Translations under genes and position numbers: made by a program
Notes under the pieces: model-generated
What the model saw: the letters and a program-made list of their open reading frames with translations, nothing else
What the model was told of the DNA's origin: nothing
Databases searched by the model: none
Shown: positions 1 through 34,408 of the stretch, in pieces
How the letters are laid out: every line of letters begins with the position of its first letter
Position numbering within the stretch: position 1 is the first letter of the stretch
Virus record (IMG/VR): IMGVR_UViG_3300030430_003330
Coordinates: 8,431 to 42,838 of that record
Source: a virus
Direction: 5' to 3' (one strand)
Length of the DNA stretch: 34,408 nt

Positions 1-470
1 ATGGTAGCAATCACTTCATCGTCATTGATAATTCTGCACTCCGCATCATCACCTAACTTGAAACGAGCACCAGCATAACGGCCAATCAATACCCATTGTT
101 TTTCTTGACACCAAGGTTTGTCACCAAACTTAGCATCTTGATAACAAAGCGGACCCATTTTTACCACATACGCACAAACCGTAGAGAGTCTCTCTCTATC
201 AACCGTATCTTTTGTCATAATTATGCCCCCTTTTGAAACACCCATACCTGCAAATGGCAATATCAACATACGCCACCCTGTAGGTGTTGGCATTCTTTCT
301 AAGGCTGATTTATCTAAAAGTGTAGGATCTAGAACTTTAACTCCAGGATCTACGTAAGCTTTATCAATCTGTTCGCCAGTTTCTTGAACATTTTCTGATA
401 TTGCTTGATTTTCTTTTTCGATTTCTTTGGCAACGTGGTCAGGAACTACCACTTGTGTCGTCTTCGTCAT
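1..470 (-). CDS. groES: GroES-like co-chaperonin, 3' end outside the window
   Basis: Open frame from an ATG at 468-470 to the left edge, 156 codons visible. After about 50 unusual N-terminal residues it matches the Cpn10/GroES fold. PTGWRMLILPF fits the first strand, SKGGIIMTKDT fits the mobile loop with its hydrophobic GroEL-binding tripeptide, and VLIGRYAGARFKL and INDDEVIAT fit the C-terminal core strands. GroES caps GroEL during folding, and phage versions usually help fold the capsid protein with host GroEL. It overlaps the upstream gene by 32 bp at the end of the late operon. The long N-terminal extension and several cysteines are unlike cellular GroES. The family call is by motif; the missing C-terminus should be short. 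Confidence 0.82.
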   Translation of the reverse strand, partial: MTKTTQVVVPDHVAKEIEKENQAISENVQETGEQIDKAYVDPGVKVLDPTLLDKSALERMPTPTGWRMLILPFAGMGVSKGGIIMTKDTVDRERLSTVCAYVVKMGPLCYQDAKFGDKPWCQEKQWVLIGRYAGARFKLGDDAECRIINDDEVIAT

Positions 471-654
471 CTTCTATTACTTTTCCTAGCAGCTCTCTAA
501 GTTTACTCTCTACCTGGACCAGAGCTGTATATTGTCCACGTAAATACTCATACTGACCTATATCTTTGACACCTGCCAGTAATGTGTCTTTTACAGCTTC
601 TTGTTGTGCTCGAAGCTCTTTAAGTAGTTGTTCTCTTAACCAGAGTACCGACAT
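439..654 (-). CDS. Small coiled-coil late protein (71 aa)
   Basis: An unrecognised 71-residue protein. Its N-terminal two thirds is a charged helix rich in Leu, Glu, Gln and Arg, likely a coiled coil, and it ends in an acidic tail (EDDEDDTSGSS). The start ATG overlaps the stop of the preceding 54-aa gene by one base (TAATG), which suggests translational coupling. Its 3' end overlaps the groES-like gene by 32 bp. Its place between portal and co-chaperonin suggests a head-assembly role, but no function can be assigned. Confidence 0.75.
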   Translation of the reverse strand: MSVLWLREQLLKELRAQQEAVKDTLLAGVKDIGQYEYLRGQYTALVQVESKLRELLGKVIEDDEDDTSGSS

Positions 655-818
655 TAATAAACGCCTGAAAACTTAGTACCTGACTCTGCTATACCAGCGC
701 CTCGTACTTTACCCTTACCCATACCTGGTTGAGGGTTAGTGTTCACGGATACTTTTTGGCTCTTTTTAAGAGGAACGCTACCTTTATTACTGTAGCTTTG
801 TTTATTTTGTGCTTTCAT
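654..818 (-). CDS. Small basic conserved late protein (54 aa)
   Basis: A 54-codon frame from ATG 816-818 to TAA 654-656. The protein is Lys/Gly-rich and ends in a motif-like stretch (PGMGKGKVRGAGIAESGTKF) that I associate with small proteins beside portal genes in marine phages, from memory only. The stop shares one base with the next ATG. It fills the space between the portal gene and the 71-aa gene exactly, and the strand and spacing fit the operon. Function unknown; its basic, unstructured nature would suit a small virion or scaffold component. Confidence 0.7.
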   Translation of the reverse strand: MKAQNKQSYSNKGSVPLKKSQKVSVNTNPQPGMGKGKVRGAGIAESGTKFSGVY

Positions 819-835
819 TATTTTCGTATTATAAG

Positions 836-3301
836 TTACTTTTGATATTTTTGTATTAAATCTTGTATTTTAAGCTGTTTTTGCATTTCCATTCTTTCTC
901 TAGTGATATTAGCTTTTTCATCAGCTATTTCTTGTTGAGTTTGTATTCTTTGCACGTCAATTTGATCCTCTCTTAGAGCTTCATCCCTTCTTCTTTGTTG
1001 ATCTGCTATGAATTGTTGGTTTTCTTGCGCTAATTCTTGTCCTTTCAGGGCTAATTCTTGCCTTCTGATAGCTACTAATGGATCTTCGTCTGTTGGTGCA
1101 GATATTTTTTGCGTATATTCAGCCACTAATTCAGCCAAAATAGGTGCAGAGACTTGAGCAACCAGTTGTTGCATTTGCGCTTGCATTTTTGCTTGTTCTT
1201 TTTCAGGAATCTGCTGTAATTGTGCCACCATTTGATCGTATTGTTGTTTTAATTCAGGTGGTAGTTGCTGTAAAGCTATACCATCTGCTTTCATTTGCAA
1301 ATGTTGCATGATATGAGAGTGAATCATAGCTTGCACCGCCGCATTTGACTGCACAGGTGGAGTATTCAGCAGGCTCATATGTACTGAAATGTGGGCATCG
1401 TGGTTTTGTTCAGCAAAAGCTTGTGCAGGTTGCCCTAATAACAAAGTATTGTTTTCCATACCAGCTTCTATTGGTAAAGGTTCGCTTGATGGAGGTGGCA
1501 TAAGTAGTTGATCAGGGTTTTCTACACCTATAGCTGCATACATACGACGATATGATTCATAAATACCGTTTGGTCCATGGATTTGTGGGTTAGAATTTAC
1601 TAATTGCATCATTTCTTGGGCCATAGCTATTCTTTGAGCGGTAGAAAAAATATCAGGGTTAGAAACAGGGATAATATCTACCCTATTATTGAAGTCATCA
1701 GCACCAACTTCTTGATTACCGTCAGGTGTCATATAAGGATATTCATTTGGTAGGTATTCTTGAAACACATTAGATAAGATTTTGAACTCTTTTCTTTGGG
1801 CATTATGTAATCTTTTGTGTATGGCTGATAAAACTTTTGTAGATCGCTCTAACAAAGCCATTGTGGTACCTACTGGTGCTTGTGGATTACCCTGTCCTGT
1901 ATTGATTTCTGCTATAGAAGCAAAAGTTTTACCTGAATCTACTAATATTCCTAGTAAATTCAACAAAGTACTACTCGGTTCTTTGAAAGGTAAGGGTTGA
2001 ATGGACTCTCTGAGAGAACCACCAGGGGCATCCACATCTCTGAACTCTCCAGGCTGTAAGGGTGTATCTTCGTCCCTTATCCTAATACCTCTTGTCTTAA
2101 ACCCAGCAGGCAGGTTTGCAAGGGTACCTGCATCAATCAATTGCCTCATTATGGACGTGGATGCCTTTGAAAGTCCACCGATCATATGTGTTAGGCCAAA
2201 ACCATAAAAGCCTAGCCCAGGCAAAAATTTGAAATGTACAAAATACTCTACTTTGTTTTTTAAAGGGTCATTTTCTTTGAAGTTTCTTCTAATTGAAAGG
2301 ACTTGATTAGAATTAGAATCTATTGTAACTATGTAAGGCAACTTTATGCCTGTAGGCCCATTTTCATCTACATCTTCAAACCCAGCTAAATCTAAGTTAG
2401 TGTGTATTTCGTATAGTATGGCGACTTCACTATCATCATAGCTTGATTGCATACCTGTAAGTTCTTCTATTTCTTCGTTGACAGTATTAGTTTGTTCAGC
2501 ATCGTCGCCTAGTTCTACTTTTATGTCTCTATAGAATCCTGAGTTTTGTAATTTTTTTACTTCGTTTTCTGAAAGTTTAACTATATTGGTTATCCTGTTA
2601 CACGATTCTAAGTCTGTTGTGTAGTAGGGCACTAACAAATCTTCAGGCGCAACAAATTTTGATACCGCTCTCCCCAGCGTTTCATCGTAATATATTTTTT
2701 TAAATGCTGATCCAGCTAGTGGTAAATAAAATAATAGTTGATCTAGTTCTTGATCGTATTCTTCCATTTTATGAACTATTTGGTAATTCATAAATTCTTT
2801 GACTCTTTGTGCTTGCAGTTCCGCATTAGAATCATAATTACCTAAGACTTGTGTTTTGACAGGACCCCCTGCAGGTAATAATTCTTTGTAAGCTTGAGCT
2901 TGGAAAGAAGTGACTGCTTCACCTAATAAAGGATGTATGACACCTGAGGCACCTTCAAACGGTTCACTACGATCTTCATCAAACTTCATACCCAGGTATT
3001 TCAGACCGTCTTTATAAGTTTTTTCCCAATCTTCTCTAGAAGATCTATCGGCATCAATACCAGCCATCAAGTCTTTTGCTATTTTATTTAATTCAGTTTC
3101 TGACAAGAACTCTGCTAAATTATCGTCGAAGCCTGACTCAAGTGTTTCGACCATATCTTCTTCTAAAACTGCACTACCGTCTTCCATCATGACAAACCCT
3201 TCTTCGTCAGGAGATTGCACTAATTCAACATTTTCTAAAAATTCTTGCTCTTCGGGTGTGCTCGCCACTATCGGGGTGCCGTCTTGTCTTTCGATTGCCA
3301 T
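836..3301 (-). CDS. Portal protein, P22-like family (821 aa)
   Basis: The portal forms the dodecameric ring at the phage head vertex through which terminase packages DNA. After an acidic N-terminus (about residues 1-75) comes a core beginning DRSSREDWEKTYKDGLKYLG and continuing with SEPFEGASGVIHPLL, typical of the P22-type portals of short-tailed phages. The last 140 residues are very Gln-rich and helical, recalling the C-terminal barrel of the P22 portal. At 821 aa it is longer than the T7-type portal and in the P22-type range. Its ATG overlaps the stop of the 59-aa gene by one base, and terL lies just beyond that gene, the usual packaging order. The family call is by recognition, not a search. 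Confidence 0.88.
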   Translation of the reverse strand: MAIERQDGTPIVASTPEEQEFLENVELVQSPDEEGFVMMEDGSAVLEEDMVETLESGFDDNLAEFLSETELNKIAKDLMAGIDADRSSREDWEKTYKDGLKYLGMKFDEDRSEPFEGASGVIHPLLGEAVTSFQAQAYKELLPAGGPVKTQVLGNYDSNAELQAQRVKEFMNYQIVHKMEEYDQELDQLLFYLPLAGSAFKKIYYDETLGRAVSKFVAPEDLLVPYYTTDLESCNRITNIVKLSENEVKKLQNSGFYRDIKVELGDDAEQTNTVNEEIEELTGMQSSYDDSEVAILYEIHTNLDLAGFEDVDENGPTGIKLPYIVTIDSNSNQVLSIRRNFKENDPLKNKVEYFVHFKFLPGLGFYGFGLTHMIGGLSKASTSIMRQLIDAGTLANLPAGFKTRGIRIRDEDTPLQPGEFRDVDAPGGSLRESIQPLPFKEPSSTLLNLLGILVDSGKTFASIAEINTGQGNPQAPVGTTMALLERSTKVLSAIHKRLHNAQRKEFKILSNVFQEYLPNEYPYMTPDGNQEVGADDFNNRVDIIPVSNPDIFSTAQRIAMAQEMMQLVNSNPQIHGPNGIYESYRRMYAAIGVENPDQLLMPPPSSEPLPIEAGMENNTLLLGQPAQAFAEQNHDAHISVHMSLLNTPPVQSNAAVQAMIHSHIMQHLQMKADGIALQQLPPELKQQYDQMVAQLQQIPEKEQAKMQAQMQQLVAQVSAPILAELVAEYTQKISAPTDEDPLVAIRRQELALKGQELAQENQQFIADQQRRRDEALREDQIDVQRIQTQQEIADEKANITRERMEMQKQLKIQDLIQKYQK

Positions 3302-3480
3302 TAATGTATTTCTTTTTCCTCGTAGCTAGTTATATCCATATAAGGAAACATCTCGCCAACTAATTTCAATTTTAGTTCTTTTGCTTGTATGTTAGCAACC
3401 TCTAATGACCGAGCCATAATTAATGGCCCGTCTTTGATTTTGCCATCTACTTCATATTCAGTCATGTAAAAATTTAACAT
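3301..3480 (-). CDS. Small protein between terL and portal (59 aa)
   Basis: A 59-codon frame from ATG 3478-3480 to TAA 3301-3303, sharing one base with the portal ATG. The protein begins MLNFYMTEYEVDGKIKDG, so a start at the second Met (residue 6) is possible. It is a mixed alpha/beta-looking soluble protein with no motif I recognise. It is separated from the terL stop by one base. Size, strand and coupling support a real gene of the packaging module; the function is unknown. Confidence 0.72.
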   Translation of the reverse strand: MLNFYMTEYEVDGKIKDGPLIMARSLEVANIQAKELKLKLVGEMFPYMDITSYEEKEIH

Positions 3481-3481
3481 A

Positions 3482-4942
3482 TTAATAATATACTCTCTTT
3501 ATTGGCGCTTTGTCTTCATCATCGTAGTCAGTACCAAGCGAAACCAAACCTCCCTCACGAAAACGCATCAAAGCTTGAGTCATTGTATCACAGAGATCAT
3601 CATGTGCCGAAAATGGAAACGAAGCACACTCTTCGATCATGTCATCAGCGAAACCTTTTTTAGGTGCCCAGACTAAGCCTGATTCAAAGATTGGCGCTAC
3701 CGCATGCATACGTGAATGTTTATCATGTCCTCTAGATGGTGAATAGTTTACAACAGGAATACCCAACCGACGTAACTCATGTGTTAGGGGTGTGCCTGAA
3801 GCTTTCGCTTCGATCAGAACCATATCAGGATCCCAGTATTTATATTCATCCATAGCTATTTTTTTAAGATCGGGAAAGTCCCAACGCCCTTTTTGACAAT
3901 CAAGTAAAATAATAGAATCGGGCGCACCATCAGTAGGCCGAAACACACCCCAAGTAGATATGGCGCTGAAGTCGGCTGTTTGTTTTTTACTGTAAGCCGT
4001 ATCATAAGATTGTATTATATACTGAACCGCAGGCAGACTATCGTGTTCCCATTCATTCCACCACTCTCGTTTGATGATAGAACCCTCTTCAGCGGTAGGG
4101 GTCTGCATCCATTGAGCGTTCCATTTGATATTAGGTAAAGAGGCCTTAACTTTTTGTAGTTCTTCTAACGGCCAAAACTCAGGCCATAAAGGTTTTTCTG
4201 TATCAGGAAAAATAGCGGGAAACTCGATCACCTCCCATTGATCGGCAAGGGGTTCTTTTTGCGCATCTAATAATCTTTGCGTCAAATCAATCTGACTCCA
4301 TCTAGTCATCACTAAAACTATAGCTCCTTTCGGTTGCAAACGTTGTCGAGGTCCAGAAGTATACCATTCCCAAGCACCTTCCATAGCAGTCATACTTAAG
4401 GCATCTTGTTCGGAATGTGGATCATCAATAATGAGTAAGTCCGCACCACGTCCTGTAATAGCTCCGCCGACACCAGCAGCAAAGTACTCGCCTCCTTTAT
4501 TGGTTTCCCATCGCCCAGCAGATTTTGAATCAGCGGACAGAGTCACATCAGGAAAGATACCTGCATATTCTTCAGTATCCATCAAGTTTCTGACTTTACG
4601 GCCAAACCTGACAGCTAGCTCGCCTGTGTGTGTGGTCTGCATAATCTTCTTATTAGGAAAGCGGCCCATAACCCAAGCAGGAAAGTAAGTAGAAGCAAAC
4701 TCAGACTTAGTATGTCTAGGTGGCATGTTGACGATCAAACGGTTAATCTTGCCTGTCGCAATATCTTCCAGCTTTTGGGCAAATATTTTATGATGTCGGC
4801 CACAGATGAACTCAGGCCAGATGTGCTCAATAAAATCCATAAAACCTTCTTGACAGGTTTCTTGTTTTTTAAGCAACTCTAGTCGTTCTTTTAGTAGCAG
4901 CGCCTCTCTAAGCTCGGCATCTGATAAGCTTTGTAATGTCAT
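3482..4942 (-). CDS. terL: Terminase large subunit (486 aa)
   Basis: The packaging motor: an ATPase that pumps DNA through the portal and a nuclease that cuts genome ends. The N-terminal ATPase has a Walker A-like PPRHTKS at residues 74-80 and Walker B LLIIDD at about 169-174. The C-terminal RNase H-like nuclease has its acidic residues in QSYDTAYS (D314), VLIEAKASG (E378) and AHDDLCD (about 448-452). All key positions are present and the length is typical. The start ATG overlaps the stop of the 736-aa gene by four bases (ATGA). The small subunit is not next to it but about 8 kb away at 13033-13602. Confidence 0.95.
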   Translation of the reverse strand: MTLQSLSDAELREALLLKERLELLKKQETCQEGFMDFIEHIWPEFICGRHHKIFAQKLEDIATGKINRLIVNMPPRHTKSEFASTYFPAWVMGRFPNKKIMQTTHTGELAVRFGRKVRNLMDTEEYAGIFPDVTLSADSKSAGRWETNKGGEYFAAGVGGAITGRGADLLIIDDPHSEQDALSMTAMEGAWEWYTSGPRQRLQPKGAIVLVMTRWSQIDLTQRLLDAQKEPLADQWEVIEFPAIFPDTEKPLWPEFWPLEELQKVKASLPNIKWNAQWMQTPTAEEGSIIKREWWNEWEHDSLPAVQYIIQSYDTAYSKKQTADFSAISTWGVFRPTDGAPDSIILLDCQKGRWDFPDLKKIAMDEYKYWDPDMVLIEAKASGTPLTHELRRLGIPVVNYSPSRGHDKHSRMHAVAPIFESGLVWAPKKGFADDMIEECASFPFSAHDDLCDTMTQALMRFREGGLVSLGTDYDDEDKAPIKRVYY

Positions 4943-7149
4943 AAATTATCTAATAAAGATTGTATTCTTGCAGGCCCTCCATCTTTGAAAGCATCAATTG
5001 TTTTACCTTTAGCTAATGCTTCTCGGACAGCGTCTAAATTAATTTGCATGTTATCTAGATCAACCTCGACGTTTTCATAATTATTAATTTTTGGATTGAA
5101 AATAGACAAAGTTTCTTTGTCGCCATCGGTTTTGTAAACACTACCAAAAGGCAAATCTAACTCTTTTGATATTTTCATCATCTCTTTAAAAATATCGTCG
5201 TAATAATTAAATACCCCTAGCTTACCAGCATCACCACCCTGTATTTCGCCAGAGCTATAAATTCTGTCCAAAGGTATTTCTAGAACTTTTTTATCCGTAT
5301 TTTGTGCAGTTTCATTGATGATAGACCTTATAGGCAGTTTATGTGTTTGGCTGGTATTTTTCTTAGCGTAAGGATCTTTTTTGTACACCAACTTACTATC
5401 ATCAAAACTCACATTCTTAATAGCATCCTCTATACTGTCTAAATCCATTTTTTTCAAAATACCAAATCTATCAACTGGCAGCTTTGTATTACCATAATAT
5501 TCTGGATCTAACACAAAAATTTCATCTTCTGTTTGTCTTAAAACGTCGCTATCATAAAATAAGTTTCTTTGAGATATACGGTTTTGTCCTGGGGCTAAAT
5601 CACTATAATCGGCGACAAACCTAGGATTAACAGCACCTTGAAAAAAACCCTCATTGAATAAAACTTCATTCTCTCTTTTCAGTAGGGCTTTTAGTTGTTC
5701 AGTAATTTGGTCACGTTTGCCTAAATCTTTGATTACCTTTTCAACCTTAGGGTTGAAAGGTTTATTGCCTATTACGTTTTTTTCTGCCTCAGTTAGTCTG
5801 CTTTTTGGTAAAGCACTATCACCTGACTTAACTATATTACCTGTGGCATCTAATTGGTAATCTTCAAATAGCAAATTGAAAGTTTCGTCTTTATTAATAT
5901 CTTTTATATTTTTGTTAGTTTCTTCACCTATTGCTTTTAGTTCTTTTAACTTTTCTTGTATCTCTTCGTTTATTTTTATTTCGGGTTTTTCAAAAGGATT
6001 ATTAGAAAAAGGATTCTTTTTATACTGTTCTGAAAGAGCTCTTCTTTCCTTTTGCGCTTTGCCTAGTTCTTCAACGTAATCACTTTGAATCCTATTGATT
6101 CTTATTACATTTGGATTATCAGGATCTGCAACAACAGAGTCAAAAGCAATAGTATTGTCATTGACTTTATAATCTGGTGGACTAGCATCAAATAAATCGT
6201 AAGTATGTTCAAAACTATTTTTACTACCGTCTACTCCTTTCACGCCGTACAGTCTTCTTTTTGCACCAGTTACAGTATCGAGGCCAGCAGATGAGCCAAT
6301 TTGTCTATCATTTGGACCTAGTGTACGGACATTAATGGCCTCAGGCATTTTATTGGTCATGTAAAGATCCAAGCCACCTGGAGTAGCTATATCCTTACCT
6401 TCTGTGAAAGCGGAAAAGAAACTACGAACTTCTGGAGTCAAAACAATTCTATCACCACTAAACTTACCTGGTTTGACATCCTCGATTACATCCAACATTC
6501 TGAGTTCACCCACTTTATCAGGATTGGCTTTGACCAATCTAGTGACAAGCTTTCTTAATGACTGAGGCTTATCGGATTTCATTTCACGCAAAGTTTTTAG
6601 GTTGGGTGAGGAAAGACCTATACTTACACCCTCTAACTTCGTGCCTGTGTACTCATTAGGTTTTCTTTTTACTAAATCTGTAGGAGGTCCACCAGCTGGC
6701 ATCTCAGGATCTGTTTTAGCGACTCGACCTAAGCTTTTACCTACTTTACCTGCTGCTCCAGCGACTGGGCCAACAATTGGCAACAAGGAAGCACCAGCTA
6801 AACCTGAGAGGGCTAAGTTACCTAAACCACCTAAGGTATCATCTTGTTCAAACCTTTCACCTGCTCTAGTTTTAAATTCACCAACTTCGAAGGCTGCAAT
6901 AGCATCTCCTAAACCAGGTGTTAACAAAATAGTGATTTGATCTAAAACTGGTAATTCTTCAAAGACACGATAAGCTGCTCGATTCTTACCTTCTGAGGTT
7001 AAAGATTTTATTTCAGATATTTTCTCATCAAAAAATTGTTTCTTTTCTGCTTTTCTATCTAAAAGTTGTTTGTAGGCTGGACTTTTTTCAGCTAATTTTT
7101 GTCTAGTTTCAGCTAAACGTTCTTTGGTAGTTTTTCTGGGAGTAGCCAT
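4939..7149 (-). CDS. Large probable virion protein (736 aa)
   Basis: Not recognised by family. The first 55 residues are a Lys/Glu-rich helix. Residues about 105-145 are a Gly/Ala/Leu-rich hydrophobic stretch (ALSGLAGASLLPIVGPVAGA) that could contact membrane. The rest is mixed alpha/beta with an acidic C-terminal third. It ends with FKDGGPARIQSLLDNL, whose FKDGG resembles short double-glycine motifs in other proteins of this phage. Lying between terL and two small late genes in the late operon, it is probably packaged or structural, for example a protein ejected with the DNA, or an enzyme of unknown type carried in the virion. Coding is certain, function is inference. Confidence 0.8.
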   Translation of the reverse strand: MATPRKTTKERLAETRQKLAEKSPAYKQLLDRKAEKKQFFDEKISEIKSLTSEGKNRAAYRVFEELPVLDQITILLTPGLGDAIAAFEVGEFKTRAGERFEQDDTLGGLGNLALSGLAGASLLPIVGPVAGAAGKVGKSLGRVAKTDPEMPAGGPPTDLVKRKPNEYTGTKLEGVSIGLSSPNLKTLREMKSDKPQSLRKLVTRLVKANPDKVGELRMLDVIEDVKPGKFSGDRIVLTPEVRSFFSAFTEGKDIATPGGLDLYMTNKMPEAINVRTLGPNDRQIGSSAGLDTVTGAKRRLYGVKGVDGSKNSFEHTYDLFDASPPDYKVNDNTIAFDSVVADPDNPNVIRINRIQSDYVEELGKAQKERRALSEQYKKNPFSNNPFEKPEIKINEEIQEKLKELKAIGEETNKNIKDINKDETFNLLFEDYQLDATGNIVKSGDSALPKSRLTEAEKNVIGNKPFNPKVEKVIKDLGKRDQITEQLKALLKRENEVLFNEGFFQGAVNPRFVADYSDLAPGQNRISQRNLFYDSDVLRQTEDEIFVLDPEYYGNTKLPVDRFGILKKMDLDSIEDAIKNVSFDDSKLVYKKDPYAKKNTSQTHKLPIRSIINETAQNTDKKVLEIPLDRIYSSGEIQGGDAGKLGVFNYYDDIFKEMMKISKELDLPFGSVYKTDGDKETLSIFNPKINNYENVEVDLDNMQINLDAVREALAKGKTIDAFKDGGPARIQSLLDNL

Positions 7150-7154
7150 TCATA

Positions 7155-8087
7155 TTATTGATTGTCAAAGAAATCTTGTACTTCTTTTGTATTGTAAGGT
7201 TTAAATCTGTATTCAAATGTTGGCTCACCAGCTGCAACTGCTGCTTCCATACTCTGTTTTAAACCTGGTAAGCTAAATACTCTATCTGGTCTACCTGAGA
7301 GTTCTGCTGTTAAGAAATTTTGTAGTTGGTACATATCAGGGGTAAATTTAGAAATACTGTAATCTAAACCAGAGTAAAAAGGATCTTGATACTGAGGAAA
7401 ACGACCTACTGCTGCTCTGACATCTGGATCAAGTGCCAATAAACCTAAACCTGCAATACCACCACCCAAACCAACTCTGCCAAGACGACCGAGCATTTTT
7501 AAATTTCTTCTAGCGCTTTTGTCCATACGTTTTTGTGCATCTGCCTCACCACCTTCTTGATAGCCCATACGCTCGACAACTTCAGGTGCTTCTTTGGCTA
7601 AAGCAGCTAAACCCTCGTTGGGATATTCTTTCTCTGCATCCACATCTCCACCATCTTTCATACCCATAACCATTTTAGGCGGTTGACCTGCTGACATAAA
7701 ATTAGGCATACCCATATTGGCACCCATCATAGGTTTTGGCGGTAGTGGTGCTATATCAGGTGGTAGTAAAGCAGCGTTACCACCTGTCATAAGTGGGGCA
7801 GTTCCTACCTGAGGTGGTTGTTTGGGTAGAGACCTAAATCGAGGCATGATATCAAGGCTAGCTCCTGCTTGAGGAATAGGTAGATCGTTAACATCACGAT
7901 CACCTAGCATAGGTAAACTAGCAAGACCCATACCAGGCATCATAAATTTTCTGCCCATACCACGCATATTTTTAAGGTTACGTATCCTTTCCATAAGTTG
8001 TGGTCTTTGTCTTAAAAAACCACCCATTCGATTAGCTAACATAGGTTTTCTCTGTCTTATTTTTTTCAGCAAATTACGAAAAAACAT
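7155..8087 (-). CDS. Low-complexity probable virion protein (310 aa)
   Basis: An unrecognised 310-residue protein. The N-terminal 60 residues are very Arg/Met-rich and basic. Residues about 70-145 are Pro/Met/Gly-rich and disordered-looking. Two double-glycine motifs follow (MKDGGDVD and YQEGGEAD) around PNEGLAALAKEAPEVVERMG. A Gly/Leu hydrophobic helix (GRVGLGGGIAGLGLLAL, about 205-223) precedes a folded-looking C-terminus. This layout of basic tail, disordered middle and amphipathic helix suits a DNA-associated internal virion protein in marine phages. The start overlaps the preceding stop by one base. Function is inferred from position only. Confidence 0.75.
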   Translation of the reverse strand: MFFRNLLKKIRQRKPMLANRMGGFLRQRPQLMERIRNLKNMRGMGRKFMMPGMGLASLPMLGDRDVNDLPIPQAGASLDIMPRFRSLPKQPPQVGTAPLMTGGNAALLPPDIAPLPPKPMMGANMGMPNFMSAGQPPKMVMGMKDGGDVDAEKEYPNEGLAALAKEAPEVVERMGYQEGGEADAQKRMDKSARRNLKMLGRLGRVGLGGGIAGLGLLALDPDVRAAVGRFPQYQDPFYSGLDYSISKFTPDMYQLQNFLTAELSGRPDRVFSLPGLKQSMEAAVAAGEPTFEYRFKPYNTKEVQDFFDNQ

Positions 8088-8356
8088 TAGATGTTGATGC
8101 CTAGATCGTTATTTTCAGAAAATAATTGTTCAGCAAATTCCAACTGCTCCATAGTAATACCTAGATCTGCTAGCATTTGCATGATTTCTTCTTCAGTAGC
8201 GCCCTGAGCCATAAGCTGTTCTATAACCGCTTTGATCTCCATAAGAGATTGTTTAGCCATCTGTTTTTCTTGTGCTGATAAATTATCTATCTCTGCTTGT
8301 ATTTGATCAGGTGCCGTCATGCCTGAGAGTTCCTGATTCATCATTTGAGGTTCCAT
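8087..8356 (-). CDS. Small acidic late protein, first gene of the late operon (89 aa)
   Basis: An acidic, Met/Gln-rich helical protein of 89 residues with a UBA-like stretch (GATEEEIMQMLADLGITMEQ) that could form a small helical bundle. Function unknown. It is the first gene of the leftward late block. No Shine-Dalgarno sequence precedes its ATG (8354-8356), and a good -10 box ends nine bases upstream, so its mRNA is probably leaderless. Its TAA overlaps the ATG of the next gene by one base. It may be a scaffold-like or regulatory late protein, but nothing in the sequence decides this. Confidence 0.75.
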   Translation of the reverse strand: MEPQMMNQELSGMTAPDQIQAEIDNLSAQEKQMAKQSLMEIKAVIEQLMAQGATEEEIMQMLADLGITMEQLEFAEQLFSENNDLGINI

Positions 8357-8364
8357 AATCGAAT

Positions 8365-8392
8365 AGTATACGGATAAGAATCATTTTGCAAG
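8365..8392 (-). promoter_or_regulatory. Probable late promoter
   Basis: On the minus strand, -10 TATACT (8370 to 8365) with a weak -35 TTGCAA or CTTGCA 15-16 bases upstream. The expected start site is about 8356-8358, at the ATG of the first late gene. It is the only promoter-like element seen between the early and late leftward genes. Confidence 0.55.
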
Positions 8393-8690
8393 GGCAGGCT
8401 ACTGCAGTTGTGGAGAAGAGCTAAAATTTTATAATAGCTGACAACAGTAGCCCAACCTATAAAAATATAACATATCTACCCCCCCTGTATGGGACCCTTT
8501 GTAAAAAAAATGGTTTTTGTATGTGAGAAACCTTGTGTAAAGTATTGTGTATATACCCGTAGGGCAAAAATGGGTGTCCTCATCTAAAAAAACCCGTTTG
8601 CCTTCCCGACGCCGTCGGCAAATAGAGTCCCAATAACGACGAAAGGACAGCCGAAGCTGTCCCATCAGGAGTAACCCTTTAGTCGTCTAT
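8393..8690. promoter_or_regulatory. Non-coding early/late junction
   Basis: About 300 bases without a convincing gene. On the plus strand it holds a TATTGTGT box (8543-8550; ACACAATA on minus), a CCCGAC/GTCGG inverted repeat around 8605-8617 inside a wider TTTGCC/GGCAAA pair, and a perfect hairpin GGACAGC-CGAA-GCTGTCC at 8645-8662 just after the early gene stop. The hairpin has no U-tract in either direction. The box and GTCGGG element recur in three other early intergenic regions. Confidence 0.5.
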
Positions 8691-8888
8691 TTAATTTTCA
8701 CCTCTCGCCTCCCGTTGTTTTCTATACCTCTCGAACTCTTTATCGTAGGCGAGCATATCTTTTATTCGTTGCATAACAACTCTATCGTTACAAATGTCAC
8801 AACATCTACCATCTTCAGCAAGCGGATCAGGGTTGTGACCATAACCTTTAAAGTGAATACCACAAAGGACACAATTATGTTCTTCCAT
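8691..8888 (-). CDS. Small zinc-finger protein (65 aa)
   Basis: I chose the ATG at 8886-8888 because GGAGG lies eight bases upstream and the ATG shares a base with the preceding stop; an upstream in-frame start would add five residues. Cys6-x2-Cys9 (NCVLCG) and Cys30-x2-Cys33 (CCDICN) form a probable four-cysteine zinc site, joined by a Pro/Asp loop (NPDPLAEDGRC). The C-terminal half is a charged helix. Small zinc-knuckle proteins like this are common in phage early regions; this one may bind DNA, RNA or a host protein. Its target is unknown. Confidence 0.75.
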   Translation of the reverse strand: MEEHNCVLCGIHFKGYGHNPDPLAEDGRCCDICNDRVVMQRIKDMLAYDKEFERYRKQREARGEN

Positions 8889-9256
8889 TATGTAGACCTC
8901 CACATTCTTAACTGTAAATGGTTTTCATCATTACCAACTTCAATAAGCTGGCAAGTGACTGAAACATCTAAATGTGAATACCAACTAATCCGTCTAGCCA
9001 CATCATAGAATATATTCCTCTCAGTTTCATTTTGCAGAACCATACTTTCACCTACATCCATACTGAGTAAAATATGCTCGGCCATTTCTTTAGTAAACCT
9101 ACTTCGTAATGTAGCAGGGCTACCTATCCTGACATCTCTTTTAATACCAGTAGTAACTTCAACTCCACATATCTCACGTGTTCTAGATTCTGTCTTATCT
9201 GCCTTTTTTTTCATATCGTCAGATAAGATTTTCCAAGCCTGTTCAATCTTATTCAT
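8888..9256 (-). CDS. Early protein of unknown function (122 aa)
   Basis: The likely start is ATG 9254-9256, with AGAGG eight bases upstream; a GTG three codons earlier is the alternative. The protein begins with a charged helix (MNKIEQAWKILSDDMKKKAD) and continues as alternating strands and helices, without transmembrane segments or motifs I recognise. It overlaps the preceding gene by eight bases and shares one base with the zinc-finger gene, so the three genes form one leftward early unit. Not identified. Confidence 0.7.
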   Translation of the reverse strand: MNKIEQAWKILSDDMKKKADKTESRTREICGVEVTTGIKRDVRIGSPATLRSRFTKEMAEHILLSMDVGESMVLQNETERNIFYDVARRISWYSHLDVSVTCQLIEVGNDENHLQLRMWRST

Positions 9257-9449
9257 CAAGCCCACCTCTCAACAAGTGCATGACATTATTGATGTCAGTA
9301 TTACCTAGAACTTGTCTAGTATCTTCAACGTGCAAGTCACTATTTCTAACAACTTGTATTCCATTCACAACTAAGTCTCGTAACTCAGTCTCAGCTCCCA
9401 CTAATAATTGGTTGCCTGAATCGTCCGTAATTATAAATTTGTATTTCAT
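9249..9449 (-). CDS. Early protein of unknown function (66 aa)
   Basis: The start is ATG 9447-9449, preceded by AAGGAG at a spacing of eight; a longer in-frame extension has a Cys/Phe-rich, unlikely sequence and overlaps the promoter, so I reject it. The 66-residue product starts MKYKFIITDDSGNQLLVG, which looks like a small beta-rich domain, and ends in a helix. It is first in a three-gene leftward unit behind the promoter at 9472-9499. No function recognised. Confidence 0.72.
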   Translation of the reverse strand: MKYKFIITDDSGNQLLVGAETELRDLVVNGIQVVRNSDLHVEDTRQVLGNTDINNVMHLLRGGLDE

Positions 9450-9471
9450 AATCTCGTTCTCCTTATCTATT

Positions 9472-9499
9472 AGTTTACACAAAGTAAATAATAATACAA
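9472..9499 (-). promoter_or_regulatory. Early promoter with spacer motif
   Basis: Minus strand: -35 TTGTAT (9499-9494), 16-base spacer, -10 TAAACT (9477-9472). The spacer carries TTATTTACTTTGTG, aligned with TGTTTACATGTGG and TGTTTACTTGTGG in the promoters at 10060 and 10469. Start site about 9465, giving a 16-base leader with a Shine-Dalgarno. Weakest member of the set. Confidence 0.5.
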
Positions 9500-9540
9500 G
9501 GGGTAAACAAAAAAAACACCACTTATTTTTTAACACTAGA

Positions 9541-9679
9541 CCCAGGCACTTTGGGAAAACGATACATGACAAATACATCTTGCGCCTGGGCTTTGTGTGT
9601 TCTTATTGTGTTATGGTATCCCGATCATTCCGACTAATCCCCCGTTTATCAATCCCGACCCGATCCCGAGTTGTCAGCC
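9541..9679. promoter_or_regulatory. Early intergenic cassette: inverted repeat, ACACAATA box, GTCGGG-like cluster
   Basis: CCCAGGC (9541-9547) pairs with GCCTGGG (9584-9590). TATTGTGT (9604-9611; ACACAATA on minus) follows, then a run of CCCGAT/CCCGAC-like hexamers from 9620 to 9669, with the exact hexamer at 9654-9659. The rest of 9450-9725 holds the promoter and an AT-rich stretch with no gene. Confidence 0.45.
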
Positions 9680-9725
9680 AACCAAGCCAAGAACAAACAT
9701 ATAAATATTATAAACCACTCAAACA

Positions 9726-10034
9726 TTACAGCCATCTTTGTTCAATAGCATAACCGTCTTCATACAATATACGGGACAAGGTATAAACCAAATGAAACCC
9801 CATATCCATTCCGCAACCACTAACAAAGACGGAGCGGGTATTATCTTTATATGTCCATTCTAGTAACTGGGATATATACCAGCTGACATTCTCAACATGT
9901 CCTTTTTTTTGTGATCCTGCTACCATTATGTGCCTCGACATACCTGAGGGGGCAACTTTAGTTACTAAAGTATAAGCAGTTGATCCTTTAGGAAATTTTT
10001 CTTTGAGTATTTCTTTTACTCTCTCTTTATCCAT
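9726..10034 (-). CDS. Conserved early protein of unknown function (102 aa)
   Basis: The start is ATG 10032-10034 with AAGGAGA about six bases upstream; an upstream in-frame ATG would read through the promoter and is rejected. The protein begins MDKERVKEILKEKFPKGS, then has motif-like stretches VAPSGMSRHI and VFVSGCGMDMGFHLVYTLS. I recall similar small proteins in many phages without known function. The Ser/Cys/Met-rich GCGMDMG segment looks like a functional site. It is a single-gene unit with its own strong promoter at 10060-10088. Confidence 0.78.
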   Translation of the reverse strand: MDKERVKEILKEKFPKGSTAYTLVTKVAPSGMSRHIMVAGSQKKGHVENVSWYISQLLEWTYKDNTRSVFVSGCGMDMGFHLVYTLSRILYEDGYAIEQRWL

Positions 10035-10059
10035 CCAATTCTCCTTATAGTGTCCCTTA

Positions 10060-10088
10060 AGTATACCACATGTAAACAGTAATGTCAA
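10060..10088 (-). promoter_or_regulatory. Strong sigma70-type early promoter
   Basis: Minus strand: consensus -35 TTGACA (10088-10083), 17-base spacer, -10 TATACT (10065-10060) with TGG just before it (extended -10). The spacer contains TGTTTACATGTGG, shared with the other early promoters. Start site about 10053, 20 bases before the ATG, with the Shine-Dalgarno between. Confidence 0.75.
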
Positions 10089-10111
10089 CTATCGGAATAG
10101 GAACTACTAGT

Positions 10112-10214
10112 CCAGGCACGCTGCGTGCCAGATCCTGGGTGTGATTACTATTGTGTAATACTTACCTCGTAGAGCGATCAGGATCACTACCAGCGATCCC
10201 GACCTGCTCCCGAC
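10112..10214. promoter_or_regulatory. Early intergenic cassette: hairpin, ACACAATA box, two GTCGGG
   Basis: Hairpin GGCACG-CTG-CGTGCC at 10115-10129, with flanking CCAG/CTGG able to extend it. TATTGTGT box at 10149-10156 (ACACAATA on minus). CCCGAC at 10198-10203 and 10209-10214 (GTCGGG on minus), the second directly after the stop of the 74-aa gene. Same order of parts as the cassettes at 9541 and 10502. Confidence 0.45.
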
Positions 10215-10439
10215 TTAGTCGAGTAAAACCATATAGGCTTCAGGCTCATATTCTAGAAACCAATCAATACCTTTGCGGACTAAATCGTAATCTTCAGTAT
10301 ATTCAGCACCTTTGATTACATCATAAACAGCAAGAGCATCTGCTTCTAGCTTATAACTTTCACCACTATATGGGTTAGTTACTTCAACGGGTTCAGTTTT
10401 ACTAACTGCTACTTGAAACGGTAATTGTCTATCTGACAT
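10215..10439 (-). CDS. Early protein of unknown function (74 aa)
   Basis: An acidic 74-residue protein starting MSDRQLPFQVAVSKTEPVEV, with AAGGAG seven bases before the ATG. The middle is strand-like and the C-terminus helical and aromatic (GIDWFLEYEPEAYMVLLD). No known motif. It is the rightmost leftward early gene, has its own promoter (10469-10496) and is followed directly by a GTCGGG element. Possibly among the first genes expressed, given its place beside the divergent control region; function not recognised. Confidence 0.72.
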   Translation of the reverse strand: MSDRQLPFQVAVSKTEPVEVTNPYSGESYKLEADALAVYDVIKGAEYTEDYDLVRKGIDWFLEYEPEAYMVLLD

Positions 10440-10468
10440 ATCATCTCCTTATTTAAGTGTATGTAATT

Positions 10469-10496
10469 ACTTTACCACAAGTAAACAACAAGTCAA
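10469..10496 (-). promoter_or_regulatory. Early promoter with spacer motif
   Basis: Minus strand: -35 TTGACT (10496-10491), 16-base spacer, -10 TAAAGT (10474-10469). The spacer carries TGTTTACTTGTGG, differing from the 10060 promoter by one base in thirteen. Start site about 10462, 23 bases before the ATG. Confidence 0.65.
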
Positions 10497-10501
10497 CTTA
10501 T

Positions 10502-10887
10502 GTGACAGATCTTTTTCTGAGAGATCTATCACGAACTCCCTGGTTGCGTCTCATCTGGAAGACGGTATTGTGTTGTGTGTGTTATACTGACCTGTAAGGC
10601 ATTTAGTCACTAACCCGACAACCCGACCCGACACCCGACTGATTTTTGTTTGAGAAAGCGACTGAGAGAGCGAGGGTATGCAGTTCAACCCCTACTCTAC
10701 CCCCAAATAACTCTATTTTTTATGTATAAACTGTTTACATCATGTAATACTTATGCTTAAATAGTATTTGTGTTTATGTATGGTATGCACAAAAGTGGTA
10801 AGCATTTAAATCTATACCAGTTTCTTAGCTTCTGCTACGATATGAACAAAGCCGTACATATTCACATTAACTATTAGGAGAATTATT
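10502..10887. promoter_or_regulatory. Divergent early control region
   Basis: A 386-base stretch without a gene. It holds an 11-bp inverted repeat with one mismatch (GTGACAGATCT at 10502-10512 and AGATCTATCAC at 10522-10532), a TATTGTGT box (10566-10573) followed by a TG-repeat, four CCCGAC hexamers (10614-10619, 10622-10627, 10627-10632, 10634-10639), a rightward promoter (10723-10751) and about 130 bases of AT-rich leader before the ATG at 10888. It separates leftward and rightward early genes. Confidence 0.5.
10723..10751 (+). promoter_or_regulatory. Candidate rightward early promoter
   Basis: Plus strand: TGTATA (10723-10728), 17 bases, AATACT (10746-10751; TAATAC is the other reading). 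The spacer contains TGTTTACAT (10732-10740), the core found in the leftward early promoters, which argues that it is related to them. The -35 is poor. The first gene starts about 130 bases downstream, so a second, closer promoter may exist. Confidence 0.4.
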
Positions 10888-11292
10888 ATGGCTAGAAAAC
10901 TAACCATTAACGAAAGAAATATACTCGTTGATCGAGCATACAACGAGATTAGGACTGAGAGCATATCTAAGCTTGAATCCGAAATGCAGAATAACCCCAA
11001 GTTTCTTGATATCCAAGCTTGTAAACAAGCGATCAAAGACAAGAATCAAGAGATAGAAGATATTGAAGAAAAAATCAAAAAGCTTCACAAAGCTTTTAAC
11101 AAAGATTTGAATAATGATAACTTCGAATTTAAAAACCAATATGATTATCATTACAATGGTAACTTCAAATGGGATGACAAAGGTTTAAGAAGTAAAATTG
11201 AAACTGAAGTTGTCTTAGCTAACTTAGGTGATTCAGTAGATTTTGAAAAACTTATTGCTTCACTCAAAGATAAGTTTGGAGTATCAGAATGA
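10888..11292 (+). CDS. Coiled-coil early protein (134 aa)
   Basis: First gene of the rightward early operon, with AGGAG about eight bases before the ATG. Residues about 15-75 form a long charged helix with Ile/Leu heptads (QEIEDIEEKIKKLHKAF), probably a coiled coil. Next comes an aromatic/Asn stretch (YDYHYNGNFKWDDKG) and a helical C-terminus. No enzyme motif is visible. Its stop overlaps the next ATG by four bases. Likely a dimeric early regulator or host-interacting protein, but this is only position-based inference. Confidence 0.75.
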   Translation: MARKLTINERNILVDRAYNEIRTESISKLESEMQNNPKFLDIQACKQAIKDKNQEIEDIEEKIKKLHKAFNKDLNNDNFEFKNQYDYHYNGNFKWDDKGLRSKIETEVVLANLGDSVDFEKLIASLKDKFGVSE

Positions 11293-11603
11293 AAAGAGGT
11301 GACATAATTTGGGAAAGAGTTAAGGAGAGTAAAAAACTTAACCCTGAAGAAGAGTTATCTGTCACTTGGTATCTTTTTCTTTCTTGCAACAATCCTGAAA
11401 ACAATGAAGAGCAAATGGAATTTTTAGCTGAGCAGATCGAGGAAAACTGTCAAAGGGTTAAACAATCAAGATGGAATGACTGTCTCCGTAAGGCTTACGA
11501 AATTGCTTTTTATCAAGGCGATAACATTAGGCTTGATAACCATAATTGGTATATCAAGAAAAAGGGATGGCAAATGCCACAAACTATCAAGGGAGTACAT
11601 TAA
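11289..11603 (+). CDS. Early protein of unknown function (104 aa)
   Basis: Starts at an ATGA overlap with the previous stop, with AGGAG-like bases of that gene upstream. A mostly helical, Trp/Glu/Asn-rich soluble protein with two cysteines and a C-terminal basic stretch (WYIKKKGWQMP). No recognised motif. A perfect hairpin (11609-11630) follows the stop and may separate its message from the downstream genes. Confidence 0.7.
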   Translation: MKRGDIIWERVKESKKLNPEEELSVTWYLFLSCNNPENNEEQMEFLAEQIEENCQRVKQSRWNDCLRKAYEIAFYQGDNIRLDNHNWYIKKKGWQMPQTIKGVH

Positions 11604-11608
11604 CCTTT

Positions 11609-11630
11609 GTAGCAGTTGGTAGTCTGCTAC
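11609..11630 (+). other. Intergenic hairpin
   Basis: GTAGCAG (11609-11615) and CTGCTAC (11624-11630) form a perfect 7-bp stem with an 8-base loop, six bases after a stop codon. No U-tract follows, so it is more likely an mRNA processing or stability element than an intrinsic terminator. Confidence 0.45.
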
Positions 11631-11661
11631 ATCAAAACTACCATTTAACTTAGGAGATAAT

Positions 11662-11793
11662 ATGAAAATAACTAATTGGAATATAGGTATTGTTTGGGAA
11701 GATGGTACTGAACAAGCAATAGGAGATGTGCCTGATTGGGTAGCAAAAAGAGTAGATGAATTTTTAGACGAGTTAGAGGAAGAGAATGGATAA
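11662..11793 (+). CDS. Tiny acidic early protein (43 aa)
   Basis: A 43-codon frame from ATG 11662-11664 with TAGGAG six bases upstream. The product begins MKITNWNIGIVWEDGTEQAI and ends in an acidic helix. It looks like a small strand-turn-strand-helix domain. The next ATG (11786) lies inside its last codons, an 8-base overlap, as elsewhere in this operon. Function unknown. Confidence 0.65.
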   Translation: MKITNWNIGIVWEDGTEQAIGDVPDWVAKRVDEFLDELEEENG

Positions 11794-12001
11794 ACACCAA
11801 TTTAGAATACTAGAGCATGAAAATATGCAATTACGAAGCCAAATTTTCTATTTAAACAAAATCTTAGACAATATTGAGGAGTGGTTAGAGGGTGAAAGAA
11901 CTTTAAAATGTAACCCTGATACTGACCCAATGGTGTTTGGCAGAATAAGTTGTGCCGATTTTTTATTAGAACAGATCAAGAAATGGGAGAGTGAAGAATG
12001 A
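11786..12001 (+). CDS. Small helical early protein (71 aa)
   Basis: A 71-residue helical protein, MDKHQFRILEHENMQLRSQI at its start, leucine-zipper-like, with two cysteines further on. It overlaps the tiny gene upstream by 8 bases and the next gene by 4 bases. No Shine-Dalgarno beyond Glu-codon purines (GAGGAAGAG) of the upstream frame, which would serve. Function unknown. Confidence 0.68.
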   Translation: MDKHQFRILEHENMQLRSQIFYLNKILDNIEEWLEGERTLKCNPDTDPMVFGRISCADFLLEQIKKWESEE

Positions 12002-12189
12002 CTGCTAAAGAAATGACTGATGATAATTTTATAAGATTCCAAGATGATTTTTACAATTTACTTGAAAAATATGGAGTAAGTAGTATTGATTGTGAACATA
12101 AAGAATTTGCAGAAATTTTAAATTTAAGAGATAAAGTTGCTGAATTTATAGAACAAGAATTATATAAAAGAGAGGGGAATAATGACTAG
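11998..12189 (+). CDS. Small helical early protein (63 aa)
   Basis: Acidic helical protein of 63 residues starting MTAKEMTDDNFIRFQDDFYN. The ATGA overlap with the preceding stop and an 8-base overlap with the next gene show tight coupling. No domain recognised; small acidic phage early proteins often inhibit host enzymes, but nothing here shows it. Confidence 0.66.
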   Translation: MTAKEMTDDNFIRFQDDFYNLLEKYGVSSIDCEHKEFAEILNLRDKVAEFIEQELYKREGNND

Positions 12190-12370
12190 AGAAGAAATGG
12201 AAAATGCAATTGTAGATGATTATGTGAAAATGATCATAAGATGGGTAGAAAATTCAGATACCGATTCATTAAGAGAACACGTATTTGAAACTGTCTATTG
12301 TAACTTTAAGGGTATGGACTTAGCAGACATACAAGCAGATTATGAAAGTATTACAGGAGATTATTTATGA
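12182..12370 (+). CDS. Small acidic early protein (62 aa)
   Basis: A 62-residue acidic protein beginning MTREEMENAIVDDYVKMIIR, all helical in appearance, with one cysteine. GAGGGG lies five to six bases before the ATG. It overlaps its neighbours by 8 and 4 bases. Its N-terminus (MTxxEM) resembles that of the gene before it, which may reflect duplication, though the rest does not align by eye. Confidence 0.66.
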   Translation: MTREEMENAIVDDYVKMIIRWVENSDTDSLREHVFETVYCNFKGMDLADIQADYESITGDYL

Positions 12371-12600
12371 AAATTGATTACGATATAGTTAATTACAAAA
12401 AGTTTACTTGGTATGACACACAAGCATATAAATTTAACCAGGATGATAACAATGGCTATCTTTATGGCTATGCAGAGTGGTATGGAAATCAAGATTTAGA
12501 TGACGCTTTAGAAGTTTATGCTGGGGCAGACGTACAATGGTCTTGGTTTAAAACAGAAGAAGAGAGAGACAGAGTATTTAAGGAGATTAATAATGACTGA
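12367..12600 (+). CDS. Small aromatic-rich early protein (77 aa)
   Basis: Starts at an ATGA overlap. The product is unusually rich in Tyr, Trp and Asp (for example YKFNQDDNNGYLYGYAEWYG), giving a small beta-sheet-like, acidic protein. No family recognised. The next gene starts inside its last codons (8-base overlap). Confidence 0.67.
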   Translation: MKIDYDIVNYKKFTWYDTQAYKFNQDDNNGYLYGYAEWYGNQDLDDALEVYAGADVQWSWFKTEEERDRVFKEINND

Positions 12601-12769
12601 ACCAAAATTAGAAATTATTTCAGAGAATCTTGTTTGGCTTGATTTTGCCGACAAAGAAATCAGGATTGAACAAGATGATTTTTACAACAAAGGTAAATTA
12701 ATGATAACTGTCCATAACAAGGATGAAGATTATCATGCAAAACTATTAGTTTCAAAAGGAGATAAATAA
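12593..12769 (+). CDS. Small early protein (58 aa)
   Basis: I chose ATG 12593-12595 because AAGGAG lies just upstream and the overlap matches the operon pattern; an in-frame start 25 codons earlier would lie deep inside the previous gene. The protein, MTEPKLEIISENLVWLDFAD at its start, alternates short strands like a small beta barrel. Its TAA shares a base with the next ATG. Function unknown. Confidence 0.66.
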   Translation: MTEPKLEIISENLVWLDFADKEIRIEQDDFYNKGKLMITVHNKDEDYHAKLLVSKGDK

Positions 12770-13023
12770 TGACTAAAGCCGACCTAATACAATACTTTGG
12801 CAACAGAGGTATATATTTAGATAAGAAAGACTTTAAAGAGTTTGGTGTTGTAGGCAACTACATTTTCATACATTTAATCAATGGCGACTATGAAAACAGA
12901 GGCTGGGTTGAAATGTATGAAAAAGGCTATTCTACTTTAGAGTGCGACAGAGAGTTTGACTATAAGCCGTTTAGGTTTACTAAAACCTATATGCGAAAAT
13001 GTGTAACAGGAGAAATTAACTAA
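12769..13023 (+). CDS. Small early protein, last of the rightward operon (84 aa)
   Basis: AAGGAG precedes the ATG, which shares a base with the previous stop. The protein, MTKADLIQYFGNRGIYLDKK at its start, has a helix followed by aromatic strands and a basic end. No motif recognised. The stop lies only nine bases from the stop of the convergent terS gene, and no terminator hairpin is visible between them, so read-through into antisense terS RNA is possible. Confidence 0.68.
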   Translation: MTKADLIQYFGNRGIYLDKKDFKEFGVVGNYIFIHLINGDYENRGWVEMYEKGYSTLECDREFDYKPFRFTKTYMRKCVTGEIN

Positions 13024-13032
13024 ATGGAAATA

Positions 13033-13602
13033 TTACTCCTGATCCTCTTCGGAGCTTTCTTGGACTTCGTTGATAGCAGATGGCGAGATTGATTCCTCAG
13101 TCTCGTCTTTTAGCTCACCCTCAATAACATCACCCATTAAAACCTTTAATCTATTCTCGATCTCAGCTCGAGACATTTGATCTATTTTACCAAAACGCAC
13201 TTCTTTCTTATCTACCACCAGGCCACCAACCTTGAGTAAACTATTCTGAGCGGCGATCGCCGCATTAAATGAACCCGACTCTAGGGCTTTGTCCCGAATG
13301 TCGTACAAATCTTTGACAGCCCGATCTTGATTTAACTCATACTTCTTACGCACTTCACCCAGAAGGTAATTAATCTCTTTCTTTACTTCAGGATGTTTAA
13401 GTAGCTTGTAAGCAGACTGCCTAGCATCTTTATAGCCCGACTTCCTAGCACATTCAACATAAGACATTTGTGGGTTATTCACAACTTTCCAGACAAAGAT
13501 CCTTTGCATCCTATTCAGTTTGTTGGATAAATTAAAAAACTCTATAGCTGGATCTTCTGCTTCATCCAGGATAGGCTCAAACCCCGACTGCTCTTCTTTC
13601 AT
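13033..13602 (-). CDS. terS: Terminase small subunit (189 aa)
   Basis: Recognises phage DNA and loads the large subunit for packaging. The N-terminal region matches the Terminase_2 family: KLNRMQRIFVWKVVNNPQMS followed by YVECARKSGYKDARQSAYKL, a helix-turn-helix for DNA binding, then KHPEVKKEINYLL and a helical oligomerisation region at about 90-130. The C-terminus is acidic and Ser/Glu-rich. It is unusual in being about 8 kb from terL, among early-type genes, with its own promoter and a 100-base leader that can form hairpins. No clear Shine-Dalgarno precedes the ATG. Family call is confident by motif and length. Confidence 0.87.
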   Translation of the reverse strand: MKEEQSGFEPILDEAEDPAIEFFNLSNKLNRMQRIFVWKVVNNPQMSYVECARKSGYKDARQSAYKLLKHPEVKKEINYLLGEVRKKYELNQDRAVKDLYDIRDKALESGSFNAAIAAQNSLLKVGGLVVDKKEVRFGKIDQMSRAEIENRLKVLMGDVIEGELKDETEESISPSAINEVQESSEEDQE

Positions 13603-13646
13603 ATGTGCTTATACTAGATGATACTTTATGTAGATGTAAAGTAGAT

Positions 13647-13680
13647 GGGCTATATCTAGCCCCTTAGATGTGGCTAGCCC
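13647..13680 (-). promoter_or_regulatory. Structured terS leader
   Basis: GGGCTA-TATC-TAGCCC (13647-13662) forms a 6-bp hairpin, and a second GGCTAGCCC (13672-13680) can pair with the same arms. The two are mutually exclusive partners in the presumed 5' leader of terS, an arrangement seen in attenuators. No U-tract was seen. Confidence 0.35.
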
Positions 13681-13708
13681 TACATATCCTATATATGTAT
13701 AACATCCG

Positions 13709-13737
13709 ATCTTAGCGAACCCGACTTAGGCTGTCAA
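13709..13737 (-). promoter_or_regulatory. terS promoter
   Basis: Minus strand: -35 TTGACA (13737-13732), 17-base spacer, -10 TAAGAT (13714-13709). A GTCGGG hexamer (13725-13720) sits inside the spacer. Start site about 13702, giving a leader near 100 bases. The remaining bases to 13880 are AT-rich with another GTCGGG (13879-13874) after the next gene's stop and no gene. Confidence 0.6.
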
Positions 13738-13880
13738 GTTCTTTGTATATTTATAAGTATATTAGTCTCTCTGCCCCTGACAAAAATGAAAAAAATGCAA
13801 AAATACCTTAGCCCTTTGTTTATCAAGGTTTCCCACGTCACGCACTCTATGACAAAAGTCTGACAATAATAAACCCGACA

Positions 13881-14168
13881 TTATTTCTTACGTGCTTTCC
13901 TAATAGCTTCTTTACCAGCTTTGGCTATTTTAGCCTGTGCAAGTTTCCCTGCTACCTTAGCTCTTTGCTCTAAAACCGTAAGTATTTGTATTTTGCGGGC
14001 AAAAGGCTTATTAATTCTTTTAACCTTAGCAACTGTCTTGCGAGCATCTGTAGGTGTAGCAAACTTTATGCTTACTGTATCTTTAGGGTTTTCGTCTGTA
14101 TATAAACGTCTACCTGAACCCTTGGGCTTTTTACCTGTGCCTTGTTTTGGATCTTTACGTTTTTTCAT
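13881..14168 (-). CDS. Very basic conserved small protein, DUF5872-like (95 aa)
   Basis: A 95-residue protein with more than a quarter Lys/Arg. The N-terminal motif (GTGKKPKGSGRRLYTDENP) followed by DTVSIKFATPTDARKTVAKV, and the basic helical tail, resemble a family I remember as DUF5872 in marine viruses; I could not check this. Such a protein could bind DNA or RNA. It has no clear Shine-Dalgarno and lies 35 bases after the preceding stop in the same leftward unit. Function unknown. Confidence 0.75.
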   Translation of the reverse strand: MKKRKDPKQGTGKKPKGSGRRLYTDENPKDTVSIKFATPTDARKTVAKVKRINKPFARKIQILTVLEQRAKVAGKLAQAKIAKAGKEAIRKARKK

Positions 14169-14203
14169 AATCTAATATTAACATAACCTCTGATAACTCT
14201 GTC

Positions 14204-14581
14204 TTATCTTCGTGTGCGTATCTTCTGATGTTCTCTTTTAGGGCCTGTAGTATTCCAGGATCCATCTGCTCTTCGGTAGTACCGTGATATTTCTACGATC
14301 CATATACGATAAATCTCTTGTTTTGCATCTACTGTTCTGTAACTTAGTCTCCGAGTATATCCTTTATCGTCTGGCCGCCACTCTGCGTTAAAATGTTGCA
14401 TAACATTATTTCTGAGCTTTTTACCTTGTACTTTGAAACTGTCGCCAGCTTCGCCTTCGTTTTCGATCCATAAACAAATTAGGTCTTTTGCTGTAGCTGG
14501 TCGATCTTTTCTACGCCTTTTTCCTAACGGAAAGGGCACGTTTTTTTCAAATTCTAAATTTATACCTATACCTTTTATCAT
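14204..14581 (-). CDS. Basic protein of unknown function (125 aa)
   Basis: GGAGG lies seven bases before the ATG. The product is basic, with KRRRKDRPATAKDLICLWIE near the start, a strand-rich middle with Tyr/Arg repeats (GYTRRLSYRTVDAKQEIYRIW) that is too aromatic for a disordered linker, and an Arg-rich end. It may bind nucleic acid, judging from charge alone. No family recognised. It follows a hairpin (14601-14628) downstream of the 75-aa gene. Confidence 0.7.
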   Translation of the reverse strand: MIKGIGINLEFEKNVPFPLGKRRRKDRPATAKDLICLWIENEGEAGDSFKVQGKKLRNNVMQHFNAEWRPDDKGYTRRLSYRTVDAKQEIYRIWIVEISRYYRRADGSWNTTGPKREHQKIRTRR

Positions 14582-14600
14582 TATTATCCTCCAAATTAAG

Positions 14601-14628
14601 CAGAGCGTTTCGTCGCCAGGTCGCTCTG
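14601..14628 (-). other. Intergenic hairpin
   Basis: CAGAGCG (14601-14607) pairs with CGCTCTG (14622-14628) around a 14-base loop, between the stop of the 75-aa gene and the Shine-Dalgarno of the 125-aa gene. No U-tract; possibly a processing site. Confidence 0.4.
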
Positions 14629-14677
14629 TTACCTACTACCTCAAGGAGAATTAATTGAGATACACGACTTAAACTAA

Positions 14678-14905
14678 TTAGACCCCGTACCTGTAGGCAT
14701 CTAAGTCATAATCAGTAACTAAAATATCAACTTCCATTTCAGGGTGCGTTACAGCAAACCCTTTGTATTTCAGATGACACTTTTTGTAATTGCCGATAAG
14801 TTCTTCATAACTCTCCCAACCCATCTTGAAAGCCTCGTCTATGGCATCATGACGTTTAGGATCGTCAAGGACTCTATCGCAAAATTCTCTGTACATTCTA
14901 GACAT
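14678..14905 (-). CDS. Small protein of unknown function (75 aa)
   Basis: A 75-residue protein starting MSRMYREFCDRVLDDPKRHD, helical at first and then strand-like with an acidic Tyr-rich end. AAGGAT lies about seven bases before the ATG. Its promoter (14938-14965, minus) overlaps the divergent promoter of the exonuclease operon. No motif recognised. Confidence 0.7.
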   Translation of the reverse strand: MSRMYREFCDRVLDDPKRHDAIDEAFKMGWESYEELIGNYKKCHLKYKGFAVTHPEMEVDILVTDYDLDAYRYGV

Positions 14906-14930
14906 AATCCATCCTTATTTATACTGTTAG

Positions 14931-14960
14931 TAGACATCATATACCTAATTCGTATATAAT
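14931..14960 (+). promoter_or_regulatory. Promoter of the exonuclease operon
   Basis: Plus strand: TAGACA (14931-14936), 18-base spacer, perfect -10 TATAAT (14955-14960). Start site about 14967, only about three bases before the ATG at 14970, implying a nearly leaderless mRNA. Confidence 0.65.
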
Positions 14961-14965
14961 GTCAA
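14938..14965 (-). promoter_or_regulatory. Overlapping divergent promoter
   Basis: Minus strand: perfect -35 TTGACA (14965-14960), 16-base spacer, -10 TATATG (14943-14938). It overlaps the plus-strand promoter almost completely, so the two should compete for RNA polymerase. Confidence 0.55.
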
Positions 14966-14969
14966 TATT

Positions 14970-15167
14970 ATGAAAGATATACATAAAAATTTACCGACAG
15001 ATCCACAAAATCTGTCACCAGTCGAAGAATGGGAACAGTCTATGCACCATGCAACTACTGCTGTCCTAGAACTTATACGTACCGTTAATACGTTACCTGT
15101 AGAAGAAAGACAACATATTACTGATATGTTTAATAGAATAAGGGATGGCAAAACAAAAGATGTATGA
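14970..15167 (+). CDS. Small helical protein, probably leaderless (65 aa)
   Basis: A 65-residue acidic/His-containing helical protein (MKDIHKNLPTDPQNLSPVEE at the start). No Shine-Dalgarno lies before the ATG, and a TATAAT box ends nine bases upstream, so translation probably starts at the 5' end of the mRNA. First gene of the operon with the exonuclease. Function unknown. Confidence 0.68.
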   Translation: MKDIHKNLPTDPQNLSPVEEWEQSMHHATTAVLELIRTVNTLPVEERQHITDMFNRIRDGKTKDV

Positions 15168-15336
15168 GAAACTGCATGACCAAGTAAAGAACCTCGAGGT
15201 CGGTGATATGATAAAAGTAGATAGGAGATTTGGTTATCCAGCTCTTATCAAACTTTTAAATGAATTTGGCTATGAGTACGAAGAAATTATTAAGCCTGCT
15301 GCAACTTGGGCGAGAAATGTTAGGAGGACGGGATGA
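15145..15336 (+). CDS. Small protein upstream of the exonuclease (63 aa)
   Basis: The frame starts inside the previous gene, at ATG 15145 (AAGGG too close) or at the sixth codon, 15160. The protein is basic with GDMIKVDRRFGYPALIKLLN, which reads like a small DNA-binding fold, and ends in RNVRRTG. Its stop overlaps the exonuclease ATG (ATGA). It may assist or regulate the nuclease; no homology recognised. Confidence 0.65.
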   Translation: MAKQKMYEKLHDQVKNLEVGDMIKVDRRFGYPALIKLLNEFGYEYEEIIKPAATWARNVRRTG

Positions 15337-16196
15337 ACGAATTACCTGATACTTTGAAAGAATTAGATCACGTTGTTTTAGGTGACACTTATTACTTTCC
15401 TGATATGCCTAACGATTTTTACCACAACTCACCAGGCATATCTTCATCAACTATTAGAAGATTTGGACAATCACAAGTCCATGCTTTGCAAGAAGAGATG
15501 GAAGATTCACACGCATTACGTTTTGGATCTGCCGCTCATGCTTTGATAGTAGAGGGCGAAAGTGTTTTTAATAAAGAAGTAGCTTGTTTAGTCGGCTCTC
15601 CTTACACCCAAGCTAACAAAGATCTGAAAAGAGATTACGAAAAGAGAGGCTTAACTGTCATCAATGCAACAGATAGGGAGACTATATACAAAATGAAAAA
15701 CAGTTTAGGCATTTATGGAGACTGTGCTTTAAATCCAACTGAGACTGATTACCCTGAGGTTTTTACTAAGCCTGCAGAAGTAGCTTTGTTTTGGTGGGAA
15801 GATGAAATGCTGTGTAAGGTAAAGTCTGATATGTTGCGGTATCCTTTAGCAGGAACTTACGATAACAAAACAATTATTCTTGTAGATTACAAAACCACTC
15901 AATCGGTCAAGCCGTCAGCTTTTGTAGGTTCAGTAAAAAAATATCAATATGAATTACAAGCAGCTTGGTATAAAAGAGCCTTTGAAAAAGCAGGATTTAC
16001 CGTGGCAGATTTTTTATTTGTAGCACAAGAAAAGAAACACCCCTATGCCTCCAAGGTATTCAAGATGAAACATGAAGATATGGATGCTGGGTGGTTAGAG
16101 CTTGACAGATTGTTAGGCGAATATAAATCTGTTATAGAGGGTAGGAACTTACCTACTACATATAACACACCTGAATTAGTGGAGATAGAACTATGA
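15333..16196 (+). CDS. PD-(D/E)XK exonuclease, RecB/Exo VIII-like (287 aa)
   Basis: Probably degrades one strand of dsDNA ends to make ssDNA for annealing recombination. The RecB-like nuclease motifs are in order: FGSAAHALI with His69, CKVKSDML with Asp166, ILVDYKTT with Asp185 and Lys187, and YELQAAWY with Gln209 and Tyr213. Length and motif spacing fit the DUF3799/PDDEXK_1-like phage exonucleases. A GGAGG precedes the ATG. With the Sak4-like ATPase and DUF669-like protein about 1 kb away it forms a complete phage recombination set. The active site looks intact. Confidence 0.87.
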   Translation: MNELPDTLKELDHVVLGDTYYFPDMPNDFYHNSPGISSSTIRRFGQSQVHALQEEMEDSHALRFGSAAHALIVEGESVFNKEVACLVGSPYTQANKDLKRDYEKRGLTVINATDRETIYKMKNSLGIYGDCALNPTETDYPEVFTKPAEVALFWWEDEMLCKVKSDMLRYPLAGTYDNKTIILVDYKTTQSVKPSAFVGSVKKYQYELQAAWYKRAFEKAGFTVADFLFVAQEKKHPYASKVFKMKHEDMDAGWLELDRLLGEYKSVIEGRNLPTTYNTPELVEIEL

Positions 16197-16474
16197 GTAT
16201 AGATCATATAAAACCTGAAAATTACCAAGACGATTTAACAGATCAAGACTGGGATAAACAGATAGATGCTAAGGCTTCTAACCGTCAGGTAGGTGGCGAT
16301 CATTATAAAAAGCTTGCCATACAGCCTGCAGAATATTGTTATAAAAACAATCTAAACAATTTGGAATCTGAAGCTATCAGCTACATTACTAGAAACAGAT
16401 TGAAAAACGGATCTGCGGATATTAAGAAAGCTATACATACTTTAGAGTTATTGCTAGAATATACTGATAATTAA
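16193..16474 (+). CDS. DUF3310 (SaV-like) protein (93 aa)
   Basis: The C-terminal 62 residues match DUF3310: QVGGDHYKKLAIQPAEYCYK, then a helix with SEAISYITRNRLKNG and IKKAIHTLELLLE. This domain is widespread in phages, often near nucleotide or replication genes, and has been suggested to act in nucleotide metabolism; its reaction is unclear. The N-terminal 30 residues are acidic and probably flexible. The ATG overlaps the exonuclease stop by four bases, and a rightward terminator follows 35 bases after its stop. Confidence 0.87.
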   Translation: MSIDHIKPENYQDDLTDQDWDKQIDAKASNRQVGGDHYKKLAIQPAEYCYKNNLNNLESEAISYITRNRLKNGSADIKKAIHTLELLLEYTDN

Positions 16475-16509
16475 GTAGATATTTAATTTTTCATTTAATC
16501 TCGTAAAGA

Positions 16510-16540
16510 AAGGGAGCCGAAAGGCTCCCTTATTATATAC
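16510..16540 (+). terminator. Rightward intrinsic terminator
   Basis: Perfect 9-bp stem AAGGGAGCC/GGCTCCCTT (16510-16518, 16523-16531) with a GAAA tetraloop, followed by ATTATATAC. The trailing bases are AT-rich rather than a pure U-tract. It ends the exonuclease/DUF3310 operon. Confidence 0.75.
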
Positions 16541-16604
16541 ACTATAAATTTAACCATTCGGAGAATGATAAGAATGGATGTGTATATACTAGACTAAATT
16601 ACAG

Positions 16605-16633
16605 ACAAAAAAAAGGGGCTAGTTAAAGCCCCT
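16605..16633 (-). terminator. Leftward intrinsic terminator
   Basis: On the minus strand AGGGGCT-TTAACT-AGCCCCT (16633-16614) is followed by a run of eight U residues within the tract 16613-16605. It ends the DUF669/Sak4 operon, facing the rightward terminator. The 16475-16646 gap holds nothing else. Confidence 0.85.
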
Positions 16634-16646
16634 ATAAGCACCCAAC

Positions 16647-17120
16647 CTATAAAATCGGTGGCGATTTAGGTTTGTCTCCACTTGGTGCTGTTGGACTAAC
16701 AGAGCTTAGATACTCGCCGATTTTAGTTTTCTTAGAGTTAACTTCTTCGCCCTCGTTATTAGTCCAAGTTTCTTCCTTATGATAAAGGCCTAGATCAAGT
16801 GTTTTATTAACAAGTGAATGCACATCATCTGGAAAGGATTTAAATCCTGTTGCTTTGCAAAGTTGCGTAAACATCTCATTAGAGATTCTTTTAGCTTCTT
16901 CACTAGCAGACCATAATGAATAAAACTCAACATGATCTCTGTTGTTACCGTTATTTATTTCATAAACAACTCTTACTGTCCAATTACCTGACTGAGATTT
17001 ATATTTCTCAGCGGTAATGACTCTCGCACTATGTACACCTGGCGGTGCAATTTCTTTTTTCTCGACAACTGGCGGTTTAGTTATATTTTCTAACCACTGT
17101 ACACCATCAAAATCACTCAT
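16647..17120 (-). CDS. DUF669-like ssDNA-binding protein (157 aa)
   Basis: I chose the second ATG (17118-17120), five bases after GGAGG; the first is only three bases earlier. The protein starts MSDFDGVQWLENI, then has the beta-rich core APPGVHSARVITAEKY...WTVRVVYEI..., ending in SKKTKIGEYL and a Pro/Ser tail. This fits DUF669, a phage family found next to Sak4-like ATPases and thought to bind ssDNA. It overlaps the ATPase gene by 8 bases. The acidic or aromatic C-tail of a true SSB is not evident. Family call is moderate. Confidence 0.7.
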   Translation of the reverse strand: MSDFDGVQWLENITKPPVVEKKEIAPPGVHSARVITAEKYKSQSGNWTVRVVYEINNGNNRDHVEFYSLWSASEEAKRISNEMFTQLCKATGFKSFPDDVHSLVNKTLDLGLYHKEETWTNNEGEEVNSKKTKIGEYLSSVSPTAPSGDKPKSPPIL

Positions 17121-17829
17121 CATTTCCTCCTATGATTTGAGTTTTAAAACCTAGCTTCTCAATAACGCTAGTCAAGTTAGGAACTTCGAAGCCTTCCAAC
17201 TTACCTGACCTATCTTTCGCAGTATAGCCTTGACCGACATCAGTCTGTAGCCATCTATTTTTAACCAAAGCTCCCTCATCATCTTGTTCTTCTATGACTC
17301 TAAGTGCTAACACTTCATCAAAAAAGTACGTAATAGATTGGCCTAATTTAGTACCAACCATTTTTGGTTCGTACTGCATTACATTATCAACATTCATTTT
17401 TTCCATTTTAGAAACAAATACGACGTGCATATGTAAATCTCTGTAGGCTCTCATGACATTTGTACATGTTTCTTGCACATTACCGTATGCCATTCTTGGA
17501 TCCTTGTGTCTTGCTTTTTCAAAATTTAAAAGTATCTCTGACATCTCTGAAATGGAATCTAAGCATACAGTATCGTAAACTAATTCACCATTTTTAAGAG
17601 CTTCACAAATCTCTATAATTTCTTTTGCTTCCTTAACCTGAATCACGTCAATGTCTTGGCTATCTCTAACTGAGAGTAAACCAGATTCCATATCAATCAT
17701 CAGTTTTTTTCCTGGAGCAGTACCGCAAAGTGTTGTTTTACCAGCACCTGCAGCCCCATAAACGAGTATCTTTACCCCTTGTTGATTCACACAAGAATCA
17801 GGGCTAACGATTCTATCTTTAAAAGACAT
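17113..17829 (-). CDS. Sak4-like RecA-fold ATPase, single-strand annealing (238 aa)
   Basis: AAA_24-type recombinase core found in phages, acting with a ssDNA-binding protein and an exonuclease in homologous recombination. Walker A GAAGAGKT lies at about 25-32 and Walker B YDTVCLDS at about 85-92, followed by VVFVSKME as a sensor strand near 135. Length suits the short Sak4 group rather than full RecA. A Shine-Dalgarno (CGGAGA) lies before the ATG, and its promoter overlaps that of the Cro-like gene. Active site residues look intact. Confidence 0.85.
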   Translation of the reverse strand: MSFKDRIVSPDSCVNQQGVKILVYGAAGAGKTTLCGTAPGKKLMIDMESGLLSVRDSQDIDVIQVKEAKEIIEICEALKNGELVYDTVCLDSISEMSEILLNFEKARHKDPRMAYGNVQETCTNVMRAYRDLHMHVVFVSKMEKMNVDNVMQYEPKMVGTKLGQSITYFFDEVLALRVIEEQDDEGALVKNRWLQTDVGQGYTAKDRSGKLEGFEVPNLTSVIEKLGFKTQIIGGNDE

Positions 17830-17853
17830 ATATTATCTCCGAATAAATTAATA

Positions 17854-17882
17854 TTGACATATATTATAACATAAACTACTAT
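17854..17882 (+). promoter_or_regulatory. Promoter of the Cro-like/prim-pol operon
   Basis: Plus strand: perfect -35 TTGACA (17854-17859), 17-base spacer, -10 TACTAT (17877-17882). Start site about 17889. It overlaps the divergent promoter of the recombination genes. Confidence 0.75.
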
Positions 17883-17890
17883 TTGTAAAA
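17863..17890 (-). promoter_or_regulatory. Promoter of the Sak4-like/DUF669 operon
   Basis: Minus strand: perfect -10 TATAAT (17868-17863) with -35 TTTTAC (17890-17885, spacing 16) or TTTACA (17889-17884, spacing 15). It lies within the rightward promoter, so both should not fire at once. Confidence 0.65.
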
Positions 17891-17912
17891 CAGACAGTTT
17901 CAATTTGTAAAA
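17881..17912. promoter_or_regulatory. Candidate operator repeats
   Basis: ATTTGTAAAA occurs at 17881-17890 and 17903-17912, spaced 22 bp apart, close to two helical turns. The first copy covers the -35 of the leftward promoter and the start region of the rightward one. This is a candidate site for the Cro-like protein encoded just downstream (inference). Confidence 0.4.
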
Positions 17913-18032
17913 AAAATGGAGAAGAAACCAACTTGGCTAGCAAACTATTACTTTAGAAATAAAGTGCTATCTACTACATTTTTGAAAAAACTGGAAGCTA
18001 TAAATATACAACCTAAATATAAGGAGAGAGAA

Positions 18033-18254
18033 GTGAAAAGATATTCCCTAAAACAATATATAGAATTTATAGGCAATAAAGAAGCAGCTAGTTTGTTTAA
18101 TTGTTCTATACATTCTATCAAAGCCTGGCGTTATGGCCACAGGCAACCATCCGTCGATCAAGCAAAATTAATCATTCGAGCATCCGAAGGGAAGTTAGAT
18201 TTTGAATCCATATATGGTAATCTCGAAGATATTATTGCTGAATGTTCAACCTAA
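18033..18254 (+). CDS. Cro-like helix-turn-helix regulator (73 aa)
   Basis: I chose the GTG at 18033-18035 because AAGGAG lies six bases upstream. An in-frame ATG at 17916 would add 39 residues but has no Shine-Dalgarno. The protein (MKRYSLKQYIEFIGNKEAAS at the start) has a helix-turn-helix with LFNCSIHSIKAWRYGHRQPS as turn and recognition helix, the form and size of Cro/YdaS-type repressors. It is the first gene after a divergent promoter pair with repeated sites, so it probably controls the choice between the two operons. It overlaps the prim-pol gene by 13 bases. Confidence 0.72.
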   Translation: MKRYSLKQYIEFIGNKEAASLFNCSIHSIKAWRYGHRQPSVDQAKLIIRASEGKLDFESIYGNLEDIIAECST

Positions 18255-20365
18255 ATCTTACAGAAGACGAGAAGCCTCTCGATCTAGCGTTAGCTTATTA
18301 CGATGAGGGTCTCTCTGTAGTACCATTACTTAGGCAATCAAAAAAGCCTCCAGTTTTTTTGGGTGGTTGGCATCAATACAAAACAGAAAGGCCCAAAAGA
18401 GAGACTGTTATTGAGTGGTTCAAAGATCGTGATGATCTAGTTGTAGCACTTATTTGCGGTCAATTTATTGTTGTTGATGCTGATACACCTGAAGCTATGG
18501 GGTGGGTTGATAACAACCTGCCCCCCTCTCCTTTCAAAGTAGTAACTGGTAAAGGTATGCACTATTACTATAACAACCCTGAAAACTTTACTACCTTTGC
18601 GACCAAAAGAACTAATGATACTCCAATAGAAAGATTGATCGATATTAGAGGAGAGGGTGGTTTAATCATTGCTCCTTATAATAAACACGCTAACGGTAAT
18701 TTATACAAACCACAAACTATACCCGAATGGGACATACATGACTTTGATGATCTGCCTGATTTTACAGAAAAAGAATGGGAGCAGATCACAGGCAACAGCA
18801 AAAACAATAACGGTCAGATGGTGACTGCACCCTTTTCACTAGACGGCGTAAACGAGGGTTCAAGAAATGATCAAGCTGCAAGGTTAGCTGGTTATTTAAT
18901 TTCAAAAAATTTAAATCTAGAGTTTGCAAAGTTTTTTATGCAATCATGGAACACACAAAATCAACCGCCTTTGTCGCAAGCAGAGATAAATTCTGTGGTT
19001 GATAATGTAAAAAAGACGCATGACAGAAAAAATCAAAGAGCACCACTATTCACTAATACCAAAGAACAAGTAACACCACCAAAAGATTTATTTAATCCAC
19101 CTGGCATACTAAAAGACATGTTCAAGTTTTGCGAAGAACTTGCACAAGTATCACAACCAGAGCTTTCCGTTGTAGGTGCTCTTGCACTAGCAAGTGTCAG
19201 CTGTGGCAGATTATACCGCACTACTATGAACAACTTTGCTTCACTATATTTTATGGGTATAGCTAAGTCAGGCCAAGGTAAAGAAAATATAAAATCTTTT
19301 GTTGAAGCAGTGTTAAACATGTCAGAACACTCGGATCTGATTGTGGGTGATGGTTACACATCATCTGGTGCAGTCCATTCTATTTTGCGTTATAGGCCAA
19401 CACAAATAACAATTATGGATGAGTTTGGTAAAAGATTGGAAGCTATAGGAGCACAACAGAACACTAACAGAGAAGACGGCATACAAACACTTATGGAGGC
19501 TTGGGGCAGATGCCACGGCACCTTAAGACCTGATAACTACTCTCTTATGAGTGTGCCTGAACAATATAAAGACCAGGCTATGAATCGTGTTACACACAAG
19601 CCTGCTATAACTCTAGTAGGTTTATCAGTCCCACAAAATTTCTATAAGGCTTTAAACTCAGGTCGTATTGCTGATGGTTTTCTTAACAGATTTTTAGTAA
19701 TAGAGTCAAAAGAACCTAGGAAAGTACAAAGACTTAAAAAATTTAAAAGCCCGCCCTTACAGATGGTTAACTGGATTAACTATATCAGAAGATCAAGGTC
19801 TGAGTTTGGCGGTATAGAACTTAATAATGCAGAACTAGATTTTAGGCCACACGTTATACCTTTTTCACAAGACAGCGAACAATTGTTAAATGAGTTCGCA
19901 CAAGAAATAGTGAAAAGGCAGATAGTGCTTGAAAAAGATAATCTAGAACCCCTGCTATCTAGAACAAGAGAAAAAGCTATGCGATTGTCTTTAGTCTGTG
20001 CTCTAGCTGACAATCCTGATTGCAAAGAAATACCAGGGCATGTAACTCAATGGTGTATTGATTATGTCAGATATTATGACTTGCTCTTTATTGAAGCATG
20101 CCGAGATAAGGTAGCATCATCAGCTACTGAATCTAAAATTAAGCAAGTTCTATCTTTTATTAGATCAAGAGGAGATACAGGCATATCAAAAAGAGAAGTA
20201 GATAGGGGTGAGTTGTTTCGTAGTATGAAATCGTATGAGGTCAAAGAAATTATAGAGAGACTTAAAAATGCAGGTGAGGTACAAGAAATGGATATTAAAA
20301 TTGGTGGCAAAGGCAGACCAACAAAAAGATTGGTAGCTGTAGACCCAACTTACTATGAGGATTAA
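18242..20365 (+). CDS. Bifunctional primase-polymerase / DUF3987-like helicase (707 aa)
   Basis: Probably the replication initiator that both primes and unwinds. Residues about 12-175 are a prim-pol domain: VVDAD (78-82) with the catalytic Asp pair, KGMHYY (104-109) and DIRGEGGLIIAP (134-145). A PriCT_1-like helical domain spans about 200-262. Residues about 280-560 form a P-loop ATPase resembling DUF3987, with Walker A GIAKSGQGKEN (339-349) and Walker B TIMDEFG (390-396). The C-terminus (about 630-700) looks like a winged helix. Full length, with motifs intact. It overlaps the regulator by 13 bases and is followed at once by a nuclease gene. Confidence 0.88.
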   Translation: MFNLNLTEDEKPLDLALAYYDEGLSVVPLLRQSKKPPVFLGGWHQYKTERPKRETVIEWFKDRDDLVVALICGQFIVVDADTPEAMGWVDNNLPPSPFKVVTGKGMHYYYNNPENFTTFATKRTNDTPIERLIDIRGEGGLIIAPYNKHANGNLYKPQTIPEWDIHDFDDLPDFTEKEWEQITGNSKNNNGQMVTAPFSLDGVNEGSRNDQAARLAGYLISKNLNLEFAKFFMQSWNTQNQPPLSQAEINSVVDNVKKTHDRKNQRAPLFTNTKEQVTPPKDLFNPPGILKDMFKFCEELAQVSQPELSVVGALALASVSCGRLYRTTMNNFASLYFMGIAKSGQGKENIKSFVEAVLNMSEHSDLIVGDGYTSSGAVHSILRYRPTQITIMDEFGKRLEAIGAQQNTNREDGIQTLMEAWGRCHGTLRPDNYSLMSVPEQYKDQAMNRVTHKPAITLVGLSVPQNFYKALNSGRIADGFLNRFLVIESKEPRKVQRLKKFKSPPLQMVNWINYIRRSRSEFGGIELNNAELDFRPHVIPFSQDSEQLLNEFAQEIVKRQIVLEKDNLEPLLSRTREKAMRLSLVCALADNPDCKEIPGHVTQWCIDYVRYYDLLFIEACRDKVASSATESKIKQVLSFIRSRGDTGISKREVDRGELFRSMKSYEVKEIIERLKNAGEVQEMDIKIGGKGRPTKRLVAVDPTYYED

Positions 20366-20367
20366 TT

Positions 20368-20832
20368 ATGAAAAAACCAAGTTTCGAAACTATTGACGAT
20401 CAAAAAAGAGAAGAGCGAGTAGCAGGTTACTTAGAGGGAGCGTGGGATGTAACTTGCTACAAGCTTCCCACAAGTTATGGTCTAGATTATTGGATAGAAT
20501 CCAAAGACAAAAGTTATTGGTGTGAAGTCAAATGCAGATCTTTTTCATTTGATAAATACGACACATTTATTTTATCTGTAGCAAAACTGATGAAAGGTGC
20601 TATGTATGCACAATCTACTGGTATCCCATTTATAACCGTATATGCTATGACGGATGGCTTATACTATCATGAATGGGATCCAGATTATGTTTACGATATA
20701 AGGATGAACATATCGCCTGATCCCACTTACGAGGAAGACAACGAGCCTTATGCGCACATACCCAAAGATATGCTAAAATGTTTAAGTGATAAGCCACTAG
20801 GCTTAGATAGGAGTGAAATAGGAATATGTTAG
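20368..20832 (+). CDS. PD-(D/E)XK nuclease-fold protein (154 aa)
   Basis: Two bases after the prim-pol stop, with GAGG before the ATG. Motifs: Glu15/16 in a helix, YGLDYWIES with Asp40, and WCEVKCRSFS with Glu53 and Lys55, then a helix starting YDTFILSVAKLMK. This is the layout of the small PD-(D/E)XK endonucleases, such as Holliday-junction resolvase-like or VRR-type proteins. It probably cuts branched or damaged DNA in replication (inference). The C-terminal 50 residues are acidic and Pro-rich. The holin gene starts 7 bases before its stop. Confidence 0.75.
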   Translation: MKKPSFETIDDQKREERVAGYLEGAWDVTCYKLPTSYGLDYWIESKDKSYWCEVKCRSFSFDKYDTFILSVAKLMKGAMYAQSTGIPFITVYAMTDGLYYHEWDPDYVYDIRMNISPDPTYEEDNEPYAHIPKDMLKCLSDKPLGLDRSEIGIC

Positions 20833-21311
20833 ACAAGTTAAAATCAATAGTTGGTGTAGTAGCACCAACATTAGCACAAGGCTTGGCAAATCCAGCAGGT
20901 GCTATCTCAGGTTTAGCTATAAATGCAATAGCTGAAAAATTAGGTATAGAAGCAAACCCACAAGCAGTATCTAAAGCTTTGGGCGACCACCCAACAAAAG
21001 AACAAATGTTGGAACTGAAAAAAATTGAGCAAGATTTCAAATTAGAAATGAAACAGTTAGGGTTGGATGTTTACAAAGTTCAAACCCAAGATATACAAAA
21101 TGCTAGAAAAACATTTAGTGGCGATTGGACATCTAAAATACTAGGATTCATTACAATAGGTGGTTTTATGGGTTATATATTTTTGGTAACAATACAACCG
21201 CCTGAACAAAATAGTGAGGCTTTAATTAACCTTGTGCTAGGTTACTTAGGTGGATTAGCAAGTGCAGTCATATCATTTTACTTTGGTGCTTCACATAAAA
21301 AGGACGAGTAG
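20826..21311 (+). CDS. Holin-like 3-TM protein (161 aa)
   Basis: A Leu/Ala-rich amphipathic N-terminal half (VAPTLAQGLANPAGAISGLA) is followed by a charged helix and, at about 105-155, two clear transmembrane stretches (LGFITIGGFMGYIFLVTIQP and a Leu/Gly-rich segment). This fits the 3-TM holin family of phages and gene transfer agents. Holins let lytic enzymes reach the cell wall. It overlaps the nuclease gene by 7 bases and ends inside a stem of the structured RNA at 21306. No endolysin gene was recognised in the window. Confidence 0.75.
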   Translation: MLDKLKSIVGVVAPTLAQGLANPAGAISGLAINAIAEKLGIEANPQAVSKALGDHPTKEQMLELKKIEQDFKLEMKQLGLDVYKVQTQDIQNARKTFSGDWTSKILGFITIGGFMGYIFLVTIQPPEQNSEALINLVLGYLGGLASAVISFYFGASHKKDE

Positions 21312-21378
21312 TCTGTTGACTAGCGTAAAGCTCATTGGTTTCCATACAAAACCAGGGGAACATCAGACTACTCTTTTT
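21306..21378 (+). ncRNA. Structured RNA element with terminator-like end
   Basis: A perfect 10-bp stem, GAGTAGTCTG (21306-21315) with CAGACTACTC (21364-21373), encloses 48 bases and is followed by TTTTT (21374-21378). The enclosed part has small stems AGC/GCT and TGGTTT/AAACCA, so the whole could be a three-way junction. The closing stem contains the holin stop codon, and the U-tract ends two bases before the next ATG. It may terminate or attenuate transcription, or control entry to the csg cassette. No known riboswitch class recognised. Confidence 0.6.
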
Positions 21379-21380
21379 AC

Positions 21381-21731
21381 ATGCAAGATATAGTTACAAT
21401 TATTCAACAAGTAGGTTTTCCGATAGCAGCAGCTCTTGGGTTGGGTTGGTTCATTTACAAACTAATCATGCGTATTGTTGATGGTATGGAAAATAAATTA
21501 GATGTAGTTGACGAAAAAGTAGCAGAACAGATAACCGCTATGGAACAAAGACTAGGCACTAAATTAGACTCTCAACATGGTATCTTAGTGGCTTTGATAG
21601 ATCGTATCCGAAGTTTGGACAATGAGATTATTAGACAAGACACCTTAATAAAAACTATACTAGGAGTACCACAGTTAATTGATAGTAATAAAATTGCTAA
21701 GGCAGACAGAGATGATCAAAGAAAAGATTAG
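21381..21731 (+). CDS. Membrane-anchored coiled-coil protein (116 aa)
   Basis: One transmembrane helix at about residues 12-33 (FPIAAALGLGWFIYKLIMRI) followed by a coiled coil to about residue 90 (DEKVAEQITAMEQRLGTKLD) and a basic tail. Small one-TM coiled-coil proteins of this type lie in many phage lysis regions, as XhlA-like or spanin/holin accessory proteins. It starts directly after the U-tract of the RNA element, without a clear Shine-Dalgarno. Its end overlaps the 33-aa gene by 20 bases. Lysis role is inferred from position and topology. Confidence 0.7.
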   Translation: MQDIVTIIQQVGFPIAAALGLGWFIYKLIMRIVDGMENKLDVVDEKVAEQITAMEQRLGTKLDSQHGILVALIDRIRSLDNEIIRQDTLIKTILGVPQLIDSNKIAKADRDDQRKD

Positions 21732-21813
21732 ATATAAAACAGACTGGCAAAAATTAACAGTTTGGATTTTAATGATAAGCTTTTGTTTGTGGGTTTGGAG
21801 TTTGGTTCTATGA
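21712..21813 (+). CDS. 33-residue one-TM protein
   Basis: The frame ATG 21712-21714 to TGA 21811-21813 encodes a basic head (MIKEKIRYKTDWQK) and one hydrophobic helix (LTVWILMISFCLWVWSLVL). The basic-inside plan predicts the N-terminus in the cytoplasm. It overlaps the upstream gene by 20 bases and the CsgF ATG by four (ATGA), fitting coupled translation. It may be a lysis or pore accessory peptide. Too short for homology; the TM character and overlaps are the support. Confidence 0.5.
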   Translation: MIKEKIRYKTDWQKLTVWILMISFCLWVWSLVL

Positions 21814-22286
21814 ATGACGATTATTACAAAGACAAATATAAAAGGACAGGTTGCGCAATATACTTAATCCCATTCTTAATGCTTCCTGTCCTTGCTGATG
21901 AAATTAAATTTCAGTTTAAGTCTCCATCATTTAGTGGTGTTGGTACAAGTCAGCATTATTTAACTATTGACGAGCAAGAGTATTCTAGGCGTGAAGCTTT
22001 GGAGGCTGAAATAAAAGCATTACAAGACGAGCTACAAAGAGATGCTGAGAACACAACGTTAGCAAGATTTTTAAGAAACTTTGAGTCTAGAGTTTACGCA
22101 CAATTATCCAGGCAATTAGTAGATCAATTATTTGGCGAAGATCCAGCAGATCAAGGCAGCTTCACTCTGTTCGATAATCTGATAACTTGGACTAGCGACG
22201 GTATAACTATTACAATGTCTATATTTAATGAAACTACTGGCGAAACAACTACTATCACTATCCCTATTGGGGACTTTGGTTTCTAG
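21810..22286 (+). CDS. csgF: CsgF-like curli accessory protein (158 aa)
   Basis: CsgF binds the CsgG pore at the cell surface and helps nucleate curli fibres. I chose ATG 21810-21812 because GGAG lies nine bases upstream; an in-frame TTG 16 codons earlier is weaker. Residues 1-29 form a signal peptide (CAIYLIPFLMLPVLA, cut before Asp30). The mature start IKFQFKSPSFSGVGTSQHYL matches the pore-binding start of E. coli CsgF (FQFRNPNFGG). The C-terminal GETTTITIPIGDFGF matches its GQTSTIQV end. The middle is a helical insert, making it somewhat longer than E. coli CsgF. Its last 59 bases also encode the CsgG start. Confidence 0.85.
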   Translation: MNDDYYKDKYKRTGCAIYLIPFLMLPVLADEIKFQFKSPSFSGVGTSQHYLTIDEQEYSRREALEAEIKALQDELQRDAENTTLARFLRNFESRVYAQLSRQLVDQLFGEDPADQGSFTLFDNLITWTSDGITITMSIFNETTGETTTITIPIGDFGF

Positions 22287-23073
22287 TTGCACTACACATC
22301 TATCTTACATATCTCCTTGTTTACAAAATCCAGATAACGATTACAAAGATGTTGTCACTATAGTCGGTAAGGCAGAGTGTTTTTCTAAATCTGCTTTTAT
22401 CAACTTACCTGTAACTGATGCTATAAAACAAGTAAAACCAGCGAAGCAAAGACCTGTAGTTGCTGTTTATGCTTTTCCTGATGCAACGGGACAACGTAAA
22501 TCAATTGATGGTTATGCTAGTTTTAGTTCAGCACTAACACAAGCACCTGAAGCTTATGTGATAAGAGCGTTAAAACAATCACGTTTTTTTCGTGTAGTAG
22601 AACGAGTAGGTATAGATCATGTTACAAGAGAACGACAAATAATAAGATCCACAAGAGAAAGATTTGAAGAAGACGATCAGCAACTACCCTTATTGTTTGC
22701 AGGCACTATCCTTGAAGGTGTCATAATTGATTACAACACTAACCTGCTTACTGGTGGTATGGGTGCTAGATATTTAGGTATAGGTAATTCAAAACAATAT
22801 CGTGAAGATACTGTTGTGGTGTCTATGCGTTTAGTTTCTGTATCGACAGGTGAAATATTAATAGAAAATTTGACTACTAAAACTATCTTATCTGTAGGTT
22901 TATCAAACGATTTTTTTAGATATATTGCAGATGGTACTAAACTGGTTGAGTTCGAAAGTGGTAATGCTATGAATGAAAGTAAGTCTATAGCTTTGCAAGC
23001 AGCGATAGAAACTGGTATTGTAGACATAATAGCCCAAGGTGAAGAGAAGAGTTATTGGCAATATATGGAATGA
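22228..23073 (+). CDS. csgG: CsgG-like outer-membrane curli secretion channel (281 aa)
   Basis: CsgG forms a nonameric beta-barrel pore in the outer membrane that exports curli subunits. A lipoprotein signal with lipobox LVSSC gives acylated Cys21. Matches to E. coli CsgG run through the core: VVAVYAFPDATGQRK, VGIDHVTRERQIIR, ILEGVIIDYNTN, GGMGARYLGIG, MRLVSVSTGEIL, TKTILSVGLSNDFFRYI and AAIETGIVDII. In the constriction loop, Phe99 fits the conserved Phe56 while the Asn55 position seems to be Ser98. Length is typical. The signal peptide is encoded in an overlap with csgF. Phage csgG-like genes have, from memory, been noted in some marine phages. Confidence 0.93.
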   Translation: MKLLAKQLLSLSLLGTLVSSCTTHLSYISPCLQNPDNDYKDVVTIVGKAECFSKSAFINLPVTDAIKQVKPAKQRPVVAVYAFPDATGQRKSIDGYASFSSALTQAPEAYVIRALKQSRFFRVVERVGIDHVTRERQIIRSTRERFEEDDQQLPLLFAGTILEGVIIDYNTNLLTGGMGARYLGIGNSKQYREDTVVVSMRLVSVSTGEILIENLTTKTILSVGLSNDFFRYIADGTKLVEFESGNAMNESKSIALQAAIETGIVDIIAQGEEKSYWQYME

Positions 23074-23792
23074 TTATGCGTATAATTTTTTTACTTTTAT
23101 CTTTAGGTTTATTTGCAGATGACGAAATATTCGTTGAGCAAACTGGTTCAAATGCCACTATAAAGTTAGAACAACTTGGTAGTAGCAACTTGATCGGTGG
23201 CACAAGTGCTGTTTCTGGCACAATGACTGCTTTGGATCTAGACGGTACAGATATGACACTTACTATTAATCAAATAGGAAGTAGTAACATATTCAGATCA
23301 GATGGCATAAATTCAGATAATGTAACAGGTTATTTTGACTTTCAAGGCGACTCAAACGTGCTTGATATTTTGTTAAATAGCAACGGTGCATATTCTGCAG
23401 ACTACGCCAATCTTAATGTTCAAGTTGCAGGTGGAAGCAATACATTTGATATTGAGATAGGTGAGGCATCTAATGCTGATTATTTAGATTTGGATTGGAT
23501 TATAGATGGAGATAATAACGAATTTGAATTTGATATTGATTACGAAAATGCTACTAACTATATAGATGTTTTTGGAGATGGCAACGAACTTACTTTTTCT
23601 GGAAGTGGATATGCAGGCACAAGTGCTAGCGATAGTGGCTATTTTTATTTAGATCTAGATGGTAGTTCTAACACCTTCACTATTACACAATCATCAACCC
23701 TAGCTAGAGACTGGCTCAAGATTACAACAAATGGATCTAATTCGACTTTTTGTGTGGTACAAAATGACGGTGGGACTTCTACTACATGCTAG
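23070..23792 (+). CDS. Curlin-like secreted repeat protein (240 aa)
   Basis: The likely start is ATG 23070, an ATGA overlap with the csgG stop; an upstream TTG is possible. Residues 1-16 are a signal peptide ending LFA, then DDE. The mature protein has nine strand-turn-strand repeats of the form xxGxxNxxxI. The first three carry curlin-type Gln-x-Gly-Ser-(Ser)-Asn (EQTGSN, EQLGSSN, NQIGSSN); the later ones keep Gly/Asn but are Asp-rich (for example VAGGSNTFDI, VFGDGNELTF, LDGSSNTFTI). Being next to csgF and csgG makes it the likely cargo. The last residue is a Cys, as is one 13 residues before. No CsgB-like partner is seen. Confidence 0.78.
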   Translation: MIMRIIFLLLSLGLFADDEIFVEQTGSNATIKLEQLGSSNLIGGTSAVSGTMTALDLDGTDMTLTINQIGSSNIFRSDGINSDNVTGYFDFQGDSNVLDILLNSNGAYSADYANLNVQVAGGSNTFDIEIGEASNADYLDLDWIIDGDNNEFEFDIDYENATNYIDVFGDGNELTFSGSGYAGTSASDSGYFYLDLDGSSNTFTITQSSTLARDWLKITTNGSNSTFCVVQNDGGTSTTC

Positions 23793-24816
23793 TAGTATAG
23801 GTGACATTACAGAACTGAGAGGGTATGGGCAAATCTTAAGAGATGAGCCCTATCCTGCAGTTTTAAACTTCGATATAAATTCTTATGATGACGTTCAAAC
23901 TAGAGCTGGGCGTATCGGTATTACCTTTCTTGATAATTCAACCGTTAAATTAACTGAACACTCTTCACTAATTATTGATGAATATATATATGATGCGAAT
24001 CCTAGTAACAGCAAAATGGCCTTACAGTTTGCTAGTGGCACTATACGGTTTATTTCAGGCCAACTAGCAAAAAACAATATATCTCTGAAAACACCAACCG
24101 CTGATATTGCAGTCAGAGGTACAGACTTCACTTGTACGGTAGATGAAACAGGTAAGTCTTTGATAATACTTTTGCCTAACGAGTTTGGCGATCCTAGTGG
24201 AGAGATAGTAGTGTCTACAGCTATGGGCCAGGTTGTACTTAATCAACCTTACCAAGCCACGACTACTAGGGTATATGAGCAATCACCAACCAAACCAGTA
24301 ACATTAGATATAGATCTACAGTTTATAGATAACATGTTAATTATTAGTCCACCTAAAGAAGAAAATGTTATTGCAGAAGAAAACACTAGTAATACCGCAG
24401 ATTACTTAGATTTTACAGATCTTGATGTAGATTTATTAGAAGAAGACTTATTAGAAGAAGATCCTGATTTTGAATTTACAGAGCTAGATATAGACTACCT
24501 CAACGTAAACTTTTTAGAAGATCTGCTAGATGTATTAGATTTATTAGAAGAAGAACAAGAAACAGAATTATTAGGACAGGTTTCAGGTGTTGACATACAA
24601 GGCACAAGTATTGGTCAAGATCTTGAAACAAACATCACAACTATTGTAGATGGAGATACTCTGCGTTTAATAAGAAAAGTTACACAAAATGCAGAACTAC
24701 AAATAAATGCTGATCAATCTTACACAGTAATTTTTACACAAGATGGTGTTACAAGAACTGTCAAGATAAACGGTGGTACTAATTCCAGTATTACCATATT
24801 ACAAAGTGCAGGATGA
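23731..24816 (+). CDS. FecR-domain periplasmic protein (361 aa)
   Basis: Contains a FecR domain at about 45-165: ITFLDNSTVKLTEHSSLIID, FASGTIRFISG, TPTADIAVRGTDFTCTV and VSTAMGQVVL. FecR domains act in the envelope and, in many bacteria, lie next to CHASE2-cyclase genes as here. The N-terminus has a basic head and a short hydrophobic run (MTVGLLLHASS), likely a signal peptide; Met12 (23764) is an alternative start. Residues about 224-282 are very acidic (DVDLLEEDLLEEDPDFEFTE). A beta-rich C-terminal domain follows. It overlaps the curlin gene by 62 bases. No anti-sigma TM segment, so it is not a classical FecR regulator. Confidence 0.82.
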   Translation: MDLIRLFVWYKMTVGLLLHASSIGDITELRGYGQILRDEPYPAVLNFDINSYDDVQTRAGRIGITFLDNSTVKLTEHSSLIIDEYIYDANPSNSKMALQFASGTIRFISGQLAKNNISLKTPTADIAVRGTDFTCTVDETGKSLIILLPNEFGDPSGEIVVSTAMGQVVLNQPYQATTTRVYEQSPTKPVTLDIDLQFIDNMLIISPPKEENVIAEENTSNTADYLDFTDLDVDLLEEDLLEEDPDFEFTELDIDYLNVNFLEDLLDVLDLLEEEQETELLGQVSGVDIQGTSIGQDLETNITTIVDGDTLRLIRKVTQNAELQINADQSYTVIFTQDGVTRTVKINGGTNSSITILQSAG

Positions 24817-26561
24817 GACTTAAAATATTTTTTGTACTATTAGGTATATTATCAATACCGCTGATTACACAATCTACACCTACTGAAATATTAAAATTAA
24901 AAGTCTTTGATGCTTTGGTAGAGAAACATAAACCATCTGAATACTTCACTATAATTAATATTGATGAATCTACTATACAGGCAGAGGGTGGTTGGCCTCT
25001 ACCAAGATCAAGAATAGGACAGATAACAGAAGAAATATTTGCAAATGGTGCAATAGGTGTTGGTTGGGTGTTATCATTTGTAGATAAAGACAGGTTTGAG
25101 AATGGTGGTGATGACTACCTCTTTAAAAAGTTAAGTACATATCCCACAGTTGTTGCCACTTTCTCATATGACAACCAAGTATATCCATCACCAGAGGGAA
25201 CCGTAATCTTAGGGGAAGATGCTCCTGGTATTTTATTAGAGGGTCATTTACCTAACATACCTGGTATGTCAGATGTAACGTTAGAGGGAATAGTTTCAGC
25301 ACCTGTTGACGTTGATAACTTAGTAAGACGGCTACCTCTTATGTATCGTATACCTGACGGCTGGGTGCCTAGCTTCGGTACTCAAGTTTATAAGTTGCTT
25401 ACTGGCTCTGATACTTATGTAATAAAAACTAACGAGTACGGTTTAGAAGAGATCAGAGTAAAAGGTATACCGCCTGTTAAGGTCGATAGTCTAGGTCGGA
25501 AATGGATAAGTTGGGTCGATACACCTGAAACAACTTTGTCCGAAATGCAAGTTGCTAATAAATTTGTATTCGTTGGTGTGACTGGTAAGGGCATAATGCC
25601 GCAAGTGGCTACAAGTTCTGGTGAATTATTAGAGCCACATAAAATACAAGCTGCTCTAGCCGAGTCAATCTTGATACAAAACTCACCATATATACCAGAT
25701 TGGCATTTAGCGGCCGAAATTATAATTTTTGGAATTTTTTGCTTTCTTATTTGGCTTCTAACGCAATCTTTTGGAGTTACTAATGGTTTGGTAAGCTTTT
25801 TATTACTATTTTTGGCTACAGGTTATACAGGAGCTTACATGATAGGTAGGGGTATTTTACTGGATTTTTCTTATACTTTAGTGTCTGGATTTATAACTGG
25901 GGCTGTATCTTTCTACTTAAACTTCGAAAAACAATATAAATTACGTCAACAAATTAAAAAACAGTTCGAGCATTATTTGGATCCAAGACAAGTAAAACGT
26001 TTGCAAGACAATCCTGACCTTTTAAAGTTAGGTGGTGAAAAAAGATATTGCACTTACTTATTCACAGATGTTAGAGGTTTTACTGCTTTATCAGAAAAAC
26101 TTGAACCTGAACAAGTTACTGAGATTATGAACAAAGCTTTGACTATTCAAGCTAATGCAGTTCAACGTAACGGAGGTATGGTTGATAAATATATCGGTGA
26201 CGCTATGATGGCAATCTTTAATGCACCTATGGATCTTATGCACCATGAAGAAGTTGCTGTTAAGACAGGGCTTCAAATACGAGACGAAATAAAAGCAGCA
26301 AAGTTAGGTATTGAAATTGGTATAGGGATAAATTCAGGGCCAGCTGTTGTAGGTAATATGGGGTCAGATTCACGTTTCGATTATAGTGCTATTGGTGATG
26401 CAGTCAATACAGCGGCTAGATTAGAAAGTGCAACTAAAGATCGTAAGGTTGATATCTTGATTGGTAAATCTACAGAAGATCTTTGTGGTTATCATTTGCA
26501 GAAACTAAAACCTATTGCAGTAAAAGGTAAGTCTGAACCTTTAGAAATATATACTATATGA
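24813..26561 (+). CDS. CHASE2-domain class III adenylate/guanylate cyclase (582 aa)
   Basis: A membrane sensor that should make cAMP (or cGMP). An N-terminal TM or signal anchor (about 4-20), periplasmic CHASE2 domain (about 24-295, with LKVFDALVEKH and VGWVLSFVDKDRF), three TM helices (about 300-368), a linker FEHYLDPRQVKRLQDNPD, then the cyclase domain (about 408-582). Catalytic residues are all present: metal-binding Asp419 (FTDVRGFT) and Asp463 (YIGDAMMA), purine-binding Lys459 and Asp529 (AIGDAVNTAARLE), and Asn532/Arg536. Lys plus Asp at the purine sites points to ATP. Full length, ATGA overlap with the FecR gene. Rare in phages, as far as I know. Confidence 0.92.
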   Translation: MRLKIFFVLLGILSIPLITQSTPTEILKLKVFDALVEKHKPSEYFTIINIDESTIQAEGGWPLPRSRIGQITEEIFANGAIGVGWVLSFVDKDRFENGGDDYLFKKLSTYPTVVATFSYDNQVYPSPEGTVILGEDAPGILLEGHLPNIPGMSDVTLEGIVSAPVDVDNLVRRLPLMYRIPDGWVPSFGTQVYKLLTGSDTYVIKTNEYGLEEIRVKGIPPVKVDSLGRKWISWVDTPETTLSEMQVANKFVFVGVTGKGIMPQVATSSGELLEPHKIQAALAESILIQNSPYIPDWHLAAEIIIFGIFCFLIWLLTQSFGVTNGLVSFLLLFLATGYTGAYMIGRGILLDFSYTLVSGFITGAVSFYLNFEKQYKLRQQIKKQFEHYLDPRQVKRLQDNPDLLKLGGEKRYCTYLFTDVRGFTALSEKLEPEQVTEIMNKALTIQANAVQRNGGMVDKYIGDAMMAIFNAPMDLMHHEEVAVKTGLQIRDEIKAAKLGIEIGIGINSGPAVVGNMGSDSRFDYSAIGDAVNTAARLESATKDRKVDILIGKSTEDLCGYHLQKLKPIAVKGKSEPLEIYTI

Positions 26562-29500
26562 TTGGTTTGAAGCCTAGCTCTTGTTCTCTTTCTAATACAG
26601 TTTTTTGGTCAGCCCCAGGCAAAGATGGTTGTATGATTGGCACACTAGCAACTTCAGGTAGAGCTATTCTTGGTCTTGCTTGAAATCTGCTTTCTGCTTC
26701 TTTCAAAAGGTTTTGCAATTGATCTTGTGCTTGATTATCAATATCACTAGCTTCTGTTTGTTTTATTAGTTCATCTTCTATAGTGTCTACGGCATCTTCT
26801 GTAACTCTTGATAATTCTTGTATACCACCAATTCTAAGCATTCTTTCAAACAGTTCTATTACTTGTACTACTGCTGACTTATCTGTTCTTGCCATTAATT
26901 TAAGAAAAAACGGGTTTTGGAAAGCTGCCCTCAAAACAGCCATACCACCAATAGTAGGCCAAATAGCAGGATTGAAAGAATTTATAGCAATTGCTGCAGC
27001 AACCAAAGTACCAGGAGATCCGCCACGCCCCACTTCTTTAGCAGTAGTAGCTTGTATCGTTCTTGCTAAGTTATTGAGTCCTTGTGCAACGTCTTGGCCG
27101 AACATAGCCTCTAAGGTTTCATCACCGTAAGATCTAAGAATATTTTCAAACTTATCAGCTTGAAAAATTTTAGATATATCACCACCTTTTGCCATTCCAT
27201 CAAAATCAATTGCTCTTTGTAACATCTTGTTCATAGCATTATTTTGTATTTCTGTAAAAGCTTCATCACCAACGGTTTCTTTTACTAATCGTATATTAGA
27301 AGCCCCTTGTGGTGTAAATATTTTACTAACAACTTCTTCTGTTGTAGCTTCTGGTAATTTACTAACAATTAAGTTACCTTCTAACGCTTGTGCTTTGGAT
27401 TTAGCCTCAGCTAACTCTTCTAAACCTTCCAAAAACTTTTTGCCACTAGTTTCTGTGCCTAAGCCAAATTTTTGATCTTTGGCTTGAGCTTTAAAATTTG
27501 CTATTAAACCACGCATTTCTGAAGCCTTTATGTTTGGTTTTAGTTTGTTAACTTGGCTTAAAACATCCATAAATTTAAAAGCATCCATTTCGTCGCCTAA
27601 CAAAGCTTGTAGTTTGCCTCTATCCACACCTCTTTTATCAAACTTAGAAAGAAATGTAGCAAACTTAGAAAAGTCTATAACACCAGTTCCAGCGTCGAAT
27701 GACTCTTCAAAGGCATCTGCCATTAATTTTTGTTTGAGTGTGTTTCTTAAATCACCAAGCTTATTAGATTTAGGTTCCCCTTTTTTAGCTATACTATTCA
27801 TATAGTCATCATAATCTTTAGTAGCTTTAAAAATATCATTTAAATCGTCTGAAGAGCCACCTCTTACGGCTGACTTATAAACTTGATTAGCGTTGTAAGC
27901 TCCTTTTTTACTTTCTTTTGTAATTTTATTTATTAAAGCAGAATCATAAGCTCTTAAAACATCTGCTGCATATTGGTTCGAATCTCTAAGTAATGTGCCT
28001 GCTTGGTTAACTATATTAATATCATCACCAAACAAACCGCCTTTCACTAACCTTTTACCTATTCCTGGATCTGCTAACTCATCTAAAGATGATTCAAAAA
28101 TATCTATCATTTGTTTAGCAAGGTTATTACCATCACTACTTTCTAAATATAAAGATGCTTCCTCCTTCATATTAGAAACTGTGTTTCTTAATGAAGTTAA
28201 ATTAAGCTGATTGGCATTTTTCAGATCTTCTATTTTTTCAACTTTCTTTTTAAAATATTGATAAGGATTATCTCTAAAAGCAACTTGTTCTCCTACCCCA
28301 ACATCATCATAATCTATCAACCTATCGCCTTTGAAATCATCTAACTTATCTTTAGCTCTTTTCAACATAGGGCTAATAACTTCTTTGTTAATGACTGGCA
28401 TTATGTTGCCTGTACTTGATTGTCTTAACCTAGCATCTGCATTTTGATATTTAGTTCTCATGTTTTGAAAAATACCTTTTCTTACTTCAGCTAAATCTGC
28501 AATAATTTTTTCACCTATCAAAGGATCAGCCATTCTTGAAGATTCTAGGCTCACATCGGCAAATTCTTCGACCACATCATTAAGATATTTTTCTAGTTTT
28601 TTAACTGTATCAATTTCAGCTGTTTTTACTTTAGTTATTGCTTGTTGAACAGTATTATCCAATTGAGCTTTTTGTGCTTTTGACATAGCTGTACGGCTAG
28701 CGTAACCTGATATGACCTCTGCTAGTTCACCACTTAATTGACTGTCTTTATTTATTTTATTGTAAAGTTCTGATACTTCTCTAAATAAATAAGCTTTAGT
28801 TTTTTCTGATCTTTGATTACCCAAAACTTGTTCAAACAACCCTTGAAATCTTCCTGGTAGGTTACGACCAAAAGCTGCTTGTGCTGGTAAGGCTTTTTCT
28901 TGATAAACTTTTACAGTACCTTGCGTAATAGCTTTTTTTATTTCTGCATCAGTAGCTTCACGACCTAGTTTTTTATCTAACTTCATGATGTCATCTAAAC
29001 TTCTACCTTGTACGCCTTGTCTGAAAAGTCTAAGATTATCAAACGGAGCCTGCTTACCTAATAATAAACCGTAGCCTATACCTAGTGCTTCCCCTAATCC
29101 TTGTGCTACACCACCAATAACAAACTCACCTCTTAGCATATCAGCTAATTCACCTGCTTCTTGTTCTTGTAGACCTTGGATAGATTCGTAAGCCTCTTCG
29201 CCTGCTTTACCAACAGCTGAACCTGAGCCTGCAGCTATAATACGAGACAATCTAGGACCACCATTAAAGAATTTTAACCCTCTCGTTATACCGCCTATTA
29301 TTTTTGCTTGTGGGGTTAAAAATGTTAAGGCACCAACTAAAGGTCCCGTCATACCTGCGAAATCTGCTAAATCGCCTTGAGTGAAGCCAAATGAGTTTTC
29401 GTCTATTATACGGTTAAGAGCTAACTTCGAACCATCTCCTAAAGTAACGTAATCGGGTTTTAATCCTAATACTCTTAAACCTTCAGGGGTAAGAGCCATT

Positions 29501-29781
29501 TGACCTGAACTATTGTAAGTAAAGCCACCTGAGCCAAAAAGATTTTCAGCAACACTTTCTCGTTCTCTAAAGTTGTCTGCTCTAGCTAGTTTGGCACGAA
29601 TACCTTTGCCTCTGACACCTGTTTCATAATCGAATAATAATTGATCTAGGTATGGGACTGCTGCTTGGCGTGTAGCGGTTGCTTTAATGTCTCTTTCAAT
29701 AAGGGCTCTTGCTTCTTCTTCGGTATTTGCTTCTACGGTAACTGTACCTCTGTTACCTATATCTATTTCATATAATGGCAT
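26554..29781 (-). CDS. Large internal virion protein (1075 aa)
   Basis: The largest protein in the window, in the structural block. The N-terminal 40 residues are an acidic alpha/beta domain (MPLYEIDIGNRGTVTVEANT). Residues about 130-250 have Gly/Ala-rich hydrophobic stretches (DFAGMTGPLVGALTFLTPQA and GGVAQGLGEALGIGYGLLLG). A long helical middle follows, and another hydrophobic region lies near 930-960. Long helical proteins with Gly-rich hydrophobic patches are typical of podovirus core proteins ejected into the host envelope. No lytic enzyme motif was found. Its stop overlaps the cyclase stop by 8 bases, tail to tail, with no terminator between. Family not recognised. Confidence 0.78.
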   Translation of the reverse strand: MPLYEIDIGNRGTVTVEANTEEEARALIERDIKATATRQAAVPYLDQLLFDYETGVRGKGIRAKLARADNFRERESVAENLFGSGGFTYNSSGQMALTPEGLRVLGLKPDYVTLGDGSKLALNRIIDENSFGFTQGDLADFAGMTGPLVGALTFLTPQAKIIGGITRGLKFFNGGPRLSRIIAAGSGSAVGKAGEEAYESIQGLQEQEAGELADMLRGEFVIGGVAQGLGEALGIGYGLLLGKQAPFDNLRLFRQGVQGRSLDDIMKLDKKLGREATDAEIKKAITQGTVKVYQEKALPAQAAFGRNLPGRFQGLFEQVLGNQRSEKTKAYLFREVSELYNKINKDSQLSGELAEVISGYASRTAMSKAQKAQLDNTVQQAITKVKTAEIDTVKKLEKYLNDVVEEFADVSLESSRMADPLIGEKIIADLAEVRKGIFQNMRTKYQNADARLRQSSTGNIMPVINKEVISPMLKRAKDKLDDFKGDRLIDYDDVGVGEQVAFRDNPYQYFKKKVEKIEDLKNANQLNLTSLRNTVSNMKEEASLYLESSDGNNLAKQMIDIFESSLDELADPGIGKRLVKGGLFGDDINIVNQAGTLLRDSNQYAADVLRAYDSALINKITKESKKGAYNANQVYKSAVRGGSSDDLNDIFKATKDYDDYMNSIAKKGEPKSNKLGDLRNTLKQKLMADAFEESFDAGTGVIDFSKFATFLSKFDKRGVDRGKLQALLGDEMDAFKFMDVLSQVNKLKPNIKASEMRGLIANFKAQAKDQKFGLGTETSGKKFLEGLEELAEAKSKAQALEGNLIVSKLPEATTEEVVSKIFTPQGASNIRLVKETVGDEAFTEIQNNAMNKMLQRAIDFDGMAKGGDISKIFQADKFENILRSYGDETLEAMFGQDVAQGLNNLARTIQATTAKEVGRGGSPGTLVAAAIAINSFNPAIWPTIGGMAVLRAAFQNPFFLKLMARTDKSAVVQVIELFERMLRIGGIQELSRVTEDAVDTIEDELIKQTEASDIDNQAQDQLQNLLKEAESRFQARPRIALPEVASVPIIQPSLPGADQKTVLEREQELGFKPII

Positions 29782-29783
29782 GA

Positions 29784-31481
29784 TTAACCCCTTAAGGTAG
29801 TTTTTACTACTCTTGGTTTGAGATTATCTAAATCTTGTGTAGTTATAGTTCCCGTAGGTGCACCAAAATCTTTTTGCATAATTTCTAGTAGCTCAGGATC
29901 TTCATTAAATAGATTTGGCATATATTGACTTAAAAATTGTGCTGAAGATATAATTTTTCTTTGTGCGTCATTTTTCTTTTCTACAATACTTTTTATATTA
30001 TCTGACAACCTTTTCTTAAGTTCTGGTACTGATTGTATCTTAGTTATATCCAAATTACCTATAATACGGTTGGCTATATCTCTGTCTATGTTAGAAATAG
30101 TTCTACCTGATTCTCCAAGTATCTCTTTAATATTTCTGTTAGCTAAAATATCCAAAGCTATTTGCGCTCTTTTTGTATCGCTTAACTGATCTACATTTTC
30201 TATTTCCTTAAAACCAATAGCAGCACCTATATCTTCTATAGTCGCACCGATTTTAGAGCCAAAAGTTGCTAAATTTTGATTTTTATTAGCGAAATCTATT
30301 ACAGACTGAGCAAGTTCATATGCAGCTTCAGCATTATTGAAGTCTCTTATGTGTGTCCCTAATTCTGATTTAGTATCAAATAATGTTTTAGTATCTTTCA
30401 AATCTAATTTTCCACTTTTAGCTGTTTCTTCCATAAGTTTAGCCATACGCTCTTGTTCTAATAAACTCTTAGTTTCTTGTTCATCTGCAAACGCTGAAGC
30501 TCCTGCAGCCAAACCTGCTCCGAACCTACCTTCTCTAACAAGAGAACCGCCTATATTTCTGAGTGCATCATTAAATGCACTAGAACTAAAGAAGTTGCTC
30601 AAACTGTTTGCTGCTGCTTGTGCTCTTTGTTGTCCTTGACCCTCTTCTTGCTCTTGTTCTATTTCTTCTTCAGGTGCTGGTGTGGGTTCAGGGGTTGGTT
30701 CTGGTGTTGGTTCTGGTGTTGGCTCTGGTGTTGGTTGCAAACCATCTATTTCTGCTTGTAAATCGTCCTCAACTTCTCTATCAATAATTTCTGCCATTTC
30801 TGGTTCTTGGGTAATAACGTCTAATAATTGGCTTCTACCTTCGAGCAAAATAGGTGTCCCATAAAGACTAGAAGTGAGTGGCTTGATTTGCACACCACCT
30901 TCTTGATAGTTTTTTGGATCAAATATAGATCTTTGTTGAAGAGTTTTTTTAGGCTCTATTACTGGTTTACCATCTTTCATTACTGGTTTGTTGAAAAAAC
31001 TTTTCTTTTGTTGTCCAGCTTTTGGGTTGGTGACGAACTTAGGATTAAACTTAAATGGAGCTGCTATTTCCAAACCTTTTTTAGCTGCGAGAGCTGGTAA
31101 ACCTGCGGCTTCAGCAAGCAAATCTCTGGTTCCTCTAGCAATCTTGCTTCCCTGCATCAAAGCTTTAGTACCTAATTGAGCACCTTTTAAAACAGGAGTA
31201 GCTAATGCTGCATCAACTAGAGCACTTGCAACTTTATTTTGTCTCTGTTTTGCTAATGCTTCCTCTGGATCGCCTGTTGCTGACAGTCTCATATCAACTA
31301 ATTCTTCTTCTAATATATTGCCGCCTATATCGTATGTGGTATAAAACACATTTCCATCAGAGTCTCTTTCAAATCTACGAATGCCAGGTTTTGCTGAATA
31401 GAATCCTGAACCTCTGCCTAGAACATTACTGGATGCTACAGAACCACCAGCTTGAAACATTCTTCTTTTAAGAACGTCCAT
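29784..31481 (-). CDS. Internal/structural virion protein with Pro-Glu repeat (565 aa)
   Basis: Begins MDVLKRRMFQAGGSVASSNV, with a double-glycine motif at about 9-13 and another at NYQEGGVQIK (about 191-200). Residues about 250-283 are a (PEPT)n linker followed by a Glu/Gln stretch. After it comes GFGAG-like Ala/Gly region (FGAGLAAGASAFADEQETKS) and a helical C-terminal half. It ends two bases before the 1075-aa gene in the same unit, and its start shares a base with the 251-aa gene. Probably an inner-virion or tail protein; family not recognised. Confidence 0.76.
   Translation of the reverse strand: MDVLKRRMFQAGGSVASSNVLGRGSGFYSAKPGIRRFERDSDGNVFYTTYDIGGNILEEELVDMRLSATGDPEEALAKQRQNKVASALVDAALATPVLKGAQLGTKALMQGSKIARGTRDLLAEAAGLPALAAKKGLEIAAPFKFNPKFVTNPKAGQQKKSFFNKPVMKDGKPVIEPKKTLQQRSIFDPKNYQEGGVQIKPLTSSLYGTPILLEGRSQLLDVITQEPEMAEIIDREVEDDLQAEIDGLQPTPEPTPEPTPEPTPEPTPAPEEEIEQEQEEGQGQQRAQAAANSLSNFFSSSAFNDALRNIGGSLVREGRFGAGLAAGASAFADEQETKSLLEQERMAKLMEETAKSGKLDLKDTKTLFDTKSELGTHIRDFNNAEAAYELAQSVIDFANKNQNLATFGSKIGATIEDIGAAIGFKEIENVDQLSDTKRAQIALDILANRNIKEILGESGRTISNIDRDIANRIIGNLDITKIQSVPELKKRLSDNIKSIVEKKNDAQRKIISSAQFLSQYMPNLFNEDPELLEIMQKDFGAPTGTITTQDLDNLKPRVVKTTLRG
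30675..30738 (-). repeat. 12-bp tandem repeat coding for a Pro-Glu-Pro-Thr linker
   Basis: Within the 565-aa gene, about four near-identical 12-bp units (GGTTCTGGTGTT on the plus strand) encode PEPT repeats. Base-level identity is high, suggesting slippage-driven change in linker length. Confidence 0.8.
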
Positions 31482-32236
31482 TAGGCATCTCCTGTATTTC
31501 TGTTATATGGGTTATTAAAACCGCTGTATAGACTTAATGCTGCTCCTAATCCTCCTGCTTTAGGATCCTGTGGTATACCATACTCTGATGTAATACCTGT
31601 TTTACCTTGTTGATATCCAGGTAACAAGCCACCTATAGCTTGCATCAAGCCTAGTGGTCGCATGATATCTTGATAATAAAATTGTGGGTAAAGTGAGGCT
31701 AACCCTTGTTGAAACTGAGCACCTTGGCTTGCTAAACCTTTTTGACGATAGGCATTATCTAAGGCTTGTCTAAAACCACTTGATCTAAGACCACTTACTA
31801 AACTACCGAGTCCTTCTCCAAACTGTCTAGCACGTTCACCAGCAAATAAACCTGCTCTACTGCCATAAGCAGATTCACCACCACGAGAGATATCAGAGGC
31901 TCTTTGCATAATCTCTGATTGATCAAAACCTCTGAGAGCGTCATCAATAGATTTTTGGACTACAGCATCCTCATAAGGATCCATAAACTGATCTATATCA
32001 CTTTGAGCGATAGGACTGAAAGCTTGTTCACCAAATTGTTCCGACCTTTGTAAGAAAGGTAGATACATACCTAAACCACCTTGTATGCCTTGTCTAGCAT
32101 CTTGGCCTACGGATAAAAGTTGATTGAAAAACCCAGGTTGATCTTCAGTACCGAAATACAAAGCACGAACTAGCGGATCACTAAGTATTTCTTCCGTCTT
32201 TTGACCAGCTAAGATAGGATCTATTGGTTCTGCCAT
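31481..32236 (-). CDS. Probable virion protein (251 aa)
   Basis: A Gly/Gln/Ser-rich 251-residue protein. It has helical stretches (DQFMDPYEDAVVQKSIDDAL and QIMQ-like RASDISRGGESAYGSR), with repeated Gly/Ala/Gln in the middle and an aromatic C-terminus. Such proteins lie between tail/adsorption genes and ejection proteins in marine podoviruses, in my recollection. The start shares one base with the previous stop. No transmembrane helix of normal length. Function unknown; structural role inferred from position. Confidence 0.75.
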   Translation of the reverse strand: MAEPIDPILAGQKTEEILSDPLVRALYFGTEDQPGFFNQLLSVGQDARQGIQGGLGMYLPFLQRSEQFGEQAFSPIAQSDIDQFMDPYEDAVVQKSIDDALRGFDQSEIMQRASDISRGGESAYGSRAGLFAGERARQFGEGLGSLVSGLRSSGFRQALDNAYRQKGLASQGAQFQQGLASLYPQFYYQDIMRPLGLMQAIGGLLPGYQQGKTGITSEYGIPQDPKAGGLGAALSLYSGFNNPYNRNTGDA

Positions 32237-33411
32237 TATGCTTTTGCCTCGAAATATCTCATTAGTTTCATCATATTGTCTGCTCCCCTTTGTCTGTCAG
32301 GTTCTCCTTGAGGTACTAATTGCATAATACCACCTTTGCCCTTTTTAAGTCCAACCGATCCTGCACCTAAATTAGCTTTGGCGGTCATAACAAACTCACC
32401 ATCAGACAACATAGCAGGTATATCGTCAGATGTTCCTGTACCAGGGCCTATAGACTCTCCGCCTGCTCTCATGTCCATAACTTCACCACCTTCAGCAAAA
32501 CCAAGATCAAAACCGCCTATTCCCCCATAAGTGCTGTAAGCTAGATCAGGTCTTAAAGATTGTCTGATATCGCCCATACCACCTGATTCTTTCTCTAGGG
32601 CTTTTTCAGTAGCGTCACCATAGTATTTCGCTAAGGCTAATAAAGGTAAATTAAAATTAGGATTACCTTCAGCGTCTGCACTTAAAGATCCTAGACCCTC
32701 TTTTAATTTGTCTTCTATATTTCTGATAAAATCAGGAGTTCTCCTACCGAAGAAACTGCCATCAGAGACTCCAACATTTGTTGTTGTTTGTTTAGATAAA
32801 TTTACATATTTATCATAAGCTTCGGGATTCGTCGCTTTATACTGAGCTAGTTCTTCTGGGCTCATGTTATTTAAGAATGCTTTTGCTTGTTCTGCTTCCG
32901 CTGTAGGTACTTGCTCACCTCCACCGAAGAAAGAACCCAAACCCCCAGTTATTGCACTTCTTACTCCTTCAGCTGTTTTAAGCAACCCTTGGCCGCCTAA
33001 CAGACCACTACCAATACCAGATGGTATTCCTAAAGCAGTACCTAAACTACTTAAGCCACTACCTAAGACACCACCCACTCCAGGTATGAATAAAGCACCA
33101 GCGAGTGGAGCAACTTTTTTTAGCCCACTTACCAGCTTACTACCTACTTTTTTTATTTTTTTGAATAGACTTTTTATAAAAAATTCTTGTAACCCTGTTT
33201 TTGGATTTACTGATGCTAGTTGAGATCCAACAGTTACTTCATCTAAAGTGGTATCTTCTTTGGCTAATTCTGCTCTAATAGCCTGTACTAATGATGGGTT
33301 TTTATTAAGTATAGTAGGCGGTATAACAACCTCGCCTTTAGTAGCGTGTATTAATTCAGTATCGCCAAACCTCCCAGCTTGGGCTAATGACTCAATTCCT
33401 TGCGCATTCAT
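32236..33411 (-). CDS. Probable tail/injection protein with Gly-rich hydrophobic centre (391 aa)
   Basis: The N-terminus has HATKGEVVIPPTIL, and the C-terminus has the related GTSDDIPAMLSDGEFVMTAK; these paired Gly-Glu-(Phe/Val)-Val motifs are common in phage tail-tip and tape-measure-like proteins. Residues about 85-165 are Gly/Leu-rich and hydrophobic (GALFIPGVGGVLGSGLSSLG), suited to membrane insertion. FAEGGEVMDMRAGGES near 310 carries the double-glycine motif of this phage. Ends in a basic/Met-rich tail. It lies nine bases after the fibre-like gene. A structural, probably membrane-contacting role is inferred. Confidence 0.76.
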   Translation of the reverse strand: MNAQGIESLAQAGRFGDTELIHATKGEVVIPPTILNKNPSLVQAIRAELAKEDTTLDEVTVGSQLASVNPKTGLQEFFIKSLFKKIKKVGSKLVSGLKKVAPLAGALFIPGVGGVLGSGLSSLGTALGIPSGIGSGLLGGQGLLKTAEGVRSAITGGLGSFFGGGEQVPTAEAEQAKAFLNNMSPEELAQYKATNPEAYDKYVNLSKQTTTNVGVSDGSFFGRRTPDFIRNIEDKLKEGLGSLSADAEGNPNFNLPLLALAKYYGDATEKALEKESGGMGDIRQSLRPDLAYSTYGGIGGFDLGFAEGGEVMDMRAGGESIGPGTGTSDDIPAMLSDGEFVMTAKANLGAGSVGLKKGKGGIMQLVPQGEPDRQRGADNMMKLMRYFEAKA

Positions 33412-33420
33412 AACTTTTCC

Positions 33421-34408
33421 TTATTCTATCACCTCTTTTAACGGTTCTACAATAATTTTACCGTTATCGTCTGTAAGTTTAGATGCATATATTTCCTTAT
33501 CTTGACGCTCGCCAACTACTAACCAAGAAACAGATGCTTTAGATGCGGTATTCTGACACTCTATAACAAGCTGAGAGCCCATCATTTTAGCTCTGACAGG
33601 ATCCCAATCATCTACGTTAGAAACAAAAGCCTGTATATCTCTGTTAAGGGCTAAGAATGTGCCTGGAGTCATACCAAACCATTCGTCTAGATCTATAACG
33701 GCTTTACCGTCTTCTAGGTTTATAGTGCCTCTATACAAGTTATCTGCTTGTGGACCCTCTACAAATGAGTGGACAAGATCGTGTGTGTCAGGTTTGAGTG
33801 GGTGATCTATCTTAAAAGAACCTGATGATTTAGATAAAGAACCATGTACTTGTACACCATTCTCAGTAATACTCATCATTTTGTTGATACCAAATGGGTC
33901 ATCACCTAGCTCATCTGATTCTGCTGTAACATAAAACTCCATAACACCTGAGTTATTCTCACCAGTAGCTTTTAAATTGATTGTGCCACAAGAGTTACCA
34001 CCACTATCAAACCATTGAATACTACCTTTAGAGGCACTTGTGCTTGATATTGTTTGGAAAAACTTCATCTCAGCACCACTTCCTTGTGAGATAATAAAAG
34101 GTACGTTTAATACAGTAACACCATCGTTTTTAGCTTGAATCCTCATAGCATTACTAGTTTTAAGTTGTATTGTGTCAGTAGCAAATAAAATACTCGTGTC
34201 AGTATCACCAGTATGTAAAATAGAACCTGCAACAGATAGTGAATTAATATTAGTTAGGTTTCTTGAGCTGTCTATTACAGATGTAGAACCGATTGAAAAA
34301 GAACCTGCTTGAAGTGTTTGAGACTGATTTGTTGTTCCAGATGTAAATATGACCCTTTCTGTAGCGGTTAAAACTGTACCTGTTGGAGCTGAAGTTCCTG
34401 TATCTGTT
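33421..34408 (-). CDS. Tail-fibre-like structural protein, 5' end outside the window
   Basis: Open frame continues to the right edge (329 codons visible); an internal ATG at 34146 is not the true start. The upstream part (for example SILHTGDTDTSILFATDTIQ) is Thr/Ser/Asn-rich beta-strand sequence typical of trimeric fibres. The second half has GTINLKATGENNSGVMEFYV and GTINLEDGKAVIDLDEWFG, resembling C-terminal domains of fibre or spike proteins in marine phages. It leads the visible part of the leftward structural block and probably recognises the host surface. Family not pinned down. Confidence 0.75.
   Translation of the reverse strand, partial: TDTGTSAPTGTVLTATERVIFTSGTTNQSQTLQAGSFSIGSTSVIDSSRNLTNINSLSVAGSILHTGDTDTSILFATDTIQLKTSNAMRIQAKNDGVTVLNVPFIISQGSGAEMKFFQTISSTSASKGSIQWFDSGGNSCGTINLKATGENNSGVMEFYVTAESDELGDDPFGINKMMSITENGVQVHGSLSKSSGSFKIDHPLKPDTHDLVHSFVEGPQADNLYRGTINLEDGKAVIDLDEWFGMTPGTFLALNRDIQAFVSNVDDWDPVRAKMMGSQLVIECQNTASKASVSWLVVGERQDKEIYASKLTDDNGKIIVEPLKEVIE

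Follow-up and report, generated by a model that had tools for sequence, protein, structure and literature searches.

Gene content and layout of the cassette

The window, that is, the whole stretch of 34,408 nucleotides analysed here, lies within a 42.8 kb virus record and carries, from 21810 to 26561 and entirely on the plus strand, a run of genes encoding CsgF, CsgG, a curlin-like protein, a FecR-domain protein and a CHASE2 class III cyclase. The preliminary description had put these five genes at this place and on this strand, and Pfam matches together with a reading of the sequence agree, in the case of the curlin-like protein through a family-level match. The papers cited below as PMC9599517, PMC7029224 and PMC9004378 are, we assume, those of Wittmers et al. 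2022, Zaragoza-Solas 2020 and Buchholz 2022, respectively. The features of the locus are as follows.

20826..21311, plus strand: neighbour gene for a 161 aa protein of PHROG 1544 (unknown function), found beside the module in many relatives and not part of it
21308..21380, plus strand: structured RNA, a three-way junction with GAGTAGTCTG/CAGACTACTC as its closing strands; next come a T-run and the start codon of the gene at 21381
21381..21731, plus strand: first module gene, for a 116 aa protein with a single transmembrane (TM) segment and a coiled coil, both assigned from sequence
21810..22286, plus strand: CsgF, curli pore accessory protein/chaperone (Pfam CsgF, 6.2e-16; PHROG 35372)
22228..23073, plus strand: CsgG, outer-membrane lipoprotein pore of type VIII secretion (Pfam, 1.4e-44)
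23070..23792, plus strand: predicted curlin-like amyloid subunit with a signal peptide, repeats and an invariant C-terminal Cys pair
23731..24816 (start possibly 23764), plus strand: secreted FecR-domain protein (Pfam FecR, 4.1e-12, residues 53-144)
24322..24813, plus strand: virus-specific C-terminal extension of the FecR protein, residues 198-361, with an acidic segment and a beta tail (about 290-361), ending in GTNSSITILQSAG
24813..26561, plus strand: CHASE2-domain class III adenylate cyclase (Pfam CHASE2, 2.1e-25; Guanylate_cyc, 2e-21)
24861..25739 and 26046..26552, plus strand: CHASE2 and cyclase sub-domains, respectively, of the latter (Pfam)

The overlaps between successive genes, likewise described before, can be read directly from the sequence: CsgF and CsgG share 59 nt, CsgG and the curlin gene an ATGA at 23070-23073 (the start of the curlin gene being corrected here to the ATG at 23070), the curlin and FecR genes 62 nt, or 29 nt with the FecR start at 23764, and FecR and the cyclase another ATGA at 24813-24816.

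To assess conservation, we surveyed 80 viral loci anchored on the cyclase and 75 further ones anchored on CsgG; some of the latter share contigs with the former, so that there is a degree of dependence between the two sets. On every contig of sufficient length, the order coil-CsgF-CsgG-curlin-FecR-cyclase is the same and the curlin gene is kept, and both FecR and the cyclase are present in all 47 of those CsgG-anchored viral loci that extend far enough downstream, as expected of the single conserved unit that had been proposed. The gene at 21381-21731, which had been taken for a flank, lies directly upstream of CsgF in 61 of the 61 loci with enough upstream sequence and therefore belongs to the unit. 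The module is an obligate six-gene unit, with the coiled-coil gene as its sixth member. All of its genes are under strong purifying selection, with dN/dS values of 0.02-0.15 for the five genes from CsgF to the cyclase and 0.008 for the coiled-coil gene.

The coiled-coil protein yields weak matches to holin PHROGs. It has been labelled 'HK', for histidine kinase, in PMC9599517; this label finds no support, as the protein is 116 aa long and a Pfam search up to an E-value of 10 detected no HisKA, HATPase_c or other kinase domain. The gene occurs in one or two copies per module.

The carrier phage

The large terminase subunit (TerL) encoded in the record is 63% identical to that of 023Pt_psg01 and about 60% identical to those of HTVC023P and HTVC027P, and the portal protein is 44-46% identical to its counterparts in all three. 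Because these are the best matches, we assign the carrier to the HTVC023P-type pelagipodophages, relatives that point to SAR11 as the probable host. The module shares its strand with the replication genes (Prim-Pol, exonuclease) and converges on the virion genes, and the minus-strand genes downstream are indeed of virion type, as had been noted. The concern that the contig might be a chimera is dispelled by the same genes on both sides of the module in the independent assemblies L004, L005 and L008. The PHROG 1544 gene, which we take to be holin-like, is found before or after the module in relatives. Phage-like contigs that bear the module (L084, L085, L087-L091) also turn up in genome bins labelled Neomarinimicrobiota, Maricaulis, Saprospirales, Sphingobacteriales and Planctomycetaceae; two of them, L084 and L088 (PBPT01000002.1, 60.8 kb, titled Neomarinimicrobiota), seem to be opposite ends of a single circular phage genome that was cut within the module.

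A structured RNA precedes the first gene

The 73 nucleotides from 21308 to 21380 fold into the three-way junction with a z-score of -3.2 against shuffles. The closing stem comprises 10 pairs, compensatory changes are seen at 5 of the 18 consensus pairs among 13 sequences, and the junction UUGACU/CUCA/GGGAACA is conserved. A known riboswitch was sought at this position, and Rfam gave no match even at a low threshold. The element is limited to the clade of the window; elsewhere, the position is occupied by a simple hairpin (GGGCTGGT...ACCAGCCC) or lacks one. It may serve as a terminator or attenuator for the module. A promoter scan gave matches no more frequent than in shuffled sequences.

The secretion half of the module

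Three components of type VIII secretion are found at the locus: a CsgG pore lipoprotein with a conserved core, CsgF and, at the family level, a curlin-repeat subunit. CsgG has the lipobox VSSC, with an invariant Cys21, and matches the CsgG structure in the PDB (1.8e-38 over residues 75-278). CsgF has a signal peptide, and its mature form starts with DEIKFQFKSPSFSG. Sequence searches of the PDB with CsgF, the curlin-like protein and the FecR protein returned nothing useful. A Pfam scan of the module genes found no CsgE gate among them; published phage modules are likewise reported to be devoid of CsgE, which is not essential in E. coli (PMC7029224).

In the window copy, the curlin repeat stays below the Pfam threshold (0.011), and Curlin_rpt is matched by 24 of the 48 aligned family members, which include four annotated curlins of cultured phages (best match, 5.2e-08). 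The protein is a predicted beta-solenoid: from 44 sequences, AlphaFold2 confidently models an all-beta fold made of repeats (pLDDT 86.5, pTM 0.82), so that a prediction on which the preliminary description had staked its reading came out in its favour. The search of the PDB with the model fold gave no significant match, and several of the insignificant ones are beta-solenoids. The invariant residues, numbered from the ATG at 23076, are Q22, Q33, Q205, Q229, C226 and C238. The C226/C238 pair is invariant in the podophage-type viral curlins (44 aligned copies) and is a possible disulfide cap.

The FecR protein and its viral extension

At its N-terminus, the FecR protein has a signal-peptide-like segment, and its core matches the fold of the periplasmic domain of PupR (6ovk). 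Its name recalls the iron anti-sigma regulators (FecI/FecR/FecA); the cytoplasmic anti-sigma domain and the TM segment that precede the FecR domain in that arrangement are missing here, and Pfam detected no anti-sigma domain in the protein and its 42 aligned relatives. We conclude that it is not a FecI/FecR-type anti-sigma factor, because of the signal-peptide-like start and because FecR is the only Pfam domain that the protein and these relatives have in common. A short Foldseek match to 5ix9, a cell-surface anchoring domain, could not be placed within the sequence of the protein and was set aside.

Beyond the core, all complete viral copies carry an extension of roughly 160 residues, modelled as an acidic segment with low confidence followed by a beta-rich tail with good confidence. 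A hidden Markov model of this extension matches 8 of the 8 viral loci in genome bins and none of the 72 bacterial FecR loci; as a control, the model of the FecR domain itself matches 73 bacterial open reading frames (ORFs). The extreme C-terminus (for example, GSSSSITITQ) resembles the curlin strand GSSNTFNITQ, and Q358 is invariant. The likeness of the tail to the curlin repeat is suggestive only: profile comparison gives a probability of 4%, none of 60 shuffles scored better although the best was nearly equal, and, for a typical FecR tail, about 7% of its shuffled versions do as well. These statistics speak for a weak resemblance and do not support a claim of firm homology. In one alphaproteobacterial locus (L094), the FecR ORF is 743 aa long, and its C-terminus, HNFFVTDGHRVDLVHNKG, looks to be of the Hint/intein type.

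Two bacterial modules that are separate in bacteria

The pairing of FecR with CHASE2 cyclases, which had been described as common, is genuine in bacteria: a CHASE2 cyclase homologue lies within 600 bp in 57 of the 72 bacterial FecR loci. No csg genes were found beside FecR in these 72 loci, and, unlike the viral protein, the bacterial FecR proteins of such pairs lack the extension. Conversely, bacterial curli operons share CsgG, CsgF and a curlin-repeat protein with the phage module, whereas five alphaproteobacterial csgF loci have neither FecR nor a cyclase within about 8 kb, and canonical bacterial curli operons are described as having neither of them (PMC9599517). Thus, the curli half and the FecR/cyclase half are separate in bacteria. 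A related arrangement is the biofilm-regulating BiofilmReg operon of Burkholderia (PMC5192318), in which a secreted FecR-domain protein is likewise encoded beside a CHASE2 sensor; in contrast to the phage module, this sensor is a histidine kinase, and there are no csg genes.

Among phages, the search for synteny across viral and bacterial genomes that the preliminary description proposed recovers others with csg genes next to FecR and cyclase, and the idea that the five-gene set is new does not hold, because it was described in PMC9599517, as the cassette CsgF-CsgG-CsgA/B-FecR-(CsgA/B)-AC of HTVC023P-type podophages and pelagimyophages; it is also visible in the Pelagibacter phage HTVC008M and the Methylophilales phage Melnitz. 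The presence of csgGF had been reported in pelagimyophages (PMC7029224) and in phage Melnitz (PMC9004378). The window shares with the module of PMC9599517 the phage type and the order small gene-CsgF-CsgG-CsgA/B-FecR-AC, but has a single curlin gene, an upstream gene without a histidine kinase domain and, in its clade, the preceding RNA element. HTVC008M and Melnitz have CsgF-CsgG-curlin-FecR-curlin2-cyclase on one strand, as in the window except for the second curlin; after the module, the other strand carries a tape-measure gene in HTVC008M and a hypothetical gene in Melnitz, and the two belong to a phage family unrelated to that of the window, with protein identities of 29-47%. What the present analysis adds to the published picture is the viral FecR extension, the bacterial FecR-CHASE2 pairing apart from csg, the scarcity of cAMP receptors and cyclases in the presumed host family, the lack of a receptor in 16 phage records, and the covarying RNA.

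The cyclase and the scarcity of receivers

The cyclase matches bacterial adenylate cyclases in the PDB. The metal, base and transition-state residues D419, D463, K459, S/T525, N532 and R536 are intact in the 74 aligned viral copies apart from two single-residue exceptions, one copy without N532 and one with D at position 525, in keeping with the intact motifs noticed earlier in the window. Lysine and Ser/Thr at the respective positions are expected for a class III adenylate cyclase, and the product, judging from these catalytic residues, should be cyclic AMP.

For the presumed hosts, we used 147 genomes from the family to which a bin titled Candidatus Pelagibacter belongs. Domains of the cNMP-binding type occur in 9 of the 147, and complete CRP-type regulators in 2, with none seen in the other 145; GAF domains, another possible cyclic-nucleotide binder, are present in 17 genomes. 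Class III cyclases exceed the cut-off in 2 of the 147, and in both the viral module is on the contig. A receptor encoded by the phages themselves was also considered and rejected, as 16 phage records, several of them fragments, contain no cNMP-binding domain. With no recognised cAMP receiver in the presumed hosts at large, the signal would need an unrecognised effector.

A proposed exporter with its own sensor, and competing readings

With somewhat better than even probability, we read the module as a phage type VIII secretion unit that comes with a cargo and an envelope sensor of its own and acts during infection. The module genes, which we infer to be co-expressed, would provide CsgG and CsgF for an outer-membrane pore formed during infection; the pore would export the curlin-like beta-solenoid, which could then build up an amyloid-like layer or fibre at the surface of the infected cell. 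Together with the CHASE2 cyclase, which it presumably contacts, the secreted FecR protein would make up a periplasm-facing sensor pair of the bacterial type, the viral FecR tail may dock on curlin or on the pore, and the state of secretion or assembly would then be reported as cAMP production. The family assignments, the six-gene order recovered from two anchors, the curlin model, the catalytic residues and the dN/dS values support this reading, as do the FecR/CHASE2 pairing in bacteria (57/72), the Burkholderia operon (PMC5192318), the exclusively viral extension with its terminal strand resembling curlin, and the metatranscriptomic evidence for expression of such viral curli genes (PMC9599517). 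It is weakened by the lack of CsgE among the genes examined, by the weak likeness of the FecR tail to curlin, by the scarcity of CRP and by the fact that no clumping was seen with Melnitz in culture (PMC9004378). As for the benefit to the phage, published proposals are a block of superinfection or cell aggregation, and PMC9599517 put forward superinfection defence, sibling capture and nutrient import; we weakly favour a surface coat that would hinder co-infection.

In a more specific and, in our estimate, rather unlikely form of the exporter-sensor reading, the viral FecR protein is a coupler that joins a bacterial sensor, an acidic linker and a curlin-like tail and, when held by curlin or CsgG, switches the cyclase according to amyloid export. 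If true, the phage would be making a checkpoint for amyloid secretion, with cAMP as its signal, in a host without a standard cAMP receptor.

There are three other readings. The cyclase and FecR might not regulate curli at all, with cAMP, or the consumption of ATP, acting on host physiology or defence and joint acquisition accounting for the linkage. The presumed hosts themselves have almost no cAMP receptor or cyclase, FecR/CHASE2 pairs exist in bacteria without csg genes, and both facts fit; we nevertheless consider this reading unlikely, given that the joint retention across podophages and myophages and the FecR extension confined to viruses speak for a functional connection with the curli genes. 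The pore itself could be a device for lysis or depolarisation, a substitute for a holin or secretin that times release, with the other genes as passengers or a gate. This was proposed for Melnitz in PMC9004378, and the frequent position of the module beside the small membrane-protein gene of PHROG 1544 and the single-TM coiled-coil protein at its start, with the weak holin matches, are compatible with it. The same paper assumed, however, that csgA/B were missing, whereas the Melnitz record has annotated curlin-repeat genes, and FecR and the cyclase (47/47) are retained along with the curlin on contigs of sufficient length, under purifying selection like that of the pore; we judge this reading distinctly improbable. 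Least probable of all, in our view, is the import of nutrients or cofactors, such as siderophores, by way of a CsgG pore without a gate and under the control of a FecR that responds to iron, as suggested in PMC9599517. The lack of CsgE and the name of FecR accord with it, but the signal-peptide-like start and the missing anti-sigma domain in this protein and its 42 aligned relatives do not; the similarity in fold to the anti-sigma regulators is confined to their periplasmic part, the partner is a cyclase rather than a sigma factor, and the curlin would be left unexplained.

Reports of viral curli genes come from across the ocean and include phages of the most abundant bacteria. An obligate six-gene unit put together from two separate bacterial modules raises questions that can be tested, namely, whether FecR binds curlin and what reads cAMP in SAR11. 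In a few genomes of the presumed SAR11 family, cNMP-binding domains occur in fusion with an ABC/peptidase C39 transporter and with an acyltransferase (L197 and L198); besides CRP, these fusions were the only candidate cyclic-nucleotide receivers seen.

Follow-up and report, generated by a model that had tools for sequence, protein, structure and literature searches.

A predicted CHASE2-linked class IIIb adenylyl cyclase in the curli cassette of an HTVC023P-type pelagiphage relative

Why should a phage that probably infects SAR11 bacteria make cAMP, when hosts of this type apparently have neither a cyclase of their own nor the usual cAMP receptor? The puzzle arises from a gene in the 34,408-nucleotide stretch of viral DNA analysed here (the window; bases 8431-42838 of the 42,838-base record IMGVR_UViG_3300030430_003330). 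An earlier note on this DNA had described a membrane cyclase with a periplasmic CHASE2 sensor that could set host cAMP in response to an envelope signal, possibly presented by a FecR protein, but it overlooked the curli (type VIII secretion, T8SS) cassette to which the gene belongs, the prior publication of that cassette and the apparent absence of the usual cAMP receivers. The discovery of the cyclase as such is not new, as HTVC023P-type podoviruses and pelagimyophages have been described as carrying a T8SS module in which FecR is accompanied by a histidine kinase and by an adenylate cyclase, with aggregation, superinfection exclusion and import discussed as its roles (Wittmers et al. 2022, PMC9599517). 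Curli genes have also been reported for pelagimyophages (PMC7029224) and for Melnitz (PMC9004378), whose infection proceeds without clumping (PMC9004378). The module of Wittmers et al. comes from the same phage group as the present locus, has its genes in the same order, and likewise contains FecR and ends with an adenylate cyclase; the CHASE2 domain, the class IIIb signature and the missing cAMP receptors are, in contrast, not discussed there, and the words 'CHASE2' and 'CRP' are absent from its text. New here are the CHASE2 sensor, the IIIb signature, bacterial relatives that pair the cyclase with FecR adhesins, and the puzzle of a messenger apparently lacking a receiver.

Domains and active site of the cyclase

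The cyclase is encoded on the forward strand at positions 24813..26561, a 582-aa open reading frame whose coordinates and frame had been correctly assigned before. Pfam places a CHASE2 domain (PF05226) at residues 17-309 (E 2.1e-25) and a Guanylate_cyc domain (PF00211) at residues 412-580 (E 2e-21), whilst hydropathy marks hydrophobic stretches at residues 1-23, 294-323 and 326-344. The AF2 model (monomer, 37-sequence alignment, mean pLDDT 89.6) starts with a single helix, followed by an alpha/beta sensor domain, then by three long helices and finally by the cyclase domain, and it reveals a last transmembrane helix (~353-375) that lies below the hydropathy cut-off. The resulting layout comprises a first transmembrane helix (~2-18), CHASE2 (~20-297), further transmembrane helices (~298-319, 321-345 and 353-375), a linker and the cyclase domain (406-582): CHASE2 is thus predicted to sit between an N-terminal and several C-terminal membrane helices, as in CHASE2 membrane sensors, and the N-terminus would lie inside the cell, CHASE2 in the periplasm and the cyclase domain in the cytoplasm. 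Fold comparison matched the cyclase domain equally to CyaC of S. platensis (1wc1; Z 25.3, rmsd 1.8 over 175 residues) and CyaB of P. aeruginosa (3r5g; Z 25.3, rmsd 1.8); these matches to PDB entries span residues 370-582 only and do not extend to the CHASE2 part. CyaC and CyaB share both fold and active-site residues with the phage enzyme and possess the Lys-Thr pair of class IIIb, but they differ in carrying other sensor domains.

The active-site stretch (residues 406-537, positions 26028..26423, forward strand) was analysed through alignments to CyaC, CyaB and Cya2 and through conservation across 83 sequences. D419 and D463 are assigned to metal binding, K459 to base recognition with S525 as its partner, and N532 and R536 to the transition state. 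D419, K459, D463, N532 and R536, all named in the earlier note, are correctly positioned and align with active-site residues of the three proven cyclases; conservation is complete for D419, K459 and D463 (83/83 each) and for R536 (82/82), with N532 retained in 81 of 82 sequences. A catalytic role had also been given to D529 (in the motif IGDAVN). This residue is not the base-selecting Asp, because the aligned residues are Pro in CyaC, Arg in P. aeruginosa CyaB and Ala in Cya2; the selector is instead S525, which lies seven residues ahead of N532, aligns with the Thr of CyaC and occupies a position held by Ser in 43, Thr in 39 and Asp in one of the 83 sequences.

The protein hence combines the class III fold, two metal-binding Asp residues, the transition-state Asn and Arg, and a Lys plus Thr/Ser pair. 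The Lys-Ser/Thr pair is the signature of class IIIb adenylyl cyclases and favours ATP. That the gene product is a catalytically competent class IIIb cyclase, predicted to be an adenylyl cyclase, is well supported by alignment and model, whilst homodimerisation and a preference for ATP would be expected from what is known of the family. The same pair, present in class IIIb adenylyl cyclases such as CyaC, speaks against an enzyme that makes cGMP or has mixed specificity, as does the K459 position, which is Lys in adenylyl cyclases but Glu in the guanylyl cyclase Cya2; sequence predicts base selection only partly and the CHASE2 cyclases of S. meliloti have been described as AC/GCs (PMC13001267), yet we regard such an enzyme as very unlikely here. 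The cyclase of Melnitz (positions 8971-11022 of locus L003) is the odd one out, with Ser at the equivalent of N532 and Asp at the equivalent of S525, and activity may therefore differ among phages.

Such enzymes are not rare in this group, contrary to the earlier note's remark that phages seldom encode them: at least 598 viral candidate stretches from a scan of viral contigs encode relatives of the cyclase, which is also annotated in HTVC008M and in four Melnitz isolates. Comparison with seven relatives gave dN/dS values of 0.14-0.18, several of the dS values being near saturation; together with the conserved active site, this indicates that the enzyme is maintained rather than decaying. The C-terminal part of the cyclase is sharply unlike that of the close relatives L005 and L006 (SAIGDAVNTAARLESATK as against TAIGSDVNLAARCESSCK), a contrast that suggests exchange of a segment in this part of the gene.

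The curli cassette around the cyclase

The genes upstream of the cyclase, all on the forward strand, form a cassette for curli, which are amyloid fibres of the cell surface. The start of the cyclase is overlapped by 4 bases by fecR (23731..24816), which encodes a FecR-domain protein (PF04773, E 4e-12) that probably carries a signal peptide, and which may actually begin further downstream than its listed ATG. It is preceded by a gene for a curlin-repeat (CsgA/B-like) protein (23055..23792) with seven G-x-x-N-x-[FLIV] repeats, which the Pfam curlin model barely detects (PF07012, E 0.014, under its cut-off) and whose homologue in HTVC008M is annotated as curlin-associated. Further upstream lie csgG (22228..23073; PF03783, E 1.4e-44), for the outer-membrane curli pore lipoprotein, and csgF (21762..22286; PF10614, E 6e-16), whose frame starts with TTG and whose real start is probably an internal ATG at ~21810. 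Directly upstream of csgF, positions 21381..21731 encode a 116-aa protein with one transmembrane helix and a coiled coil that gives a weak match to a holin PHROG (E 0.0047). Wittmers et al. list a 'histidine kinase' before csgF, whereas Pfam found no histidine-kinase domain in the 116-aa protein, if this is the same gene; it is constant in podo- and myophages, and is possibly the 'HK' of that publication (PMC9599517). Promoter-like sites in positions 20300-26800 were no commoner than in shuffled sequences. A separate observation on repeat proteins is that positions 2324-2572 of locus L113 encode a small phage protein built of repeated MKKSKGG units.

Wherever contigs are long enough, the order 116-aa gene, csgF, csgG, curlin, fecR, cyclase is kept on one strand, with the cyclase last. 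The 116-aa gene and csgF were present at all 63 csgG loci with 1.5 kb upstream, and curlin, FecR and cyclase at all 46 with 5 kb downstream, a constancy that is conditional because the loci found through csgG are the relatives closest to the csgG of this phage; FecR and cyclase do not occur in every curli module (PMC9599517). The cyclases of HTVC008M (AGE60353.1, ~33% identity) and Melnitz (QZI94833.1, ~30%) are full-length homologues at the same end of the same cassette, but these phages differ in being T4-like myophages and in having one more gene, curlin-like and in Melnitz annotated as curlin-repeat, placed between fecR and the cyclase, Melnitz moreover in its altered equivalents of N532 and S525.

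A 161-aa membrane protein (20826..21311, forward strand; phrog_1544, E 5.5e-19, function unknown) is encoded upstream of the cassette here, whereas many other loci (L031, L034 and L083 among them) have it after the cyclase; it appears holin-like, and its C-terminal half is strongly conserved (QPPEQNSEALINLVLGYLGGLASA). Small, holin-like-looking membrane proteins thus flank the cassette, and a role in lysis has been proposed for CsgGF of Melnitz (PMC9004378): the cassette could have been repurposed for lysis timing, in which case the pore and the cyclase, along with the small membrane proteins, would sense the envelope and set lysis or host shutdown, cAMP being a by-product or the reaction a drain on ATP. 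The holin assignment is weak, however, and purifying selection preserves CHASE2 no less than the active site and its base-selector pair; furthermore, the curlin-like and FecR proteins, found at every csgG locus scored (46/46), go beyond the needs of a pore or an ATP drain. We therefore consider repurposing for lysis to be improbable.

FecR and CHASE2 as an envelope-sensing pair

A scan of bacterial genomes yielded 13 loci with relatives of the cyclase. L084, L085, L086 and L092 hold a phage-like cassette and are probably phage contigs inside bacterial bins, whilst L087 has the cyclase alone, at a contig edge; the bins of these loci are titled Pelagibacter, Neomarinimicrobiota and Flavobacteriaceae. 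A giant FecR-domain protein with RTX or cadherin-like repeats is encoded immediately upstream of the cyclase in Pelagibius marinus (L088) and P. litoralis (L094), and its FecR part aligns with the phage FecR. A CHASE2 cyclase thus adjoins a FecR-domain envelope protein as it does in the phage, but here the FecR domain lies inside a giant adhesin and no csgG was detected near either locus. In Campylobacterota, too, most CHASE2 cyclases lie in clusters with a FecR-domain protein of the outer membrane, but these clusters also hold a phosphodiesterase (PMC9239204), a gene not found linked to the phage cyclase. A bacterial curli operon was considered as source of the cyclase and rejected: at five alphaproteobacterial csgF loci, all with csgG, phmmer found neither FecR nor CHASE2-cyclase neighbours, so that the link between cyclase and curli is, in this small sample, a phage feature. 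By these comparisons the FecR-CHASE2 pair seems older than curli and separable from it, which suggests a portable sensor that travels with genes for surface fibres or adhesins.

The functional link to FecR proposed in the earlier note gains support from constant adjacency in the phages, from the Pelagibius loci and from the Campylobacterota clusters (PMC9239204), and Pfam, active-site alignments, conservation, model and fold match lend good support to its description of a membrane cyclase whose CHASE2 sensor lies in the periplasm. We consider it probable that, within the phage curli cassette, the intact class IIIb CHASE2 cyclase and FecR form a pair that senses the envelope, with the cyclase as its inner-membrane partner. 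The basis for this lies in the domain content, the fold, the active-site residues, purifying selection and the constant gene order; FecR as the direct partner of CHASE2, the signal and the effect of cAMP are our inferences. In an infected cell the cassette would supply CsgG/CsgF pores together with curlin-like fibres. FecR would be exported to the periplasm and there inform CHASE2 of the condition of the pore, of the fibre subunits or of the envelope, upon which the homodimeric cyclase would turn ATP into cAMP in the cytoplasm. Precedent for a protein signal that reaches CHASE2 cyclases from an outer-membrane partner exists in S. meliloti, where CyaD1, CyaD2 and CyaK act with the outer-membrane receptor NsrA (PMC13001267, PMC7529298), although that system is chromosomal, has the CRP-type receptor Clr and is not known to involve curli genes. 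Against the proposed mechanism speak the missing cAMP receptors (see below), the five alphaproteobacterial curli loci, the altered residues of the Melnitz cyclase and the lack of clumping in Melnitz infections (PMC9004378).

Host and possible receivers of cAMP

What such cAMP could do depends on the host. TerL of this phage is 60-63% identical to those of 023Pt_psg01, HTVC027P and HTVC023P, and DNA similarity agrees with a relatedness of the HTVC023P type; judged by this core gene and by DNA similarity the phage is a relative of HTVC023P-type pelagiphages, and its host is probably SAR11. A non-SAR11 marine bacterium with a cAMP system of its own, in which the phage cyclase would raise cAMP, is the alternative suggested by the TerL relative DSL-LC04, annotated with a gammaproteobacterial host, and by Melnitz, which infects Methylophilales. 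Against this stand the closest isolates by TerL, HTVC027P and HTVC023P, which both infect Pelagibacter HTCC1062; HTVC008M, which carries the same cassette and infects the same strain; and a G+C content of 37%, close to the 35-37% in the stretches of HTVC023P and 023Pt_psg01 examined. We thus hold a non-SAR11 host to be unlikely.

In order to survey the host lineage, 117 genomes of the SAR11 order were used, the order being that of G001, the bin that holds L084 and is titled Candidatus Pelagibacter; the genome sizes shown are 1.2-1.6 Mb, and many may be incomplete. Class I cyclases were found in none of the 117 and a class III cyclase in G001 only. This single match, a possible chromosomal SAR11 copy, was rejected as such: it lies in L084, whose curli cassette resembles that of the phages, and is hence taken as part of a phage contig in the bin. 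Receptors were sought through the cNMP-binding domain (PF00027) as the one receptor class covered, and matches occurred in 8 of the 117 genomes, with 109 lacking any. G001 has two: one in a protein of ~975 aa that is an ABC transporter by sequence, the other in a frame of similar size. In the other seven genomes the matches fall in frames of ~870 aa (one, at the edge of its contig, is recorded at 372 aa), and the one of these proteins examined in full is large, enzyme-like and unlike CRP. No recognisable CRP was found among the 117 genomes, neither of the two cNMP-match proteins examined in full being CRP-like. By eye, the ~870-aa protein of L100 (919-3264) combines cNMP-binding-like, acyltransferase-like and SGNH-like parts; its type is a candidate cAMP-binding protein in 7 of the 117 genomes. 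A phage-encoded cNMP receptor was also sought and rejected, PF00027 giving no match in the phage's own record or in ten other curli-phage records, including the complete HTVC008M and Melnitz.

With the usual receivers seemingly absent from SAR11-order genomes, the setting of host cAMP envisaged in the earlier note cannot simply mean the CRP route. Wittmers et al. suggested a route like that of E. coli, in which cAMP would act on a CRP-type regulator and so activate fibre or host genes: csgD of E. coli is under cAMP-CRP control (cited in PMC9599517), and the phage cyclase adjoins curli genes. Yet 109 SAR11-order genomes lack the binding domain altogether and the two proteins examined among the remainder are not CRP, the 11 phage records lack it too, and the phages have no csgD (PMC9599517), so that we find this route doubtful. 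A further, tentative reading retains the FecR-CHASE2 sensor: the phage would bring a cyclase with an envelope sensor into a lineage that has neither cyclase nor known cAMP receptor, for which reason the cAMP would need a receptor, in host or phage, that has so far escaped recognition, or else would have to work extracellularly.

This cassette occurs widely in marine phages, and there is open debate over its purpose, with fibres, a pore and lysis timing all under discussion. An intact, sensor-linked cyclase under selection, in conjunction with seemingly missing receivers, replaces a vague annotation with a question that experiments can address, namely whether cAMP arises in SAR11 cells upon infection and which molecule binds it there.
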